Part shown: positions 1 to 64,000 of the stretch, piece by piece
How the letters are laid out: every line of letters begins with the position of its first letter
Numbering within the stretch: position 1 is the stretch's first letter
Source of the DNA: Ohessyouella blattaphilus
GTDB lineage: Bacteria; Bacillota; Clostridia; Lachnospirales; Lachnospiraceae
Assembly (NCBI RefSeq): GCF_024721265.1
Contig: NZ_JAMXOC010000010.1
Location: 1 to 64,000, forward strand
DNA length: 64,000 bases
Direction of reading: 5' to 3'
Notes under the pieces: generated by a model
Told to the model about the DNA's origin: nothing
What the model saw: only the letters and a program-made list of their open reading frames with translations
Database searches by the model: none
Position numbers and translations under genes: made by a program

Positions 1-512
1 ATTCGCTTTCCGGTAACATCATGACCAAGATGCTCTCTTCGTTTAACACTGGTGGAAGCTATGAAGCGATTGGTGACGGTTATGGCCCTGGTATTGGGGA
101 AGGGTATGACAAGCTGGTGATGATTATTTCTAGAGCTTCTGGAGCTCCGGTAATTGAAGGTGCGATCAAATATGCAGCTGAGCTAGTTCGTGGGGACATC
201 TGGGCAGTTGCCGAGAAGGAGTTTGCAGCCGCTAAGAAAGCCGGTCTAGACGAGATTCTAAAAGCGAGAAAAGAGGCAAGTGCTGGTAAGAGTAGCGAAG
301 CTGAAGAGGTAAAAGCGCCACCGAAAGAGGTGGTCACTTCTCAGATCGCGGGAATCGAGATCATGGATTTGGAAGACGGAGTGCAGTCCCTGTGGAAAGT
401 AGGTATTTATGCCGAGAGTGGCATGGGCTGTACGGGACCGATTATCTTAGTCAATGAAAGCAAGGCCGAAGATGCAGAAATAGAACTTAGAAAAAGCGGA
501 TATATACAATAG
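1..512 (+). CDS. grdD: Glycine/sarcosine/betaine reductase component C, alpha subunit (GrdD-like), 3' part only
   Basis: The reading frame is open from the window edge (first whole codon at base 3) to a TAA at 510-512, so only the C-terminal ~170 residues are present. The methionine at base 21 is internal and not a start. The segment S-L-S-G-N-I followed by KMLSSFNTGG, and the C-terminal ESGMGCTGPI with its cysteine, are what I recognise as the end of GrdD. GrdD is a PlsX-like protein that works with GrdC to turn the selenoprotein-bound acyl intermediate into an acyl phosphate, yielding ATP through acetate kinase. A lysine/glutamate-rich linker (about residues 80-110) precedes the last domain. 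GrdC is presumably just upstream. Its position ahead of GrdE/G/I- and GrdB/F/H-like genes supports one operon. Identification is by family memory; the missing N-terminus limits certainty. Confidence 0.8.
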   Translation, partial: SLSGNIMTKMLSSFNTGGSYEAIGDGYGPGIGEGYDKLVMIISRASGAPVIEGAIKYAAELVRGDIWAVAEKEFAAAKKAGLDEILKARKEASAGKSSEAEEVKAPPKEVVTSQIAGIEIMDLEDGVQSLWKVGIYAESGMGCTGPIILVNESKAEDAEIELRKSGYIQ

Positions 513-542
513 CTTACGGAAACGGATAATGGAGAGGAAGTT

Positions 543-1343
543 ATGAGAAAAGGAGAACGGTTTAAAGAGTTATTTGACCTTAAAGGCAGGGTAGCTGTAG
601 TAACAGGAGCTGCTAAGGGGAACGGTGCGGGAATTGCAAATGCCCTTTACGATGCTGGAGCCCAAGTGATGGCAACAGATGTGGCTTTTAGTGACGAGGG
701 AGACTCAGGTAGCCAATCGCTATATCCAGAAATCCCAAGAATGGTGATGGATGTAACTAGTGAAGAAAGCGTTGGCGAGGTTTTTGCGACAATTGTGAAG
801 GAACAGGGACGCTTGGACATTCTTTGCAACAATGCTGGTGTGATTTATAAAGCGCCAGTAGACGAGCTAGAGATGGAGCAATTTCGCAAGGTGACGGAGA
901 TTAATCTACACGGAGTGGTTAACTGCACGAAGCATGCCGTCCCCTATATGCGAAAGAACAGCTGGGGCCGGATTGTCAATATTTCCTCATCACAGGCATT
1001 TCTAGCTACGGAAACATATAGTGCCTACTCGGCCTCTAAAGCGGCAGTGTCTCACCTGACGAGAATTTGGGGGAATGAACTGGCAGCGGAAAACATTTTG
1101 GTAAACGCTCTTTGTCCTTGTTTTGTAAAGACACCGATGATGACTCAGTCAATTGCTAAAAAGGCTCAAGAGTTAGGAGGAAGTCTGGAAATGGGTGAGA
1201 AGTATTTCACCGACTTAATTCCCACTCATCGGCTATTAGAAATTGAGGAAATCGGAAACTGGGTAACGTTACTTTGTGGTGAGATGGGAAGAGCCATGAC
1301 AGGAAGTAATATTTCCATTACTTGTGGTCAAGTAACCTTGTAG
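543..1343 (+). CDS. Short-chain dehydrogenase/reductase (SDR), substrate unknown
   Basis: This is a 266-residue classical SDR with a Rossmann fold. The cofactor motif TGxxxGxG is at residues 21-28 (TGAAKGNG), the NNAG motif at 96-99, a structural Asn at 121, and the catalytic set is Ser148/149, Tyr162 and Lys166 (YSASK). Asp46 at the end of strand 2 (ATDV) suggests preference for NAD(H). Such enzymes oxidise or reduce secondary alcohols/ketones of sugars, polyols or hydroxy acids in the cytoplasm. It lies 30 bp after grdD and 17 bp before a TRAP transporter, with GGAGAGGAAGTT before the ATG. Its place in the operon suggests it processes the transported compound or a product of the reductase. 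The exact substrate cannot be read from sequence. Confidence 0.85.
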   Translation: MRKGERFKELFDLKGRVAVVTGAAKGNGAGIANALYDAGAQVMATDVAFSDEGDSGSQSLYPEIPRMVMDVTSEESVGEVFATIVKEQGRLDILCNNAGVIYKAPVDELEMEQFRKVTEINLHGVVNCTKHAVPYMRKNSWGRIVNISSSQAFLATETYSAYSASKAAVSHLTRIWGNELAAENILVNALCPCFVKTPMMTQSIAKKAQELGGSLEMGEKYFTDLIPTHRLLEIEEIGNWVTLLCGEMGRAMTGSNISITCGQVTL

Positions 1344-1360
1344 GAGAGGAGAAAAAAGGA

Positions 1361-2386
1361 ATGAAACGAAAACTGATATCGCTGTTATTAATAGCAGCCA
1401 CCCTAGTGGCGATGACAGCTTGTGGCAATAAAGGAAGTAAGGCGGACGACGATGTGATTGTCTTAGAGTTTGGGCACTTTCAAAACCCTGGACATGCTAT
1501 CTATATTGCTCCGGAAGAATTTAAAGAATTGGTGGAAGAACGCACCGATGGCAGAGTTAAGATCAATATCTACCCAGCTAGTCAGCTAGGCTCAGCTAGA
1601 GAGATGATGGAACAGGTATCGATGGGAGCGCTAGATATTACGGTGGCAGACGCATCGGACTGGGCTTCGACCTTTAATATGCCTGAGCTCGGAGTGTTTA
1701 ACTTACCCTTCTTAAGCAAGGACTTGGACTCACAGACGGAGGTTATTCGTACGATAGTTTCTGAGGAAGTGCCAGGGATGCTTGAAGATTCGCAGTTGCA
1801 TTTATTGATGGCTTATTCAAACGGAATTCGCCAGCCTTTAACGAAAACAAAGCCAATTACCTGCTTGGAAGATATAAAGGGCTTGAAGATAAGGACGCCA
1901 GAGACGAAGCTATACGTTGACTTGTGGAACTCTCTAGGCGCGAGTACGGTTACTTCTGCTTGGAGTGAGGCGTATACGCTACTTCAACAAGGGGTAGCAG
2001 ATGCGGTAGAAGCGGATGATGTGGGTCTGGTTAGTCAGAACCTTCAAGAAGTCGGCAAGTACATGTCGAATATCGGACATTTAGGACAAGCTTATCTTGT
2101 AATGATCAATGAAGAAAAGTGGAATGAGATTCCTGAGGACTTACAAAAAATTATCGAAGAATGCGCCCAGGAGAATCAAGAAAAGCAACTAGCAGACCGT
2201 AAGCAGCTAGGTATTGATGCGATGGAGACCATCGAAGCGGCAGGCGTAGTTGTAAATGATATAAGTGCCGAAGAGCGGCAACGGATGCGCGAGGCGTGTC
2301 AGCCGATTTACGATGAATATATTGGTTATGGATTAGGAGACTTGATTGAACGGATGGAAGCTGTGAATGTCAAGGAAGCTCCATAG
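1361..2386 (+). CDS. TRAP transporter substrate-binding lipoprotein (DctP family)
   Basis: The 341-residue product starts with a lipoprotein signal peptide: positive MKRK, a hydrophobic stretch, then MTAC with the lipidated Cys21. The body matches DctP/TAXI-type TRAP solute receptors: an early EFGHFQNPGH segment, then a conserved region around KPITCLEDIKGLKIRTPET that carries the substrate-contact arginine typical of DctP proteins. I chose the ATG at 1361 because GGAGAGGAG lies 10 bases upstream and a signal peptide follows. An upstream start at 1322 would overlap the dehydrogenase gene and add residues before the signal. Most DctP proteins bind carboxylates, so the ligand probably carries a carboxyl group. 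It works with the two membrane subunits that follow. Confidence 0.93.
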   Translation: MKRKLISLLLIAATLVAMTACGNKGSKADDDVIVLEFGHFQNPGHAIYIAPEEFKELVEERTDGRVKINIYPASQLGSAREMMEQVSMGALDITVADASDWASTFNMPELGVFNLPFLSKDLDSQTEVIRTIVSEEVPGMLEDSQLHLLMAYSNGIRQPLTKTKPITCLEDIKGLKIRTPETKLYVDLWNSLGASTVTSAWSEAYTLLQQGVADAVEADDVGLVSQNLQEVGKYMSNIGHLGQAYLVMINEEKWNEIPEDLQKIIEECAQENQEKQLADRKQLGIDAMETIEAAGVVVNDISAEERQRMREACQPIYDEYIGYGLGDLIERMEAVNVKEAP

Positions 2387-2420
2387 GAAAACAAAACGAG
2401 AGAAAGGATAGGAAAGTTTA

Positions 2421-2912
2421 ATGAAATCTTTAATGAAAATTGATCGAATAATTGAAAAAATCCAGACCGCTCTTTGTATGATTCTATTTATCGGCATCCT
2501 GGTATTAGGAAGCATTCAGGTGTTCGGCAGATTTATTTTTAGCGCGGCGCCACCATGGACCGAGGAAGCTATGCGCTTTCTGGCAATCTACTTAACGTTT
2601 ATTGGTTCTTCCTTAACCGTTCGTGTGGATGGACACGTATCCGTTGATATTCTGATTACGTTTATGAAAAACAATAAAATGAGAGCCGCGTTATTTGTTA
2701 TCTCGAGATTAATTTGTGTGGTTTTCTTGCTTATGTTTTTACCCGCCTCGATTGCGCTAGTGATGCGTAGTGGCGAGATTATGGGAGCGGCGATTAGAAT
2801 CCCGTATTCCTACATCTATTTGACGGTGCCAATTGGAATTGTAATGATGCTTTGCTCATACGCTAGTACAATTCCTAAGCTAGCGAAACAATACCGAGAG
2901 GGGGAAAAATAA
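2421..2912 (+). CDS. TRAP transporter small permease subunit (DctQ family)
   Basis: A 163-residue membrane protein with four predicted transmembrane helices (about residues 15-35, 45-65, 90-112 and 130-150). It has the DctQ signature of a conserved tryptophan and acidic pair after the first helices (PPWTEEAMRF). DctQ subunits associate with DctM in the cytoplasmic membrane and are needed for sodium-driven uptake. The gene starts 34 bp after the binding-protein gene and its stop TAA directly abuts the ATG of the large subunit, so the order P-Q-M is intact and all three are likely co-translated. Confidence 0.92.
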   Translation: MKSLMKIDRIIEKIQTALCMILFIGILVLGSIQVFGRFIFSAAPPWTEEAMRFLAIYLTFIGSSLTVRVDGHVSVDILITFMKNNKMRAALFVISRLICVVFLLMFLPASIALVMRSGEIMGAAIRIPYSYIYLTVPIGIVMMLCSYASTIPKLAKQYREGEK

Positions 2913-4190
2913 ATGATTATAATTGCAGTAGTAGCCTTATTGATTCTTTTAGTAATTGGCGTTCCTGTGTGCTTTGCCATCGGTCTTTCGGGACTCTTAG
3001 CGATTATGCTAGGGAGCGACGTGCCGACTTTTATGGCAGTGCAGCAATCGGTTAGAGGAATGAACTCCTTCTCCTTGATGGCAGGACCCTTATTTATCTT
3101 AGCCGGCGAAATCCTAGGTGGCGCGCAGCTATCTAAACGAATTCTAGATTTCTGTCGCGCTTGCATCTCTCAGCTAAAAGGGGGAATGGGAATGGTTTCG
3201 GTGCTAGCAAACATGATTTTTGCTGGTATTTCCGGCTCAGGAGCAGCTACGATGAGCGCGGTTGGCTCGTTAACTGTCCCTGAACTGAAAAAGGTCGGAT
3301 ATGAACGGTCATTTATCGCCGCCTTAATTGCCGGCTCAGGTTCTTTAGGTCCGATTATTCCACCGAGTACTAATATGATTGTCTTTGCATCGCTGACCGG
3401 TTTTTCAGTAGGAAAATTGTTTTTAGGTGGTGTGGTACCAGGAATTTTAATCGGTGTCTGTTTGATGGTAATGTGCTATCTATATGCCCGGAAACACAAT
3501 GTGGATAACGGCACAGGTACCTTTAGCTTTAAGGCCGTACTAAAAGCGTTTAAAGAAGCATTTTTTGCTCTGATTACACCTCTTATTATTATCGGTGGTG
3601 TAATTTCGGGAGTGTTTACAGCGACAGAGGCAGGAATTGTTGCTTGTCTTTACGGTTTGATATGCGGTTTCTTTATCTACAAGACATTAAAGCTCCGGGA
3701 TTTGGTAGAAATCTTTAAAAGAGCAGCGTCATCATCAGCCATGCTGATGATGCTCATGGGAATTTCCAGTATTTATTCCTACATCTTTGCAAGAGAGAAC
3801 TTGGCGGTAAAAATTCAGGAATTTATGCTTTCGGTTTCCACCAACCCTACGGTAGTAGTGCAGATAATTATTGTGATTATGCTGGTGATTGGTTGCTTTA
3901 TGGAGACCTTAGCAGCAACGGCGGTTATATTACCAATCGTGTATCCGATTATCATTGCCCTAGGTGTAGATCCGTTAGTATTTGGCGTGTTATTCTCAGT
4001 GGCAACGGTTGTAGGAGGGTTAACACCGCCGGTCGGCCTCTACTTATTTATATCGATGAATATCGCGGAAGCGAATTTCAAAGAAGCCATTAAGTATACG
4101 GCCCCAGTGGTTCTAATTGTCTTAGCGGTAATGATTTTGATATGGTTCTTCCCGTCGCTGGTGACGGTGGTACCGAACTTGATTATGTAG
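2913..4190 (+). CDS. TRAP transporter large permease subunit (DctM family)
   Basis: This 425-residue polytopic membrane protein has about a dozen hydrophobic helices. It carries the DctM hallmark GSLGPIIPPSTNMI near residue 145 and a second related segment (GGLTPPVGLYLF) near residue 370, the two inverted-repeat re-entrant loops of the ion-transporter fold. It forms the translocation path, driven by a sodium or proton gradient, for the ligand delivered by the DctP lipoprotein encoded upstream. Length is normal for the family. It directly abuts the DctQ gene and is followed 33 bp later by the GrdE/G/I-like gene, so transport and reductive catabolism appear to be one operon. Confidence 0.93.
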   Translation: MIIIAVVALLILLVIGVPVCFAIGLSGLLAIMLGSDVPTFMAVQQSVRGMNSFSLMAGPLFILAGEILGGAQLSKRILDFCRACISQLKGGMGMVSVLANMIFAGISGSGAATMSAVGSLTVPELKKVGYERSFIAALIAGSGSLGPIIPPSTNMIVFASLTGFSVGKLFLGGVVPGILIGVCLMVMCYLYARKHNVDNGTGTFSFKAVLKAFKEAFFALITPLIIIGGVISGVFTATEAGIVACLYGLICGFFIYKTLKLRDLVEIFKRAASSSAMLMMLMGISSIYSYIFARENLAVKIQEFMLSVSTNPTVVVQIIIVIMLVIGCFMETLAATAVILPIVYPIIIALGVDPLVFGVLFSVATVVGGLTPPVGLYLFISMNIAEANFKEAIKYTAPVVLIVLAVMILIWFFPSLVTVVPNLIM

Positions 4191-4223
4191 GGAGTAGGAA
4201 GTACGAAAGGAGTTTCATTAATT

Positions 4224-5528
4224 ATGAAATTAACTGTTGAAACAGTACAAATTAAAGATTTACAATTTGGGGAAAAAACGAGGTTTGAGGAAGGAGTTCT
4301 TTATATAAATAAGCAGGATATCCTAGACTTTGCCAAAGAAGAGCCCTGCTTTGAAACCTTAAAAATCGATATTGCCAGACCAGGTGATTCTACGCGAATT
4401 ATCAATGTGGTCGATGTGGTTGAACCGCGCTGTAAAGTATCGGGAAACATCGATTGGCCAGGAGTTCTTAGCGATGACTACGAGATTGCCGGTTCAGGTG
4501 TCACGAGAGCCGCGAAGGGGATGGGAATTACCCTTTGTCAAAATAACACGTATTGGTCTAGAAAATGGGGTTCTTATGATATGAGTGGCGAGTGCGCGAA
4601 GATAAATCCTTATGCCAAGATGCCTCAGCTAGTGATTGAACCGATGGCAGAAGAAGGAGCAGATTTCCGGGACTACCGGGAAGGGCTTCGCCGAGTGGGC
4701 TATAAGACCAGTGTGTTAATTGCTAAGACTACGCTTGGTGTAGCCCCAGAGAGCACAGAGACTTTTGATAACGAGACCCAATATCCGGATCTTCCGAGTA
4801 TTGCTTATTCTTATCAAATATACTCAAAGCAATACGATACTCAGAACTACCGAGAGCCGATGGTGTATGGCAATGCCATACCGGATAGCTTACCGCTGAT
4901 TATGCGGCCGACAGAAGTTCTCGATGGCGCGATTTCGCTTTGTGGAGGCTTTCGCTGCGTGACCACTTACGAGATTCAAAATCATCCCATTATTGTAGAG
5001 CTAATGCGTCGCCATGGTAAAGATATTAATTTTGCCGGTGTTCTGATTACGGTTACGTCGGTAGAGGCCAAGCATCGCTATTTGGTATCGAAGATGGCAG
5101 CAAACTTACTAAAGGAAGAGCTACATGCAGATGGTGTAATTGTTACGAAAGGGGTTGGCGGCGCTTCGACCTTATGTGTAGGTGCCATTGCCAGTGAGGC
5201 TGAAAAATTGGGGATAAAGGCTGTGCCAATTATCCAAATCTTAAACGGTAAGAGCAATCTTGATGTAGAGTGTCTGATTAGCGAACAGAATGTGGATGGC
5301 ATTGTATGTTCAGGTACGTATTACCATAACTTTACCTTGCCACCGGTAGAAACCTTGCTTGGCGGACCAGAAGATGCTCTTTATCTAAGCGGTGATGACG
5401 GGGTTATCGGCGGTCACAAAATTGCTACTGGCGATCCAGCGAAGGGCCAGGTTCGCTCTACTTATATGAAACAGGTTGGCTTAATGAGTCAGATTGGTTT
5501 TTCTTATGGTATGGCTGTGGATTATTAA
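4224..5528 (+). CDS. Glycine/sarcosine/betaine reductase component B proprotein (GrdE/GrdG/GrdI-like)
   Basis: The 434-residue protein is of the family that includes GrdE (glycine), GrdG (sarcosine) and GrdI (betaine). In characterised members the precursor is cut before an internal cysteine, which becomes a pyruvoyl group that captures the substrate amine as a Schiff base. The corresponding region here is DGAISLCGGFRC, with Cys240 and Cys245; one of these should be the cleavage residue (Cys242 in clostridial GrdE from memory). The C-terminal part holds GVGGASTLCVGA and ECLISEQNVDGI, also family-like. The ATG at 4224 is preceded by GAAAGGAG. It pairs with the selenoprotein gene 19 bp downstream. 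The substrate is not one I can assign, since glycine, sarcosine and betaine loci do not usually carry a TRAP transporter and sugar kinase. Confidence 0.88.
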   Translation: MKLTVETVQIKDLQFGEKTRFEEGVLYINKQDILDFAKEEPCFETLKIDIARPGDSTRIINVVDVVEPRCKVSGNIDWPGVLSDDYEIAGSGVTRAAKGMGITLCQNNTYWSRKWGSYDMSGECAKINPYAKMPQLVIEPMAEEGADFRDYREGLRRVGYKTSVLIAKTTLGVAPESTETFDNETQYPDLPSIAYSYQIYSKQYDTQNYREPMVYGNAIPDSLPLIMRPTEVLDGAISLCGGFRCVTTYEIQNHPIIVELMRRHGKDINFAGVLITVTSVEAKHRYLVSKMAANLLKEELHADGVIVTKGVGGASTLCVGAIASEAEKLGIKAVPIIQILNGKSNLDVECLISEQNVDGIVCSGTYYHNFTLPPVETLLGGPEDALYLSGDDGVIGGHKIATGDPAKGQVRSTYMKQVGLMSQIGFSYGMAVDY

Positions 5529-5547
5529 GGAAGGGTGGAAAAGATAG

Positions 5548-6858
5548 ATGGAAAATAAAAAATGGCGTGTAGTCTGTTATATTAATCAGTTCTTTGGTCA
5601 AATCGGTGGCGAAGAGATGGCTCATGTGGGCTTTAGTGTGAAACCAGAAGCCGTAGGACCGGGATTGTTATTTCAAAAGTTATTGCAAGATGAATGTGAA
5701 GTTGTAGGAACGATTATTTGCGGTGACAATTACTTCGCTGAAAATACTGAAGGGGCAGTTGCTGAAGGGGTGGCTTTAGCGGCTGAATTAAAACCGGATT
5801 TATTGATTGCCGGTCCGGCCTTTAATGCAGGAAGATACGGAATCAGCTGTGGCAATATGGCCGCCGCGGTGGGAAAGGAATTAAACATTCCTACAGTTAC
5901 GGGAATGTATCCGGAAAATCCGGCGGTGGACCTATTTCGTAAGGATACTTACATTGTCGAAACAGGGATACTATCATCCCAGCTTCGTAAAGTGGCACCA
6001 GTGATGGCCGATATTGGTCTACGTCTGTTGCGCCAGGAACCTATTGGCAGTGCTGCCAAGGAAGGCTATATTAAGCGAGACATTATTTTAAATGAAGAAC
6101 AACCGGAAAACGCAGCTCATCGGGCGATCGAGATGGTTCTTAATAAGATTAAAGGCGAGCCGTTTGTTAGCGAGCTTTTGCCGCCTCACTTTGATGAGGT
6201 AGAGCCAGCGCCGGCGGTGAAAGATTTAAGCAAGATAAAGTTAGCGTTAGTTACTGACGGGGGATTAATCCCGGAAGCCAATCCAGATCATCTAAAACCC
6301 AATGGCAGTACAACTTGGGGACATTATGACTGGGATGAACTTTTAGCGGATAAGCACTTTGTCATTCACAGTGGCTACGACGGTACTTGGGTACTAGAAA
6401 ATCCCAATCGCCTATTTCCTGTAGATGTGCTACGAGAGTATGAGGCCGCTGGTGAAATTGGCGTGCTCGAGCCCGAGGTGTATGTGGCTTGTGGTAACTG
6501 TGCGTCGGTGTCCGGTTCGAAAGCCAAGGGTGAGCAGATTGCCCAGGCACTACTGGAAAAAGAAATTGATGCCGTTATTTTAACCTCTACTTGAGGCACC
6601 AGTACTCGTTGCGGCGCAACGATAGCGAAAGAAATTGAACGCGTTGGTATTCCGGTGACTCAGATATGTGCCGTGGTGGATATCGCTAAGTCGGTTGGTA
6701 CCTCGAGAATTTTACGCGGCTTTGCCATTACTTGTCCGGTGGGCAATCCAAGTTTGAGTGAACAGGACGAAAAAACATCTCGTAAGCGGTATGTGGCGAA
6801 AGCGTTAGAAATGCTCACTATGCCAGGTGAAAGAGGTAAGGTAGTCGATATTTTATAA
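5548..6858 (+). CDS. Selenoprotein, glycine/sarcosine/betaine reductase component B (GrdB/GrdF/GrdH-like), UGA read as selenocysteine
   Basis: An open frame of 348 codons meets TGA at 6592-6594 and continues in the same frame for 87 more codons to TAA at 6858. The joined product has 436 residues, the usual length of GrdB/F/H. The context S-T-U-G-T-S-T-R-C-G-A-T around position 349 is the conserved selenocysteine motif of this family, so the TGA is recoding and not a mutation. Sec349 attacks the substrate Schiff base on the pyruvoyl subunit and passes the acyl group to selenoprotein GrdA. A stem-loop starting 12 bases after the TGA fits a bacterial SECIS element. AAGGAAGGGTGG precedes the start. 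The cell must also encode selA, selB, selC and selD, none of which lies in this window. Automated annotation would split this into two ORFs. Confidence 0.93.
6592..6622 (+). promoter_or_regulatory. Selenocysteine UGA codon and putative bacterial SECIS hairpin
   Basis: After the UGA (6592-6594) the bases 6606-6612 (TCGTTGC) pair perfectly with 6616-6622 (GCAACGA) around a three-base loop GGC at 6613-6615. The loop begins 18 bases after the UGA and opens with two guanines. Bacterial SECIS elements are described as stem-loops within the coding region, with the apical loop about 16-37 bases after the UGA and a G among the first two loop bases, so position and loop both fit. SelB binding is inferred. 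Confidence 0.75.
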
Positions 6859-6931
6859 TTAATTGTCCTTGCCCCTTCTAGAGGAGTTATGTAATAATTC
6901 AGATAATGAATTCAGTGAAGGAGTAGGGAAT

Positions 6932-7792
6932 ATGGAAGATCATGCAACAACAGGTACCTTTCTTGAACGTGTTGAGGAAAAGTTAGATTCACTGTCAAAA
7001 AAAGAGCGGCAAACGGTCGAATATATGAAGGCGAATCAGGCGGAGCTCATTTATGCTTCTATCACAGAACTTGCAGAAGCGGTGGGTACTAGTGAGGCTA
7101 CGGTGACGCGAGCTTGCACAAAGCTAGGGTATCCCAGTTTTCAAGCTTTAAAAGTTAGCGTGGCCACAGAGCTAGTATCGCCTCAGGAGAAAATCCATGA
7201 AGAATTGACGCCAAATGCTTCCGCCGAAGTGATTATCGATAAGATATTTTCCAGTGCCATTCAGACTTTGACGATGACCCAACAATCCTTAGACGATGTA
7301 GCAGTTGGGAAGAGCATTAAGGCTATTTGTAAATGCCGGCGTCTAGTGATTATCGGTAATGGTAACTCAGGGGCGGTAGCCTTAGATGCTCAGCATAAGT
7401 TTTTACGAATCGGGATGAATGTCCAGGCGTATACGGATGACCATTTGCAGATGATTGCCATGGTTTCGCTGACCGCTGAGGATGTGCTATTGGCGATATC
7501 TCACTCCGGTAGTTCAAAAGATGCTGGTGATGCCATTCAGCTAGCCAAAGAACAAGGAGCAACGGTGATTACGATTACCAGTAGTGGGAACTCGCCCGTT
7601 GCCAACGCCTCGGATATTCGCTTGCTAACCAGATCTCAGGAGACCCGCTACCGAACGTATGCGATTTCCTCGCGGATGGCAGAACTGACGATTATCGATA
7701 CCCTTTATACCGGGGTGGCTTTGTGTAAAGGCGATCGAGCAATTGCTAATTTTGAAGCATTAGAGAAAGCGCTTGTTGTAAAAAAATATTAA
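6932..7792 (+). CDS. RpiR/MurR-family transcriptional regulator (HTH + SIS domain)
   Basis: The 286-residue protein has an N-terminal HTH_6 domain (about residues 10-85, with LSKKERQTVEYM and the helix-turn-helix EAVGTSEATVTRACTKLG) and a C-terminal SIS sugar-isomerase-like domain (about 120-250, with IIGNGNSGAVALDAQHKF and LLAISHSGSSKDAGDAI). RpiR regulators sense phosphorylated sugars. I chose ATG 6932 because GAAGGAGTAGGG lies just upstream and it gives the family length; an earlier TTG at 6863 has no good ribosome site. Located between the reductase genes and the kinase, it is the likely local regulator of the operon, and the kinase product would be a natural effector. Confidence 0.92.
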   Translation: MEDHATTGTFLERVEEKLDSLSKKERQTVEYMKANQAELIYASITELAEAVGTSEATVTRACTKLGYPSFQALKVSVATELVSPQEKIHEELTPNASAEVIIDKIFSSAIQTLTMTQQSLDDVAVGKSIKAICKCRRLVIIGNGNSGAVALDAQHKFLRIGMNVQAYTDDHLQMIAMVSLTAEDVLLAISHSGSSKDAGDAIQLAKEQGATVITITSSGNSPVANASDIRLLTRSQETRYRTYAISSRMAELTIIDTLYTGVALCKGDRAIANFEALEKALVVKKY

Positions 7793-7804
7793 CGGAGGTT
7801 TTTT

Positions 7805-9319
7805 ATGAACAAGCTTTTTGGTGTAGATTTTGGCACTGGTGGCTGTAAGGCGACCGTGATTGATTTGGACGGCAATATTTGTGCAACGGCTTTTAAAGAG
7901 TACCCTTCTGAGCACAGCAAGCCTGGTTGGTCTGAGCAGGATCCGGCTCTTTGGATTGACGCTTTTATCACCACAGTAACCAAGTGCCGGGAGCAGATGA
8001 CAGATGGATTTGAAGGTGTTCTCGGTCTGGCGGTGACCGCTTCGACTCACAATGCCGTCCTCTTAGATAGCAAAGGCGAGGTGATTCGCCGCTGTATCAT
8101 GTGGAATGATCAGCGAAGTGTAGAGCAGTCCAATGTTTTGCGAGAGCAGTACGGTGAACGAATCTATGAAATCGGCATGCAGATGCCGACACCCACTTGG
8201 ACACTGCCACAATTGATGTGGATTAGAGATAATGAACCAGAGAATTACGAGAAGATTGATAAACTGATGTTTACCAAAGATTATGTTCGCTCCTGGGTAA
8301 CGGGTGACTTTTGTACAGATGTGGTAGACGCTCAGGGAAGCTTACTTTACGACGCGATTAAAAAGGAGTGGTCACCAGAGCTTTGCGGAATGATTGGCTT
8401 ACCCCTTGAGGTGTTACCGGAGATTCGCGGCTCACAAGAGATTGTCGGAAAAGTACGGGCAGAGATTGCCGAATTAACAGGTCTTCCAGAAGGACTAGCG
8501 GTCATTGCTGGATGTTCCGATACGGCGGCTGAGGACTTTAGTGCCGGCGCTGTACGAGAAGGGCAGATTATCGTTAAGCTAGCGACCGCCGGAAATGTTA
8601 ACTTAGTTACCAATTCGGCGAAGCCTCATCCAAAGTCTTTTACATACCCGTATTCTGTGGCGGGAAAATGGTATACCGTGACCGCTACCAACAGCTGTGC
8701 GTCCGCTAATCGCTGGATGCGAGATGCTCTTTACCCGGTAGAAAAAGAATTGGCAGAACAAGCCGGTGAAGATATCTATGAAATAATGAGTAAGCAGGCA
8801 GAAGAAGTAGAGCTAGGGGCTCAGGGGCTTATCTTTCACCCGTATTTATTAGGGGAGCGGTGTCCCCACTTTAATTCTCATGCCCGTGGTAACTTCTTTG
8901 GAATCAGTATGATGCACACGAAAGGTCATTTTGCGAGAGCTTTGTTGGAAGGCGTAGCCTTTAGCTTATACGACTGTCTCCAGGTACTAAAGGATTTTAC
9001 GGAGAACATGGAAGATATTGTGATTATCGGTGGTGGTGCTAAGAGCGCTCTATGGAGCCAGATTGTTAGCGATATCTTTGGTCTAGAGGTGAAGCAACCA
9101 GAGAACGCCGAGTCTTCCTTTGGCGGTGCGTTAATGGTCGGTGTGGGCGTAGGTGCTTTTGCCAGTGAAGAAGAGGCAGCAAGGCGCTGCGTGCGGATGA
9201 AGAAGACGTATCAGCCGAATGCCGAAAATCACCATAAATATATGCGCATCTTCGAAATATACAAAAAGATAGTCAAGGCCTCAGAACCAATTTGGGAAGA
9301 GCTAGCGGAACTGTCTTAA
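7805..9319 (+). CDS. FGGY-family carbohydrate kinase (xylulokinase-like)
   Basis: The 504-residue product has the two-lobed actin-like FGGY fold. The N-terminal phosphate loop is GVDFGTGGCKATVID (residues 5-19), the first FGGY region includes MWNDQRS and a conserved GCSDTAAE near residue 237, and the C-terminal ATP-binding motif is GGGAKSALW near 410. These kinases phosphorylate sugars, sugar alcohols or related polyols with ATP. It resembles the XylB branch but the exact sugar cannot be assigned. The start is preceded by AACGGAGG. It closes the operon; a terminator follows 14 bases after the stop. A sugar kinase in a Grd-type operon is unexpected and is the main hint that the substrate has a sugar or polyol part. 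Confidence 0.9.
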   Translation: MNKLFGVDFGTGGCKATVIDLDGNICATAFKEYPSEHSKPGWSEQDPALWIDAFITTVTKCREQMTDGFEGVLGLAVTASTHNAVLLDSKGEVIRRCIMWNDQRSVEQSNVLREQYGERIYEIGMQMPTPTWTLPQLMWIRDNEPENYEKIDKLMFTKDYVRSWVTGDFCTDVVDAQGSLLYDAIKKEWSPELCGMIGLPLEVLPEIRGSQEIVGKVRAEIAELTGLPEGLAVIAGCSDTAAEDFSAGAVREGQIIVKLATAGNVNLVTNSAKPHPKSFTYPYSVAGKWYTVTATNSCASANRWMRDALYPVEKELAEQAGEDIYEIMSKQAEEVELGAQGLIFHPYLLGERCPHFNSHARGNFFGISMMHTKGHFARALLEGVAFSLYDCLQVLKDFTENMEDIVIIGGGAKSALWSQIVSDIFGLEVKQPENAESSFGGALMVGVGVGAFASEEEAARRCVRMKKTYQPNAENHHKYMRIFEIYKKIVKASEPIWEELAELS

Positions 9320-9332
9320 GTGATAAAAATCA

Positions 9333-9373
9333 GGGTAGAAACAACTCGTGGAAGTTATTTCTACCCTTTTTTT
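9333..9373. terminator. Bidirectional rho-independent terminator between the kinase and topB
   Basis: GGGTAGAAA at 9333-9341 pairs perfectly with TTTCTACCC at 9358-9366. It is followed by seven T on the + strand and preceded by an A run (9326-9330) that serves as a T run on the - strand. It separates two convergent genes. Confidence 0.9.
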
Positions 9374-11552
9374 ATTTCAAATCTAAATTCTTAAGCATAT
9401 CTCCTAAAGAGGAACCAACGCTTTCGCTTTGCTGATTCTTCATATACTTCTGGACATCTCTTTTCGATACACCAGCACCTTCTTTTTCGCGACGGGCTTT
9501 AAAGGCTTCCAGCTTTTCCTTGTGGCCGCATTTACAGACGAAGGTTTCACTGTCCCCTTTTTTAATCAACTCCATCTTCTTATGACAGTTAGGACAACGA
9601 GCGTTTGAGGTGCGGGCGATGGTCTCCCGGTAGCCGCACTCTCGGTCCTGACAGACTAGCATCCGAGCGTTCTTTCCCTGGACACTGAGGAGGAGTTTGC
9701 CACAGTTAGGACATTTTTTATTCGTTAGATTATCGTGTCTAAAGGTGGCTTCCCCACGCTTGATCTCTCCAAGTAATTCCTTAGTATAGCCTTCGATTTC
9801 GCCAATAAAGGGGGCAGCTTTTTTCTTGCCTTCGGCAATCGCTCCCAGTTCCGTTTCCCATTTCGCGGTAAGCTCGGGCTTTTTAAGATCTTCGGGAACC
9901 AGCTCTAATAGTTGCTTACCTTTCGTCGTAATCTGCAGGTACTTATCTCGCTTTTCAATCAGAAAGCTAGAAAAGAGCTTCTCAATAATGTCAGCCCTAG
10001 TGGCTACCGTACCAAGGCCCCCGGTTTGCACTAGGGTTTTCTTATCCTGGGCGCTATCCATAGTTAGATATTTGGCAGGATTTTCCATGGCGCTTAGAAG
10101 GGTGCCTTCCGTAAAGCGCTCAGGGGGTGTGGTCTTTTTGGCATTTAGCTTTGTCTGGGAGACTGTAAGCTCTTGCCCTTCTTTAAGGGCGGGAAGAGCT
10201 TGCTCTTTTACATCTTCGTTTGTCTCGTTATCGTTAGTAATCTCACCACCGACGGCCGCGCGCCAGCCCATTTCTTTAACGACTTTTCCTCTGGCGATAA
10301 ACGCTTCCCCTTCGCAAGTAGCCGTGATGGTGGTCTGCTCGTACTCAAAAGGAGGATAGAGGACGCTGATAAAGCGGCGGACGACTAAGTCGTAAATTTT
10401 GCGCTCTTCGTTAGACATATGCTCTGGCTGCACGTATTCCTCAGTAGGAATAATGGCGTGGTGATCGCTAACCTTACTGTTATCCACAAAGTTTTTATTC
10501 GCCTTTATGGGGGGTCGCAAAAGCGGCCCGATCAGGCTCTGATAGGGAGCGATGCGAATCGCCTGTAACCGTTCTTTTAGCGTGGGCACGATATCGCTAC
10601 TTAGGTAGCGGGAGTCGGTTCTTGGATAGGTTAGGACCTTATGGTTTTCGTACAGGCGCTGAGCGATACTTAACGTCTCTTTCGCCGAAAAGCCAAAGCG
10701 CTTATTGGCTTCCCTTTGTAGCTCTGTTAGATCGTAAAGAGCCGGGGCTCCTTGTTTCTTATGAGTCTTGGCAATGGTTTTAACTTTTAAGGTGCCTGTT
10801 TTTAAGCGTTTCGCAAGGTCTTGTAACCGCTCTTCCTGGAAGCTCCGATAACTGCCAGATGCAGCATCTTGCCAAGTGAAATGTATATTTTTGGCAAGGA
10901 CGTCGAGGCTCCAGTAGTTTTCCGGTTTGAAATTGCGAATTTTTGTCTCCCGGTCGGCAATCATTGCCAGCGTAGGGGTCTGAACACGGCCACAGGAGAG
11001 CTGGGCGTTATACTTACAGGTCAACGCTCTGGTGGCGTTAATGCCTACAAGCCAGTCAGCCTTGGCTCGGCTTTCGGCAGCCGCGTAGAGATCGTTATAG
11101 GCACGGCCGTCTTTTAGTCTGGTAAAGCCTTCACGGATGGCCTTATCGGTGACCGAGGAAATCCACAACCGTTTTAAGGGTTTACGGCACCCGCTTTTAT
11201 CAAGAATCCAGCGGGCAACCAGTTCCCCTTCGCGGCCCGCGTCCGTAGCGATGACAATGTCACCGACGTCCTTTCTAAATAGAAGCATTTTTACTGATTT
11301 ATATTGTTTGGCGGTGCCAGGGATAACCGTCAAATCCCATTTCTTCGGAATTAGCGGTAAGTCTTCCATTTTCCAGGCCTTGTATTTGGCGTCATAATTT
11401 TCTGGGTCCGCTAAGGTGACTAGATGGCCTAAGGCCCAAGTGACGATATAGGTATTTCCCTCAAAGGCTCCTGGTAGCTTTTTGCTGCATTTGAGCACCC
11501 GGGCGATATCTCTAGCTACCGAGGGCTTTTCAGCGATTACAAGTGATTTCAT
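9372..11552 (-). CDS. topB: DNA topoisomerase III
   Basis: This 726-residue type IA topoisomerase relaxes or decatenates DNA through single-strand passage. The N-terminal Toprim domain begins LVIAEKPSVARDI and holds the metal-binding DAGREGE at residues 104-110. The catalytic tyrosine is Tyr309 in TYPRTDSRYL. The central region carries SCGRVQTPTLAM. The C-terminus has two CxxC zinc-ribbon pairs (CPNCGK and CPNCHK, each with a partner pair). I chose the ATG at 11552, preceded by AGGAG, because upstream residues do not belong to the family. Its ATG overlaps the stop of the CDGSH gene (TAATG), so the two are translationally coupled. TopB rather than TopA is indicated by the YPRTDSRY form of the active site. 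Confidence 0.95.
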   Translation of the reverse strand: MKSLVIAEKPSVARDIARVLKCSKKLPGAFEGNTYIVTWALGHLVTLADPENYDAKYKAWKMEDLPLIPKKWDLTVIPGTAKQYKSVKMLLFRKDVGDIVIATDAGREGELVARWILDKSGCRKPLKRLWISSVTDKAIREGFTRLKDGRAYNDLYAAAESRAKADWLVGINATRALTCKYNAQLSCGRVQTPTLAMIADRETKIRNFKPENYWSLDVLAKNIHFTWQDAASGSYRSFQEERLQDLAKRLKTGTLKVKTIAKTHKKQGAPALYDLTELQREANKRFGFSAKETLSIAQRLYENHKVLTYPRTDSRYLSSDIVPTLKERLQAIRIAPYQSLIGPLLRPPIKANKNFVDNSKVSDHHAIIPTEEYVQPEHMSNEERKIYDLVVRRFISVLYPPFEYEQTTITATCEGEAFIARGKVVKEMGWRAAVGGEITNDNETNEDVKEQALPALKEGQELTVSQTKLNAKKTTPPERFTEGTLLSAMENPAKYLTMDSAQDKKTLVQTGGLGTVATRADIIEKLFSSFLIEKRDKYLQITTKGKQLLELVPEDLKKPELTAKWETELGAIAEGKKKAAPFIGEIEGYTKELLGEIKRGEATFRHDNLTNKKCPNCGKLLLSVQGKNARMLVCQDRECGYRETIARTSNARCPNCHKKMELIKKGDSETFVCKCGHKEKLEAFKARREKEGAGVSKRDVQKYMKNQQSESVGSSLGDMLKNLDLK

Positions 11553-12232
11553 TAAATAGTACTCCTGTCGTGATATTGAGTAGGTACGTGAGCCGCATCG
11601 CAAAAAGGCATATTGCTAGAATGCCCGCAGCGACAGAGGGCGCGGCGATTACGCTGTTCATAAATCGTGCCGTCGGCGCCTTCGATCTCGATAGGCCCTC
11701 TGACAAAGATGCTGGCGCTACAGTTCTTTTCTGGGTCTTGGGCGATGATAATCTCGGGCTCAAGATCGTCAAGGAGAGGCTTACCTTCCTTATCTATCAT
11801 GACGAGACGACCGGCTGGACATTCATTGGCAGCGATAATGGCTTCCTCTTTGTTATTGCCATCCTCGTCGTTTTCCGTTAGCCCCCAGACGTCGCCACCT
11901 TCCCGGTGACAGAACCGAGCAAAAGCACAGCGGCCATCATCTAGTAATTCGATTTCCTCACCCTCAACAACGCCTTCTAGGCGATCCAGGTAAGGGGTCT
12001 TATCGGCTACCTCCGTGCCATCAAAGCCACAGGCTACGTGAGCACCGTCACAAAAGGGCGCGTTTTTTGAGTGACCACAGCGGCAGAGGTAGTACTCCTC
12101 TTGCAGGGGAAACTCACAGCCATCTTCAAAAATGTAGTGTTTGCCCACCTTCGTGATGATTTTTTCTTTAAGAGGAACGCCGCCAGTAACGTGGTAGGGA
12201 CCATTTTCTGTGATTTTTATTTTCATTTTCAT
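11552..12232 (-). CDS. CDGSH-type iron-sulfur protein with two CDGSH motifs and a central Fer4_19-like domain
   Basis: A 226-residue cytoplasmic protein with the CDGSH [2Fe-2S] motif twice: CRCGHSKNAPFCDGAH (about residues 50-65) and CRCGHSSNMPFCDAAH near the C-terminus. In the second copy the glycine of CDG is replaced by alanine, which the family tolerates. Between them is a region with RCAFARFC and NECPAGRL, the pattern of a divergent 4Fe-4S monocluster domain. Function is unknown beyond electron transfer or iron-sulfur handling. The ATG at 12232 is preceded by GAGGAGG; an upstream methionine at 12274 lacks a site. Its stop overlaps the topB start, an arrangement that suggests one transcript but no obvious shared function. 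Confidence 0.88.
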   Translation of the reverse strand: MKMKIKITENGPYHVTGGVPLKEKIITKVGKHYIFEDGCEFPLQEEYYLCRCGHSKNAPFCDGAHVACGFDGTEVADKTPYLDRLEGVVEGEEIELLDDGRCAFARFCHREGGDVWGLTENDEDGNNKEEAIIAANECPAGRLVMIDKEGKPLLDDLEPEIIIAQDPEKNCSASIFVRGPIEIEGADGTIYEQRNRRALCRCGHSSNMPFCDAAHVPTQYHDRSTI

Positions 12233-12351
12233 AGAGAACCTCCTCATGAGTTTTAGATACCTTAATCTTAACACCGAGAAGGCGGAGGGTCAATTTACGA
12301 AAGAGAAAGTGAGAAGCTTTCGTCTTTTTTTTGTCAATATTGCAATAAAGG

Positions 12352-12380
12352 TTTACATTAGGGGAGAATTGCTATAAAAT
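12352..12380 (+). promoter_or_regulatory. Putative sigma-A promoter of fba
   Basis: TTTACA at 12352-12357 and TAAAAT at 12375-12380 are separated by 17 bases, and the fba start lies 48 bases downstream. The divergent CDGSH gene begins at 12232. Confidence 0.65.
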
Positions 12381-12428
12381 TAGGGGCAGGTCAATTTTAT
12401 TAGAAATAGTTGAAAGTGAGGTAAAGAA

Positions 12429-13364
12429 ATGGCATTAGTAACAACGACAGAAATGTTTAAAAAAGCTTATGAGGGTGGTTATGCAATTGGAGCCTTCAAT
12501 GTGAACAATATGGAAATTGTTCAAGGAATCACAGCGGCAGCAGGTGAACTTAAGTCACCAATCGTTTTGCAGGTATCAGCAGGTGCTAGAAAATACGCAC
12601 AACACGAATACTTAGTAAAATTAGTTGAAGCGGCATTAGAGCTCAACGATATTCCAATCGCTCTTCACTTAGATCACGGCGCAGATTTTGAAATCTGTAA
12701 GTCTTGTATCGACGGTGGCTTCACTTCAGTTATGATAGATGGTTCTCATCATGATTTTGAGGATAACATTGCTTTAACGAAAAAGGTAGTAGATTACGCA
12801 CACTCTAAGGGCGTAGTAGTAGAAGGTGAACTTGGACAGTTAGCAGGTGTCGAAGATGATGTTAACGTAGCAGCAGAAGATGCCCAGTATACGGATCCAG
12901 CTCAAGTAGAAGAGTTTGTTAGCCGTACCGGTGTTGACTCTTTAGCAATTGCTATTGGAACGAGCCACGGTGCTTTCAAATTTAAGCCAGGTCAAAACCC
13001 ACAGCTTCGGTTTGATATCCTAGACGAAATCTCTAAGAGATTGCCACAGTTCCCAATCGTACTTCACGGAGCTTCTTCTGTATCTCAAGAATACGTACAA
13101 GAAATCCAAAAATACGGCGGTAACTTAGCAGATGCTATCGGCATTCCAGAAGATATGCTTCGTCAAGCAGCTAAATCAGCAGTATGTAAGATTAATATCG
13201 ACTCTGATTTACGTTTGGCCTTTACAGCAGGTATCCGCAAGGTGCTTTCTGAGCAACCAGAAGCCTTTGATCCACGTTCTTACCTAGCTGAAGGACGCAA
13301 CAACATTCATACTTTAGTTAAGCACAAAATCGTTAACGTATTAGGAAGCGATAACAAAGCTTAA
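12429..13364 (+). CDS. fba: Fructose-bisphosphate aldolase, class II
   Basis: The 311-residue TIM-barrel enzyme splits fructose 1,6-bisphosphate into dihydroxyacetone phosphate and glyceraldehyde 3-phosphate in glycolysis. Class II markers are the zinc-binding ALHLDHG near residue 80, MIDGSHHDFEDNI near 105, the GELGQLAG/VEGE region near 140, and LHGASSVS near 215, where the class II family usually has LHGGSG. Conserved N-terminal AIGAFNVNNME fits. The sequence could also belong to the tagatose-bisphosphate aldolase branch, which shares all these motifs. A promoter and a terminator flank it, so it is monocistronic. Codon use is cleaner than in the neighbours, as expected of a highly expressed gene. 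Confidence 0.93.
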   Translation: MALVTTTEMFKKAYEGGYAIGAFNVNNMEIVQGITAAAGELKSPIVLQVSAGARKYAQHEYLVKLVEAALELNDIPIALHLDHGADFEICKSCIDGGFTSVMIDGSHHDFEDNIALTKKVVDYAHSKGVVVEGELGQLAGVEDDVNVAAEDAQYTDPAQVEEFVSRTGVDSLAIAIGTSHGAFKFKPGQNPQLRFDILDEISKRLPQFPIVLHGASSVSQEYVQEIQKYGGNLADAIGIPEDMLRQAAKSAVCKINIDSDLRLAFTAGIRKVLSEQPEAFDPRSYLAEGRNNIHTLVKHKIVNVLGSDNKA

Positions 13365-13375
13365 GAGCTTATGAA

Positions 13376-13406
13376 AGAGCCCTCACCGTAACTGGTGGGG
13401 GCTTTT
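13376..13406 (+). terminator. Rho-independent terminator of fba
   Basis: AGCCCTCACC (13378-13387) pairs with GGTGGGGGCT (13394-13403) with one G-T wobble and a six-base loop, followed by T residues. Confidence 0.88.
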
Positions 13407-13452
13407 AGTTACTGTGTACATTTAAAAGAACTTTTTTTGGTTAGCCGTCACA

Positions 13453-13481
13453 TTGTCTCCAAATGCAGAAATAGATATACT
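13453..13481 (+). promoter_or_regulatory. Putative sigma-A promoter of the msmX-like gene
   Basis: TTGTCT at 13453-13458 and TATACT at 13476-13481 are 17 bases apart. The ATG of the ATPase gene is 44 bases downstream, with AGGAGG before it. Confidence 0.6.
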
Positions 13482-13524
13482 GACCTTAGTAGAAAAGTGA
13501 CGCATTTTCAGGAGGAAAATTCAA

Positions 13525-14637
13525 ATGGCAAATTTATCATTAAAAGGAATTCAAAAAATATATCCTAACGGATTCCAAGCAGTAAAAGACTTTAACTTAG
13601 AAATTGAAGATCAAGAATTTATCATCTTCGTTGGACCATCAGGCTGTGGTAAATCTACCACTCTTAGAATGATCGCTGGTCTTGAAGATATTTCTGGCGG
13701 AACCTTAGAAATCGACGGCAAGGTAATGAACGATGTAGAGCCAAAAGACCGAGATATCGCGATGGTATTCCAGAACTACGCGCTATATCCTCACATGACC
13801 GTATACGATAACATGGCATTTGGTTTGAAACTTAGAAAAGTGCCAAAGGATGAAATCGACAAGAAGGTGAAAGAAGCTGCGAAGATTCTTGACTTGGAAA
13901 AATTATTAGACAGAAAGCCAAAAGCGCTTTCCGGTGGACAAAGACAGAGAGTTGCAATGGGACGAGCTATCGTTCGTAACCCGAAAGTATTCCTTATGGA
14001 TGAGCCTCTTTCAAACTTGGATGCTAAGCTTCGTGTACAGATGCGTATCGAGATTGCTAAGCTTCACAATAACTTGAAAGCAACGATGATCTACGTAACT
14101 CATGACCAGACCGAAGCGATGACCCTCGGAACGAGAATCGTTGTTATGAAAGACGGTGTGGTTCAGCAAGTAGATTCTCCTCAGAAATTATACAACGAAC
14201 CAGACAACCTATTCGTAGCTGGCTTTATCGGTTCTCCTCACATGAACTTTGTTGATGCAGTGGTAGAAGTGAAAGGCGAAGACGTAGTTCTTAAGGTTGC
14301 GGATTACCGTTTCCCATTACCAGCAAAGAAAGCCAAAGCATTAATCGATGGTGGTTATGATGGCAAGACAGTAGTTATGGGTGTTCGTCCAGAAGATTTA
14401 AGCGATGCTCAAGTAATGGTAGAGACCAATAAAGACAGCACCGTAAAAGCAGAAATCAACGTTTACGAATTACTTGGTGCAGAAGTGTTCTTGTACTTTA
14501 CCTTAGAAGGTGCTAGCATGACAGCTCGTGTGGATCCAAGAACAACGGCTAAGACCGGTGATGTTATCGATTTTGCTATCGATATGGAAAAAGTTCACGT
14601 TTTCGACAAAGAAACAGAGTTGACGATTACAAACTAA
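13525..14637 (+). CDS. Sugar ABC transporter ATP-binding protein (MsmX/UgpC family, shared ATPase)
   Basis: The 370-residue ATPase has Walker A GPSGCGKST (about residues 38-46), Q-loop FQNYALYPHM, signature LSGGQRQR, Walker B FLMDEPLSNLDA, the switch histidine in THDQTEAM, and a C-terminal TOBE/MalK-type regulatory domain. Proteins of this type energise several carbohydrate importers in one cell. It has its own promoter and terminator and no permease genes adjacent, consistent with a shared ATPase. The solute-binding lipoprotein 1.5 kb downstream may be one client. The order ATPase then PucR-type regulator is one I associate with Lachnospiraceae genomes. Confidence 0.93.
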   Translation: MANLSLKGIQKIYPNGFQAVKDFNLEIEDQEFIIFVGPSGCGKSTTLRMIAGLEDISGGTLEIDGKVMNDVEPKDRDIAMVFQNYALYPHMTVYDNMAFGLKLRKVPKDEIDKKVKEAAKILDLEKLLDRKPKALSGGQRQRVAMGRAIVRNPKVFLMDEPLSNLDAKLRVQMRIEIAKLHNNLKATMIYVTHDQTEAMTLGTRIVVMKDGVVQQVDSPQKLYNEPDNLFVAGFIGSPHMNFVDAVVEVKGEDVVLKVADYRFPLPAKKAKALIDGGYDGKTVVMGVRPEDLSDAQVMVETNKDSTVKAEINVYELLGAEVFLYFTLEGASMTARVDPRTTAKTGDVIDFAIDMEKVHVFDKETELTITN

Positions 14638-14662
14638 TAATTTAATATAATTGTATAATCTA

Positions 14663-14695
14663 AAAGGGCTGCACGAGTTGATGCAGCCCTTTTTC
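14663..14695 (+). terminator. Rho-independent terminator after the msmX-like gene
   Basis: AAAGGGCTGCA (14663-14673) pairs perfectly with TGCAGCCCTTT (14682-14692) around an eight-base loop, with a T run after it. It lies only 18 bases before the next start, so it separates the ATPase from the regulator operon. Confidence 0.92.
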
Positions 14696-14712
14696 TGAAA
14701 TGGAGTCTTAGC

Positions 14713-15600
14713 ATGGAACGAAGTGAGCAACTAGAAAAATCGTTAACTGAATTAGAGAAGCTGACCGGTCTTAAGCTTGCCATCACCGATACGGTTGATG
14801 AAGAGCACAGCGTGACCCAGATAAATGCCATGCTAAAGGCCTATAAGGAGCGATATAATAAAGAGGACTTCCTCCTTAGCCTGTTGCGAGGAAAGATAAG
14901 GGATAAGGAGGCCCAGAAGCGGGGGCAAGCCTTTCACCTAAACGCTGAGGGGGATAAGTTCCTCTTTCTGTTGCAAGCAAAGGCGGAATCCCATAAAGAA
15001 GTGGAGACGGTCTTAAAGCAGTTATTTCCCACCCGCACCAGTATCGAGATAGTATACCCTGGGGGAGAAGAAGTGGCGCTTTTATACTATCCGAAAAGGA
15101 AAGAGGACATTGCCACCCTAGCTCATACGCTTGCCGATACCATTAATATGGAGCTGATGATTAAGGTGGTAGTGGCGTATAGCGAAGTCTTCACCAAGTA
15201 CGAAGAGCTTCACAAGGTCTACGAAAAATGCCAACTGGCCCTAAGGTTGGGAACGGTATTTACCTTCGGAAGTAACGTGTTTCCCAGCGATCAGTTGGGG
15301 GTTGGTCAGCTGATTGACGGGTTGTCTCCGGAGAAGTGTCACAACTTTTTAGATGAGACCTTTGGTGAGGAGTTTATCGCAGAGCTAACAGAAGAGATGC
15401 GGATAACGGCCAATACGTTTTTGCAAAACAATTTAAATATTGCCGAAACGGCCAGAGGCTTGCATATGCATCGTAATACATTGATTTACCGGTTGGAGCA
15501 GATTCAGAAGAAGACGGGGCTTGATATCCGTGTCTTTGGCGATGCTTTGACGTTTAAAGTAGGCATGATGGTTTTGGATTATTTAGAAATGGAGAGATAA
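14713..15600 (+). CDS. PucR/CdaR-type helix-turn-helix regulator
   Basis: A 295-residue protein whose last ~60 residues form the PucR C-terminal helix-turn-helix (LNIAETARGLHMHRNTLIYRLEQI). The first ~200 residues resemble the GAF/GGDEF-like sensor region of CdaR-type regulators, with weak conservation. Such proteins regulate sugar-acid or purine catabolism, but in clostridia a copy often sits next to the shared sugar ATPase and its role there is not established. It is followed 4 bp later by a small membrane-protein gene, which suggests co-transcription. Confidence 0.85.
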   Translation: MERSEQLEKSLTELEKLTGLKLAITDTVDEEHSVTQINAMLKAYKERYNKEDFLLSLLRGKIRDKEAQKRGQAFHLNAEGDKFLFLLQAKAESHKEVETVLKQLFPTRTSIEIVYPGGEEVALLYYPKRKEDIATLAHTLADTINMELMIKVVVAYSEVFTKYEELHKVYEKCQLALRLGTVFTFGSNVFPSDQLGVGQLIDGLSPEKCHNFLDETFGEEFIAELTEEMRITANTFLQNNLNIAETARGLHMHRNTLIYRLEQIQKKTGLDIRVFGDALTFKVGMMVLDYLEMER

Positions 15601-15604
15601 ATAG

Positions 15605-16099
15605 ATGAACGAGAAATTTTATGAACAACTGGTAAAAGGCAAGACCGATATGAAGAAAATAACGCTGATTATCGCGGCTCTAGTGGTGGTTGTATTTGCG
15701 GTGCTACTCTTTGTGCCACCCTCTTTTTCTTTATTGATAGTGATCGTTTTGTTGGGATTGGCTTACTATTTTGTTTACCCTAAAATGCGGGTGGAATATG
15801 AATATCTAATCGTAAATTCCGAATTTTCCATCGACGCAATCTACAACCAAGCAAAGCGTAAAGAAGTGTTTAAAGTCGACTTAAAAGAGCTTGAAAAGAT
15901 GGTACCGGCGGGAACGCCAGCGATTAACAACCTCCAGGCAGCGAAGACCATCGATGCTCAAGGGTACGGTGAGAATCTGAAAGTGTATTGCTTAGTACTC
16001 TCACAGAATGCCCAGCGTACCAAGGTGCTTATTACTCCTGATGAGAAGATGTTAAAAGAAATGAAAATGTGGTTAGGAGTACGGTACTCAGAAAACTAA
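15605..16099 (+). CDS. Small membrane-anchored protein, DUF6106-like
   Basis: This 164-residue protein has a short charged N-terminus (MNEKFYEQLVKGKT), two adjacent transmembrane helices (about residues 18-36 and 40-58), and a ~100-residue soluble domain facing the cytoplasm. I match it to the DUF6106 group by its N-terminal pattern YEQLVKxKT and the helical pair, but only from memory. No catalytic motif is visible. It sits 4 bp after the PucR-type gene and 15 bp before the sugar-binding lipoprotein, so it is probably part of the same transcript. Confidence 0.7.
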   Translation: MNEKFYEQLVKGKTDMKKITLIIAALVVVVFAVLLFVPPSFSLLIVIVLLGLAYYFVYPKMRVEYEYLIVNSEFSIDAIYNQAKRKEVFKVDLKELEKMVPAGTPAINNLQAAKTIDAQGYGENLKVYCLVLSQNAQRTKVLITPDEKMLKEMKMWLGVRYSEN

Positions 16100-16114
16100 T
16101 AAAGAGGACTTAAG

Positions 16115-17314
16115 ATGAAAAAGCGGATACTTTTGTTGCTGGGAATAGTACTAACGTTACTATTTCTCGTAACTAGTTGCCAAACGAAAAAGGAAGAGCC
16201 GAAAAAAGAGGAGAAGCCCCAGGAGCCTGTAGTAGAGGAAACAGCTCAGGAGGTAACGCTCCTTTTAAAGGACGACGAATTTGACCTTTTTTTATCGAAA
16301 GAAGTGATCAAGGCCTTTGAAGAAGAGTATCCAGAAATAAAAATTAAGAAGAGCAAAACGAAAGATATCGTTAAGTATTACGAAGAACTTGAAGAGACAG
16401 AGCCGGAAGCACTGGCGGATATCGTGGTGAATGAGGCAGGAACCATTGCTCTTAATCAGGGGAAGTGGGCGAATTTAACGGCCCTAGATTCGGAGTTTGT
16501 CGGCCAGATTCCTGAGGCCTTAGAGTATGCCGATGAAGAAGCAGTGTACGGAATTCCGCTAAAAATGGAGACCGACTACGTCTTTTACTGGAAAGATTTA
16601 TTTGCGGAGCAAGAACTAGCCGTACCGGAGACGTGGTCAGAGTTTGTAGAGACAGCGTTTGCGCTTACCGAGAAGGTAGGCAGTGAAGATCCTGAGTTTA
16701 TCGCTCTTGGCTGCGGCTTTAAGGATATTTGGCCTTGTTATCCCTACATGGAAATTTTGCCGGTAGCGGAGACGGGTGACATTTATAGGGCTTATGAAAA
16801 GGTGTATCAGCTTCTAGGAAGCGAGGCGGTGAGTGGGGACTTATTAAGCCTTGGAAGAAGTGAAGTGACCAGCTTATTTGCCAGTAAAAAAGTGGGGATG
16901 ATGACTTTATCGGGCAGTGAGTACCAGAAGATAAAGGAAGACTTGAGTGAAGAAGAACTGGAGAATTTGGGGTGCTTCTATTTGCCAGTGCGGGATACGA
17001 AAGAGGAACCGTTCCGAGTGGTTACCTATGGAAAGACCTTCCTTAGCATAAATGAGGCTAGTGAGAACAAAGAGGCAGCTTTAACTTTTATCAGGTGGAT
17101 TTATGCTGAGAGCGGCTACCAGGAGTTCTTAGCAGAAGAGCAGGAGTTTCTCCAACAGGCAAGTATACAGATGCCGGAAGTCGAAGTGCTTACGTATCAT
17201 AGCCAGTCTCAGGCGCTCCCTTTTTGGAGCTGTGAGTTAGGGGTGCAGATGCTGACGGAAGAGTTTGATTTTGAGCAGGAGATGGAGTATGTTTACGAAA
17301 GAGGTCAAGATTAG
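16115..17314 (+). CDS. Extracellular solute-binding lipoprotein (family 1, sugar-type)
   Basis: The 399-residue product begins with a lipoprotein signal (MKKRILLLLGIV... ending VTSC, lipidated Cys22), then a Lys/Glu/Pro-rich linker of about 25 residues that spaces it from the membrane. The body follows the bacterial family-1 solute-binding fold, with a ligand-facing pattern around YGIPLKMETDYVFYWKDLF and PETWSEFVE that is common in carbohydrate binding proteins. No permease genes are adjacent. Its 3' end overlaps the AraC-GH39 gene by 26 bp, so binding protein and regulator are translationally linked. It may present sugar to an importer encoded elsewhere or serve as a sensor input. Confidence 0.85.
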   Translation: MKKRILLLLGIVLTLLFLVTSCQTKKEEPKKEEKPQEPVVEETAQEVTLLLKDDEFDLFLSKEVIKAFEEEYPEIKIKKSKTKDIVKYYEELEETEPEALADIVVNEAGTIALNQGKWANLTALDSEFVGQIPEALEYADEEAVYGIPLKMETDYVFYWKDLFAEQELAVPETWSEFVETAFALTEKVGSEDPEFIALGCGFKDIWPCYPYMEILPVAETGDIYRAYEKVYQLLGSEAVSGDLLSLGRSEVTSLFASKKVGMMTLSGSEYQKIKEDLSEEELENLGCFYLPVRDTKEEPFRVVTYGKTFLSINEASENKEAALTFIRWIYAESGYQEFLAEEQEFLQQASIQMPEVEVLTYHSQSQALPFWSCELGVQMLTEEFDFEQEMEYVYERGQD

Positions 17315-19622
17315 TTTATTGTCGATGGACTATGCGCCCTCTCATGTGCACACGGGGATTCAGTGTATCCTTATGCTGAAGGGCTCGGTGGAGGTTGTGC
17401 TAGAAGAGGGGAGTACGACCCTTAACGGGGAAGATTTATTTGTTATTAACGAAAATGTGCGCCATGAAGTGATTCCGCAAGGAGCAAATGTGGCGCTTAT
17501 CTTGCGGGTGGAAAAGGATTATATTAGCCGAGAGAACGAGGAATTTGCTAACCGGTCTATCTTTTGTCACTGCATCGGTCATTCAGATGAGAATAGCCAC
17601 TATTACGGGCTTAAAAATGCCCTTATTCGTATGCTTTATATTATTTCGAACAAAGAAGACGGGTATTACTTGGATTTTAAGGTAGAGTTACTGCGATTTA
17701 TCTTTATCCTCTATACTCGTTTTTTTGATAAGGAAATAGAACAAGAGAAGCAAAGAGGCGAGAATAGCTTAGAAGAGATATTAAGATATATTCAGCAGAA
17801 CCATGCCCGGTCCCTAAAGCTAGAGGAAGTGGCTAAGATTGCGTATATGTCGCCCCAGTATTTTTCACGACGTTTTAAGGCGAAGGTGGGAAAAGGATTT
17901 CATGAGTACTTAACGGAATTTCGCCTGCAAAAAGCAGTTAAAAGTCTGGTGGGAACCGACGATTCGCTGATAAAAATCGCTCTTGATCACGGGTTTGCCA
18001 ACGGCAAATCCTTTAGTGAGGCTTTTAAGAAAGAATATCAGGAAACCCCGGGAAATTACCGGAAGCACCATTTGCGGCAAAGCGAAGACAAGGGGGATGA
18101 GGAGCGGTTTTATGCTTCCGACATTAGCTTTGAACTGGATATTGAGCTTAAGGATGTGATGCGGTATTTAAAGAAGTATGAAATGAATACCGGTAGTCGC
18201 ACGCTGAATAAGACCGCCTATGAAATTCCCATGACCGATAAGCTAGTAGACGTATTGGTGCCTCAGGAAAATATTCTTAATATTGGCAGGGTAACTACAG
18301 CCGGTTATACAAATCTGTACGCGCAGCTGCCTAGGCTAAGAGAGCGGTTAGGCTTTAAGTACGTATACTTTGAACTGGAATATAATTTTGTGGTCGAGAG
18401 TGTGGATTACAGCTTAGTGGTCTGCAATCAGTTCTTTCGCTTAGTGGATAAGCTGCGCAGCGAACAGCTGATTCCGATGATTAAAATTGTGCCGGAAGCC
18501 ATCTATAAGAAAGATTCGAGCGCCAATATGTTGGTGGACTTAGATAAGAAAATTGATATCTTTATCCGCTGCATTTCGGCGGTTTATCCCCGGAACTTTA
18601 TCGAAAGCTGGAAGTTTAATATTTGCTATGAGGAAGATTTTGGTGAGGAGTATCGATTTGCCTTTTACCGAAAGGTATGGCACAGACTTAAAAAAGCCTA
18701 TCCCAAGATTCATATTGGCTATTACGGTCTAAGCGATGATCGGACAGAGAGTCGGGAGCACTTGCAGAAGGTTTTGGGAGCGCTAAAGCAGGAGAAGATT
18801 ATGCCAGACTTCTTTACCTTCGGTATCTTTCCGGCAAGTATACAAGGGACGTATTTAAAAAATAAACTTTTGTATTCGTCTATGGAAGGGTATCATAAAG
18901 AGATGGTAACCGCCGTAAAGGAGTGTTTCGTGAATCTTGGTATCCAAGTTCCGCCCCTTTACTTAGTGGAGTGGAACACCTTGAAGGGCAGTATTGCCAC
19001 CGAAAGTATCCTGTATTTTCGCTCAGCCCTGATTGTCAATGCTTTGCTAGCGATGAATAAGGTGATTCGCGGAGCTGGTTACTGGGCGGATTCTTCGGTA
19101 GCCTCGATTTACTCTAAGGAGGAGACCATGTCGGATTTAGCCCTTCATATGCTAGACGATGTGCGACGCCCCATTTATCCAGTGCTAGAAATTATGAACC
19201 GAATCGGCAGTCACATGATTTATCGTGAAAAAAATGTAATTGCCTCGATTACGGAAGGCGGCGATTATGCCATTCTTCTTTGGAATCCTAAGTATCTTAA
19301 TCCGACGTATTCTGTGGATGATACGATTACCGATTCTCTAACGGAAAATATAGAGATCAAGCTTACCAATCTTACCGACGGGGTGTACCAGATTAAGAAG
19401 GTGGTCTGTAACAAGCAGCAGTCTGGGGCGATTACCCAGATTACCAATGCCGGTTATCCCGATTTTAACGATGGCGAGGTGTTTGAATACATCCAATACA
19501 ATATCGCCAATGGTCTAAGCGTGTATGATGAAAATATCTACGACGGAAGCTATGTTCTTAATACCGATCTCTTATATAATGCGGTAGTTCTCTATATGAT
19601 AACGAAGAAGAGACAGTCATGA
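17289..19622 (+). CDS. AraC-family regulator fused to a GH39-like C-terminal domain
   Basis: This 777-residue protein has an N-terminal cupin sensor (about residues 10-75), an AraC/XylS DNA-binding domain with two helix-turn-helices (about 160-260; AYMSPQYFSRRFKAKVG and KSFSEAFKKEYQETPGNYR), and a ~500-residue C-terminal region resembling GH39 beta-xylosidase folds. Glutamates at positions suited to catalysis appear in the WKFNICYEED and LVEWNTL segments, but the canonical WNE triad is not obvious. The domain may therefore bind rather than cleave sugars. The protein has no signal peptide and should be cytoplasmic. ATG 17289, with GGAGATGGAG upstream, is preferred over the TTG at 17265. The stop lies in the following terminator stem. 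Confidence 0.85.
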   Translation: MFTKEVKISLLSMDYAPSHVHTGIQCILMLKGSVEVVLEEGSTTLNGEDLFVINENVRHEVIPQGANVALILRVEKDYISRENEEFANRSIFCHCIGHSDENSHYYGLKNALIRMLYIISNKEDGYYLDFKVELLRFIFILYTRFFDKEIEQEKQRGENSLEEILRYIQQNHARSLKLEEVAKIAYMSPQYFSRRFKAKVGKGFHEYLTEFRLQKAVKSLVGTDDSLIKIALDHGFANGKSFSEAFKKEYQETPGNYRKHHLRQSEDKGDEERFYASDISFELDIELKDVMRYLKKYEMNTGSRTLNKTAYEIPMTDKLVDVLVPQENILNIGRVTTAGYTNLYAQLPRLRERLGFKYVYFELEYNFVVESVDYSLVVCNQFFRLVDKLRSEQLIPMIKIVPEAIYKKDSSANMLVDLDKKIDIFIRCISAVYPRNFIESWKFNICYEEDFGEEYRFAFYRKVWHRLKKAYPKIHIGYYGLSDDRTESREHLQKVLGALKQEKIMPDFFTFGIFPASIQGTYLKNKLLYSSMEGYHKEMVTAVKECFVNLGIQVPPLYLVEWNTLKGSIATESILYFRSALIVNALLAMNKVIRGAGYWADSSVASIYSKEETMSDLALHMLDDVRRPIYPVLEIMNRIGSHMIYREKNVIASITEGGDYAILLWNPKYLNPTYSVDDTITDSLTENIEIKLTNLTDGVYQIKKVVCNKQQSGAITQITNAGYPDFNDGEVFEYIQYNIANGLSVYDENIYDGSYVLNTDLLYNAVVLYMITKKRQS

Positions 19623-19645
19623 CAAGAAATGACTGTCTTTTTTTG
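19611..19645 (+). terminator. Rho-independent terminator overlapping the AraC-GH39 stop codon
   Basis: AGACAGTCAT (19611-19620) pairs perfectly with ATGACTGTCT (19629-19638), followed by seven T. The TGA stop (19620-19622) is inside the hairpin. Confidence 0.92.
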
Positions 19646-19774
19646 TGCGCGGAAAGCCTTTAGGAAAAACACGTTAATAATTGACTAATAGAGACAAAGA
19701 GTCGCTGTTTATAATCAGACAATACCTAGATATTATAATAAGCAATTAGTATATTCAGGAAAGGAAGGGAAGAA

Positions 19775-20482
19775 ATGAAAAATTTTTTAGAAATTGCCAA
19801 TTCACAAACCCTATTTATCCTCTGTTTGGTACCTATTTTATTAGTGGTAGGACAGTCGGTTATCTTTGTGAGGATGGGGCTAAAAAGAACGAAAGAACTG
19901 AACATGAACCAGACGAACGTCAAGAAAGCGATGGTCAATAGTGCAGTGTTTTCACTTTTACCATCACTGCCAATCGTAATTACGGTAGCAGCGCTTATGC
20001 CGTCACTAGGAAAGTACGTGCCTTGGCTTAGACTCTCAGTTATCGGTTCGGTAAGCTATGAGTCAGCCGCTGCAGATATGACCCTGAGAATGTTTGGATA
20101 CGAAGGTATGGGGGATGCTAGTGTATCGGGTCCAGCGTTTATCAGCGCCGTCTGGGTAATGTGCGGCGTGAGTATTGTTTGGCCGCTGGTAAATGTGTTA
20201 CTGCTTAAGTTCTATGACGGCCGTGTAAAAAGTGCCCAGTCAAGTGGGGGCTTTATGAAGGTAGCGGCGGGCGCTATGTTTATTGGCTTGATGTGTGTCA
20301 TGTTCGTACCTCGCGCCGTTAATTTCCAGGATCCGGTGGGAATCGTTGTCTGTCTGACAGCGGGAATTGCGGTGGTGTTACTAGACTGGATATCTAAGAA
20401 ACTAAGCCTTAAGTGGCTCTCTGATTTCTCCTTCCCAATGGCGATGATCATGGGTATGGCGATGGCGATTATTATTTCATAG
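19775..20482 (+). CDS. DUF5058 family membrane protein
   Basis: A 235-residue polytopic membrane protein with about six helices, matching the DUF5058 family as I recall it (N-terminal FLEIANSQTLFILCLVPI, then VFVRMGLKRTKEL-type segment). The function is not established. It is the first of a three-gene set with a second membrane protein and an M20 amidohydrolase, which suggests a two-component carrier for a peptide-like or acylated amino acid substrate. GGAAAGGAAGGG precedes the ATG. A 152-bp gap upstream holds two TATAAT-like boxes but no -35 at acceptable spacing. Confidence 0.8.
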   Translation: MKNFLEIANSQTLFILCLVPILLVVGQSVIFVRMGLKRTKELNMNQTNVKKAMVNSAVFSLLPSLPIVITVAALMPSLGKYVPWLRLSVIGSVSYESAAADMTLRMFGYEGMGDASVSGPAFISAVWVMCGVSIVWPLVNVLLLKFYDGRVKSAQSSGGFMKVAAGAMFIGLMCVMFVPRAVNFQDPVGIVVCLTAGIAVVLLDWISKKLSLKWLSDFSFPMAMIMGMAMAIIIS

Positions 20483-20495
20483 GAGGAAAATGAGC

Positions 20496-21191
20496 ATGAG
20501 TGAATACAATAGAAAAGTACATTTAGTCGGACGTATATCGTCATTTTTAATTATCGTAGCACTTCTTGGGGTTCCTTTTTTAACCTCGTTGTTTTTTAAA
20601 GAAGAAATTGATTGGGGCACGACCTTTGCTGCCATCGGCTCGGTCTTGATGGTCTTTGGCCCGGTAGCGGTAATCGAGTTTTTGTCCTACCTACCGATTA
20701 TCGGTGCTGGTGGCCAGTATTTATCCTTTGTCACAGGTAACGTCATGAATATGAAGATTCCCGCCGCTACTAGCGGTCGTAAAATCGCTGGTGTAGAAAC
20801 GGGTTCTGATGAAGGGGATGCAATTTCGATGATTTCCATTGCGATCTCTTCTTTAGTAACCACAGCGGTACTCTTTGTGGGCATGGTTTTAGCCGCTCAG
20901 CTTTTACCACTGCTGAATAGCCCTGTCTTAGCACCGGCCTTTGCCAACGTCATGCCTGCCATTATGGGAGCCCTTGGCTTTCCGGTAATCGTCCGGGACT
21001 TACGGACGTCTTGGCTACCGGCGCTTATTTCAGTTGTCTTAACCGTGGGCTTATCCTACGGGACGTTTATGAGTAAGCAAGGTCCGATGATGATATTGTT
21101 CTTATTCATCTCTTTGGCCTGGTCCTTCTTCTTATATAAAAGAGGCCAAGCCCAGAAAGCAGGCGCACGGGAAGTGTCGGAACGAGCATAA
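20496..21191 (+). CDS. Polytopic membrane protein, partner of the DUF5058 protein
   Basis: This 231-residue protein has about six hydrophobic helices. The central cytoplasmic loop (VMNMKIPAATSGRKIAG, then GSDEGDAISM) is the most distinctive part. I do not recognise a named family, but genes of this kind follow DUF5058 genes. The two ATGs at 20490 and 20496 are in frame; the AGGAGG at 20481-20486 is nine bases from the second and only three from the first, so 20496 is the likelier start. It overlaps nothing and is followed 23 bp later by the amidohydrolase. It is plausibly the second half of a membrane carrier. Confidence 0.75.
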   Translation: MSEYNRKVHLVGRISSFLIIVALLGVPFLTSLFFKEEIDWGTTFAAIGSVLMVFGPVAVIEFLSYLPIIGAGGQYLSFVTGNVMNMKIPAATSGRKIAGVETGSDEGDAISMISIAISSLVTTAVLFVGMVLAAQLLPLLNSPVLAPAFANVMPAIMGALGFPVIVRDLRTSWLPALISVVLTVGLSYGTFMSKQGPMMILFLFISLAWSFFLYKRGQAQKAGAREVSERA

Positions 21192-21214
21192 ATAAAAATA
21201 AATGGAGGATTATA

Positions 21215-22408
21215 ATGAAATATTTAGAGGAAGCAAAAGCAATTGAGGAAGAAATTATTGCCAATCGGCGCTACGTTCACCAACACGCGGAAATCGGACT
21301 AGATCTGCCGGTGACGAAGACCTTCGTTATGGAAAAGCTAAAAGAGATGGGCTATGAGCCCCAAGACTGTGCCAGAGGCGTGGTGGCGCTAGTGGGTGGC
21401 AAGAAGCCGGGTAAAGTATTCTTATTACGGGCCGATATGGACGCGCTGCCAATTCAAGAAGAAGGAGATCATGAATTCAAGTCAGAGACAGGAAGCATGC
21501 ACGCCTGTGGACACGATATGCATACGGCGATGCTCTTAGGCGCTGCCCGTATCTTAAAGCAACATGAAGACGAAATCGAGGGGACTATTAAGCTGATGTT
21601 TCAGCCGGCAGAAGAAAGCCTCTTAGGCGCCATTGAAATGGTAGAGGCCGGTATTCTCGAGAATCCAAAAGTCGATGCCGCAGCCTTTGTCCACGTCTTT
21701 TCTGGAATGCCTTTAGCTTCAAGAAGCGTTATTATGCCAGAGGCTGGGTCAAACTTCTCAGCTGCAGATTGGTTTGAAATTCACGTCCAAGGTAAAGGTT
21801 GTCACGGAGCGATGCCAAATACCGGGGTGGATCCCTTAAATGTGATTACCCATATCTATCAGGCTCTGCAATCGATTCACGCTAGAGAAATGCCAACAGG
21901 CGCCTCACTTGCCCTAACCATGGGACAGCTTCACGGCGGCGCGGTATCGAATGTAATTCCAGATACCGCTTTTATGAGCGGCACCATTCGAACGAGAGAT
22001 GAGAGCGTGAGAGCGTTTGTACTGAAGCGGATAGAAGAAATCTCTGATGGGATTGCTAGGACCTTCCGGGCAGAAGCGACGGTTAAGTTCCCTACCCAGT
22101 GTCCGGCAATGGCCTCAGATCCAGTGATGGTGGATCAGGTAAAAGAACTTCTGCCTCAGATATTATCAGAGGATCAGATTCTCGATTTGGGAGAAAAGTC
22201 AGGAATCTTTAAGACGGGATCAGAAGATTTTGCTCACGTCTCGACCAGAGTTCCGGCGGTCTTCTTAGCACTAGGTGCTGGGAATTCCGAGGATGGGTAT
22301 GAATATCCGCTCCACCATCCAAAAGTGTTCTTTGATGAAGGGGCTATGCCAGTGGGAACGGCGACTTACGTAGGGGTTGCTATGGAATGGCTCAAAAAAT
22401 ATAAATAA
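21215..22408 (+). CDS. M20-family amidohydrolase (N-acyl-amino-acid hydrolase-like)
   Basis: The 397-residue enzyme belongs to the M20D amidohydrolases (hippurate hydrolase, N-acetyldiaminopimelate deacetylase, IAA-conjugate hydrolases). Metal-binding motifs include RADMDALPI, HACGHDMHTAML with its cysteine ligand, the acidic pair in FQPAEES, and a late histidine in YPLHHPKVFF. The dimerisation lid domain sits in the middle (VQGKGCHGAMPNTGVDPL). The product is cytoplasmic, with no signal peptide. It should release an amino acid from an acylated or conjugated form brought in by the two membrane proteins upstream. The exact substrate is unknown. Confidence 0.9.
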   Translation: MKYLEEAKAIEEEIIANRRYVHQHAEIGLDLPVTKTFVMEKLKEMGYEPQDCARGVVALVGGKKPGKVFLLRADMDALPIQEEGDHEFKSETGSMHACGHDMHTAMLLGAARILKQHEDEIEGTIKLMFQPAEESLLGAIEMVEAGILENPKVDAAAFVHVFSGMPLASRSVIMPEAGSNFSAADWFEIHVQGKGCHGAMPNTGVDPLNVITHIYQALQSIHAREMPTGASLALTMGQLHGGAVSNVIPDTAFMSGTIRTRDESVRAFVLKRIEEISDGIARTFRAEATVKFPTQCPAMASDPVMVDQVKELLPQILSEDQILDLGEKSGIFKTGSEDFAHVSTRVPAVFLALGAGNSEDGYEYPLHHPKVFFDEGAMPVGTATYVGVAMEWLKKYK

Positions 22409-22422
22409 AGTATGAAATGAAG

Positions 22423-22449
22423 GCGGTCGCTTGTTAGCGGCCGCTTTTT
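22423..22449 (+). terminator. Rho-independent terminator after the amidohydrolase
   Basis: GCGGTCGC (22423-22430) pairs with GCGGCCGC (22437-22444) with one T-G wobble, then five T. It lies 18 bases before the next start codon. Confidence 0.85.
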
Positions 22450-22466
22450 CCTGTAGAATGGGAGCT

Positions 22467-23513
22467 ATGGAATATTATAAAATTAACTATTATGATCAAT
22501 TTAAATGCTTAGCAGACAAGTGCCCCGAGACATGCTGTGCCGGTTGGCAGATTGTCATCGATGAGGAAAGCTTAGATAAATATAAAGCCATAGGTGGAAG
22601 CCTGCTTGAGGGTATCGACTTAGAGCAAGAATGCTTTTATCAAGATAGAGAAGGGCGTTGTGCTTTTCTAAGAAAAGACAATCTGTGTGAAATCTATAAG
22701 GAGTGCGGTGCGTCCTATCTGTGCGATACCTGCCGGATGTACCCCCGTCACGTAGAGGAGTTTGAAGGAGAGCGAGAACTGACGATATCCATCTCCTGTC
22801 CAGAAGGAATTCGTTTACTACTAGCCCAAGAGAAACCCCTCTTTTTTACACATACAAGGGATGAGGAGACTGAGTTCTTTGAGGAATTCGATACGGTACT
22901 TTACCGTTTTCTGAAAGAAACTAGAAAAGAGCTGCTACGACTAATCTACGATTCAGAGATATCCTACAGTGAGCTACGAGGACAGCTACTGGGAGCCGGT
23001 GAAATCCTTCAGTCTTATACGGACGAGGAAGATCTTGAAGAGGTAGAGGCGGCAAACCTTTGGCAAAAGCGTTCTCTTACCAGTGACTTTGCTGGTGATT
23101 ATAGGAGAGAGGTGCGAGGAGGCTGGAAGCTAATGAAAGTCCACTGCGAATTCAGAGATCCAGGATTTGTACAAATGGCAGATCAGAGTCTAGCGGCACC
23201 AGAGCGTAAAGAAACGAAAAAATTGCCAGAATTTGATTTCTATTTTCGCCAGCTTTTGGCGTACTTTATTCTTAGTTACTATACGGGGGCTGCCTATAGT
23301 GCGAATCCACTGGCAATTGTTAAGATGGCACTCTTTAATGTAGAGCTGATTCGCAGCCTCTGGCAGGCGAATCTGGAGTGTGAGCAGCCAGAAGAAGCAA
23401 GGGAGCTTTTGGAAAATATTAGTAGCAGTTATTCCCGGGAGCTTGAACATTCCTGGGAGAATATGAATGCGTTAGAGGATTTGGTGGTTGAAGAACTGTA
23501 TCTTAAAGGCTAG
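22467..23513 (+). CDS. FliB-like protein (flagellin lysine-N-methylase family), cysteine-rich
   Basis: The 348-residue protein starts YYKINYYDQFKCLADKCPETCCAGWQ, and continues with a series of cysteines (CAFL, CEIY, CGASYLCDTCRMYPRH) that match the zinc/iron-sulfur-binding N-terminal part of FliB, which methylates flagellin lysines in Salmonella. No flagellar gene is in the window. In clostridia this family is widespread and the substrate is often unproven, so the methylase label is provisional. ATG 22467 follows GGGAG; the earlier TTG at 22431 lies inside the terminator of the preceding gene. The C-terminal half is helical and poorly conserved. Confidence 0.8.
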   Translation: MEYYKINYYDQFKCLADKCPETCCAGWQIVIDEESLDKYKAIGGSLLEGIDLEQECFYQDREGRCAFLRKDNLCEIYKECGASYLCDTCRMYPRHVEEFEGERELTISISCPEGIRLLLAQEKPLFFTHTRDEETEFFEEFDTVLYRFLKETRKELLRLIYDSEISYSELRGQLLGAGEILQSYTDEEDLEEVEAANLWQKRSLTSDFAGDYRREVRGGWKLMKVHCEFRDPGFVQMADQSLAAPERKETKKLPEFDFYFRQLLAYFILSYYTGAAYSANPLAIVKMALFNVELIRSLWQANLECEQPEEARELLENISSSYSRELEHSWENMNALEDLVVEELYLKG

Positions 23514-23549
23514 AATGGACAGTAGGTCTAATAACTGGAGGTGTAAACA

Positions 23550-24002
23550 TTGAAAAGCTTTTTGAAAGAATTTAAGGAATTTATCAGTAAGGGAAATGTG
23601 ATTGATTTGGCAGTGGGTGTGATTATCGGTGGTGCGTTTCAAAAAATCGTAAACTCCCTAGTGGAAGACATTATCACGCCCCTTATCAATATGGTGGCTC
23701 ATGTAGAAAGTGTCGATAAGCTGGCTGTAAAAATTGGATCGGCGACCCTAGCATATGGAAAGTTTATCGAAGCGATTTTAAGTTTTCTAATTATGGCGTT
23801 AGTCATCTTTCTGATTATCAAGGGTATGAACAGTCTGTCACAGACAGCAGGGAAGATGATGCCAGGAGAACAGAAGGAAGAGATGGATAGTGAGCCGACA
23901 ACAAAGGAATGTCCGTATTGTTTTTCGACCATTCCGTATCAGGCGGTGCGCTGTCCGAAGTGTACGTCCATACTTAAAGAAGGGATAAAGTTCGAGGAAT
24001 AA
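23550..24002 (+). CDS. mscL: Large-conductance mechanosensitive channel with C-terminal zinc ribbon
   Basis: A 150-residue homopentameric channel that opens under membrane tension to release solutes on hypo-osmotic shock. The N-terminus FKEFISKGNVIDLAVGVIIGGAF and following first pore helix with IVNSLVEDIITPLI are canonical, and the second helix is about residues 70-95. After the helical bundle the tail carries CPYC and CPKC pairs, a zinc-ribbon-like end seen in some Bacillota MscL but absent from the textbook protein. The start is TTG, preceded by GGAGGTG at the right spacing. It stands alone between FliB-like and EamA genes. Confidence 0.93.
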   Translation: MKSFLKEFKEFISKGNVIDLAVGVIIGGAFQKIVNSLVEDIITPLINMVAHVESVDKLAVKIGSATLAYGKFIEAILSFLIMALVIFLIIKGMNSLSQTAGKMMPGEQKEEMDSEPTTKECPYCFSTIPYQAVRCPKCTSILKEGIKFEE

Positions 24003-24023
24003 AGGAATGAAAAAGGAATAGTT

Positions 24024-24941
24024 ATGAAGGTTAAAGGAATTATTATGTTAGCACTAGTGTCCTTTATTTGGGGGACCTCGTTTGTAGCTCAAAGTCTTGG
24101 GGCAGATATGCTGCCTCCATTTACATTTAATGGCGTTCGCTGTATTATTGGCGGAATCGCCTTACTCCCTTGTATCTGGTTCTTAGATAGATCAGATAGA
24201 AAGGGAGAAAGGCCTAAGGCAAACTACCGGCGTAAGGATTTGCTTATCGGCGGACTTGCCTGTGGCATAGTGCTTTTTGTGGCTAGTACCTTGCAGCAGA
24301 TCGGAATTCGTTATACCACTGCCGGTAAGACAGGTTTTATCACCGCCTTTTATATTGTCTTCGTACCCGTAATCTGCTTCTTTATGAAGAAACAAACCGG
24401 ACTGCAGATTTGGTTAGCTGTAGGCTTGGCTTTTGTGGGACTTTATTTTCTCTGCGTCTCAGAGGAATTTGTCTTGGCAAAAGAGGACATGATCCTGTTC
24501 TTATCAGCCCTTGTCTATGCCGTACATATTATGGTGATTGATCATTTCACCATGAAAGCGCCGGGAGTTAAGATGTCCTGCTTACAATTCTTTGTGGCAG
24601 GCGGCTTATCCCTACCGGTGATTCTTTTTTCGGAGAGTCCAAAGCTTTCGACGTTTGTACCGGCGATTGGTCCCCTTTTATATGCAGGCGTGCTCTCTTG
24701 TGGGGTGGCATATACGTTACAGATTATTGGACAGCGGTATGTAAAGGCCACGGTGGCCTCTTTGATTTTAAGTATGGAGGCATGCTTTTCCGTATTGGCT
24801 GGTTGGCTAGTGCTAAAAGAGTACCTAAGTCCAAAGGAGCTACTGGGATGTTTGTTGATGTTTGGGGCAATTTTAATTGCTCAAGTGCAGCTACCAAGTA
24901 AAGCAAAGGTAGTAGAATTAGAAGGAGAAGAAGTATCATGA
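24024..24941 (+). CDS. EamA-family (DMT) transporter
   Basis: This 305-residue inner-membrane protein has ten predicted helices in two EamA repeats; the first begins SFIWGTSFVAQ and the second carries LSCGVAYTLQIIGQRYVKATVASLILSME-type sequence near residue 225. DMT-superfamily members export or import amino acids, nucleotide sugars or other small metabolites, and the substrate cannot be called here. The gene overlaps the following GNAT gene by four bases (ATGA), which points to translational coupling. Confidence 0.9.
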   Translation: MKVKGIIMLALVSFIWGTSFVAQSLGADMLPPFTFNGVRCIIGGIALLPCIWFLDRSDRKGERPKANYRRKDLLIGGLACGIVLFVASTLQQIGIRYTTAGKTGFITAFYIVFVPVICFFMKKQTGLQIWLAVGLAFVGLYFLCVSEEFVLAKEDMILFLSALVYAVHIMVIDHFTMKAPGVKMSCLQFFVAGGLSLPVILFSESPKLSTFVPAIGPLLYAGVLSCGVAYTLQIIGQRYVKATVASLILSMEACFSVLAGWLVLKEYLSPKELLGCLLMFGAILIAQVQLPSKAKVVELEGEEVS

Positions 24942-25375
24942 TTAGAAGTGTGGAACCAAAGGATAAGGATGTGTATCTAGACCTAGTAAGAGCTTTTTAT
25001 CAGTCAGAGGCTGTGCTTCATAGCATTCCTGATGAATATATTGAAAATACGTGGAATGAATTAATGTCTTCTAGCGATTATGTGAAGGCCTATATTTTAG
25101 AAAGTGATAATCAGGTTGCCGGTTACGCCCTGCTTAGCTTTACGTTTTCCCAAGAGGTGGGTGGCAAGGTGGCTTGGCTTGAAGAGCTCTTTATGCTACC
25201 GGAATTTAGAGGGCAGGGCCTTGGCAAAGAGTTCTTTGCCTTTATGGAGGCGAATGTTGAAAGTAAGGTTTCTAGAATCCGCCTAGAGGTAGAGCCAGAT
25301 AACAACCGGGCAAAGAGGCTTTATGAGTCCCTCGGCTATGAAGATTTGCCCTATGTGCAGATGGTGAAGGAGTAG
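24938..25375 (+). CDS. GNAT-family N-acetyltransferase
   Basis: A 145-residue acetyltransferase with the acetyl-CoA pyrophosphate loop [10 protein letters not shown] (about residues 89-98) and the C-terminal SLGYEDL strand typical of the family. It should acetylate an amine with acetyl-CoA in the cytoplasm. It overlaps the EamA gene by ATGA and stops 4 bp before dtd, so it lies in the middle of a probable four-gene run (with mscL upstream). The substrate is unknown; an earlier shared theme with dtd, such as handling of unusual amino acids, is only a guess. Confidence 0.88.
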
Positions 25376-25379
25376 GCTG

Positions 25380-25826
25380 ATGAAGTTTGTTATTCAAAGA
25401 GTAACCGAAAGTCGTGTAAAAGTAGCTGGTGAAGTCATCGGTGAAATTGGCAAAGGCTACATGGTGCTTATTGGTGTTGCCGATGAAGACACGGAAGCTA
25501 TCGCCGATAAGATGGTGCGTAAGCTGATCGGTCTGCGGATCTTCGAAGATAGTGAAGGAAAGACCAATCTATCTCTAGAGCAGGTAGGCGGTAGCTTACT
25601 CCTTATCTCTCAGTTTACCCTATATGCCAACTGTAAGAAAGGGAATCGCCCCAGCTTTACTCAGGCCGGTTCACCAGCTCTTGGCGAAGCTCTCTATGAG
25701 TATATTATTCGCAAATGTAAAGAAGAGGTACCGGTGGTAGAGAAAGGGTCTTTTGGCGCCGAGATGCAGGTGGAGTTAGTGAATGACGGTCCCTTTACCA
25801 TTGTCTTAGATTCAGATGAACTATAA
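25380..25826 (+). CDS. dtd: D-aminoacyl-tRNA deacylase
   Basis: The 148-residue DTD protein removes D-amino acids (and glycine) mischarged onto tRNA. Hallmarks are the N-terminal MKFVIQRV, the chirality-checking SQFTLYA (about residues 77-83) and the C-terminal VNDGPFTI motif that supplies the cross-subunit Gly-cis-Pro element (here GP in NDGPFT). Family length is 145-150. The ATG at 25380 is four bases after the GNAT stop. No terminator follows it; the next element is the promoter of the HTH gene at 25842. Confidence 0.95.
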
Positions 25827-25841
25827 GAACCATAAAAAAAC

Positions 25842-25885
25842 TTGACAAGCTCCTCATTGTTCCTTATAATTACCTTAAAAGGAAC
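25842..25885 (+). promoter_or_regulatory. Consensus sigma-A promoter with overlapping inverted-repeat operator
   Basis: TTGACA at 25842-25847 and TATAAT at 25865-25870 are separated by 17 bases, a perfect consensus. An inverted repeat GTTCCTT (25859-25865) / AAGGAAC (25879-25885), 13 bases apart, spans the -10 box and start site. This geometry fits repression, most simply by the HTH protein encoded 19 bases downstream. Confidence 0.8.
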
Positions 25886-25903
25886 AGAAAGGAGCTTTTT
25901 GCT

Positions 25904-26335
25904 ATGGAAGGGAACTATTTATCGGTAGAATATGTGGCGAAGACACTTGGTATTCATCCGAAGACGATTCAAAGATATATAAGGGAAGGAAAACTACCTG
26001 CAGTAAAGGTCGGTAAAGCGTGGCGGATCAGTGGTCATGATTTGAGTGTGTTTCTTGAAGCGAATAAGACAGGGGATGAACGGGTATTTACCTCTCGTAA
26101 GATTACTAGCTCCTCGGTTATTGATATCCAGGTATTAGATGAAGAAGAGGCTCTTAGAATTATCAATTTGCTGTCAGCGACGATGAATGCAAAGCCAGAT
26201 GATTTGACGAACTCGTCTCTACGCTCGCAGTATATTGAAGCTCAGAGCATCGTACGTGTATCTCTTTGGGGTGAAATCGACTTTGTCAAAACCATGTTAG
26301 ATATGATTGTAATGATTACGAAGGAAGAAGCATAG
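25904..26335 (+). CDS. MerR/excisionase-type HTH regulator
   Basis: The 143-residue protein has an N-terminal winged helix-turn-helix of the HTH_17 (excisionase) type at residues 5-52: LSVEYVAKTLGIHPKTIQRY, then the IREGKLPAVKVGKAWRI wing. The C-terminal ~80 residues form an alpha/beta domain with no motif I know, probably for dimerisation or ligand binding. It is not near an integrase, so an excisionase role is unlikely and a transcriptional one more natural. AAAGGAG precedes the ATG. With the DUF4180 gene 9 bp downstream it forms a two-gene operon under a consensus promoter that it probably represses itself. Confidence 0.85.
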   Translation: MEGNYLSVEYVAKTLGIHPKTIQRYIREGKLPAVKVGKAWRISGHDLSVFLEANKTGDERVFTSRKITSSSVIDIQVLDEEEALRIINLLSATMNAKPDDLTNSSLRSQYIEAQSIVRVSLWGEIDFVKTMLDMIVMITKEEA

Positions 26336-26344
26336 GTACAAATT

Positions 26345-26704
26345 ATGAATTATAAAATTATTGAAATAAACAACGATAAAATTGCGATTGCTAGCGATGA
26401 CGTACAGATTAAAAGTCCAGGAGAGATGCTTGATTTGGCGGGAACCATAGATTATCAGGATGGATGCAACAAGTTAATTATGAAAAAGGAGATGTTTCCT
26501 CAGGAGTTCTACTGGTTATCCACAGGATTTGCCGGAGAGGTACTTCAGAAGATGGTAAACTACGGGAAGAAGGTAGCGGTGGTCGGCGATTTTAGCGAGT
26601 ACTCCACACCCTCTTTTGATGCGTTCCTAATCGAATGCAATCGTGGAAAAAGCTTTTTCTTTGTAGAAAGTATGGATATAGCCAAGGAGAAATTAGCAAA
26701 CTAG
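26345..26704 (+). CDS. DUF4180 family protein
   Basis: A 119-residue soluble protein without cysteine clusters or membrane segments. It fits DUF4180 by length and by the segments EMLDLAGTIDYQDGCNKLIM and FPQEFYWLSTGFAGEVLQKMVNYGKKVAVVGDFS. The fold is probably STAS-like, judging by the strand-helix pattern, but this is a guess. The function is unknown. Its partnership with an HTH regulator recurs in clostridia as I recall, suggesting a signalling pair or a stress-response module. A long palindromic terminator ends the operon. Confidence 0.8.
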   Translation: MNYKIIEINNDKIAIASDDVQIKSPGEMLDLAGTIDYQDGCNKLIMKKEMFPQEFYWLSTGFAGEVLQKMVNYGKKVAVVGDFSEYSTPSFDAFLIECNRGKSFFFVESMDIAKEKLAN

Positions 26705-26716
26705 AGAACCACTTCA

Positions 26717-26747
26717 GAAATAAGACCCTAGGGTCTTATTTCGTTTT
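26717..26747 (+). terminator. Terminator built on a 26-bp perfect palindrome
   Basis: GAAATAAGACCCT (26717-26729) is followed directly by its exact reverse complement (26730-26742) and then CGTTTT. In RNA this would form an 11-bp stem with a four-base CTAG turn. Confidence 0.85.
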
Positions 26748-26799
26748 CTGTCTAACAATTATTAAAAAAGTATAAAGTTAAATTAAGCGACGAATGGTC

Positions 26800-26849
26800 T
26801 TGAAAAAATAAAAAAGATGAGTTAAAGTATTGGTTAGACATCTAATCAA
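26800..26849 (+). promoter_or_regulatory. Promoter and MarR-type operator of the ABC exporter operon
   Basis: TTGAAA at 26800-26805 and TAAAGT at 26823-26828 are 17 bases apart. Just downstream, TTGGTTAGA (26830-26838) and TCTAATCAA (26841-26849) form a 9-2-9 palindrome with one mismatch, the size and symmetry usual for MarR dimer sites, placed over the expected start of transcription. Autorepression by the MarR protein that follows is inferred. Confidence 0.7.
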
Positions 26850-26866
26850 TAAAAGAGGTGAAAAAA

Positions 26867-27394
26867 ATGAAAAAGGGTAATAGTGCACCGTTTTTTATGC
26901 TGATAACGACGCTGGGACACCTTTTAGGTTATCGGTCAATGAAGCGGATGAATACCATAGAAGCTAAGCCAGGTCAGGCGCGAATCCTTTATAGTCTGCG
27001 AGCCGCGGGCCAGCTTTCCCAAGCGGAGCTAGCGAAGCGCTCGTGTATTACGGCGCCCTCTATGACGGTAGCACTAAAGAAACTGGAACATATGGGATTG
27101 GTTGAAAAAACCTTAGATTCCGAAGATAAGCGGATAGTTCGTATTAGCATTACGGAAAAGGGCCTAGCTCAGGTTCAGAAAATTGAGGATGCGATCCAAG
27201 GAATGGATCAGCTAATCTGTGAGAATATGACGGCAGAAGAAAAAATAATCTTTAGACGTCTATTGCTTCAAGTCATTTCCAATTTGGAAGACAATGAGGA
27301 GAAGGATGTGTACGAGGTGATGCGAGAAGTACACCTAGATATGCACGAGCACAAATCACCCCACAGAAAGCGAGGAAAACAAGTAGATGAATAA
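26867..27394 (+). CDS. MarR-family transcriptional regulator
   Basis: The 175-residue regulator has a winged helix-turn-helix in the middle (about residues 40-105: LSQAELAKRSCITAPSMTVALKKLE, then the wing with DSEDKRIVRISITEKG). MarR proteins dimerise and release DNA on binding lipophilic compounds. ATG 26867 with GAGGTG six bases upstream is preferred over the GTG at 26858, which is itself part of that ribosome site. The gene overlaps the first ABC transporter gene by eight bases. This regulator-plus-two-half-transporters order is a standard multidrug export operon. The tail is rich in His/Lys, with no clear role. Confidence 0.92.
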   Translation: MKKGNSAPFFMLITTLGHLLGYRSMKRMNTIEAKPGQARILYSLRAAGQLSQAELAKRSCITAPSMTVALKKLEHMGLVEKTLDSEDKRIVRISITEKGLAQVQKIEDAIQGMDQLICENMTAEEKIIFRRLLLQVISNLEDNEEKDVYEVMREVHLDMHEHKSPHRKRGKQVDE

Positions 27395-29552
27395 ATTAAT
27401 TAAGTTTCTAAAGCCCTTTGGGGCCAGCGTTCTAGCGATTTTGTTAGTATTAATCGTGCAGGTATATTGCGACTTGTCGCTACCTACCTATACGTCTAAT
27501 ATCGTTAACGTTGGTATTCAGCAAAAGGGTATTAGCGAAAAAGTCCCCCACTACATAAGTGAAGAGGACATGGGAAAGCTCCAGATGGTGTCATCCCCCG
27601 AGACCGCTGAGCTTCTGCAAGAGAGTTATGAAAAGGATGAGAAACACTCGACCGAAAAGGTCCCAGTGTTAAAGCTAAAGAAGTCTGTTAAGGATAACGA
27701 CGCCAAGCGCGAGAAGCTAGAAGATGCTGTAGAAGAGCCGATGTTTCTCATTATGGCAGCCTCTCAGGCGGCAGCCGAAGCAGACAAATCCGGGGAAGCG
27801 GGAGCAAATGCTCAGGCGGCCATGGACCCGGCAGCGATTCAAGATAAGCTAAAGGATATCCCAGATACGATGCTAGAGCAGGCAACAGCGGTGTATATCC
27901 AAGGCGCATACGAAAACGCCAATGTAAATCTGGAAAAAATGCAAAATAACTATATCCTTAAGACTGGTGCGAAGATGCTAGGGTTAGCGGCTATCGGGAT
28001 GGTAGCCAGCGTAATCGTCGGCTTCTTAGCCGCGCGTACAGGTGCCGGTGTCGGTAAGCGACTACGTGGTGATGTTTATAAAAAGGTAGTGGGCTTTTCC
28101 AATAGTGAGTACGATAAGTTCTCTACCGCATCACTAATTACCAGAAGCTCTAATGATATTCAACAGATTCAGATGATTACGATAATTATGCTGCGAATGG
28201 TCCTGATGGCACCGATTATGGCTCTTGGTGGTGTCTGGAAAGTCTTCCATACAAATGTAGATATGGTGTGGATTATCGGTGTGGGCATTATCGCTGTCCT
28301 AACGGTGGTGATGACCCTCTTTATCGCCGTTATGCCTAAGTTTAAGCTAGTACAAAAGCTAGTGGATAGAGTCAACCTTGTAAGCCGTGAACTTCTAACA
28401 GGCCTTCAGGTTATTCGGGCGTTTAATACCGAGGACTATGAAGAAAAGCGGTTTGATAAAGCCAATAAGGATCTCATGAAAACCCAGCTCTTTGTTAATA
28501 GGGCGATGACCTTTATGATGCCGATGATGATTTTGATTATGAACGGTATCACCGTATTGATCACCTGGAACGGCGCTCACGGAATTAACGAAGGAACGAT
28601 GCAGGTAGGTGATATGATGGCTTTCATTCAGTATACGATGCAGATTATCATGTCCTTCTTAATGATTAGTATGATTTCCGTTATGCTACCACGAGCTGCC
28701 GTCTCGGCCGTTCGCGTGGATGAAGTCTTGACTAGTGAGACGATGATTAAAGATCCTAAAAGTCCCAAGACCTTACCAGAGTCAGGCAAAGGGGAAATCG
28801 AATTTAAAGACGTGCATTTCCGTTATCCCAATGCAGAGGAAGATGTTATTGAAGGGGTCTCCTTTGTGGCTACACCGGGAGAAACCACGGCTATTATCGG
28901 TAGTACTGGTAGCGGTAAGTCGACGATGATTAACTTGATTCCCAGATTTTACGATGTGACCGGTGGGCAGATCTTAATCGATGGTGTAGATATTAGGGAA
29001 GTGACTCAGCACAATCTCCGAAAGGATATCGGCTACGTTCCTCAAAAGGGCGTGCTCTTCTCCGGAACAATTCGCTCGAATATTCTTTATTCAGATCCAG
29101 AAAATGGCGAAGAAGTGATGAAGGAAGCAGCGGACATTGCGCAAGCTACAGAATTTATTACACAAAAAGAAAATGGGTACGATAGTCCAATTGCCCAAGG
29201 TGGTACGAACGTTTCTGGTGGGCAAAAGCAGCGCCTATCCATTGCCAGAGCGATAGCGGGAGATCCGAAGATATATATTTTTGATGATAGCTTCTCCGCG
29301 CTTGATTATAAGACCGATGTAACCCTGCGAAAAGAGCTAGCAAAGAAGACGAAGGATGCTACGGTACTTATTGTCGCTCAGCGAATCAGTACAATTGCCC
29401 ATGCAGAAAAAATATTAGTGCTAGACGACGGCAAGATTGTTGGCGAAGGCACCCATAAAGAACTCCTTAGAAATTGTGAAGCGTACCATCAGATTGCGGC
29501 TTCTCAGTTATCAGAGAGCGAGCTTGCAGAAGACATGAAGGAGGTGGGCTAA
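27387..29552 (+). CDS. ABC exporter half-transporter with degenerate catalytic site (heterodimer subunit 1)
   Basis: This 721-residue protein has a six-helix ABC transmembrane domain followed by an ATPase. Between helices 1 and 2 a long charged insertion (about residues 50-190, with an alanine-rich part) would lie outside the membrane. The nucleotide-binding domain has Walker A GSTGSGKST, signature VSGGQKQRL and Walker B IYIFDDSFSALD, in which the catalytic Glu after the Walker B Asp is replaced by Asp. That is the pattern of the degenerate site in heterodimeric exporters such as BmrCD and TM287/288. It pairs with the next gene, 2 bp downstream. Drug or lipid export is likely; the cargo is unknown. 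Confidence 0.9.
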   Translation: MNKLIKFLKPFGASVLAILLVLIVQVYCDLSLPTYTSNIVNVGIQQKGISEKVPHYISEEDMGKLQMVSSPETAELLQESYEKDEKHSTEKVPVLKLKKSVKDNDAKREKLEDAVEEPMFLIMAASQAAAEADKSGEAGANAQAAMDPAAIQDKLKDIPDTMLEQATAVYIQGAYENANVNLEKMQNNYILKTGAKMLGLAAIGMVASVIVGFLAARTGAGVGKRLRGDVYKKVVGFSNSEYDKFSTASLITRSSNDIQQIQMITIIMLRMVLMAPIMALGGVWKVFHTNVDMVWIIGVGIIAVLTVVMTLFIAVMPKFKLVQKLVDRVNLVSRELLTGLQVIRAFNTEDYEEKRFDKANKDLMKTQLFVNRAMTFMMPMMILIMNGITVLITWNGAHGINEGTMQVGDMMAFIQYTMQIIMSFLMISMISVMLPRAAVSAVRVDEVLTSETMIKDPKSPKTLPESGKGEIEFKDVHFRYPNAEEDVIEGVSFVATPGETTAIIGSTGSGKSTMINLIPRFYDVTGGQILIDGVDIREVTQHNLRKDIGYVPQKGVLFSGTIRSNILYSDPENGEEVMKEAADIAQATEFITQKENGYDSPIAQGGTNVSGGQKQRLSIARAIAGDPKIYIFDDSFSALDYKTDVTLRKELAKKTKDATVLIVAQRISTIAHAEKILVLDDGKIVGEGTHKELLRNCEAYHQIAASQLSESELAEDMKEVG

Positions 29553-29554
29553 AA

Positions 29555-31408
29555 ATGGCAGAACCAAAGAAACAAAATAGAGGCCCAGGATTTGGTCGGG
29601 GACCAGGTGGCCCTCCGGGGGGCGTGCCAGGAGAAAAAGCGAAGAACTTTGGACCCACGATGAAAAAACTCTTTGGCTATTTGGAAACGTATAAGATAAG
29701 TGTGATATTTGTGGTTATCTTTGCCGTAGGCGGTACCATCTTTAATATTGTGGGACCGAAAATTCTCGGTAAAGCCACCACCGAAATATTTACCGGCTTA
29801 GTCTCTAAAGTACAGGGCGGCGACGGCATTGATTTCGGTAAGATTGGTCAGATTCTCCTTTTCCTTTTAGGACTGTATGTATTGTCCTCGGTCTTAACCT
29901 TTATTCAAGGCTTTATTATGACAGGGATGACCCAGAAGATTACGTATCGAATGCGTAAGCAAATCTCGGAAAAGATTAATCGTCTACCGATGGATTATTT
30001 TGATAAGCAGACCCACGGGGAGATTCTTTCCAGAATTACCAACGATGTGGATACCCTTAGCCAGAGTCTTAACCAAAGTGCAACCCAGATTATTACTTCG
30101 GTAACGACGATCATCGGTGTTTTGGTGATGATGCTAAGCATCAGCCCAGTGATGACCTTAGTGGCACTTTTGATTCTACCGGTATCTATGGGACTGATTT
30201 CGGTAATTGTAAATAAATCCCAAGGCTTCTTTATGGACCAACAAAAGTATCTTGGAGATGCCAATGGTCAAGTGGAAGAGGTCTACAGTGGACACAATAT
30301 TGTCAAGGTATTTAATAAAGAAAAGGACGTTATCGCGACCTTTGATGAGACCAATGAAAAGCTTTATCAGTCAGCCTGGAAATCTCAGTTCCTTTCAGGT
30401 ATGATGATGCCGATTATGCAGTTTATCTCTAACTTAGGTTATGTGGTGGTGGTTATTCTCGGCGGTTATCTTGCTCTTAAGAGTAAGATTGAAGTGGGTG
30501 ATATCCAGTCTTTTATCCAATACGTACGTAGCTTTACCCAACCGATTCAGCAGGTGGCTCAAGTGGCTAATATGCTACAGTCAATGGCAGCCGCCTCGGA
30601 GCGGGTATTTGAGTTCTTAGAAGAGCCCGAAGAAGTAGAGAGTACGAAGAAACCGCTATCAATCGCCGGGGTGGAAGGTAATATCGAATTTGATCACGTG
30701 CGCTTTGGCTATGACCCAGAAAAGATTATTATTAATGACTTTTCAGCGAAGGTTAAGCAGGGTCAGACGGTAGCGATTGTCGGACCAACTGGTGCCGGTA
30801 AGACCACGATGATTAAGCTATTGATGCGCTTTTACGATGTTAATAGCGGCTCTATTAAGCTAGACGGCCACGATATTAGAGAGTATGCTAGAGATGACCT
30901 GCGTAGTCAGTTCGGCATGGTTCTTCAAGATACTTGGCTATTTAAAGGAACAATTGAAGAGAATATCAAATACGGAAGATTTGATGCCACCCATGAAGAG
31001 GTGGTGGCCGCTGCTAAAGCTGCCCATGCTCACCGATTTATTCAGACGCTACCAGGTGGCTATGATATGGAGTTAAACGAAGAGGCAAGTAACGTCAGTC
31101 AAGGGCAGAAGCAGCTGCTTACGATTGCCCGGGCGATTTTGCAGAACCCGAAGATTCTCATCTTTGATGAAGCGACCAGTAATGTGGATACGCGGACAGA
31201 GGTGCGGATTAAAAAGGCGATGAACAACTTGATGGAGGGGCGTACCAGTTTTGTTATTGCTCATAGGCTCTCAACGATTCGTGATGCCGATATGATTCTC
31301 GTTATGAAAGACGGCGATGTCATCGAGCAAGGTTCACACGACGAATTGATTCAGCAGGGTGGCTTTTATGAGCAACTGTATAACTCGCAATTTGATCAAA
31401 GTGCATAG
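29555..31408 (+). CDS. ABC exporter half-transporter with canonical catalytic site (heterodimer subunit 2)
   Basis: The 617-residue partner begins with a Gly/Pro-rich cytoplasmic tail (GPGFGRGPGGPPGGVPG), then six helices and an ATPase domain. Walker A is GPTGAGKTT and Walker B ILIFDEATSNVD, with the catalytic Glu present. Its signature is VSQGQKQLL rather than SGGQ. In the dimer its Walker motifs would meet the intact signature of subunit 1 (consensus site), while the altered signature faces the altered Walker B of subunit 1 (degenerate site). The two sequences are therefore mutually consistent. AAGGAGGTGGGC precedes the ATG. Confidence 0.92.
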   Translation: MAEPKKQNRGPGFGRGPGGPPGGVPGEKAKNFGPTMKKLFGYLETYKISVIFVVIFAVGGTIFNIVGPKILGKATTEIFTGLVSKVQGGDGIDFGKIGQILLFLLGLYVLSSVLTFIQGFIMTGMTQKITYRMRKQISEKINRLPMDYFDKQTHGEILSRITNDVDTLSQSLNQSATQIITSVTTIIGVLVMMLSISPVMTLVALLILPVSMGLISVIVNKSQGFFMDQQKYLGDANGQVEEVYSGHNIVKVFNKEKDVIATFDETNEKLYQSAWKSQFLSGMMMPIMQFISNLGYVVVVILGGYLALKSKIEVGDIQSFIQYVRSFTQPIQQVAQVANMLQSMAAASERVFEFLEEPEEVESTKKPLSIAGVEGNIEFDHVRFGYDPEKIIINDFSAKVKQGQTVAIVGPTGAGKTTMIKLLMRFYDVNSGSIKLDGHDIREYARDDLRSQFGMVLQDTWLFKGTIEENIKYGRFDATHEEVVAAAKAAHAHRFIQTLPGGYDMELNEEASNVSQGQKQLLTIARAILQNPKILIFDEATSNVDTRTEVRIKKAMNNLMEGRTSFVIAHRLSTIRDADMILVMKDGDVIEQGSHDELIQQGGFYEQLYNSQFDQSA

Positions 31409-31420
31409 GAGGAAGTTCAG

Positions 31421-32008
31421 GTGGATAAGTTAAAACAGCAGATGGATTTTTTACTAGAGATTGACAAGGAGAAGAAGATTGGACGCCAGACTTATATAGC
31501 AGATGGCAGCAGGAAGGAAAACGATGCGGAACACGCTTGGCACATGGCGATGTTTGCGCTAATTTTGCAGGAGTATGCAGGAGAAGCCGTAGATATTGGT
31601 CGGGTTTTGTCGATGATTTTGATTCATGATGTAGTAGAGATTGATGCCGGCGATACTTATGCCTACGACGAAGACGCGAAAAAGACCCAAAAAGAGCGGG
31701 AAGAGAAGGCGGCAGAGCGAATCTTCGGGATGCTGCCAGAACTGCAACGAGACCATTTTCTCAGCCTTTGGCATGAATTTGAAGAAGGGACCTCGGCAGA
31801 TGCGAAGTACGCGGTAGCTCTTGACCGCTTACAACCGATGATGCTAAATGCGGCAGCCGGTGGTAAAAGCTGGAAGGAACACGGGGTAACCCTAAGTCAG
31901 ATTCTCGTTCGCAACCATGAAACGGCGAAGAATACCGAGGCTTTATGGGAATATTCATTCAATGAATTTGTAAAGCCTCATGTGGAAAAAGGCAATATTA
32001 AGGGCTAA
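31421..32008 (+). CDS. HD-domain phosphohydrolase (YfbR/HDDC2-like)
   Basis: A 195-residue HD-superfamily protein with the metal ligands in order: His in DAEHAWHMAMFA, HD in ILIHDVVEIDAGD, and a late Asp in ALDRLQPM. This layout matches the YfbR/HDDC2 group, which dephosphorylates 5'-deoxynucleotides or related phosphate esters. It starts at GTG 31421, preceded by AGGAGGAAG, 12 bp after the ABC exporter gene, and is followed 20 bp later by mutM. Location next to mutM hints at nucleotide-pool or repair work, but does not prove it. Confidence 0.87.
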   Translation: MDKLKQQMDFLLEIDKEKKIGRQTYIADGSRKENDAEHAWHMAMFALILQEYAGEAVDIGRVLSMILIHDVVEIDAGDTYAYDEDAKKTQKEREEKAAERIFGMLPELQRDHFLSLWHEFEEGTSADAKYAVALDRLQPMMLNAAAGGKSWKEHGVTLSQILVRNHETAKNTEALWEYSFNEFVKPHVEKGNIKG

Positions 32009-32028
32009 TAGAGAAGGAAGGTGAGCGG

Positions 32029-32832
32029 ATGCCAGAACTACCAGAGGTAGAGACAGTAAGACGGATGCTAATAGATACCGTGGTTCCCAAAGAGATTGTC
32101 AAGGTAGAAGTATATTACGAGAAGATTGTCGATGGTGACGCCGCCGACTTCGCAAAGAGATTAACCGGTCAAAGCTTTGAAAGTATCGACCGCAAAGGCA
32201 AGTTTTTGATATTTATCCTAAGCCAGGACGCGTTTATCTCCCATCTGCGAATGGAAGGCAAGTATGAGCTAGTAGATGCTGCCTTTCCCCGGGATAAGCA
32301 TGAGCACCTAAGCTTCTTCTTAGAGGACGGCACCAGACTTCGCTATCTCGATGTGAGAAAATTCGGACGGGTTAAGCTAGTAGATAAACAGGATTATCTA
32401 AAAGAACCCTCCCTCATGAAACTAGGACCGGAGCCTTGGGACATCACTAGCGATTATTTCTACCAGCGGATTCATAGGAGTGAGAAACCTATTAAATCAC
32501 TGCTTTTAGATCAAAGTGTGATAGCCGGTCTTGGCAATATCTACGCCAATGAAGTCTGCTTCCGCGTAGGCTTAAGTCCCAAGACACCAGGAAAGAAGCT
32601 TAGCAAAAAGAAAGCAGAGGAAATCTTAGAAGCCTCGAAGACTATTCTCACCGAGGCCATTCGCTACAAAGGTACGACGATCCATACTTTTTCCAGCAAC
32701 GGCGAAAGTGGAGGTTACCAAGACCATCTCTTAGTCCATGGTCAGAAAAACTGCCCTACTTGTGGCCGGGAGCTTACGAAAGAAGCGGTTGGTGGTAGAG
32801 GAACATATTACTGTAAAAATTGTCAGAAGTAA
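32029..32832 (+). CDS. mutM: Formamidopyrimidine-DNA glycosylase
   Basis: The 267-residue base-excision repair enzyme removes 8-oxoguanine and cuts the AP site. The invariant N-terminus PELPEVE (Pro2 nucleophile, Glu3) follows the initiator, the beta-F lysine lies in RKGKFLI, the helix-two-turn-helix is around SVIAGLGNIYANE, and the C-terminal zinc finger has CPTC and CKNC, ending CQK. All catalytic parts are present and the length is standard. It ends the run of genes that begins with the MarR operon. A terminator follows. Confidence 0.97.
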   Translation: MPELPEVETVRRMLIDTVVPKEIVKVEVYYEKIVDGDAADFAKRLTGQSFESIDRKGKFLIFILSQDAFISHLRMEGKYELVDAAFPRDKHEHLSFFLEDGTRLRYLDVRKFGRVKLVDKQDYLKEPSLMKLGPEPWDITSDYFYQRIHRSEKPIKSLLLDQSVIAGLGNIYANEVCFRVGLSPKTPGKKLSKKKAEEILEASKTILTEAIRYKGTTIHTFSSNGESGGYQDHLLVHGQKNCPTCGRELTKEAVGGRGTYYCKNCQK

Positions 32833-32837
32833 TAGTG

Positions 32838-32900
32838 AAGCATTCACCCTAAAGCCAAGTTTTAAATAGCTTACGGCTAGTCTGGGGTGGATGCTTTTTA
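32838..32900 (+). terminator. Rho-independent terminator after mutM
   Basis: AAGCATTCACCC (32838-32849) pairs with GGGTGGATGCTT (32885-32896) with one G-T wobble, followed by T residues. The 35-base interior holds a smaller nested hairpin (TAGC/GCTA). Confidence 0.85.
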
Positions 32901-32908
32901 TTCTTTGA

Positions 32909-32954
32909 TTTACTTTTATGTTTAAAAATGACATATTATAAACATGAAAGTAAA
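32909..32954 (+). promoter_or_regulatory. Large inverted repeat at the abiE promoter (probable AbiEi operator)
   Basis: TTTACTTTTATGTTTA (32909-32924) and TAAACATGAAAGTAAA (32939-32954) are inverted copies with a single mismatch over 16 bases, 14 bases apart. A TATTAT box (32934-32939) lies in the spacer. AbiEi antitoxins of characterised systems repress their own promoter by binding inverted repeats, which fits this position just upstream of the antitoxin start at 32967. Confidence 0.75.
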
Positions 32955-32966
32955 CAAGGTGATATT

Positions 32967-33556
32967 ATGAAAAAAGAAGTTTTGAAAAAAATTGCAGATG
33001 ATAATAATGGGTATTTATTTACAGCAGATGTTCTTTGTCACGACATTTCAAAAACCTACATGGCAAATTTTGTTAAGGAAAATGGGTATGAAAGAGTAGG
33101 TCATGGAATTTATGCGGCTCCGGATGTTTGCCAGATGAACTCTATTTATTACAAAAAGCAAATCCCAAGATTGTTTTTTCAGGCGAAACAGCTCTCTATA
33201 TTCATGGATTGACAGATAGAGAATACCAAAGAATAGAAGTTACTGTTCCTAAGGGGTATAATGCCGTTCATTTGCGTAAGAAGCACATTAAAGTAAGAAC
33301 GATGAAAGATGAGCTATATGAAATGGGGACAACAATGGTTGAATCAGGATATGGAAACATGATTATTGTTTATGATCAAGAACGAACCATCTGCGACACA
33401 ATCATTAACCGAAAGAAAATGGATGTCCAAATCTTTCAAGCTGCAATTAAAGAATACATGGCGGTTTCAGATAGGAAGTTACAAGCGCTCGTCCGTTATG
33501 CTGAGAAACTGGGGGTTAGAGATGAGGTAATGAAATATGTGGAGGTGTTGACATGA
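32967..33556 (+). pseudogene. AbiEi-type antitoxin, frameshifted
   Basis: Two overlapping frames together make one AbiEi-like protein of about 196 residues. The first part (MKKEVLKKIADDNNG to about base 33128) is the winged-helix antitoxin domain with GYERVGHGIYAAPD. The rest continues in another frame as PDELYLLQKANPKIVFSGETALYIHGLTDR, typical of the AbiEi C-terminal domain. Reading GTTTGGCCA instead of GTTTGCCA near 33128-33134 would restore the family sequence V-W-P-D-E, so one base appears to be missing. A sequencing error is possible, but the toxin behind it is also destroyed. The start at 32967 has AAGGTGATATT upstream. The remaining N-terminal domain might still bind the operator. Confidence 0.85.
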
Positions 33557-33613
33557 TTCATACATCAAGAGGTTTGTTCATATGTATTGGATAAATTGGT
33601 AGAAGAAGTATAA
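33553..33613 (+). pseudogene. AbiEii toxin remnant (internal deletion)
   Basis: The antitoxin stop overlaps an ATG by four bases (ATGA, 33553), which is the usual coupling to the AbiEii nucleotidyltransferase toxin. The frame reads M-I-H-T-S-R, like the start of AbiEii proteins, but then stops after 13 codons at 33592. A second frame from about 33578 reads S-Y-V-L-D-K-L-V-E-E-V and stops at 33611, plausible as the old C-terminus. The simplest reading is that almost the whole toxin gene has been deleted. The family match rests on few residues. Confidence 0.6.
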
Positions 33614-33621
33614 TGAAACCA

Positions 33622-34449
33622 CTAACAATTTCCCATATAGACATACTTTAGATACCGTCTGGCGATTCCCGCTAGGCGGTATATTTTTGCGATTTCGGTG
33701 GCTTCATTATCTAGCATTTGATAGCGGGGAAAGAATCGTGATAGATGCAAGGGGATATCTGCATCAAGGGAAGCAAGCCATTTTGCTAGAGCCCCAATTT
33801 CCTCCTCACTATCGTTCATTCCGGGAATGACGAGTGTGGTGACTTCAATGTGGGCGCTTTGGTGGGCTTCGGTGATAAAGCGCTTTACTGTCTCGAGATC
33901 CCCTTTGACTTTCTTATAAAAGTCATCCGTGAAGCCTTTTAGGTCGATGTTCATTGCGTCAATATAGGGGCTTATTTCGCTGAGTACCTGGGGACTCGCG
34001 GTGCCATTTGTCACGAGGACGTTTACCATACCGGCTTCTTTTACTAGCTTGGCAGTGTCTCTTACGAACTCGTAGCCGATTAGCGGTTCATTATAGGTAT
34101 AGGCGACGCCGATATTGCCGCTTTCGCGCTTCATAAGGGCTAGGTTACAGAGTTCTTCGGGTGTTATCTCCTGAGTTTCTATATCTGCCTTCGAGGCCAT
34201 GGAGATTTCAAAATTTTGGCAAAAAGGGCAACGCAAATTACAACCGTAACTTCCAACAGAGAGAATCAAAGAACCTGGATGAAAGTTACGTAAGGGTTTC
34301 TTTTCGATAGGATCAAGAGCAAGGGCGGTGATTTTACTGTAGTTAAGAGGGATGATTTTGCCGTCGATATTTTGCCGCCCATTGCAAAAGCCCGTTTGCC
34401 CTGGGAGTAATTCACACATATGAAAGCAGACATTACATGTAGTTCGCAT
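33622..34449 (-). CDS. amrS: AmmeMemoRadiSam system radical SAM enzyme (AmrS-like)
   Basis: This 275-residue radical SAM protein resembles pyruvate formate-lyase activating enzymes. The SAM cluster motif is CNLRCPFC (CxxxCxxC) near residue 67, following an N-terminal CNVCFHMCEL cluster with four cysteines (about residues 4-22). Later segments (TYNEPLIGYEF, VTNGTASPQVL, IDLKGFTDDFYKKVKG) are conserved in the family. I chose ATG 34449, preceded by AAGGAGG. It lies 28 bp after the MEMO1-AMMECR1 fusion gene, which defines the three-part AmmeMemoRadiSam system. The substrate and product of this system are not established. Confidence 0.93.
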   Translation of the reverse strand: MRTTCNVCFHMCELLPGQTGFCNGRQNIDGKIIPLNYSKITALALDPIEKKPLRNFHPGSLILSVGSYGCNLRCPFCQNFEISMASKADIETQEITPEELCNLALMKRESGNIGVAYTYNEPLIGYEFVRDTAKLVKEAGMVNVLVTNGTASPQVLSEISPYIDAMNIDLKGFTDDFYKKVKGDLETVKRFITEAHQSAHIEVTTLVIPGMNDSEEEIGALAKWLASLDADIPLHLSRFFPRYQMLDNEATEIAKIYRLAGIARRYLKYVYMGNC

Positions 34450-34477
34450 AGCGATTCCTCCTTGTAGGGAAATAGAA

Positions 34478-35863
34478 CTACTCGTGGCGCACGACTTCAA
34501 AGCGCTCCAACGAATATTCTTCGTCCTCGGTGATACTAGCTTTGTTCTTGGCGATTTTTATTTGGGCAGCGATTGTATCAATGCCTTCTAGATTCGGTAG
34601 AAGTAGCCCGCGTTTATAACCTGAGGTGACGACTACGCCGTACTTCTTCACGTCTAAGTCAGCTTCGGAGGTGATTGCTTCCATCGGACCGAGGACATCA
34701 ACGCTGATAATAAGCTTATCTAGTTCGTCTTCGGAGACCCCGTCAAAGCGAGGATCTCTAGTGGAAGCACTAAGGGCATTTTCGATAATCTCTTCACCTA
34801 AATTTTCTTTCGTTGCCTGGAGGGTACCGATACAACCTCGTAGCCGACCGTCCTTTTTGAGAGATACAAAGGTCCCGGCGGTGGTTTCATAGAACTCGCT
34901 TGGCAAATCTTCAGGCAGCGTAAGCTGCTGTCCTGTTGTTACGTAAAGTTCAATCGCTTGTCTGGCAAGTTTGACATAAATATCTTCTCTGGTTCGATGT
35001 TCGTCTAACCAGAGTTTTTCTTTTGCCAGATACTGCTCTTTAAAGTTACGGGAAAGGTCTTTTTCTAAAGGCTTGTAGGTGCATATTCCGTACCCGACGC
35101 CGAAAGGACCTTGATATGCTAAAGCATCACTGCTAACGGCTGTACGGTCTAGAGTGCCCGCCATTATAGTAAAAGCACGATGCCCGCACTCCCCGGCTTC
35201 ATCAAGAAAAGTCTCGGAAAAATCAAAGAGTTTTTCAAAATCGGCACTGCCCATGACTTCCATTATTTGCTGGTCGTACTTGGGGCCGGCAGGGTTATAG
35301 CCATAGGGACCGGAATCCTTTAGCCGATGAGATAAATCGCCGCTAGCGATAATAACCACATCCTTTTCTAGGACTTGAACGGTTTCTTTAATGATTTGTC
35401 CTAGTGTATAGTGCTCGGTAAGAGAAAGACCGGATAGTCCGATTCGCACAACCTGATAATCACGATAGTATTTATTAATAAAATAAAGGGGAATCATGGT
35501 ACCGTGATCAAGTCTTTTAGTTTGTTCGCCTTCGGTGCCGGCTGGAAAGTCTCTGGCGATTGCCAGCTTCTCGAGATTAGCGATAAATTCTCGGTCGTAA
35601 TCTGCGGAAATCGTGATACCTTCAGCTCCGTAATCCCAGAAATCGCCTTTGGCTCTTTTCCCTGGAGAGATGTGAAAATAGTCGCGGTACATTATTTGAT
35701 GAGGGCTAATGACGATAATAGTTTCTGGCTTTTGCTCACTAATTCTTTCGGCAACGTGATGAAAGGCTGTAGTTATCTCGGCGACTCCTCGTTCTTTGCC
35801 TTCACCTACTTCGGGAATGATAAGGGGCGGATGGGGGACCATATATGTGCCTAAAATACTCAT
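34478..35863 (-). CDS. AmmeMemoRadiSam system fusion protein: MEMO1-like + AMMECR1-like
   Basis: The 461-residue cytoplasmic protein joins two widely conserved domains. Residues 1-270 are MEMO1-like, related to class III extradiol dioxygenases (MVPHPPLIIPE at the start, VISPHQIMYRDYF, ASGDLSHRL). Residues 290-461 are AMMECR1-like, with the signature LRGCIGTL. Human orthologues of both domains are known but their shared chemistry is unclear. ATG 35863 with AAAGGAGG is preferred; an ORF start at 35983 has no support. It is the first gene of a two-gene - strand operon with the radical SAM enzyme and is divergent from an SdpI-like gene. Confidence 0.92.
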   Translation of the reverse strand: MSILGTYMVPHPPLIIPEVGEGKERGVAEITTAFHHVAERISEQKPETIIVISPHQIMYRDYFHISPGKRAKGDFWDYGAEGITISADYDREFIANLEKLAIARDFPAGTEGEQTKRLDHGTMIPLYFINKYYRDYQVVRIGLSGLSLTEHYTLGQIIKETVQVLEKDVVIIASGDLSHRLKDSGPYGYNPAGPKYDQQIMEVMGSADFEKLFDFSETFLDEAGECGHRAFTIMAGTLDRTAVSSDALAYQGPFGVGYGICTYKPLEKDLSRNFKEQYLAKEKLWLDEHRTREDIYVKLARQAIELYVTTGQQLTLPEDLPSEFYETTAGTFVSLKKDGRLRGCIGTLQATKENLGEEIIENALSASTRDPRFDGVSEDELDKLIISVDVLGPMEAITSEADLDVKKYGVVVTSGYKRGLLLPNLEGIDTIAAQIKIAKNKASITEDEEYSLERFEVVRHE

Positions 35864-35887
35864 TGTGATACCTCCTTTTGCATATAT

Positions 35888-35916
35888 TGTACCAAAGGGA
35901 AGCAGAAAATGGTACA
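35888..35916. promoter_or_regulatory. Inverted repeat in the divergent AmmeMemoRadiSam/DUF1648 intergenic region
   Basis: TGTACCA (35888-35894) and TGGTACA (35910-35916) are perfect inverted copies 15 bases apart, in the 93 bp between divergent starts. Each arm is close to a possible -10 box (TACAAT on the - strand, TACACT on the + strand). It may be an operator serving both directions; no regulator is identified. Confidence 0.45.
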
Positions 35917-35956
35917 CTAGTGGTGAGAAATATTCATGGAGAGGAGTGTATTTGAG

Positions 35957-36433
35957 ATGACAAAAGGATGGCGCATCTATCAAAAAATCCTAAATATCTT
36001 AAGCCTAATATTAGTTGCCGGTTCCACTCTTTTTCTGGTGGCCTACTGGTCTCATATTCCAGATGTTGTCCCAGCCCATTACGGGGCTTCCGGTGAAGTG
36101 GATCGCTATGGAAGTAAGGGCGAGCTAATCTTTGTGCAGGTGTTTTTAATTGCCATATACCTCATTATATCTTTAGTGGAGCGACAACCGCGGACGTGGA
36201 ATACAGGGGTTACGATGACGGAGCGCAACAAAGACGTTGTTCACCAAGAGGTGGGTAATATCCTGATTACCATAAAATTTACAATGATGGTAATGTTCGT
36301 ATATGTCCAGGGGATTAGTATTTTTGGTCGCAACCTTGGGGTGTGGTTTATGAGTGCCACCTTAATTGCCACTTTTGGTAGTTTGATATTCTTCTCGATT
36401 CGCGTATATTTTAAAAGCAGGAGATTGCAATGA
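35957..36433 (+). CDS. DUF1648 (SdpI-like) membrane protein
   Basis: A 158-residue membrane protein with about four helices. The segment after the first helix, SHIPDVVPAHYGASGEVDRYGSKGEL, is the DUF1648 signature found in the N-terminal part of the SdpI immunity family. It lacks the second SdpI domain. Function is unknown; an immunity or envelope role is only suggested by SdpI. ATG 35957 lies 10 bases after GAGGAG; another in-frame ATG at 35936 precedes that site. The 3' end overlaps the next gene by ATGA. Confidence 0.85.
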   Translation: MTKGWRIYQKILNILSLILVAGSTLFLVAYWSHIPDVVPAHYGASGEVDRYGSKGELIFVQVFLIAIYLIISLVERQPRTWNTGVTMTERNKDVVHQEVGNILITIKFTMMVMFVYVQGISIFGRNLGVWFMSATLIATFGSLIFFSIRVYFKSRRLQ

Positions 36434-36864
36434 CGATTCTAATCGATGCTGATGGTTGCCCAGTAGTGAAGATCGCTGTCCAGTTGGCAACGAAATATAA
36501 AAAGGAATGTATCATACTCTGTGATACATCTCATACCTTTTCCGTAGAGGGCGCAAGGACCATAACGGTTTCCAAAGGAAGCGATAGCGTGGATTTTGCT
36601 CTTGTTAATATGGTACAGCCAGGGGATATTGTTGTAACCCAGGACTATGGATTGGCCGCCATGTGCCTGGCAAGAAAAGGCATTCCGATTAGTCAAAACG
36701 GCATGGTATATACCGATTACAACATCGACTCCCTGCTTTTGGCGCGGCATACGGCGAAGAAAGTGCGGATGAGTGGTGGGCGCCTGAAAGGTCCTGCCAA
36801 AAGAAGCGCCGAACAGGACAAAGCCTTTGAGAAAAAAATAGAAGAATTATTAGTACAAAATTAA
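36430..36864 (+). CDS. UPF0178/DUF188 family protein (YaiI/YqxD-like)
   Basis: The 144-residue product has the YaiI/YqxD pattern: ILIDADGCPVVKIA at the N-terminus, SDSVDFALVNMVQPGDIVVTQDYGLAAMCLA in the middle, and SGGRLKGPAKRSAEQDKAF near the end. The fold is PIN-related with conserved acidic residues (Asp6, Asp8, Asp56), so a nuclease role is possible but unproven. It overlaps the DUF1648 gene by four bases and its stop lies inside a strong terminator. Confidence 0.9.
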   Translation: MTILIDADGCPVVKIAVQLATKYKKECIILCDTSHTFSVEGARTITVSKGSDSVDFALVNMVQPGDIVVTQDYGLAAMCLARKGIPISQNGMVYTDYNIDSLLLARHTAKKVRMSGGRLKGPAKRSAEQDKAFEKKIEELLVQN

Positions 36865-36899
36865 GAAAGGGAGCGCTGCTTCCTTTCTTAATTTTTTTT
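36861..36899 (+). terminator. Rho-independent terminator after the DUF188 gene
   Basis: TTAAGAAAGG (36861-36870) pairs with CCTTTCTTAA (36882-36891), with further pairing of GAGC and GCTT inside, followed by eight T. The stop codon is part of the stem. Confidence 0.93.
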
Positions 36900-36912
36900 A
36901 AGATTAGGTGCC

Positions 36913-36940
36913 TTTACCTGTAAGGTAACGAGTTTAGAAT
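36913..36940 (+). promoter_or_regulatory. Putative promoter of the citrate lyase operon
   Basis: TTTACC at 36913-36918 and TAGAAT at 36935-36940 are 16 bases apart, 32 bases before the citD start. Two inverted repeats are nearby: TTACC/GGTAA within the spacer, and GAAAGCAC (36941-36948) / GTGCTTTC (36963-36970), which flanks the ribosome site. The divergent-partner response regulator downstream is a candidate regulator. Confidence 0.5.
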
Positions 36941-36971
36941 GAAAGCACAGATAAAGGAGGAGGTGCTTTCC

Positions 36972-37262
36972 ATGAAGATAGTAAAACCAGCTGTAGCAGG
37001 AACTTTAGAATCCAGCGATTGTCAAGTGACCGTAGAAAGCGGCCAAGGAGAGGTTGAATTAGAACTAACTAGCAGTGTAATCAGTCAATACGGGGAACAG
37101 ATTGAGAACGTAATTAGGGAAACTCTAGATAAGTTAGCAGTAGAAAGTGTGAAAATCACTGTCGTTGATAAAGGGGCTTTAGACTGTACCATTAGAGCCA
37201 GGGTAGAATGTGCCGTTTATCGTGCTAACGGACAGACGGGTCCATGGAGGGAAATCGCATGA
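36972..37262 (+). CDS. citD: Citrate lyase acyl carrier protein (gamma subunit)
   Basis: The 96-residue CitD carries the phosphoribosyl-dephospho-CoA group on a serine. Here Ser14 lies in AVAGTLESSD, the same place as Ser14 in the characterised Klebsiella protein. The acetyl thioester on this arm is exchanged for citrate by CitF and cleaved by CitE. I start at ATG 36972, preceded by AAAGGAGGAGG, because MKIVKPAVAG is the family N-terminus; the ORF start at 36939 adds unrelated residues. The stop overlaps the citE start by ATGA. Confidence 0.95.
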   Translation: MKIVKPAVAGTLESSDCQVTVESGQGEVELELTSSVISQYGEQIENVIRETLDKLAVESVKITVVDKGALDCTIRARVECAVYRANGQTGPWREIA

Positions 37263-38146
37263 ACGAAAATAAAAAACGTTTAAGACGAACCATGATGTTC
37301 TTAAATGCTCAGAAACCAGGACTTATTAAGGATGCGTATATCTATAAACCAGATTCGATTATTTTCGACTTAGAGGATGCGGTGGCTGAGAATCAAAAAG
37401 ATGCAGCCAGATACTCACTTTTTCACGCGTTAACCACCATTGATTATCGGGGCTGCGAAAAGGTGGTGCGTATCAACGGTCTCGACACACCATACTGGCG
37501 GGAAGACGTGCGGTGTGCCGTTGCCAGTGGCTGCGATGCCATTCGGGTACCAAAGACCGAGAGTCCCCAGCAGATTAAACTAGTGGAAGAAGAAATTGTG
37601 AAAGCGGAAAAAGTCTATCACATTCCGGCGGGTAAAGTTCTGATTATGGCCGCTGTTGAATCTGCTAGAGGGGTAATGAAAGCCTTAGACGTGTGTGAAG
37701 CCTCGGAGAGAATGTTTGGAGTAGCTCTTTCAGGAGGGGATTACACTAGGGATTTGCAGACGCACATTACCGGAACTGGTGTGGAGTTAATGGGCGCTCG
37801 GCAGCAACTTATTATTGCCGCTCGGGCAGCGAAAGTGCAGTGCTTTGATACGGTTTTCACCGATCTTGATAATATGGATGGCTTTCGCCAAGAGGTAGAG
37901 ACCATAAGACTGATGGGCTTTGACGGTAAATCGATTGTCAATCCGCGACAAATCGGAATCGTCCATGATATTTTCACACCGACAAAGAAGGATATTATTT
38001 TTTCGGAAAAAGTGGTCAGGGAAATCGACGAGAAGAAGAAACAAGGCATTGGCGTATTTACTGTAGATGGAAAGATGATTGATATTGCCTTTTATGACGG
38101 TGCAAAGCGGGTTCTAGATATGGCTAAGGCCTCAGGAATTTACTAG
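37259..38146 (+). CDS. citE: Citrate lyase beta subunit
   Basis: The 295-residue CitE is a TIM-barrel lyase that cleaves citryl-ACP to acetyl-ACP and oxaloacetate. The start RRTMMFLNAQKPGLIKDA and the IIFDLEDAVAENQKDAAR segment with acidic metal ligands are canonical. Further motifs are AAVESARGVMKAL and ALSGGDYTRDLQ. GGAGGG lies eight bases before the ATG at 37259, which overlaps the citD stop. It is followed 12 bp later by citF. CitE-like proteins also exist outside citrate lyase, but the full D-E-F-X-G set fixes the role here. Confidence 0.96.
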   Translation: MNENKKRLRRTMMFLNAQKPGLIKDAYIYKPDSIIFDLEDAVAENQKDAARYSLFHALTTIDYRGCEKVVRINGLDTPYWREDVRCAVASGCDAIRVPKTESPQQIKLVEEEIVKAEKVYHIPAGKVLIMAAVESARGVMKALDVCEASERMFGVALSGGDYTRDLQTHITGTGVELMGARQQLIIAARAAKVQCFDTVFTDLDNMDGFRQEVETIRLMGFDGKSIVNPRQIGIVHDIFTPTKKDIIFSEKVVREIDEKKKQGIGVFTVDGKMIDIAFYDGAKRVLDMAKASGIY

Positions 38147-38158
38147 GAGGAATGAAAA

Positions 38159-39709
38159 ATGCTGAATAATGTGGGACGAGATATACCGGAAGAAGTAATC
38201 GAGACGACAAAAAAAGAAGTATTCAAGGGGGTACGTTATTATGATGGGCACGTTTATGAAAAAAAAGGACCGGAAACGAAGTGCGTTATTCGCTCCGGTG
38301 GAGATAAGTTGGTTGCTGGTATTCGTGACGTTTTGCTTAAATGTGGGATCAAAGATGGTATGACCTTAAGCTTTCATCACCATTTCCGGGATGGAGATTA
38401 TATCGTCAATATGGTAATGAAAGAGGTGCATGAGTTAGGTATTAAGGACATTACCATCTGTGCCAGTTCCTTAGGGAAAGCTCACGATCCCCTTTGTGAT
38501 TATATTGAAGATGGTACCATTACCCAGATACAGTCATCTGGTGTAAGAGGCCGAGTAGGCCAGGCTATTTCCGAAGGGAAATTAAAAGGATACGCCATTA
38601 TGCGCTCACACGGCGGTCGCGTACGAGCGATTGAGTCCGGCGAAGTTAAGATTGATATCGCCTTTATCGGGGCGCCGACTTGTGATGATTATGGGAATTG
38701 TCGGGGAATCGGTGGGGTTTCAAACTGTGGCGTCTTATCTTATTCTATGGTGGATGGCGATTATGCCGATAAAGTGGTGGCGATTACCGATTGCCTAGTG
38801 CCCTTTCCTAATTTTCCAGCCCATATCTCCATGACCAAGGTGGACTATGTGGTAGAAGTGGAGGCCATTGGTAATCCAGAAAAAATTGCCACAGGTGCGG
38901 CGAAACCGACAACGGATATGCGTAAGCTGATGATGGCCGATTACTGTACTCAGTTTGTTATCAATACCCCTTACTTTAAAGATGGCTTTTCCTATCAGAC
39001 GGGAGTTGGTGGCGCTTCGATTGCTTCTACGATCTCTCTAGCGAAAGTTATGAAGGAACGAAATATCCGGATGGGCTTTGGCGTTGGTGGGTTGACGAAA
39101 CCAATGTGTGATTTGCTACTTAATAACCAGGTGGATTGTCTCCTTGATACCCAGGATTTTGACTTAGATGCCGTAAAGTCGGTGCAAAACATGAAGCATT
39201 TTCGGATTTCTGCCTCAGAGTATGCCAATCCCTTTAATAAAGGAGCCATTGTTAATAAATTAGATTTTGTCATTCTTGCTACCCTAGAGGTAGATGTGAA
39301 CTTTAATTGCAACGTAGTAGTAGGTTCTGACGGGGTTATTACTGGCGCCCAGGGCGGACACCCAGATACGGCGGCTGGAGCAAAGTGTACCGTTGTGCTG
39401 ACGCCGCTCTTACAGGGAAGAACGCCGGCGGTATGTAATGAGGTAACAACGGTTACGACTCCTGGAGAATCGATTGATGTGGTTATTACCGATTATGGGA
39501 TTGCCATTAATCCAGCTAGACAGGATCTGATTGACTGCATGAAAGAGGTTAAGTTACCTTTTAAGACGATTGAAGAGTTACGTGATATTGCCTTTTCCAT
39601 TGCGGGTGAACCGAAGAAGGTTGCTTTTGAGGACCGGGTGGTAGGGATTATCGAAAGTCGGGACGGTACCATTATGGATGTAGTTCGTCAGGTAAAAAAG
39701 CGAGCGTAA
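38159..39709 (+). CDS. citF: Citrate lyase alpha subunit (citrate:acetyl-ACP transferase)
   Basis: The 516-residue CitF exchanges acetate for citrate on the acyl carrier protein. It is a CoA-transferase-like protein of normal length. The N-terminus has NNVGRDIPEEV; recognisable parts are FHHHFRDGDYIVNMV, SHGGRVRAIESGEV, and GGHPDTAAGAKCTVV near residue 400. It is preceded by AGGAGG and followed 17 bp later by citX. With CitD and CitE it makes the complete three-subunit lyase. Confidence 0.96.
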   Translation: MLNNVGRDIPEEVIETTKKEVFKGVRYYDGHVYEKKGPETKCVIRSGGDKLVAGIRDVLLKCGIKDGMTLSFHHHFRDGDYIVNMVMKEVHELGIKDITICASSLGKAHDPLCDYIEDGTITQIQSSGVRGRVGQAISEGKLKGYAIMRSHGGRVRAIESGEVKIDIAFIGAPTCDDYGNCRGIGGVSNCGVLSYSMVDGDYADKVVAITDCLVPFPNFPAHISMTKVDYVVEVEAIGNPEKIATGAAKPTTDMRKLMMADYCTQFVINTPYFKDGFSYQTGVGGASIASTISLAKVMKERNIRMGFGVGGLTKPMCDLLLNNQVDCLLDTQDFDLDAVKSVQNMKHFRISASEYANPFNKGAIVNKLDFVILATLEVDVNFNCNVVVGSDGVITGAQGGHPDTAAGAKCTVVLTPLLQGRTPAVCNEVTTVTTPGESIDVVITDYGIAINPARQDLIDCMKEVKLPFKTIEELRDIAFSIAGEPKKVAFEDRVVGIIESRDGTIMDVVRQVKKRA

Positions 39710-39726
39710 AAACGAGGTGGTTCAAG

Positions 39727-40254
39727 ATGATTAAGGAAGAAAGAGTGGTAAATCTGCAGGAAGTGTTAGACTTTCGTGAGGAGAAAGACCAGTTGCAAAA
39801 GGCCTTAATGGAGAAATACGAGCAGGCGGTAGTGGTAAGCTTTGGGATGAATATTCCGGGGAAAGTTAAGGTGACGAAAGAGAGTTATTGGGCGTTTATT
39901 TATGGGTGTAAAACGATAGAATCTCTTTTTCACGACCTCGGTCTTGTGGTTTATCGAAAGAAAGCTCAGTGTTGCGGGGCTGGTAATAGTGCTATCTACG
40001 CTTTAGGTGGCAGTAGCATCAGAGAAATGAAGGAAAAGATGGTGGAGATTGAGGAAAATCATCCGCTGGGTCGTCTTTTTGATATTGACGTAATGGAAAA
40101 AGGCAGCAGTATCTCCCGGGTAGAAATTGGAAGAGAGCCGCGTAAATGTCTACTTTGTGGACAAGATGCGAAGCTTTGTTGCCGGAGCGTGGCCCATTCA
40201 CAAGAAGAAGTGGCAGGTAAAGCCGGAGAAATCATTCGTCAGTACTTAAACTAA
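39727..40254 (+). CDS. citX: Apo-citrate lyase phosphoribosyl-dephospho-CoA transferase
   Basis: The 175-residue CitX attaches the prosthetic group made by CitG to Ser14 of CitD. The strongest signatures are HPLGRLFDIDVM (about residues 118-129) with its metal-binding acids, and RKCLLC followed by CCRSVAHS at the end. Length and operon position (between citF and citG) are standard. An ACGAGGTGG site precedes the ATG. Confidence 0.93.
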   Translation: MIKEERVVNLQEVLDFREEKDQLQKALMEKYEQAVVVSFGMNIPGKVKVTKESYWAFIYGCKTIESLFHDLGLVVYRKKAQCCGAGNSAIYALGGSSIREMKEKMVEIEENHPLGRLFDIDVMEKGSSISRVEIGREPRKCLLCGQDAKLCCRSVAHSQEEVAGKAGEIIRQYLN

Positions 40255-40268
40255 AGGGGTGATAAAGC

Positions 40269-41087
40269 ATGAAGGTGCAAGAGATAAGTTACGGTTATGA
40301 AAAGGAGTGCGAAGAGGTGGCCAATCTGGCTTACCAAGCGCTTTTAGAAGAGGTGTATACTACCGTTAAGCCAGGGCTAGTTGATTTGTATTCAAATGGT
40401 GCCCATCAAGATATGGATGTTCGGCTTTTCGAAGTGAGTGCCTCAACTCTTCGCCCTTATTTTTCAAAGATGGCTTTTGCCGGTGCTCATGTAATTGGGC
40501 CTTATGAGGATATTTTTAGAGAAATTAGGAAGTGGGGAAAGATCGCTGAGCAAGCAATGTACGGGCAGACGAAGGGAGTTAATACCCATAAAGGATTAAT
40601 CTTTTCGTTAGGAATTTTTTGTGCTGCTTATGGTCTTTGCCTAAGACAACAAAGGTCCATTAGTCTTGAGAATTTAATTAAGGAAGAGCAGAAGCTAGTA
40701 CGCTTAACCCTAGAAAAGGAAGTGGCCAAGTTAGCAGGAAATAAAAGAGGCGCTGGTGCAAGAGGAGAAGCGCTAAGTGGTTATCGGAGTGTTACAGAGG
40801 TGGCCATGCCCCAGATGGTGAGGGCTCTTGCGCTAGGGAAGGATTGGAACAGGGTAAAGCAAGAAACATTATTCTCCCTAATGGCAGTAGTAGAAGATGC
40901 GAATATCTTAGCAAGATGTAACCGAGAAACCCTGCTTGAAGTACGAGAACTAGCGCTTAGTCTCCAAGGAGCAGATATGAGTAAGTGTAAGGAAGTGGAT
41001 AGGTATTTTATCCAGCGTAACATCAGTCCTGGAGGTAGTGCCGATCTTTTGGCCCTGACGATTTTTATTCATAGTATTGTGTGCTAG
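40269..41087 (+). CDS. citG: Triphosphoribosyl-dephospho-CoA synthase
   Basis: The 272-residue CitG condenses dephospho-CoA with ATP to form the citrate lyase prosthetic-group precursor. Conserved segments are TVKPGLVDLYSNGAHQDMD (about residues 34-52), GVNTHKGLIFSLG (near 105), and EDANILARC, then GGSADLLA at the end. The length is a little below that of some CitG proteins but complete. AAGGGGTG precedes the ATG, and it closes the citD-citE-citF-citX-citG run. No terminator is seen; the convergent regulator gene begins 14 bp further on. Confidence 0.93.
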   Translation: MKVQEISYGYEKECEEVANLAYQALLEEVYTTVKPGLVDLYSNGAHQDMDVRLFEVSASTLRPYFSKMAFAGAHVIGPYEDIFREIRKWGKIAEQAMYGQTKGVNTHKGLIFSLGIFCAAYGLCLRQQRSISLENLIKEEQKLVRLTLEKEVAKLAGNKRGAGARGEALSGYRSVTEVAMPQMVRALALGKDWNRVKQETLFSLMAVVEDANILARCNRETLLEVRELALSLQGADMSKCKEVDRYFIQRNISPGGSADLLALTIFIHSIVC

Positions 41088-41100
41088 TTATTAATATTAA

Positions 41101-41787
41101 TTATGGTATAAAACGATAGCCTACCCCTCTAACGGTAACGATATGGGTGGGCTTTTTGCTGTCTGCTTCAATCTTGCTACGGAGGCGGTTGATATAAACC
41201 ATAATGGCGTTATCATCGACAGCGATGTCTGTGCCCCAGACTTGCTCGTAGATCATATCCTTTGTGAAGACTTGGCCGGGATGATGGAGGAACATGGACA
41301 TAAGAGCGCTTTCTTTATAGGAAAGGATAATCTCTTCACCGCTTTTATAGAAACGCATGGTAGTGGTGTCGAAAGAGAATTCACCGCGCTCAATCATGGT
41401 CTTATGTTCGTCCATGAGTTGTTGATTGCGCCGTAAAATGGCCTTTACTTTCGCACCGACGACGACAGGGCGAAAGGGTTTGGTGATGTAGTCATCAGCA
41501 CCGAGAGAAAGACCGTATAAAGAGTCAAAGTCTTCATTGCGGCCACTAATAACCATTACCGGAGTATTGATTCCTTGAGAGCGCATATGCTTAATAATTT
41601 CAAAGCCTTCCATATCGCCTAGAGAGATATCTAAAAGGACGATATCAAAGGTATGATCCTTTAAGAGCGCGAGCGCCTCATGCCCATTTTCTGCAAGGGT
41701 ACAACTTAAATCGTTGCTTTGCATTACCTTTTCTAATAGTTTGCGAATTGCCGGGTCGTCATCAACGATTAATACTCTGTTTGCCAT
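41101..41787 (-). CDS. OmpR/PhoB-family response regulator
   Basis: The 228-residue regulator has a receiver domain (residues 1-118) with Asp9/Asp10, phosphoacceptor Asp53 (LLDISLGD), Ser in VISGR and Lys in ITKPF, followed by a winged-helix DNA-binding domain (about 130-226: YKESALMSMFLHHPGQVFTKD, VDDNAIMVYINRLRSKIE, VRGVGYRF). ATG 41787 with GGAG upstream is preferred. It is divergent from a hybrid histidine kinase 85 bp away and convergent with citG. Citrate sensing in other bacteria uses the CitA/CitB (DpiBA) type, so this pair would be a different solution if it controls the cluster. Confidence 0.93.
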   Translation of the reverse strand: MANRVLIVDDDPAIRKLLEKVMQSNDLSCTLAENGHEALALLKDHTFDIVLLDISLGDMEGFEIIKHMRSQGINTPVMVISGRNEDFDSLYGLSLGADDYITKPFRPVVVGAKVKAILRRNQQLMDEHKTMIERGEFSFDTTTMRFYKSGEEIILSYKESALMSMFLHHPGQVFTKDMIYEQVWGTDIAVDDNAIMVYINRLRSKIEADSKKPTHIVTVRGVGYRFIP

Positions 41788-41826
41788 AATATTCTCCACA
41801 TCGTAAGTTTCATAAGATATAATACA

Positions 41827-41855
41827 ATTATAAAGGTAGCCAAGTGGCAAGTCAA
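41827..41855 (-). promoter_or_regulatory. Putative sigma-A promoter of the response regulator
   Basis: On the - strand TTGACT (41855-41850) and TATAAT (41832-41827) are 17 bases apart. The regulator ATG lies 39 bases downstream. Confidence 0.7.
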
Positions 41856-41872
41856 TAAAGGGTAGGTGAGTC

Positions 41873-44032
41873 ATGGAAAAAGGGAAGAACAATCGTAAGT
41901 ATATTAACGCGGGACTGATAGTTGGCGGTGTCGTAATCTTCTTTTCCTTTCTCTATATCGGGTTTAATATTTGGAATGACTATAAAGGGCAAATGATTCA
42001 GCAGCAAAAAGAACAAATGCTCTTGACTGCTAAGTCAATCGGTGAAGGGATGGAGGCGAATTTACCTTCTTATATCTATGATTTGGATTATTTGTGCGAG
42101 ACGCAAAATGAGGATTTTTCCTCAGAAGCAGCGTGGGAAAACGTGGCCGTATACGTTAAGGTTCATGAGCTATTTGTTTATGATATCGTCTTGGAGGACA
42201 ATAACCTGGCATTCGTGCGTAGCACGTTAGGCCAAGGCATTAAAGAGGTGCTTTCAGATTCACGGATAGACGAAAAGACAAATTTGCAACTAGTAGCTCT
42301 AGATAATGAAGAGAAGTATCTGGCGATTAAGCGTAAGCTAGCGGCTGGCGGCTATATCTCCATTCTTCTCGATGGCAAGAAATATTATCAGTCTATCATG
42401 GCGAATGTACCTATGGGGACAAATGGTTATGCGGTTATAAAGGATAGTGAGGGTGTCATTTTAATGTACCCGACGGATGATCAATTAGGGCTGAATGTTA
42501 TTGAGGGGCGAATGGAGCTTTATCCCTCAGCTGATTATTCCAGTCTGGAAAAAATGATTGAAAAGCAGCGAGAAGGAAAGCAAGGGATTAGTGAATACTA
42601 CTCCTATTGGTGGCAAAAGATGGATGGGCCAGAAGGCGCCGATGGCGCGCGGGTTAAGAAGATAAGCGCTTATGTACCGGCAGTGATTGGAGATACCTTC
42701 TTAATTGTGAGTACGGTCATTGATTATGACGACTTTTATGTGCCGATCGCTGAGGGGTATATGAAGCTAGTCATCCTCTTTGCGACAGCCACGGTTTTAT
42801 TGATCTTAGTTCTTGTCTACATTGGCCGTCTGCTGATTCAGAGACAGAGAGATACGGAAAAAATTGAGTATTTAACGGGGCTAACCGATGTGCTAGAGAA
42901 AATGCGTAAAAGTGAAGAAAATATCGCTCATAGCCAGCGTTTGCAGATTATGGGGACGATGACAGGCGGTATTGCTCATGAGTTTAATAATCTGCTAACA
43001 CCAATCCTTGGTTATGCGGATTTGCTCTTGCTGGAGATGGAAGGCCGAGTAGATGAACAAGAGCAAGTGAAAGAAATTCAAGATGCCGCTTTAAAAGCGA
43101 AGGAGATTATTCATCAATTGTCTTCAATGAGCCGGAAGAATATGGAGACGGTTTTCCGTAAATTATCCGTTCAAGAAGTGATGGAGCGCTCCCTTAAGAT
43201 GGTGCAGTCTATCTGCTCAGATAACATTCAATTAGTGGCTGAGAAGGTTGCAGAAAACGCATATATCCTAGGGAATCGTACGCAGATAAGTCAAGTCTTG
43301 CTTAATATCGTGTTGAATGGAATTCAAGCAATTGGTCAGAATCCAGGAACCATTTGGATTCGTAGCTCCCTTGCCAAAAGGACAGACTTTGAGAGTGAGG
43401 TATGGACGGAATATTTAAAAATCGAAATACAAGATACCGGTAGCGGTATGAGCGAGGAGGTTATTAAGCAGATTTTTACCCCTTTTTTCACCACGAAGCA
43501 AGCGGGCGAAGGGACGGGTCTAGGTCTCGCCCTAGCAGATCAGATTATCAGGTCTCATAAAGGCAGGATTTTGGTATCTAGTGAAGAGGGTGTTGGTAGT
43601 ACGTTTACCATCTTTTTGCCCTTGGTATCGGCAGCGTATATTCAGGAGGCGCAAGATGCTAGAAGTGGTAATGAAGAAAGCATCGTTATCGTCGATGATA
43701 ATCCGAAAGTTTTGTCCATGCTAGAAAAAAATCTAACCAAGATTGGAATTACGGTTTTTACTACTCGCACTTACACCGAAGCCGAGAAGCTACTAAATGA
43801 AAAGACGGGTATTATTATCCTAGACCAGAGCATTGGTGGAGAAAATGGAATTACTTTCGCGATGTCGCTTAAAGGAAAATATCCAGAATTGATCAAACTA
43901 ATAGCCGTAGATGTGGTAGACCGAGAGGTTCTAGAGGCGAAGAATCAGGGGCTTATTGACGATTATTTAGAGAAACCGTTATCAGATGTGGCGATTTTAG
44001 AAAAAGCTAGAAGCATTCTTAATAAGTATTAA
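41873..44032 (+). CDS. Membrane-bound hybrid sensor histidine kinase with Cache-like sensor and C-terminal receiver
   Basis: The 719-residue kinase has helix 1 at residues 12-33, an extracellular ~265-residue sensor region resembling double Cache domains (GTNGYAVIKDSEGVILMYP), helix 2 at 298-322, then a HisKA domain with phosphoacceptor His369 (GGIAHEFNNLLTPI, the NtrB-like form) and an ATPase domain (N-box LLNIVLNGIQA, DTGSGMS, GTGLGLAL). The last ~115 residues form a receiver with Asp651, but the conserved Thr/Ser after beta-strand 4 is absent (LIAVDVVD). It is divergent from the response regulator and lies between the lyase genes and the citrate transporter. Cache domains bind small carboxylates, so citrate is a fair guess for the signal. 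Confidence 0.9.
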   Translation: MEKGKNNRKYINAGLIVGGVVIFFSFLYIGFNIWNDYKGQMIQQQKEQMLLTAKSIGEGMEANLPSYIYDLDYLCETQNEDFSSEAAWENVAVYVKVHELFVYDIVLEDNNLAFVRSTLGQGIKEVLSDSRIDEKTNLQLVALDNEEKYLAIKRKLAAGGYISILLDGKKYYQSIMANVPMGTNGYAVIKDSEGVILMYPTDDQLGLNVIEGRMELYPSADYSSLEKMIEKQREGKQGISEYYSYWWQKMDGPEGADGARVKKISAYVPAVIGDTFLIVSTVIDYDDFYVPIAEGYMKLVILFATATVLLILVLVYIGRLLIQRQRDTEKIEYLTGLTDVLEKMRKSEENIAHSQRLQIMGTMTGGIAHEFNNLLTPILGYADLLLLEMEGRVDEQEQVKEIQDAALKAKEIIHQLSSMSRKNMETVFRKLSVQEVMERSLKMVQSICSDNIQLVAEKVAENAYILGNRTQISQVLLNIVLNGIQAIGQNPGTIWIRSSLAKRTDFESEVWTEYLKIEIQDTGSGMSEEVIKQIFTPFFTTKQAGEGTGLGLALADQIIRSHKGRILVSSEEGVGSTFTIFLPLVSAAYIQEAQDARSGNEESIVIVDDNPKVLSMLEKNLTKIGITVFTTRTYTEAEKLLNEKTGIIILDQSIGGENGITFAMSLKGKYPELIKLIAVDVVDREVLEAKNQGLIDDYLEKPLSDVAILEKARSILNKY

Positions 44033-44104
44033 GAGTAGCTGATTAGTTCTGTAAGGTTAACGCTTTATACTTCACTTATCAAATAAATTTGAGGAGGAAA
44101 GTAT

Positions 44105-45442
44105 ATGAGTGAAGTAATGTTGGCGGCCTTAGGGTTTGCCTCAATCCTAATGGTGATTGTCCTATTGCTTAGGAACGTGACGATTCCCTCTATTGCCTTT
44201 ATTGGTGTGGGGTTGGTCACTTCGGTGGTCCTAATTGCGACAGGTACATTTAGCGTTGGAGAAATGGGAGAATTTGTGAAAGAAGGAGTAGCTGGTGTCC
44301 ACGGAACGGCGGCTCTGTTCATCTTCTCGGTATTGTTTTTCGGGATTATGAACGATGTAGGGATGTTTGACAGGATTATCAATGCTTTGGTTAAAAAAGT
44401 AGGTAATAATGTAATCGGTGTTACGCTAATGACGTGTCTTATCGCAATGATTGGACATCTTGATGGCGGCGGTGCTTCTACCTTTTTGATTACGATTCCG
44501 GCTATGCTACCAATATACAAAAAGTTAAAGATGCGTCCGACAACCTTGTTGCTAATCTGCGTGACGGCTATGGGAGTTATGAATCTCTTACCTTGGGGAG
44601 GACCGACAATGCGGGCCGCCACCGTTTTGGGAATAGAAGCAAATGCTTTGTGGCTACAGCTTATCCCTATGCAAATAGCGGGAATAGTCATTGCCGTTGG
44701 TACAGCACTATTCTGGGGCTATGTGGAAAAAAAGCGTGGTGCCGGTATTAATAGCACCTTGGAAGTCGAAGACTATTCCGAATTAGAGGAGACAGAAGAG
44801 GTAGATAAAGAAGAATTAGCCAGACCAAAGCTTTTTGTTTTCAATGTAATCTTAACCCTTAGTGTAATCTTAGCCCTTGTGCTTTTGTCAGATTTACCAG
44901 CGTACTTTACCTTCATGATTGGATGTGCCCTAGCGCTTCTAGTGAATTACTCGGGTTCAAAAGCCCAGAATAAAAGAATAAAAGCTCATGCAAGTTCGGC
45001 TCTCATGATGGCTTCTACGATCTTAGCTGCAGGTGTATTCTTAGGGGTTTTGGAAAGTTCGGGAATTATGAACAACATGGCAACGGCTATCGCTAGCTTG
45101 ATTCCAGCCTCAATGGGGCGTTTCTTACCAATTATTATTGGTGTGTTATCGGTACCTCTATCGATGATGTTCTGTACAGACGCTTATTTCTTCGGCTTGT
45201 TACCAGTACTGATTACGGTAGGAAATGCGTTTGGTGTCAATCCAGCACACACGGCGATTGCTATGGTAGTTTGTCGCAACTGTGCTACGTTTATTAGTCC
45301 TGTGGTACCGGCAACATACTTAGGTATTGGCCTGGCAGGAGTAGATATTAAAGCGCATATTAAAAGATGCTTTGGCTGGATGTGGAATGTTAGTGTTGCT
45401 TGCCTAGTAGTAGGTATCTTTACCGGTGTGATTCAGTTCTAG
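44105..45442 (+). CDS. CitMHS-family citrate transporter
   Basis: This 445-residue membrane protein has about 11-12 helices and fits the CitMHS family, whose members take up metal-citrate complexes (Mg, Ca or other divalent ions) with protons. Useful segments are MIGHLDGGGASTFLITIPAMLP (near residue 118), NLLPWGGPTMRAA, and CTDAYFFGLLPV and NCATFISPVVPATYL near the C-terminus. A charged cytoplasmic loop (about residues 210-240) separates two halves. GAGGAGG precedes the ATG. It is 72 bp after the kinase gene and likely supplies the citrate for the lyase. Confidence 0.92.
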   Translation: MSEVMLAALGFASILMVIVLLLRNVTIPSIAFIGVGLVTSVVLIATGTFSVGEMGEFVKEGVAGVHGTAALFIFSVLFFGIMNDVGMFDRIINALVKKVGNNVIGVTLMTCLIAMIGHLDGGGASTFLITIPAMLPIYKKLKMRPTTLLLICVTAMGVMNLLPWGGPTMRAATVLGIEANALWLQLIPMQIAGIVIAVGTALFWGYVEKKRGAGINSTLEVEDYSELEETEEVDKEELARPKLFVFNVILTLSVILALVLLSDLPAYFTFMIGCALALLVNYSGSKAQNKRIKAHASSALMMASTILAAGVFLGVLESSGIMNNMATAIASLIPASMGRFLPIIIGVLSVPLSMMFCTDAYFFGLLPVLITVGNAFGVNPAHTAIAMVVCRNCATFISPVVPATYLGIGLAGVDIKAHIKRCFGWMWNVSVACLVVGIFTGVIQF

Positions 45443-45458
45443 TTCTATATAAGACAAT

Positions 45459-45506
45459 AAAAAGTTCCTTGGTTTCGCAGTGAATTGCAAAACCAAGGAA
45501 CTTTTT
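45459..45506. terminator. Strong bidirectional terminator
   Basis: The 17-base arms at 45459-45475 and 45490-45506 (AAAAAGTTCCTTGGTTT and its exact inverse) are perfectly complementary around a 14-base loop, with T residues on each strand. It separates the citrate transporter from the convergent carbonic anhydrase gene. Confidence 0.95.
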
Positions 45507-45541
45507 CTAATTGATAAGGAACTTTAAATCTTCGAAGGGGG

Positions 45542-46084
45542 TTAAAGTACGTGGGAAAGAGCACCTGTTTCCGTCTCCATCACATACCCGTGGATGCTTA
45601 CATCTTTTGGCATGAGCGGGTGATTCCTGAGGAGCCTTACACTTTTTTTAACTTCCTCTTCGATCGTGTTAAACCCAGTGAACCAATCGGCAAAAGCGGA
45701 GCATTTACTGGAAAAATCGTCAAGAACCTTTTGCGAGATACCTCGATCGATTAGCTCCTTTTGGATATTAGCTGGTGCAAGCTTGCTAACACCACAATCG
45801 GTGTGGCCGATAACGGCTAAGTATTTAATATCAAACTGCAGAATGGCGACCAACAGACTACGAATCGTCGTATCGTATTCATTCAAGACAAGACCACCGG
45901 CGTTACGGATAATTTTGGCATCCCCATCTTTAAGGCCTAGGGCGGCGGATAAGAGATTGGTCAAGCGGGTATCCATACAAGTTAGAATGGCGGTCTTTTT
46001 AGCCGGTTTCTTGGATGCTAACCGGGGGGCGTAAAGCTCGTTTTCGACAAAAAAACGGTTGTACATAATCATATTTTCTTGCAA
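45542..46084 (-). CDS. Beta-class carbonic anhydrase
   Basis: The 180-residue zinc enzyme interconverts CO2 and bicarbonate. Zinc ligands are the Cys of CMDTRL (about residue 36), His and Cys of GHTDCG (about 92-95), and the Asp-Arg pair in MDTRL is conserved. The NAGG segment (IIRNAGGLV) is also present. The start is TTG 46084, eight bases after AGGAGG; the nearest in-frame ATG (46072) is too far, and the ATG at 46090 is out of frame. Bicarbonate supply may serve carboxylation steps, including carbamoyl phosphate for arginine, though no such link is visible here. Confidence 0.92.
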   Translation of the reverse strand: MQENMIMYNRFFVENELYAPRLASKKPAKKTAILTCMDTRLTNLLSAALGLKDGDAKIIRNAGGLVLNEYDTTIRSLLVAILQFDIKYLAVIGHTDCGVSKLAPANIQKELIDRGISQKVLDDFSSKCSAFADWFTGFNTIEEEVKKSVRLLRNHPLMPKDVSIHGYVMETETGALSHVL

Positions 46085-46151
46085 TTCATTTACCTCCTTT
46101 AACGTTAAACTATTCTAACAAAAGGAGATTAATGGAATACGAGGGATTAGC

Positions 46152-47453
46152 TTAATATTCATTAAGGATGTCTTTGGTCTTCCGCGCAAGATATAGAGGC
46201 AGATTGGTAATAGCCCCATCTTTTCGATACCCTCTTTTTGAGAAACGTAAAGCGTTCCCAGGATGGTGTTCCCCAATGTATCTTTTAAATGAAGGTGCGG
46301 ATTTGTTTTCTCCACCTTTCACTTCGATGGGAATTATTTCTGTGCCATATTGGAGGATGAAATCAATCTCGCTGTTTTTATCGGAAAAATAACGTGGTGC
46401 AACTTCAAATTGTCCATGAAGCTGTTGAAGAAGATAGTTTTCTGTTAGCGGTCCTTTGAATTGATAATCGCTTTTTAAGAGAATAGCGCCATTATCAATA
46501 CCGGCCATATGTTTGAGAAGGCCAGTATCAAAGAGAAATAGTTTGAACTGATCAAGTTTGTCAAAAGCGGCAAGAGGATGCTCTGTTTTAGAGACATTAT
46601 AAACACGATACAACATTCCGGCGGAAACTAGCCATTCAATCGCTTCCTCAAAATCACGTGCTCTTCCGCCGGTGCGCACAGACCCATACATAAACTTCTC
46701 GTTGGGCTTAGCAAGCTGGGCAACGATACTACGGAAAACCATTAGGATTCGTCCACTGTTGACGTTTCCGTTGTGTTTGGAAAAATCGTTTTCGTAGACC
46801 TCGATTAGTTCCTTTTGTATTTGAGATATCATGACAGGATCTTTATGAGTAATCCATGAATTAACACATTCTGGCATTCCACCAATAATGAGGTAGTTAT
46901 TATAAGCTTCTAATAATCGTTGGTGAAAAATATCCTCAATTTGTTGATTCTTTTGAATACTATCATAGTAAGAATAAAGAGACGGATTAGTAGCAGCGAG
47001 AAATTCATCAAAAGTAAGAGGGGAAATATCGAGGAGATTAACCATACCAACAGGATAAGACTTTGGTTTTGCAAGCAGGGTTCCTAGCAGGCTTCCGGCG
47101 GCAATTATATGATAGTCGTTTGCCTTTTCTTTAAAATATTTCAGAGCGTTGAGGGCCTCAGAACACTCTTGTATTTCATCGAAGATAATGAGTGTCTCGT
47201 TAGGAGTGATTTTTTCGCCGATTATCAAAGACAGCAACTCGATAATCCGCTGAGGATTTTTGTTAACTTCGAAAATGGATTTTAGTTCATCATCTTCATC
47301 GAAGTTGAAATAGACATAGTTGGCGTAATGATTTTCCCCAAACTCTTTCATTAGCCAAGTTTTTCCCACTTGTCGTGCACCTTTTAAGACTAAGGGTTTA
47401 CGCTCAGAATTAGCTTTCCAGTTTATCAAATTTTGCATTGCATTTCGTTTCAT
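46152..47453 (-). CDS. AAA ATPase with DUF4143 domain (AAA_14 family)
   Basis: The 433-residue protein has an N-terminal P-loop ATPase: Walker A GARQVGKTW (about residues 24-32), Walker B IIFDEIQEC (near 90) and a sensor segment AAGSLLG. The C-terminal DUF4143 domain (about 230-400) resembles restriction-endonuclease-like folds, with EIDFILQY and PIEVKGGENKS carrying the D/E-x-K type residues. The role is unknown; the group is very common in anaerobes and varies between strains. The start has GGGGATG-type ribosome site, and three operator-like repeats precede it. It is not obviously linked to its neighbours and could be laterally acquired. Confidence 0.9.
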   Translation of the reverse strand: MKRNAMQNLINWKANSERKPLVLKGARQVGKTWLMKEFGENHYANYVYFNFDEDDELKSIFEVNKNPQRIIELLSLIIGEKITPNETLIIFDEIQECSEALNALKYFKEKANDYHIIAAGSLLGTLLAKPKSYPVGMVNLLDISPLTFDEFLAATNPSLYSYYDSIQKNQQIEDIFHQRLLEAYNNYLIIGGMPECVNSWITHKDPVMISQIQKELIEVYENDFSKHNGNVNSGRILMVFRSIVAQLAKPNEKFMYGSVRTGGRARDFEEAIEWLVSAGMLYRVYNVSKTEHPLAAFDKLDQFKLFLFDTGLLKHMAGIDNGAILLKSDYQFKGPLTENYLLQQLHGQFEVAPRYFSDKNSEIDFILQYGTEIIPIEVKGGENKSAPSFKRYIGEHHPGNALRFSKRGYRKDGAITNLPLYLARKTKDILNEY

Positions 47454-47486
47454 GGTATCATCCCCTTTCTGTTAAAATTATTGTAA

Positions 47487-47567
47487 CACGTTTTTCTAAG
47501 AAAAATAAGTAAAAAAAACACATTTTTCTGAGTTTTTAGCAAGAGAAAAGCACGTTTTTCTAAAAAA
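47487..47567 (-). repeat. Three direct repeats with 32-bp period upstream of the DUF4143 ATPase
   Basis: CACGTTTTTCTAAG-A at 47487, CACATTTTTCTGAG at 47519 and CACGTTTTTCTAAA at 47551 are near-identical copies whose starts are exactly 32 bp apart, about three helical turns. The first copy directly adjoins a TACAAT -10 box on the - strand (47485-47480), and the third overlaps the argG terminator. The arrangement suggests binding sites on one face of the helix for a regulator of the ATPase gene. Confidence 0.75.
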
Positions 47568-47594
47568 TCCCCTTGGGCATGCACCCAAGGGGAT
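47561..47594 (-). terminator. Rho-independent terminator of argG
   Basis: On the - strand, ATCCCCTTGGG (47594-47584) pairs perfectly with CCCAAGGGGAT (47577-47567) around a six-base loop, then six T. It begins 15 bases after the argG stop. Confidence 0.93.
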
Positions 47595-47608
47595 AATTGT
47601 ACGCTGTT

Positions 47609-48832
47609 TTATTTCTTGCTGTCGAGCTCTTGCTTTTTAAGTGCACGAACTTTAAGTGAAAGTCCGAAAAGATTGATAAAGCCTTCCGCGTCGTGGTGGT
47701 CATATAGCTCACCAGTTGTGAAGCTAGCTAGGGATTCGCTATAGAGAGAGTAGTCAGAGGTGGTGCCAGCTTTGATGATATTTCCTTTATACACCTTTAG
47801 TTTAACCTCTCCGGTTACGTATTTCTGGGTCACATCTACAAAAGCCTGAATCGCTTCACGTAGTGGCGTGAACCATTTTCCTTCATAGACAACTTGGGCG
47901 AATTTATTACCCAAGTCTTTCTTTACCGCATAGGTATCACGGTCAAGTACCAGTTCTTCTAGTTGATCATGAGCTTCCATTAAGATGGTACCGCCAGGAG
48001 TCTCATAGACGCCCCGTGATTTCATACCAACTACGCGATTTTCTACGATATCGATAATGCCCACCCCGTGTTTTCCGCCGATAGCATTCAAATCAGTGAT
48101 GATTTCCGATACCTTTTTCTTAACGCCGTTTATGGCTGTAGGAACACCGGCCTCAAAGCTTAAGGTGATGTATTCGCCTTCGTCTGGGGCTTTTTCAGGT
48201 GAGACGCCGAGCACAAGTAGGTCATCGTAGTTTGGCTCTACAGCAGGGTCTTCTAATTCCAAGCCTTCATGGCTGATGTGCCATAAGTTACGGTCACGGC
48301 TATAGCTGTGACTAGCATCAAAAGGAAGGTCGATGCCGTGTTCCTTGCAGTAGGCAATCTCGTCTTCTCTAGATTCCATTGTCCAAACGTCGGTCATTCG
48401 CCAAGGAGCGATGATTTTAAGATCAGGTGCCAGGGCTTTGATTCCCAGTTCAAAGCGAATCTGGTCATTTCCCTTACCGGTAGCACCGTGACAGATAGCG
48501 GTAGCGCCTTCTTTTCTAGCGACTTCGACAAGCTTAGCAGCAATCGTCGGTCTAGCCATCGCCGTTCCTAATAGGTATTTGTTTTCGTAGACAGAACCGG
48601 CTTTCACGCAAGGCATTACGTAGTTATCACAGAAATCGTCAATTACGTTTTCAATATATAATTTAGAAGCTCCGGAAAGCTTTGCTCTTTCTTCTAGACC
48701 GTCTAATTCTTCGCCTTGTCCGCAGTCGATGCAACAGCAGATTACTTCATAATCAAAATTTTCTTTAAGCCAAGGAATGATGGCAGTAGTGTCAAGTCCC
48801 CCTGAATAGGCAAGTACAACTTTTTCTTTCAT
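47609..48832 (-). CDS. argG: Argininosuccinate synthase
   Basis: The 407-residue enzyme joins citrulline and aspartate with ATP in arginine synthesis. The ATP-binding loop is AYSGGLDTTAI (residues 8-18) and the family segments GATGKGNDQIRFE, SYSRDRNLWHIS and ETPGGTIL follow. Length is standard. I start at ATG 48832, eight bases after GAGGAGG, since the longer ORF to 48952 adds 40 residues that do not belong. It is the only arg gene on the - strand; argC, argJ, argB and argD lie 3-8 kb away, and argF and argH are outside the window. Confidence 0.97.
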   Translation of the reverse strand: MKEKVVLAYSGGLDTTAIIPWLKENFDYEVICCCIDCGQGEELDGLEERAKLSGASKLYIENVIDDFCDNYVMPCVKAGSVYENKYLLGTAMARPTIAAKLVEVARKEGATAICHGATGKGNDQIRFELGIKALAPDLKIIAPWRMTDVWTMESREDEIAYCKEHGIDLPFDASHSYSRDRNLWHISHEGLELEDPAVEPNYDDLLVLGVSPEKAPDEGEYITLSFEAGVPTAINGVKKKVSEIITDLNAIGGKHGVGIIDIVENRVVGMKSRGVYETPGGTILMEAHDQLEELVLDRDTYAVKKDLGNKFAQVVYEGKWFTPLREAIQAFVDVTQKYVTGEVKLKVYKGNIIKAGTTSDYSLYSESLASFTTGELYDHHDAEGFINLFGLSLKVRALKKQELDSKK

Positions 48833-48867
48833 TTTAAAATCCTCCTCTGAATTTAGAACTGTAAATA

Positions 48868-48896
48868 AATATACAACATATTTAATAAATATGCAA
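48868..48896 (-). promoter_or_regulatory. Putative argG promoter with ArgR-box-like sequence
   Basis: On the - strand TTGCAT (48896-48891) and TATATT (48873-48868) are 17 bases apart, 36 bases before the argG start. The same -35 (TTGCATA) and spacing occur before argC, and the AT-rich spacer has the look of ARG boxes. ArgR control is inferred. Confidence 0.6.
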
Positions 48897-48935
48897 TAGT
48901 ATTTTCTTAAATCGTCCTTAAGTTTAACACTGTAC

Positions 48936-48963
48936 TTGACAAAAGTACACACTTATGTATAAT
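48936..48963 (+). promoter_or_regulatory. Consensus promoter of the small transcription unit
   Basis: TTGACA (48936-48941) and TATAAT (48958-48963) are perfect boxes 16 bases apart. The -10 region ATGTATAATTA (48955-48965) is identical over 11 bases to the argC promoter (51601-51611), which hints at shared arginine control. Confidence 0.8.
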
Positions 48964-49004
48964 TAAGAAAAACTAATGGACCACATGTAAAGAGGAGCAG
49001 ACGG

Positions 49005-49163
49005 ATGAAAAAGTACATTTCTGCGATAAATGAATTAAAAGAAGAAACCTCTGCACTCACTGCAAGCAGTGTTATTTTTGTGCCGTGTATCCCCAGTCCC
49101 GCTGGGGTTATTTTGCGTAGAAAAATTTCACATGGTAAGAAGCAGGATAAGGTATACATGTAG
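49005..49163 (+). CDS. Unrecognised 52-codon ORF between argG and proB (possible leader peptide or small RNA)
   Basis: The frame ATG 49005 to TAG 49161-49163 has AGAGGAG seven bases upstream and lies between a consensus promoter and a perfect terminator, so translation is plausible. The 52-residue peptide (MKKYISAINELKEETSALT at the start) matches nothing I know. It holds three prolines within six residues (P-C-I-P-S-P) and a later L-R-R-K. Two short hairpins lie inside it: CACTG/CAGTG (49058-49071) and CCCCAG/CTGGGG (49091-49107), each followed by TTATTTT. It could encode a leader peptide, a small protein, or be a dual-function RNA. Standard gene callers with a length limit would miss it. 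Confidence 0.5.
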   Translation: MKKYISAINELKEETSALTASSVIFVPCIPSPAGVILRRKISHGKKQDKVYM

Positions 49164-49196
49164 AGCTGTTTAAATTTGTTATTAGGAAAATTTTAG

Positions 49197-49232
49197 GACA
49201 GGGCTAAAGTGTGAACTTTAGCCCTGTCTTTC
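49197..49232 (+). terminator. Terminator ending the small unit upstream of proB
   Basis: GACAGGGCTAAAG (49197-49209) pairs perfectly over 13 bases with CTTTAGCCCTGTC (49216-49228) around a six-base loop, followed by TTTCTT. It either ends an independent ~260-base RNA or acts as an attenuator ahead of proB. Confidence 0.92.
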
Positions 49233-49363
49233 TTATGTAACAAGAAAGTTCTTTGAACTTTCCTGTTACATAAAAAGCGCTCCGCGAGGATGCGCACTTC
49301 GGCGTAATGTATTTTGTGCGTATGCACACGCCGAAGGCGCCAGAATTTGCCAAGCGCAAATTC
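49233..49363. repeat. Cluster of three palindromic hairpins upstream of proB, possible dispersed repeat element
   Basis: Hairpin 1: 49233-49251 pairs with 49255-49273 (10 bp, one mismatch, 8 bp, loop TTT). Hairpin 2: GCGCaCTTCGGCGT (49292-49305) pairs with ACGCCGAAGGCGC (49328-49340) and encloses a small GTGC/GCAC stem (49316-49327). Hairpin 3: GAATTTGC (49343-49350) pairs with GCAAATTC (49356-49363). The element is non-coding in appearance, richer in GC than its surroundings, and has the feel of an intergenic repeat found in several copies per genome, which cannot be tested here. A weak proB promoter (TATACT at 49394-49399) follows. Confidence 0.65.
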
Positions 49364-49423
49364 TATTTTATGTTCACAAACTACAAATGCGATTATACTT
49401 TAGGTTTAAAGGAGAAGAGAGCT

Positions 49424-50353
49424 ATGGATGTACGGGAGACATTAAAGGATAAACAAAAGATTGTAATTAAGGTAGGGACATCAACCATTACCCATGAAGC
49501 GACAGGGAATATCGATTTAGATAAGTTAGAGAAGTTCGTGCGCATTCTGACCAACTTGATTAACAAGGGGAAGGAAGTTATCGTCGTTTCCTCAGGTGCC
49601 ATCGGGATCGGGCGCAATGTCCTAGGAATGAAAGAGCGCCCTAAGGATAAGGCGACAGCTCAGGCCTGTGCGGCTGTCGGTCAAGGGAAGCTGATTATGA
49701 TTTATGAGAAGCTGTTTGCTGAATATGGGTATTTGACGGCTCAGGTACTTCTAACGAAGGAGTCTATCGCCAACAAGACGTGTGCCCAGCATGCAAAGGA
49801 GACCTTTGATCAACTTTCAGCGATGAAGGTAATTCCTATTGTAAATGAGAATGACGCTATTTCGGTAGATGAGGAGAAGTACGGCAATTTTGGTGATAAC
49901 GATACCATGGCAGCTTACGTAGCAGCGCTTGTGGAAGCCGACCTACTAATCTTAATGAGTGATATCAATGGACTTTACACCGACGATCCGAAAGAGAATC
50001 CAAATGCTCGCTTTGTCCATACAGTTAGCAATATCGATAGCAATCTGGTGAAAATGGGACGCGGTGCGAAAAGTTCTGTAGGGACTGGGGGCATGGCGAC
50101 AAAGATTAAGGCCGCGAAGATTGCGACGAAAGCCAATGCGGATATGGTAATCGCAAATGGCAAGAGTATCTATACCATTAATGACGTGATGGCAGGAAAG
50201 AAGATCGGCACCTTGTTCCTGGCGGCAAATAGCGAATATAAGGGTGAGAATGAGGTGGCACCGATCAAAGATATCTACAAGAAGCATATGGATAAGGTGA
50301 ATAAGCGCAGACACGGAGGTGGCGAGGATGAGTTACATGCAAGTAATTGGTAA
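49424..50353 (+). CDS. proB: Glutamate 5-kinase (short form without PUA domain)
   Basis: The 309-residue kinase performs the first step of proline synthesis. The amino-acid kinase fold is evident from IVIKVGTSTIT (near residue 13), VVSSGAIGIGRNVL (near 48), NENDAISVDE and FGDNDTMAAYVA (near 145-165), and VGTGGMATKIKAAKIA (near 215). It is about 60 residues shorter than the E. coli enzyme and ends soon after the kinase domain, so it lacks the C-terminal PUA domain. ATG 49424 with AAAGGAGAAGAG is chosen; earlier codons fall in the hairpin cluster. It overlaps proA by 26 bp. Confidence 0.96.
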   Translation: MDVRETLKDKQKIVIKVGTSTITHEATGNIDLDKLEKFVRILTNLINKGKEVIVVSSGAIGIGRNVLGMKERPKDKATAQACAAVGQGKLIMIYEKLFAEYGYLTAQVLLTKESIANKTCAQHAKETFDQLSAMKVIPIVNENDAISVDEEKYGNFGDNDTMAAYVAALVEADLLILMSDINGLYTDDPKENPNARFVHTVSNIDSNLVKMGRGAKSSVGTGGMATKIKAAKIATKANADMVIANGKSIYTINDVMAGKKIGTLFLAANSEYKGENEVAPIKDIYKKHMDKVNKRRHGGGEDELHASNW

Positions 50354-51575
50354 ACGGGCGAAAGAGGCGAAGAAGAGCATTGCGTACTTAAGTCAGGAGG
50401 AAAAGACAGCGGCACTTTTGGCGGTAGCGGATGCCTTAGAAGAGAAAGAAGCCGAGATTATGACCGGTAATCGCCTAGACGTGGAAGCGGCAAAGGCAGC
50501 CGGGATGAAGAGCTCTCTCATTGATCGAATGTACTTAGATGAGGCGCGAATCGCCGCCATGGCCGAGGGCCTGCGGGAAATCAGTCTGTTAGAAGATCCA
50601 GTGGGGGCGTTTGATGAAGTGAAGGTTCGTCCCAATGGTCTGCGGATTGGAAAGAAGAGAGTTCCCCTAGGCGTGGTGGGAATTATCTACGAATCCAGAC
50701 CCAATGTCACAGCAGATGCTTTTGGTCTTTGCTTTAAGACGAATAATGTAGCGGTCTTAAGAGGGAGCTCAGATGCGATCAATTCCAATAAGGCAATTAC
50801 AAGCGCCATTAAATTAGGGCTTAATCGTTGTAAAATCTCTCAGGACGGAATTATCTTGGTAGAGGATACCAGCTACGAAGTGGCTGATGAGATGATGAAG
50901 CTAAATGAATACCTAGACGTGCTAATTCCTAGGGGCGGGGCGGGTCTTATTAACCGGGTAGTGGAAAATAGTACAGTTCCTACCATCGAGACGGGAACGG
51001 GGAATTGCCACGTCTTTGTAGACCGCTTTGCTGATCAGGAGATGGCGGTAAATATTATTGAAAATGCCAAGACCCAGCGATTAGGCGTCTGTAATGCTTG
51101 TGAGTCTTTGGTTATCGACCGGGAAATCGCCAGCCAAGTGCTTCCAAAGATTGTCGCCAGACTAGCGGGGCACGGAATTGAAATTCGCGGTGATGAAGAG
51201 GCGAGAAAAATCAGTCCAGAACTTGTAAAGGCGACGGCTGATGACTGGGGAAGTGAATACCTAGACGGGATTATCTCGGTAAAGATTGTCGGTGACGTCC
51301 ATGAAGGGATTGCTCATATTAATGAATATAATACGGGGCATTCGGAGACGATCGTGACGAATCACCTAGAGCACGCGGACCTTTTCCAGGAACGAGTGGA
51401 TGCAGCCGCGGTCTATGTAAATGCCTCAACTAGGTTTACCGATGGGTGTGAATTCGGCTACGGTGCCGAAATCGGTATCAGTACCCAGAAGCTACACGCC
51501 CGCGGGCCGATGGGCTTAGCAGCGCTAACCACCACCAAGTTTGTTATCTTTGGTAATGGTCAGATAAGAAAATAA
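50328..51575 (+). CDS. proA: Gamma-glutamyl phosphate reductase
   Basis: The 415-residue NADPH-dependent reductase makes glutamate semialdehyde for proline. Typical segments are VPLGVVGIIYESRPNVTADAF (near residue 105), RGSSDAINSNKAI, the LIPRGGAGLI loop, the catalytic cysteine in RLGVCNACESLVID (near 255), and ARGPMGLAALTTTKF at the end. ATG 50328 is eight bases after GGAGG at 50315-50319 and is preferred to the GTG at 50319. The overlap with proB means coupled translation. ProC (the last proline enzyme) is not in the window. Confidence 0.96.
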   Translation: MSYMQVIGKRAKEAKKSIAYLSQEEKTAALLAVADALEEKEAEIMTGNRLDVEAAKAAGMKSSLIDRMYLDEARIAAMAEGLREISLLEDPVGAFDEVKVRPNGLRIGKKRVPLGVVGIIYESRPNVTADAFGLCFKTNNVAVLRGSSDAINSNKAITSAIKLGLNRCKISQDGIILVEDTSYEVADEMMKLNEYLDVLIPRGGAGLINRVVENSTVPTIETGTGNCHVFVDRFADQEMAVNIIENAKTQRLGVCNACESLVIDREIASQVLPKIVARLAGHGIEIRGDEEARKISPELVKATADDWGSEYLDGIISVKIVGDVHEGIAHINEYNTGHSETIVTNHLEHADLFQERVDAAAVYVNASTRFTDGCEFGYGAEIGISTQKLHARGPMGLAALTTTKFVIFGNGQIRK

Positions 51576-51580
51576 AGATG

Positions 51581-51614
51581 TTGCATAATATGCATAAATG
51601 ATGTATAATTATGC
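51581..51614 (+). promoter_or_regulatory. argC operon promoter with ArgR-box-like palindromes
   Basis: TTGCAT (51581-51586) and TATAAT (51604-51609) are 17 bases apart. TGCATAATATGCA (51582-51594) is a near-perfect palindrome and TGTATAATTATGC (51602-51614) is close to the AT-rich ARG-box palindrome of Gram-positives. The two lie about 20 bp apart over the -35 and -10, the usual layout for repression by ArgR hexamers. ArgR is not encoded in the window. Confidence 0.7.
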
Positions 51615-51624
51615 GAAAGCTTAT

Positions 51625-51652
51625 AACGAGCCTTTTCATAGGCTCGTTTTTG
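51625..51652 (+). terminator. Terminator-like hairpin between the argC promoter and argC
   Basis: AACGAGCC (51625-51632) pairs perfectly with GGCTCGTT (51641-51648) around an eight-base loop, followed by more T. It lies downstream of the apparent argC start of transcription, so it may end read-through from proBA, attenuate the arg operon, or both. Confidence 0.75.
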
Positions 51653-51691
51653 CATAACGTAAGCTCTTAAGACGGGAAAGAAGGTATGAGT

Positions 51692-52732
51692 ATGATTAAG
51701 GTAGGAATCATTGGCGCTACCGGGTATGCCGGCGGCGAATTGGTACGAATTTTATTAGGACATCCGGAAGTGAAGATTATCTGGTATGGATCACGCAGTT
51801 ATATAGGTGAAGAGTATGCCAGTGTATATAGAAATATGTTTGAACTCGTAGAAGGTAGATGCCTTGACGATAATCTCGAAGAATTAGCCCAGCAAGCGGA
51901 CGTGATTTTTACCGCCACGCCTCAAGGGTATCTAGCGGGGATTTTGACGAAAGAGCTTTTGGCAAAGACGAAAGTGGTGGATTTGAGTGCAGATTATCGG
52001 ATCAAAGATGTGGCTACTTACGAGCAGTGGTACGGAATCTCCCATCAAAGCATGGAGTTAATTAACGAAGCTGTCTACGGTTTGTGTGAAATAAACCGGG
52101 AGCAGATTAAAGGGGCGAGATTAATCGCCAATCCTGGTTGTTATCCGACTTGCTCAACTTTAGCTATCTATCCCTTAGCCAAGGCGGGACTCATCGAGAT
52201 GAACACTTTGATTATCGATGCTAAGTCGGGAACCAGTGGTGCCGGTCGCGGTGCCAAGGTGGATAATCTATACTGTGAAGTGAACGAAAGCATTAAGGCT
52301 TACGGTGTGGCCAGTCACCGCCACACTCCGGAAATTGAAGAACAGCTAAGCTACGCTTCCGGGGAAGCGGTAGTGCTTAACTTTACACCTCATCTGGTGC
52401 CGATGAATCGGGGGATTTTGATTACCGCCTATGGAACCTTAAAGGAAAAAGTTAGTGAAGAAGAGATTCGTTCACTATACGAAGAGCATTATCAGCAAGA
52501 GAAATTTGTTCGTTTACTACCTTCCGGACAGTGTCCCGAGACTCGCTGGGTAAAGGGCAGCAACTATGTGGATGTGAATGTAAAAGTGGACTCTCGGACA
52601 AACCGAGTGATTATGATGGGAGCGATGGATAATTTAGTGAAGGGTGCCGCTGGTCAGGCTGTTCAGAATATGAATCTGATCTTCGGACTTCCAGAAAATA
52701 TGGGACTTGACCTTGTGCCGATGTTCCCCTAG
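51692..52732 (+). CDS. argC: N-acetyl-gamma-glutamyl-phosphate reductase
   Basis: The 346-residue enzyme makes N-acetylglutamate semialdehyde with NADPH. The Rossmann start VGIIGATGYAGGELVRIL, the catalytic cysteine in ANPGCYPT (near residue 148), the SGTSGAGRGAK loop and HRHTPEIEEQL histidine are all present. Two in-frame ATGs exist: 51686 is only one base from the AAGG ribosome site, while 51692 is seven away, so the latter is used. It heads the argC-GNAT-argJ-argB-argD operon, whose genes are separated by 10 bp or fewer. Confidence 0.96.
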   Translation: MIKVGIIGATGYAGGELVRILLGHPEVKIIWYGSRSYIGEEYASVYRNMFELVEGRCLDDNLEELAQQADVIFTATPQGYLAGILTKELLAKTKVVDLSADYRIKDVATYEQWYGISHQSMELINEAVYGLCEINREQIKGARLIANPGCYPTCSTLAIYPLAKAGLIEMNTLIIDAKSGTSGAGRGAKVDNLYCEVNESIKAYGVASHRHTPEIEEQLSYASGEAVVLNFTPHLVPMNRGILITAYGTLKEKVSEEEIRSLYEEHYQQEKFVRLLPSGQCPETRWVKGSNYVDVNVKVDSRTNRVIMMGAMDNLVKGAAGQAVQNMNLIFGLPENMGLDLVPMFP

Positions 52733-52742
52733 AGGTAGAGTA

Positions 52743-53195
52743 ATGATAAGAGTAATGAATGAGAAGGACTACGAAGAAGTCTATCGTCTGTGGAAGCGTA
52801 TTGAAGGCTTTGGCATGAAGAAGGTAGACGATTCTAAGGAATATGTAGAAAGGTTCTTAAAGCGTAATCCTACCACCAGTATGGTGGCGGTATATGACGG
52901 TAAGATTGTCGGGAGCATCCTCTGTGGACACGACGGCCGGGTGGCTAGTTTTTACCACGTGTGTGTGGACAAGCACTATCGCCGCCGAGGGATCGGCAGA
53001 GCCATGGTGGTAAAGGCAATGGAGGCCTTAAAAGTGGAAGACATTACCAAGGTGATTTTGCTTGCCTATGTCAGAAATGATGGTGGTAACGCCTTTTGGA
53101 ACGGTATTGGTTGGACGAAAAGAGAAGATTTAAACTGTTACGATTTTATTTTGAATACGGAGAACATTGTGGCGTTTAATAATGAGGAGGAATAG
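52743..53195 (+). CDS. GNAT-family acetyltransferase inside the arginine operon
   Basis: A 150-residue GNAT protein with the acetyl-CoA loop RRRGIGRAM (about residues 82-90), a central IVGSILCGHDGRVASFYHVCV strand pair and C-terminal FWNGIGWTKRE. ATG 52743, with AGAGGTAGAG upstream, is used; the longer frame to 52707 overlaps argC. Its gene is 10 bp after argC and 3 bp before argJ. Because ArgJ can recycle acetyl groups but the cycle needs priming, a short single-domain N-acetylglutamate synthase is an attractive reading. The protein is not classical ArgA and the role is unproven. Confidence 0.85.
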   Translation: MIRVMNEKDYEEVYRLWKRIEGFGMKKVDDSKEYVERFLKRNPTTSMVAVYDGKIVGSILCGHDGRVASFYHVCVDKHYRRRGIGRAMVVKAMEALKVEDITKVILLAYVRNDGGNAFWNGIGWTKREDLNCYDFILNTENIVAFNNEEE

Positions 53196-53198
53196 CTT

Positions 53199-54419
53199 AT
53201 GAGAGAGATTAAAGGAGGCGTTACTAGCCCAAAAGGATATGAGGCAGCGGCGGTAGCGGCAAATATTAAATATAAAGATAGAACGGATATGGCCCTAATC
53301 ATCAGTACCACGCCAGCCGTGGTTGCCGGCACCTTTACCACCAACGTGGTAAAAGCAGCACCGGTTAAGTGGGATATGAAGATTGTGCAGGCGAAAGAAA
53401 AGGCCGGGGCGATTGTGGTGAATTCGGGAATTGCCAACGCTTGTACCGGCGCCGAAGGGGATGGTTATTGTCAAGTGGTAGCCGAGAAGGCACAGGCAGT
53501 ATTAGGTATCTCAGAGGCGGTTTTGCTGGGTTCCACAGGCGTCATCGGTATGCAACTACCGGTAGAGAAGATGCTTTCAGGGATCGAGGCGCTTGCAAAA
53601 GCAAAGACAGGTGATGTGGCCGCGGGAACAGCTGCAGCTAAGGCGATTATGACCACAGATACGAAAGAAAAAGAACTAGCAATTGCTTTTAATATCGGTG
53701 ATAAAGAAGTAACGGTAGGGGGAATGGCCAAGGGTTCCGGCATGATTCACCCGAACATGTGCACCATGCTTAGCTTTATTACCACCGACGCTCTAATTAG
53801 TCAGGAAGTGCTTCAGCAAATCCTTAGTGAAGATGTGAGTGATACTTACAACATGATTTCTGTAGATGGTGATACTTCCACCAATGATACGGTCCTAGTA
53901 TTAGCCAATGGTCTAGCGGAAAATGAAGAGATTCTTCCGGGGACGAAGGCGTATGATGATTTTAAGGCAGCCCTTCATCAGGTGAATGAATACTTAGCAA
54001 AAGCCATTGCCGGTGACGGCGAAGGCGCAACGGCTCTTTTTGAAGTAACGGTGAAAGGGGCGAAAACAAAGAAACAAGCTCAAGTGATTGCTAAGTCGGT
54101 GGTGTGCTCCGATCTTACGAAGACCGCTATTGCCGGACACGATGCGAACTGGGGCCGGGTTCTCTGTGCGATGGGTTACGCCGGGGAAGAATTTGACCCA
54201 GAGGTGGTGGACTTATTCTTTGAAAGTGCTGCCGGCACCGTGCAGATTATGGCCAGTGGCGTTGCTACCGATTATAGTGAAGAATTGGCAACCAAGATCC
54301 TCTCAGAGGAATACGTAAAGGCGATTGCTGATTTGAAGCAGGGGCAGGAGACGGGTACGGCCTGGGGCTGTGATTTGACCCACGGATATATCGATATCAA
54401 TGCAGATTATAGGAGCTAA
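53199..54419 (+). CDS. argJ: Glutamate N-acetyltransferase / amino-acid N-acetyltransferase (ornithine acetyltransferase)
   Basis: The 406-residue ArgJ moves the acetyl group from N-acetylornithine to glutamate. The precursor self-cleaves before a threonine that becomes the nucleophile; here this is Thr189 in [11 protein letters not shown]. The residue before it is Cys, where most ArgJ have Ala, but the nucleophile is intact. Other signatures are [27 protein letters not shown] and [24 protein letters not shown] precedes the ATG. Whether it is mono- or bifunctional cannot be told from sequence alone. Confidence 0.96.
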
Positions 54420-54423
54420 TAAG

Positions 54424-55329
54424 ATGGTAAAAAAACACGAAATGCAAAAATATTTAGATAAGGCAGAGGTCTTAATTGAGGCCCTTCCTTATATTCAGCG
54501 CTTTAACCGTAAGATTATTGTGGTGAAATACGGCGGTAGCGCCATGGTAGATGATGAGTTAAAGGAACAAGTGATTAAAGATGTGACCTTGTTAAAATTA
54601 GTTGGGTTTAAGCCGATTATCGTTCACGGCGGCGGCAAAGAAATCAGTCGCTGGGTCGGAAAAGTAGGGATGGAGCCGAAGTTCATTAACGGGTTGCGAG
54701 TAACCGATGACGATACCATGGAGCTAGTGGAGATGGTTCTTGGTAAGGTCAATAAGAACCTAGTGCAATTAGTAGAAAGTCTAGGCGTTCGCGCTATCGG
54801 TGTAAGCGGAAAAGACGGCGGTCTTCTAAAAGTGCAGAAAAAGCTAGCTGATGGCGAGGATATCGGTTATGTGGGAGAAGTGACGGAAGTGAATTCCGAG
54901 ATTTTGAACGACCTCCTGGAAAAGGATTTTCTCCCGATTGTCTGCCCAATCGGCATGGATGATGAGTTTAACACGTATAATATCAATGCGGATGACGCAG
55001 CTTGCGTGATTGCTAAAGCCATGGGAGCGGAGAAGTTAGCCTTCCTTACCGATATTGAAGGGGTGTATAAGGATCCAGAAGATCCAGAAACCCTGATCTC
55101 TGAGCTTCACGTCCGAGAAGCAAAAGAATTAATGTCTTCAGGCTTTATCGGCGGCGGAATGCTACCGAAGCTAAACAACTGTATTGAAGCGATTGAGTCA
55201 GGAGTATCCCGGGTGCATATTTTAGATGGTCGCATTCCTCATTGCTTGTTACTTGAATTTTTCACCAATAGAGGGATCGGCACGGCGATTTTAGACGATG
55301 AGAATACCAAGTTCTATAAGGGAGAGTAA
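54424..55329 (+). CDS. argB: Acetylglutamate kinase
   Basis: The 301-residue kinase phosphorylates N-acetylglutamate. The amino-acid kinase fold shows as [12 protein letters not shown] (near residue 28), [23 protein letters not shown] and FLTDIEGVY (near 210), and [21 protein letters not shown] near 240. The extra N-terminal helix ([18 protein letters not shown]) before the first strand is the form found in arginine-inhibited enzymes, so feedback inhibition is likely. ATG 54424 is used, after AGGAGC; a longer frame overlaps argJ. Confidence 0.96.
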
Positions 55330-55331
55330 AG

Positions 55332-56504
55332 ATGGAGTATATTCAAGCGGCAGAAAAAGCGATTTTGCATACATATAATCGCTTCCCCGTGGTTTTTGAA
55401 CGCGGCGAAGGCGTATATTTATATGATACCGACGGCCAGAAGTATCTAGATTTTGGTGCGGGCATTGCCGTGTCCTCACTTGGTTATAGCAATGAAGAGT
55501 ATAAAGAGGCGATGAAAGCCCAATTTGACAAGCTAATTCATACCTCTAATCTTTATTATAGTGAGAACACAGCACCGGCGGCGGAGAAGCTTCTGGAACT
55601 TTCGGGAATGGAGAGAGTCTTTTTTACCAATAGTGGGACAGAGGCGATTGAGGGGGCACTTAAAGCCGCTCGTAAATACGCCTACGGGAAAGAAAGCGGG
55701 CGCTATAAGTTTATCGCCCTAGAGCATTCTTTTCACGGGCGTAGCTTCGGAGCCCTTTCGGTAACGGGAACAGAAAGCTACCGCACGCCTTTTGAGCCGT
55801 TAGTACCGGGAGTAAGCTTTGGGAAGATGAACGATTTGGAGAGCGTAAAGGCCCTGATTGATGACGAGACTTGCGGGATTATCTTAGAGCCAATACAAGG
55901 TGAAGGGGGAATCTTCCCAAGTCAAAAGGAGTTCTTAGCAGGTGTTAGAGCGCTCTGCGATGCGCACGACTTGGTGCTCATATATGACGAAATTCAGTGC
56001 GGGATGGGACGAACGGGCTCCTATTTTGCTTGGCAGCAATACGACGTAAAACCGGATATCCTCGTTATGGCTAAGGCGATTGGCAATGGCTTTCCTGTCG
56101 GCGCCTTTGGTCTAAGTGAGAAGCTGGCTACGAATTCTTTAGCACCAGGGGATCACGGGACGACGTACGGCGGGAATCCGTTAGCTCTTCAGGCGGTGCA
56201 AACGGTCGCCACAATCTTTCAGAAAAGCGATATTCTAACCCATGTAAAAGAGGTGGGCAGTTACCTAGAGCAGTCTCTGAAAGCGTTAATGGCCCAGAAG
56301 CCGATTATCAAAGAGGTGCGGGGCGTGGGGCTTATGCAAGGGGTAGAGCTTAAGGAAGCGCCTGGAGCGTATATTCAAAAAGCCTTTGAGAAGAAGCTTT
56401 TATTAATTGGCGCCGGTAGCAATACGATTCGTTTTGTGCCACCACTCGTTATCGAAAAAGAACATGTGGATCAGATGATCCAGATTTTGAAAGAAACCCT
56501 ATAG
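55332..56504 (+). CDS. argD: Acetylornithine aminotransferase
   Basis: The 390-residue class III aminotransferase makes N-acetylornithine using glutamate and pyridoxal phosphate. Key parts are YLDFGAGIAVSSLGY, FFTNSGTEAIEGALKAARK (near residue 100), EHSFHGRSFGALS, the EIQCGMGRTG cofactor segment, and the PLP lysine in MAKAIGNGFPVGA (near 245). It starts 2 bp after argB with AAGGGAGAG upstream, and is the last gene of the arg operon visible here. The enzyme may also serve in lysine synthesis. Confidence 0.95.
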   Translation: MEYIQAAEKAILHTYNRFPVVFERGEGVYLYDTDGQKYLDFGAGIAVSSLGYSNEEYKEAMKAQFDKLIHTSNLYYSENTAPAAEKLLELSGMERVFFTNSGTEAIEGALKAARKYAYGKESGRYKFIALEHSFHGRSFGALSVTGTESYRTPFEPLVPGVSFGKMNDLESVKALIDDETCGIILEPIQGEGGIFPSQKEFLAGVRALCDAHDLVLIYDEIQCGMGRTGSYFAWQQYDVKPDILVMAKAIGNGFPVGAFGLSEKLATNSLAPGDHGTTYGGNPLALQAVQTVATIFQKSDILTHVKEVGSYLEQSLKALMAQKPIIKEVRGVGLMQGVELKEAPGAYIQKAFEKKLLLIGAGSNTIRFVPPLVIEKEHVDQMIQILKETL

Positions 56505-56590
56505 CTTTTTTACAACGGAATATAGTACAATAGAAGCGTGCATAAGAGAAACTTAATAAGCGATTTGGCGAGTTTATTGAGGATGTGCGT

Positions 56591-57145
56591 ATGAAGAAAA
56601 AGAGAATAACTATTGGTTTATTAATTGCAGGATTAGCCCTCCTGCTTTTGGCGTGTAAAAAAGAGACTAAAGAAGAGGTCATTGAACTTTCAGAAGTGGA
56701 AGCGGCAGAAGCGCTTCCTGAGGAAGAGCCAGTGCCGATTTTTGTTCACGTCTGCGGTCAGGTAATAAATCCTGGAGTCTATGAGCTAGAAGAAGGAGCC
56801 CGAGTCTTCGAAGCGATTGCGGCCGCCGGTGGTGTGACCGGCGAAGGCGAGGCGTCTTTGCTTAATCTAGCAGAGGTGCTCAGTGATGGGATGCGCCTGT
56901 ACGTACCAAAGGCGGATGAGGTGGTTGCCGAGAGCGAGGGTGCTCCGGGAGAGACGCTGATTAATCTAAATACGGCTTCTAAAGAAGAGCTGATGAGCTT
57001 ATCAGGGATTGGCGAGGCAAAAGCAGAAGCAATTATTTTGTATAGAGAAGAAACGGGGAAGTTTACAACGATCGAAGAATTACAGGAAGTGTCAGGGATT
57101 GGCGAGAGTACGTTTAATCGCCTGAAAGATAAAATAAAGGTATAA
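56591..57145 (+). CDS. comEA: ComEA-like competence protein (SLBB + helix-hairpin-helix), lipoprotein-type N-terminus
   Basis: The 184-residue DNA-binding protein has an N-terminal hydrophobic segment ending LLLLACKK, which looks like a lipobox, in place of the usual plain membrane anchor. An acidic linker follows, then an SLBB domain (about residues 50-110: VHVCGQVINPGVYELEEGARV) and two helix-hairpin-helix motifs at the end (LINLNTASKEELMSLSGIGEAKA, VSGIGESTFNRL). ComEA binds incoming DNA at the cell surface. ATG 56591 lies eight bases after GAGG. ComEC lies 3 kb downstream. Confidence 0.92.
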   Translation: MKKKRITIGLLIAGLALLLLACKKETKEEVIELSEVEAAEALPEEEPVPIFVHVCGQVINPGVYELEEGARVFEAIAAAGGVTGEGEASLLNLAEVLSDGMRLYVPKADEVVAESEGAPGETLINLNTASKEELMSLSGIGEAKAEAIILYREETGKFTTIEELQEVSGIGESTFNRLKDKIKV

Positions 57146-57156
57146 ATGGAGAGAGC

Positions 57157-57846
57157 ATGGCAAAACGAGTATTGGTAGTTGATGATGAAAAATTAATATT
57201 AAAGGGGATTCGCTTCAGCCTTGAACAAGACGATATGCAAGTGGACACGGCGATGGACGGTGAAGCGGCCTTAGAGCTAGCGCAGGACAATAGCTATGAT
57301 ATTATTTTGCTGGACGTGATGCTGCCAAAGATGAATGGTCTCGAAGTGTGTCAGCAGATTCGTGAGTTTTCTGATGTGCCGATTATTATGCTGACGGCAA
57401 AGGGCGAGGATATGGACAAAATCCTTGGCCTCGATTATGGTGCTGATGATTACGTAACCAAACCCTTTAATATCCTGGAGGTGAAGGCCCGGATGAAGGC
57501 TATTATGCGCCGAACGGAAAAGAGCGAGAACCATGGAAGCAAGAAGCGAGTCATCGAAAAGGCCGGCATGCGCATTGACTGCGATAGTCACTCGGTCTTT
57601 ATAGGTGGAAACGAAATTAATTTAACAGCCAAGGAGTTTGATTTGATCGAGCTGTTGGCTTTGAATCCGAATAAAGTCTACTCTCGTGAAGAGCTTCTTA
57701 ATATCGTCTGGGGTTATGAGTATCCAGGAGATGTGCGTACGGTGGACGTACATATTAGAAGACTGCGCGAAAAGATCGAAAAAAATCCAAGTGATCCGAA
57801 ATACGTTCACACGAAGTGGGGAGTGGGTTATTATTTCAGGGGTTAA
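57157..57846 (+). CDS. OmpR/PhoB-family response regulator
   Basis: A 229-residue regulator: receiver with phosphoacceptor Asp53 (LLDVMLPKMNG), Thr in MLTAKG, Lys in VTKPFN, and a winged-helix domain (LTAKEFDLIELLALNPNKVYSREELL, VDVHIRRLREKIE, KWGVGYYFRG). AAATGGAGAGAGC precedes the ATG. It is followed without a gap by its likely histidine kinase, and this pair is inserted between comEA and comEC. The combination suggests a PhoPR/VicRK-like system, perhaps tied to envelope or competence control. Confidence 0.95.
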   Translation: MAKRVLVVDDEKLILKGIRFSLEQDDMQVDTAMDGEAALELAQDNSYDIILLDVMLPKMNGLEVCQQIREFSDVPIIMLTAKGEDMDKILGLDYGADDYVTKPFNILEVKARMKAIMRRTEKSENHGSKKRVIEKAGMRIDCDSHSVFIGGNEINLTAKEFDLIELLALNPNKVYSREELLNIVWGYEYPGDVRTVDVHIRRLREKIEKNPSDPKYVHTKWGVGYYFRG

Positions 57847-59272
57847 AAAGTATTTACATTTCAAAACGTTAAAAAGTCTGAGAGTGCATTTGGTTCTCAT
57901 CATTCTGCTAGTTGGTATCATTCCTACCTTGATTATGCAAAAAGTGTTAATCAGGAATTATGAGTCACGGGCGGTAGAGGTGCGAACGGCAGAGGTGCAG
58001 AACCAATGTACGATTCTATGTAATCAAATTGCTGAAGCAAACTTTCTAAAGGACCCAAATGGGGAAGTTTTGCAGTCGGAGTTATCCCAATTAGCTAACA
58101 TTTATAGTGGACGAATTATGGTCGTAAATGATGAATTTGCGGTAGTTTTTGATACGTATGATCTAGACAGGGGCAGAGTGATAATATCAGAAAGCGTTTC
58201 AAAAGCCAGTGCAGGAAATTCGGCTACGTTTTACGATGCTGAGAATAAGTATATTGAAATATCCTCGCCGATTTACGATAGCAATAAAAAAGAAGTGCTC
58301 GGCGTTATGCTAACCAGCGTTTCCACCAATGCCATTGCCGAAACTATGTCTATTTTAGAAGGGGTAACAGAAGTTCTCATTATTATTATGACAGTGGTAA
58401 TTGCCCTAATCGCTTTTCTTATCGGTTCGAAAGTAGTGCGTCCGTTTCGGCGTATCACCGATTCCATTGAAGCGGTGACGGAAGGCTTTGATGACGATTA
58501 TCTTCATGAGAATGCTTATGAAGAGACGGAGGTTCTCTCGGTAGCCTTTAATAAGATGCTAGGAAGAATGAAGGTGCTAGATGATTCCCGCCAAGAGTTT
58601 GTGGCGAATGTTTCTCATGAGCTGAAGACGCCGCTGACCTCGATGAAGGTTTTAGCGGACTCATTATTAGCACAGGAAGACGTGCCGCCTGAGCTATACC
58701 GAGAATTTATGCAGGATCTTTCTGAGGAGATTGACAGGGAGAATATCGTTATTAATGATTTGTTGACGCTAGTAAAACTAGATAAGACAAATCCTCACCT
58801 AACTATCGAGGGCCAAAATATCAATGAGATGTTAGAGCGGATTTTAAAACGCTTACGGCCAGTAGCAGCTGAGCGGAATATCGAGCTAGTCTTTGAAAGC
58901 TATGGACCGGTGATGGCTGAAGTGGACGAGATAAAGCTAGTTCTCGCCTTTAGTAATCTAATCGAGAACGGGATTAAATACAACCACGACAATGGCTGGG
59001 TTAAGGTGACGCTAGATGCAGATCATAAGTGGTTCACCGTTATCATTAGCGATTCGGGAATTGGTATTCCCGAAGAAGAAGGAGAACGGATTTTTGAGCG
59101 TTTTTACCGAGTGGACAAGTCTAGATCAGGTGAGATTTCCGGAACGGGACTGGGTCTATCGATTGCGAGAAGCGCTGTGTTATTGCACCGCGGAGCGATT
59201 AAGGTTCAAGGAAATGACGACGGTGGTACAGATTTTAACGTTCGTATTCCTTTGACTTATATTGCTATCTAA
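57830..59272 (+). CDS. Membrane sensor histidine kinase (PhoR/VicK-like); start uncertain
   Basis: About 475-480 residues: helix 1 (LVLIILLVGIIPTLIM), an extracellular ~130-residue sensor, helix 2 (VLIIIMTVVIALIAFLIG), HAMP, HisKA with FVANVSHELKTPLTSM, and an ATPase domain (LIENGIKYNH, DSGIGIPEEEGERIF, GTGLGLSI). The natural N-terminus would be near KKYLHFKTLKSLR, yet no ATG, GTG or TTG is in place there. In-frame options are GTG 57791 (deep in the regulator gene), ATT 57830 six bases after GGGGAG, or GTG 57884 with no ribosome site and no basic residues before helix 1. I give 57830 as a compromise. It overlaps the response regulator gene by 17 bp. Confidence 0.85.
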   Translation: MISGVKKYLHFKTLKSLRVHLVLIILLVGIIPTLIMQKVLIRNYESRAVEVRTAEVQNQCTILCNQIAEANFLKDPNGEVLQSELSQLANIYSGRIMVVNDEFAVVFDTYDLDRGRVIISESVSKASAGNSATFYDAENKYIEISSPIYDSNKKEVLGVMLTSVSTNAIAETMSILEGVTEVLIIIMTVVIALIAFLIGSKVVRPFRRITDSIEAVTEGFDDDYLHENAYEETEVLSVAFNKMLGRMKVLDDSRQEFVANVSHELKTPLTSMKVLADSLLAQEDVPPELYREFMQDLSEEIDRENIVINDLLTLVKLDKTNPHLTIEGQNINEMLERILKRLRPVAAERNIELVFESYGPVMAEVDEIKLVLAFSNLIENGIKYNHDNGWVKVTLDADHKWFTVIISDSGIGIPEEEGERIFERFYRVDKSRSGEISGTGLGLSIARSAVLLHRGAIKVQGNDDGGTDFNVRIPLTYIAI

Positions 59273-59284
59273 GGAGAATACTTA

Positions 59285-60202
59285 ATGAAAGCAACTAAAA
59301 TATTTACAATGATACTTTTATCTTTACTGGTGTTTTCGGGATGTGACCGTCAGGAAGAAGTTGGAAAGGATCAGTCCTTTGTGTATTATCTGAATTTAGA
59401 CGGGACGGGATTGGAAAAAAGAGCCTACGAATACACAGAAAAAAGTACGTTAAAAAGAGCTCAGGAAGCCCTTGAGGCTATGGATAGGCCAGAAGAGGGG
59501 GAGAAGGTGCGCTCTTTACTTTCTGAAGGTGTTAAAGTAAAGAAGGTGACATTTAGTAAAGGGGTCGCGGGGGTCCATTTTAACGGCGCGTTTACAGGCT
59601 TGACTAAACTAAGTGAAACCTTGCTTCTTGGCGGGATGACCTATACTTTGACCCAGTTCCCCGAGATTGAAGGCGTCCAGGTCTATATTGATGATAGTGA
59701 GCTTGCAGATGCAGATGGGCAGGCAAGGGGCGTTCTTCACAAGGAAGACTTTATTGAAAATATTGGCGCCAGCATTCATACCACAGAGACGGCTAAAATC
59801 GCTCTATACTACGGCAATCAAACCGGTGATAAGCTGGTGAAAAGAATGAAAAGTGTGCGTTATAACAGTAACTCTTCTATTGAAAAGCTGGTCGTGGAAA
59901 AGTTGATTAAGGGCACGAAAACAAAAGAGGAAACGTCGCCTCTTGCCAGTGATGTAATCGTCCTGGGGGTTACGGTAAAGGATGGCATCTGTTACTTAAA
60001 TCTAAGCGAGAGTTTTATGAGTACGCAAGGGAAGACGAGCCCAGAAGTAACCATTTACTCGCTGGTAAATTCGATTATCGATACCAGCGAAAGTGTACAG
60101 AAAGTGCAAATATCCATAAACGGCGAAAGCGATGTTAAGTACAAAGAGAACATCTCTCTTAGTAAGCCGTTTTCCAAGAATAGGGATATTATTGAGGAAT
60201 AA
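59285..60202 (+). CDS. GerMN-domain lipoprotein
   Basis: The 305-residue exported lipoprotein has a signal ending VFSGC (lipidated Cys20) and two GerMN-like domains (about residues 55-145 and 165-285), the second with KIALYYGNQTGDKLVK, IEKLVVEKLIKG and GICYLNLSESF. GerM of Bacillus has roles in sporulation and germination, and GerMN domains occur in other envelope proteins tied to two-component systems (LpqB next to MtrAB in actinobacteria). Its location just after a histidine kinase parallels that layout. It may modulate the kinase; this is inference. Confidence 0.88.
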   Translation: MKATKIFTMILLSLLVFSGCDRQEEVGKDQSFVYYLNLDGTGLEKRAYEYTEKSTLKRAQEALEAMDRPEEGEKVRSLLSEGVKVKKVTFSKGVAGVHFNGAFTGLTKLSETLLLGGMTYTLTQFPEIEGVQVYIDDSELADADGQARGVLHKEDFIENIGASIHTTETAKIALYYGNQTGDKLVKRMKSVRYNSNSSIEKLVVEKLIKGTKTKEETSPLASDVIVLGVTVKDGICYLNLSESFMSTQGKTSPEVTIYSLVNSIIDTSESVQKVQISINGESDVKYKENISLSKPFSKNRDIIEE

Positions 60203-60208
60203 AGCAGA

Positions 60209-62359
60209 TTGAAAAATCGACCACTAATGTCTACGTGCGTGATCCTTTTTTCGCTCCTCTGGACCCTAGTAGTGCTTGGTGGGCGTTATTATCTTGAAGA
60301 TATACGCCCTTCACCAGTTAGGGACTATGGCAAAGACAAAGAACGAGTGCAAGTAAGCGGTCAAGTCTATGACCGCCTAGAAGCGAAGGATCAGCAAATC
60401 TTTTATCTAAAAAATGTTCAGATCAAATCTCAGTCACATCTAATGACAGAACGAAGGTTAATCGTCTACTGCGATCAGTCAGTCTCTGTCAAAATCAAAA
60501 ACCACCTTGAGATAACAGGAAAACTTAGCTTTTATGAAGAAGCTCGTAACCCCGGGAATTACGATCTTCGGTTTTACTATGCCAAAAAAGGGATTTACGC
60601 GTCTGTGAGCGCTGAAGAAATTACAGTTACAGAAGCAAGATATAGTCCCCTCGGAGAAGGTGTCTATGCTCTCAAGCAAAGAATTGGGGATACGCTTGTG
60701 GCGGGCCTGGGCGAGCGAAATGGACAAGTGATTAATGGCATCCTTCTAGGTGAGAAAAGGGAAATTGACCCCAGCCTTAAAGAGACGTATCAGCTCTCCG
60801 GAATTGGTCATGTTTTATCTATTTCTGGCCTTCATATCTCCCTGATCGGCATGACGTTATTTGGGCTGATTAGAAGGATGACCGGTTCGTTTAAAGTAGC
60901 AGGCGGCTTAGGGATTGTCTTTCTTTTGGGATACAGCTTTCTCATTGGCTTTTCGGTCTCCATCTTTCGGGCCACCGTTATGTTTCTCTTCCGAGTAGGC
61001 GCCGAGATAACTGGAAGAAAGTACGACGCCTATACGGCCGTGGCCGTAGCGGCACTACTGACAGTGCTGGTAAACCCTTTCGCTCTTCTTGGCGCTGGTT
61101 TTTATTTATCCTACCTAGCTATTCTCGGATTGATTCTTCTGTATCCGGTGGTCTCGGATATTCCCTTGCCTCTCATTTTGCCAGGAGCCTGTGTACAAAT
61201 CATGCTTTTAGGAGCGCTGTCTTATTCCTTCTTTGAGGTTCCCCTTTACTCAATTTTTTTAAATCTATTAATCATTCCCTTGCTTTCCGTAATCGTGGCG
61301 TTAGGGATTATCGGTGGCGTGTTAGGAGGCGTAGCCATCGTAGGGAGACCCTGCTTTTTTATCACGGGGAAAGTGCTGTGGCTATATGAAGTACTAGCGG
61401 AAAAGACGTTACATATTCCAGGAGCACGGGTAATCAATGGAAAGGCAAATGTTCAAGTGATTGTTATATATTATATATTGCTTGCTATCTTTATTTGGGC
61501 TTGGCATAAGCATTCTTTTAAAAAATGGATACGTCTCATTGCTTTAAGTGGAGCACTATTTGGTGGTACGTTTTTTATCGGACATACTTGTGCGGATAAC
61601 GACCTAAAAATCATCTTTTTCGATGTGGGACAAGGAGATGGGACGTTAATTACGACTCCAGGCGGACAAAATATTCTTATCGATGGCGGGAGTACTTCTG
61701 TAGAAGAGCTGGCGAAATACCGACTAGAGCCGACTTTAGAATATTACGGAATTAAGAAGCTAGACTACGTGTTCGTCTCCCACGGGGATAAGGATCATTA
61801 CAGTGGGATTAAGGAGATGATTGAGCGAGAAGCCAAGAGCATTCCGATAGAGACGCTTATCTTTCCGGCTTATATAAATGCCGATTCGGAATTGCATGAG
61901 CTTAAAAATCTAGCGCAAAAAAACGGGATAACGTGTCTTTTTCTAGACCAAGGAAAGGGAATGGAGATAGACGGAGTAAAGCTCACCGGTCTGCATCCAG
62001 AGCGACTGTACCAGGATGAAAATGCAGCTTCTTTAGTCTTACTTTTAGAATATGGAAAGAAAAGCGTGCTCTTTACCGGTGATGTAGAAGGAGAGGGCGA
62101 AAAGGCGTTAACCAAGGCATTGATAGAAGCGGATATAGATATAGATGTGCTTAAAGTGGCTCATCACGGCTCAAAGGGTAGTACCAGCGACGAATTTTTA
62201 GAACAGGCAAAGCCAGAACTTGCTATTATCTCGGTGGGAAAGCGTAATCTCTATGGGCATCCCCATCAAGAAACTCTTTCCCGATTACGAGAAAGAGCGA
62301 TAATGATTCGACGGACAGATAAGGAAGGAGCGATTATTTTGCAAATAGCCTCTCGGTAA
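60209..62359 (+). CDS. comEC: DNA internalization competence protein ComEC/Rec2
   Basis: The 716-residue protein would form the channel for single-stranded DNA uptake. It has N-terminal hydrophobic segments with a DUF4131 region (about residues 20-160), the Competence domain with about seven helices (near 190-420; GIGHVLSISGLHISLIGM), and a C-terminal metallo-beta-lactamase domain (FDVGQGDGTLI, VSHGDKDHYSGI, HHGSKGSTS). All three parts are complete. The start is TTG 60209 with a weak GAGGAA site 11 bases upstream; ATG 60227 is the alternative. The 3' end overlaps the convergent LysR gene by 26 bp. Confidence 0.93.
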   Translation: MKNRPLMSTCVILFSLLWTLVVLGGRYYLEDIRPSPVRDYGKDKERVQVSGQVYDRLEAKDQQIFYLKNVQIKSQSHLMTERRLIVYCDQSVSVKIKNHLEITGKLSFYEEARNPGNYDLRFYYAKKGIYASVSAEEITVTEARYSPLGEGVYALKQRIGDTLVAGLGERNGQVINGILLGEKREIDPSLKETYQLSGIGHVLSISGLHISLIGMTLFGLIRRMTGSFKVAGGLGIVFLLGYSFLIGFSVSIFRATVMFLFRVGAEITGRKYDAYTAVAVAALLTVLVNPFALLGAGFYLSYLAILGLILLYPVVSDIPLPLILPGACVQIMLLGALSYSFFEVPLYSIFLNLLIIPLLSVIVALGIIGGVLGGVAIVGRPCFFITGKVLWLYEVLAEKTLHIPGARVINGKANVQVIVIYYILLAIFIWAWHKHSFKKWIRLIALSGALFGGTFFIGHTCADNDLKIIFFDVGQGDGTLITTPGGQNILIDGGSTSVEELAKYRLEPTLEYYGIKKLDYVFVSHGDKDHYSGIKEMIEREAKSIPIETLIFPAYINADSELHELKNLAQKNGITCLFLDQGKGMEIDGVKLTGLHPERLYQDENAASLVLLLEYGKKSVLFTGDVEGEGEKALTKALIEADIDIDVLKVAHHGSKGSTSDEFLEQAKPELAIISVGKRNLYGHPHQETLSRLRERAIMIRRTDKEGAIILQIASR

Positions 62360-63233
62360 CCGCAGGTGCGTGCTTTTTGGTGAAATTGATAAATTTTTCT
62401 ACGCGGCTACTTAAATACTTTCCTTTTGGCCAGACGATCCCGATTTCTTGTTCGACGGTGGGCATAATCGGAATTCCGGCAAACTCGGGCATGTTGGCAA
62501 GCAGTGAAGAATAGATGCAAGCACCGCCTAAGTTATGGCTGATGAAGTTGCGAATGGTGTATAGCTGACTGGCTTGCATAATAATATTGGGCTTTATGCC
62601 GGCGGCTTCGAAAAGCTCATTGAGGGTGCTGTTTTGAACAGAATCAGAGTTATACATCATTAAGGGTTCATCTTTAAGCAAGTCTACGGTGATAGACGTT
62701 TCTTTGGCTAGTGGATGTTTTTTTGATACACAGAAGACAATTTTATCCGAGAGGATGCGGTAGGAGTTAAGCTTATCAAGCTCGTAGAAGTTCATATTTA
62801 CTAGAGCTAGATCAAGGGCGTCTTCCTGAACTAGTTTGGCCGCGCGTAGAGAACCGTATTCATATAATTCTACGGGAATATCAGGGTATTCATTTTGAAA
62901 AGCGATTAGCATCTCTGGAAAAAAGATTGTGCTAAGGAGGGGCGGAATTCCCACCTTGATGGGGATTGCTTGCTTCCCTAGATCCATAAATTCGGAGGTG
63001 GTTTGGTTGATAGTCTGCAGAAGATTAGCCGCTTTTTGATAAAAGAGTTCCCCTTCTTTTGTGAGCGTCACGTGATTTTTACTGCGGGTAAAGAGACTAA
63101 TGGAGAATTCCTTTTCCAATTCTTTGATGGCGCTGGAAATCGCCGGTGGTGTTACGTAAAGGTGTTGGGCAGCTTGGGTGATGCTGTGAAAGCGACTAAC
63201 GGCGCAGAAGTATTCTAATTGAATGATTTTCAT
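62334..63233 (-). CDS. LysR-family transcriptional regulator
   Basis: The 299-residue regulator has an N-terminal winged helix-turn-helix (residues 1-60: SRFHSITQAAQHLYVTPPAISSAIKELE) and a two-lobed effector domain (about 90-295). It is divergent from an SLC13-type permease gene 193 bp away. LysR proteins usually control the divergent neighbour, so it probably answers to a dicarboxylate or similar solute. AAAGGAGCC lies before the ATG at 63233. No terminator separates it from the convergent comEC; their last 26 bp are shared on opposite strands. Confidence 0.93.
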   Translation of the reverse strand: MKIIQLEYFCAVSRFHSITQAAQHLYVTPPAISSAIKELEKEFSISLFTRSKNHVTLTKEGELFYQKAANLLQTINQTTSEFMDLGKQAIPIKVGIPPLLSTIFFPEMLIAFQNEYPDIPVELYEYGSLRAAKLVQEDALDLALVNMNFYELDKLNSYRILSDKIVFCVSKKHPLAKETSITVDLLKDEPLMMYNSDSVQNSTLNELFEAAGIKPNIIMQASQLYTIRNFISHNLGGACIYSSLLANMPEFAGIPIMPTVEQEIGIVWPKGKYLSSRVEKFINFTKKHAPAVTERLFAK

Positions 63234-63320
63234 AAGGGCTCCTTTAATATCATTTATTGATTTAGTGCAAGTATATCATAAGTATTAACTTTTTTTTAGT
63301 GTAGAATAACTTTTACTAAA

Positions 63321-63349
63321 TGTACAAAAGCGCGAAGGGTTTATATAAT
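63321..63349 (+). promoter_or_regulatory. Putative promoter of the SLC13-type permease gene
   Basis: TGTACA (63321-63326) and TATAAT (63344-63349) are 17 bases apart. Upstream, TAACTTTTTTTTAGT (63285-63299) and TAACTTTTACTAAA (63307-63320) are two related AT-rich copies about 22 bp apart, suitable as LysR sites. The start lies 77 bases further on. Confidence 0.55.
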
Positions 63350-63426
63350 GTAACCATAGTCAAAGGAAATGAAGCGGCCGCCTTGTTACTTTTGCACAGA
63401 AAACAAAAAAGGAATGGAGGCTTAAT

Positions 63427-64000
63427 ATGAGTCCATCAACTATAACACTTTTATTTCTCTTATTTGCCGTAGTTATGTTCGTTCTCGAGAAGATTCCCCT
63501 AAGCGTTACTTCGATGATCGTCTGTATCGGGCTAATTATCACAGGAGTTTTAGATGTAGAAACTGCCTTTGCTGGCTTTATCAACAGTAATGTAATTCTG
63601 TTTGTCGCAATGTTTATCGTAGGCGGTGCTCTCTTTGAAACGGGCATGGCCAATAAGATAGGGGGCATCGTGACCAAGTTCGCGAAGAGCGAGCGGATGT
63701 TAATCGTTGCCATTATGGTAATTGTTGGTTTAATGAGCGGGGTTTTGTCAAATACTGGTACCGCAGCTGTTTTAATTCCGGTAGTAATCGGGATAGCTGC
63801 CAAATCAGGCTATAAACGTTCACGGCTTTTGATGCCACTTGTTTTTGCCGCGGCTATGGGCGGGAATTTATCGCTTATTGGAGCACCAGGAAATATGATT
63901 GCTCAAAGTGGCTTAGAGGAAATTGGTTTGAAATTTGGCTTCTTTGAATATGCTATTGTTGGCTTACCGATTTTAATTGCCGGCATTATCTTTTACGCAA
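63427..64000 (+). CDS. SLC13-type (DASS/ArsB-like) anion permease, 5' part
   Basis: The frame is open from ATG 63427, six bases after GGAGG, to the window end, giving 191 residues without a stop. The sequence is strongly hydrophobic, with helices at about 4-22, 25-42, 52-70 and 85-105. The segment SNTGTAAVLIPVVIGIA and later GNLSLIGAPGNMIAQSGL match the SNT-type sodium/dicarboxylate motifs of SLC13 carriers. It would import di- or tricarboxylates or another anion. The divergent LysR regulator probably controls it. The 3' half lies outside the window. Confidence 0.85.
   Translation, partial: MSPSTITLLFLLFAVVMFVLEKIPLSVTSMIVCIGLIITGVLDVETAFAGFINSNVILFVAMFIVGGALFETGMANKIGGIVTKFAKSERMLIVAIMVIVGLMSGVLSNTGTAAVLIPVVIGIAAKSGYKRSRLLMPLVFAAAMGGNLSLIGAPGNMIAQSGLEEIGLKFGFFEYAIVGLPILIAGIIFYA

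Follow-up and report, generated by a model that had tools for sequence, protein, structure and literature searches.

The gap between argG and proBA in the window (the whole stretch of 64,000 nucleotides of Ohessyouella blattaphilus DNA analysed here) holds a promoter, a Shine-Dalgarno site, an open reading frame (ORF) of 52 codons and a strong terminator. The elements of the locus are as follows:

47609-48832, minus strand: argG (NCBIfam match above the cut-off)
48936-48963, plus strand: promoter TTGACA-N16-TATAAT, 12/12 match
48993-48997, plus strand: Shine-Dalgarno site AGGAG
49005-49163, plus strand: leader peptide ORF MKKYISAINELKEETSALTASSVIFVPCIPSPAGVILRRKISHGKKQDKVYM, starting with ATG, 52 codons
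49065-49136, plus strand: long hairpin 1:2a, which spans the Pro codons
49083-49100, plus strand: Pro codons CCG (49083), CCC (49092) and CCC (49098), with a Cys codon (49086)
49144-49163, plus strand: segment 2b (AGGATA...), the predicted partner of the terminator 5' arm
49161-49163, plus strand: leader stop codon, inside 2b
49195-49236, plus strand: putative intrinsic terminator of the leader, with a main stem of 16 pairs at 49195-49230
49424-50353, plus strand: proB, glutamate 5-kinase (TIGR01027, 299.4 bits, cut-off 186)
50319-51575, plus strand: proA, glutamate-5-semialdehyde dehydrogenase (NF001221, 572.4 bits, cut-off 289)

The consensus promoter, the ribosome site with its ORF and the strong terminator had been described in an initial annotation of this DNA and were all recovered. 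With 2 sites found against 2.2 in shuffled sequence, the count of the promoter scan was not above chance; the same spacing and the same -35 box recur in all 15 loci in which the leader was found (TTGACA-N16-TA[AT]AAT). Terminator-like sites between 48800 and 49450 numbered 6, compared to 0.3 in shuffles, and the leader RNA (48970-49240) folded with a z-score of -3.33, with 2 of 200 shuffles being equally stable. The two internal hairpins followed by TTATTTT that had been noted earlier are present (49058-49071 and 49091-49107), but they are parts of one larger hairpin: since their tails are absent from the conserved features of the relatives and both lie mostly within 49065-49136, they are not additional terminators.

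Relatives carrying the leader were collected by several searches (codes such as G085 or L054 are our labels for genomes and loci). A protein search of 199 genomes of the family gave matches at E ≤ 1 in 75, and among 19 loci fetched besides that of the window, four lay before proB and shared the core of the peptide. With a profile of this core, 18 of 397 genomes gave a match at E ≤ 0.01, ten of these being the leader and eight noise, while a pattern scan blind to context returned 12 stretches, namely 11 leaders and one chance match in Thiorhodospira. An RNA covariance model found the same ten of the 397 genomes plus two weak matches, L073 and L074; these two and a further weak match, L110, were rejected as leaders, as their loci hold no proB motif. 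The model also matched all four genomes in the genus of G085 and both in the genus of G148; half of these six genomes, three, were already known. In an order-level draw it matched four of 392 genomes, two of them with the proBA leader. The resulting 15 loci comprise the window, 11 records and three further genomes; their RNA alignment contains 14 distinct rows out of 15. Faecalicatena, Extibacter and Muricomes belong to the Lachnospiraceae; the family of the remaining records was taken from their names or from sampling within the family. A further 44 proB places turned up in 60 relatives, and the 29 best of them were retrieved. Ahead of proB, the leader model gave no match in any of these 29; a crude scan within 480 nt found a terminator in one, L076, where it lies 451 nt ahead of the motif employed.

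In 14 of the 15 loci, proB is the next gene after the leader, and in the remaining one (VE202-21) the contig ends first. One of these 14 proB genes is visible for only 20 residues (F. orotica) and one has a broken frame (Faecalicatena contorta ET55); the latter, in L061 from about 4449, contains three in-frame stops (one TGA and two TAA) and may be a pseudogene or an assembly error. The gene upstream of the leader is argG in the window, G085, G384, L054, L056 and L061, and a different one in L055, L057 and G323. The initial annotation had offered two readings, a free-standing small RNA or peptide and a leader-peptide attenuator of proBA. An independent unit that merely happens to lie between argG and proBA would agree with the presence of its own promoter and terminator, but we give this reading hardly any credence, as proB stays in place while the upstream neighbours vary. 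The putative attenuator of proBA fared better, with frame, Pro codons, hairpin, terminator and promoter all conserved ahead of the same gene.

Conservation in relatives, named earlier as a check, was found both for the peptide, whose ATG, frame and core are kept in 15 of 15 Lachnospiraceae loci, and for the long hairpin over the Pro codons together with the terminator. Each ATG is preceded by a GGAG-type site. The core reads F-[VM]-P-C-x-P-x-P-x-G-V, and its Phe, Cys, Gly and Val as well as Pro at all three sites are invariant in the 15 loci (window included), whereas the positions marked x differ between loci (I, V, C, N, R; S, C, Y, N). The Pro codons show synonymous changes at sites 1 and 2 and are CCC throughout at site 3; across 37 long ORFs of the window no Pro codon is used less often than CCC, yet at 19% it is not rare. 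For the 7 loci of group A, pN/pS was 0.34 before the core and 0.37 inside it; for the 4 loci of group B, which offer few differences, the values were 0.44 and 0.55, respectively. Judged from these substitutions, the leader ORF is under purifying selection, i.e. for translation. The peptide has no conserved Arg codon, so that sensing of arginine, which had also been considered, is unsupported. Searches with the window peptide in NCBIfam, with three of the peptides in Pfam and with one relative's peptide in plasmids gave no match.

The fixation of residues other than Pro brings in a second way of reading the peptide, in which F-x-P-C-x-P-x-P-x-G acts via the exit tunnel, stalling the ribosome on a ligand such as proline and not by way of tRNA-Pro charging. 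Besides the invariant Phe, Cys, Gly and Val, such a nascent-peptide sensor would account for G721, a genome in which TFRPCQPYPLGG precedes proB despite different preceding residues and a different RNA arm 1. However, the conservation ahead of the first Pro can be explained by RNA arm 1, and the leaders of G232, G718 and G165 lack the motif despite having Pro and Cys; in our judgement this sensor is rather improbable. Put more broadly, the core may act as an arrest peptide of the proline pathway, its own sequence halting the ribosome in which it senses proline or prolyl-tRNA, with control of proBA through transcription attenuation as the outcome; to this version we assign a small chance. As Pro-Pro occurs in none of the 15 leader peptides, arrest of the polyproline type is not expected.

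With regards to the RNA, hairpin 1:2a is weak in the window, where it has a z-score of -2.2 and 9 of 200 shuffles fold as low; in each of the 14 other loci it is strong, with z-scores of -3.5 to -7.9 and no equally low value among 200 shuffles. Its own arms paired better than permuted ones: none of 2000 permutations did as well and the group rank was 2 of 24, a comparison inflated by relatedness. The hairpin beats shuffled partners at the 5% level in 13 of 15 loci, failing in the window and L059. The aligned cells were paired at 88.6%, compared to 35-50% when the structure was slid and 88.2% in column shuffles (109 of 500 as high), a structure that was itself derived from folds of the same sequences. 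The pairs are mostly invariant and covariation is accordingly slight, with both sides changing in 2 of 22 pairs versus 0.3 in shuffles. A ligand-binding riboswitch with an incidental ORF could explain such a very stable hairpin with near-invariant stems, but is very unlikely given the purifying selection on the ORF and the synonymous changes in the first two Pro codons. Furthermore, no Rfam family matched the window leader or the 15 relatives' loci at its gathering score, and no T-box did so anywhere in the window or in those loci; below this score, 11 weak matches were obtained at the leader region, none of them a T-box, and the best (HrrF, 32.2 bits versus 77) was taken as chance.

A putative terminator, identified by fold and T run, lies downstream of the leader ORF in all 15 loci, and none of 2000 permutations of its arms paired as well as the true partners (group rank 1 of 24, again inflated by relatedness). 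In L052 and L060, the first terminator was used and a second one downstream was set aside. By eye, another terminator-like hairpin, of the form GAGAG..CGG..ATCCGGCTCTC or similar and followed by a T run, lies downstream of the first terminator in L051, L052, L057, L059, L060 and L062.

The analysis shows the elements themselves, how they are conserved and that they keep a constant location ahead of proB; that the leader is transcribed, that ribosomes stall on it, which way it switches and how the antiterminator pairs are inferred. As the most economical reading, we consider it probable that the leader is a ribosome-mediated transcription attenuator of proBA that allows read-through when charged tRNA-Pro is scarce. 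Transcription would start near 48970, the leader ORF would be translated, and the position of the ribosome would decide whether the terminator at 49195-49236 forms. With ample charged tRNA-Pro, the ribosome would reach the stop codon (49161-49163) and cover 2b, upon which the terminator would form and transcription would end before proB. With charged tRNA-Pro in short supply, the ribosome would stall at the Pro codons (49083-49100), leaving 2b to pair with the 5' arm of the terminator, and the polymerase would continue into proBA.

The predicted antiterminator of this scheme, 2b:3, consists of segment 2b paired with the terminator 5' arm and was scored as formed at two or more expected pairs, a cut-off of our own choice. 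The AGGATA of 2b is conserved in all 15 loci, and the pairing appears in folds of truncated RNA. In longer folds modelled without a ribosome, 2b:3 forms in 11 of 15 loci; with the ribosome placed at the first, second or third Pro codon, it forms in 6, 10 and 11 loci, respectively, and with the ribosome at the stop codon in 3. In the window, 6.6 and 6.7 expected pairs at the second and third Pro codon stand against 0.0 at the stop, while in four loci (L052, L055, L060 and L062) the value stays below one expected pair in every state modelled. The folds by ribosome state thus fit a scheme in which completed translation means stop and a stall means read-through, and they fit best in the window, whose stop codon lies inside 2b. 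In 13 of 15 loci, 24-29 nt separate the stop codon from the AGGATA downstream of it, a distance at which a ribosome terminating there would not cover 2b, although the pairing drops there all the same; the window and L057 are the two loci in which the stop codon lies in or adjoins 2b. The duplex has a z-score of -2.4 in the window and beats shuffles at the 5% level in six of 15 loci (window, L054, L056, L058, G104 and G085), but covariation was not found among the 15 loci (1435 of 2000 permutations as good; group rank 7 of 24, a rank inflated by relatedness).

Two rival helices were considered and not adopted. Helix 1:2b, proposed by RNAalifold on alignment A4, has one of 20 pairs changed on both sides, was matched by 409 of 2000 permutations and beats shuffles at 5% in one of 15 loci. 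Helix 2a:2b, with 30 of 2000 permutations as good and group rank 6 of 24, beats shuffles in two of 15 loci, which are near-copies of each other, but may still form. As 1:2a and 2b:3 do not overlap, 1:2a cannot be the protector helix of the trp scheme. Moreover, the formation of 2b:3 in the ribosome-free model predicts read-through in the absence of translation, in which the proBA leader would differ from the trp attenuator.

Among the genomes of the family, 17 have a ProB of at least 390 bits, and nine of them carry the leader described above (class 1). Of the other eight, G232 and G165 hold different Pro-Cys ORFs (STFPHRPCPSRA and RPYPPCPFRGAFG) and six show no leader. The genus of G232 provided five more proB loci, namely G718, which resembles G232, the abovementioned G721, and three without a visible leader. 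All four divergent leaders (G232, G165, G718 and G721) combine a Pro-Cys ORF with a TTGACA promoter and a terminator before proB. They may be analogues, as none of them is detected by the RNA model and the hairpin is not significant in two of the divergent leaders, L126 and L132 (11 and 64 of 200 shuffles as low, respectively). G210 has a promoter and a terminator-like hairpin before proB, yet no Pro ORF. In a first tree of 12 leader and 29 other ProBs the leader rows formed their own clade, which was not kept once high-scoring leaderless ProBs were added. In the wider tree of 57 ProBs, the 12 class-1 and four divergent leader rows all fall into one clade of 25 rows (100/100), in which nine rows have no visible leader; the class-1 leader requires at least four gains or losses on this tree. 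F. orotica (20 residues visible), F. contorta ET55 (broken frame) and VE202-21 (contig end) were left out of both trees. With nine of 25 ProBs of the clade lacking a visible leader, the leader is dispensable, and these leaderless members slightly lower our confidence in the attenuator.

Among known systems, trp and his are controlled by leader-peptide attenuators, in which an upstream ORF with codons of the relevant amino acid is combined with alternative stems. A T-box RNA is bound by tRNA and involves no translated leader ORF. Bacillus proBA and proI are preceded by a Pro-responsive T-box riboswitch whose signal is uncharged tRNA-Pro (PMC13198045); target genes and proposed signal would be the same as here, but we propose a translated leader ORF for proBA of the Lachnospiraceae. 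In Salmonella, the mgtP and mgtA leader ORFs have conserved Pro codons through which proline limitation raises downstream transcription (PMC3641672). The proBA leader would work like mgtP: both are short ORFs whose conserved Pro codons lie over alternative stems, which in the proBA leader are predicted; it differs in that mgtP has three consecutive Pro codons while those here are spaced, and in that it sits before proB, unlike the leaders that control mgtCBR and mgtA. Similarly, uORFC-8-2 before cysS joins an upstream ORF carrying codons of the relevant amino acid to alternative stems (PMC8632094), an arrangement that we also propose for the proBA leader, although genes and peptides differ. 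A literature search of titles and abstract openings, covering little of the subscription literature, found no leader-peptide attenuator of proBA. The attenuation mechanism would be of a known kind, exemplified by mgtP and trp, with proBA apparently new as its target. If true, the Lachnospiraceae would have a translated-leader solution to a task that a T-box performs for proBA in Bacillus. Since the peptide has fixed residues other than Pro, the leader also offers a small system in which to ask whether a few spaced Pro codons suffice for sensing of tRNA-Pro charge or whether the peptide itself matters.

Several minor observations concern the surroundings of the leader. Between its terminator and proB lies a dispersed repeat of about 145 bases (49229-49373), opening with an inverted repeat and having 30 full or partial matches in its own genome, a count that includes itself and matches of the inverted arms. 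On the argG side, two sites 20 bases apart (48862-48897) resemble what we take to be the ARG-box consensus; the pattern used to search for them was derived from the site itself and is therefore circular. A 433-residue ORF on the minus strand (46152-47453) adjoins argG; it gave no NCBIfam match at E 0.01 and by eye presumably carries ATPase-like motifs. Elsewhere in the window, argC was identified as well (NCBIfam, above the cut-off), and a match to the Rfam family SECIS_4 at 6595-6632 (48.4 bits, cut-off 38) marks a possible selenocysteine insertion element.
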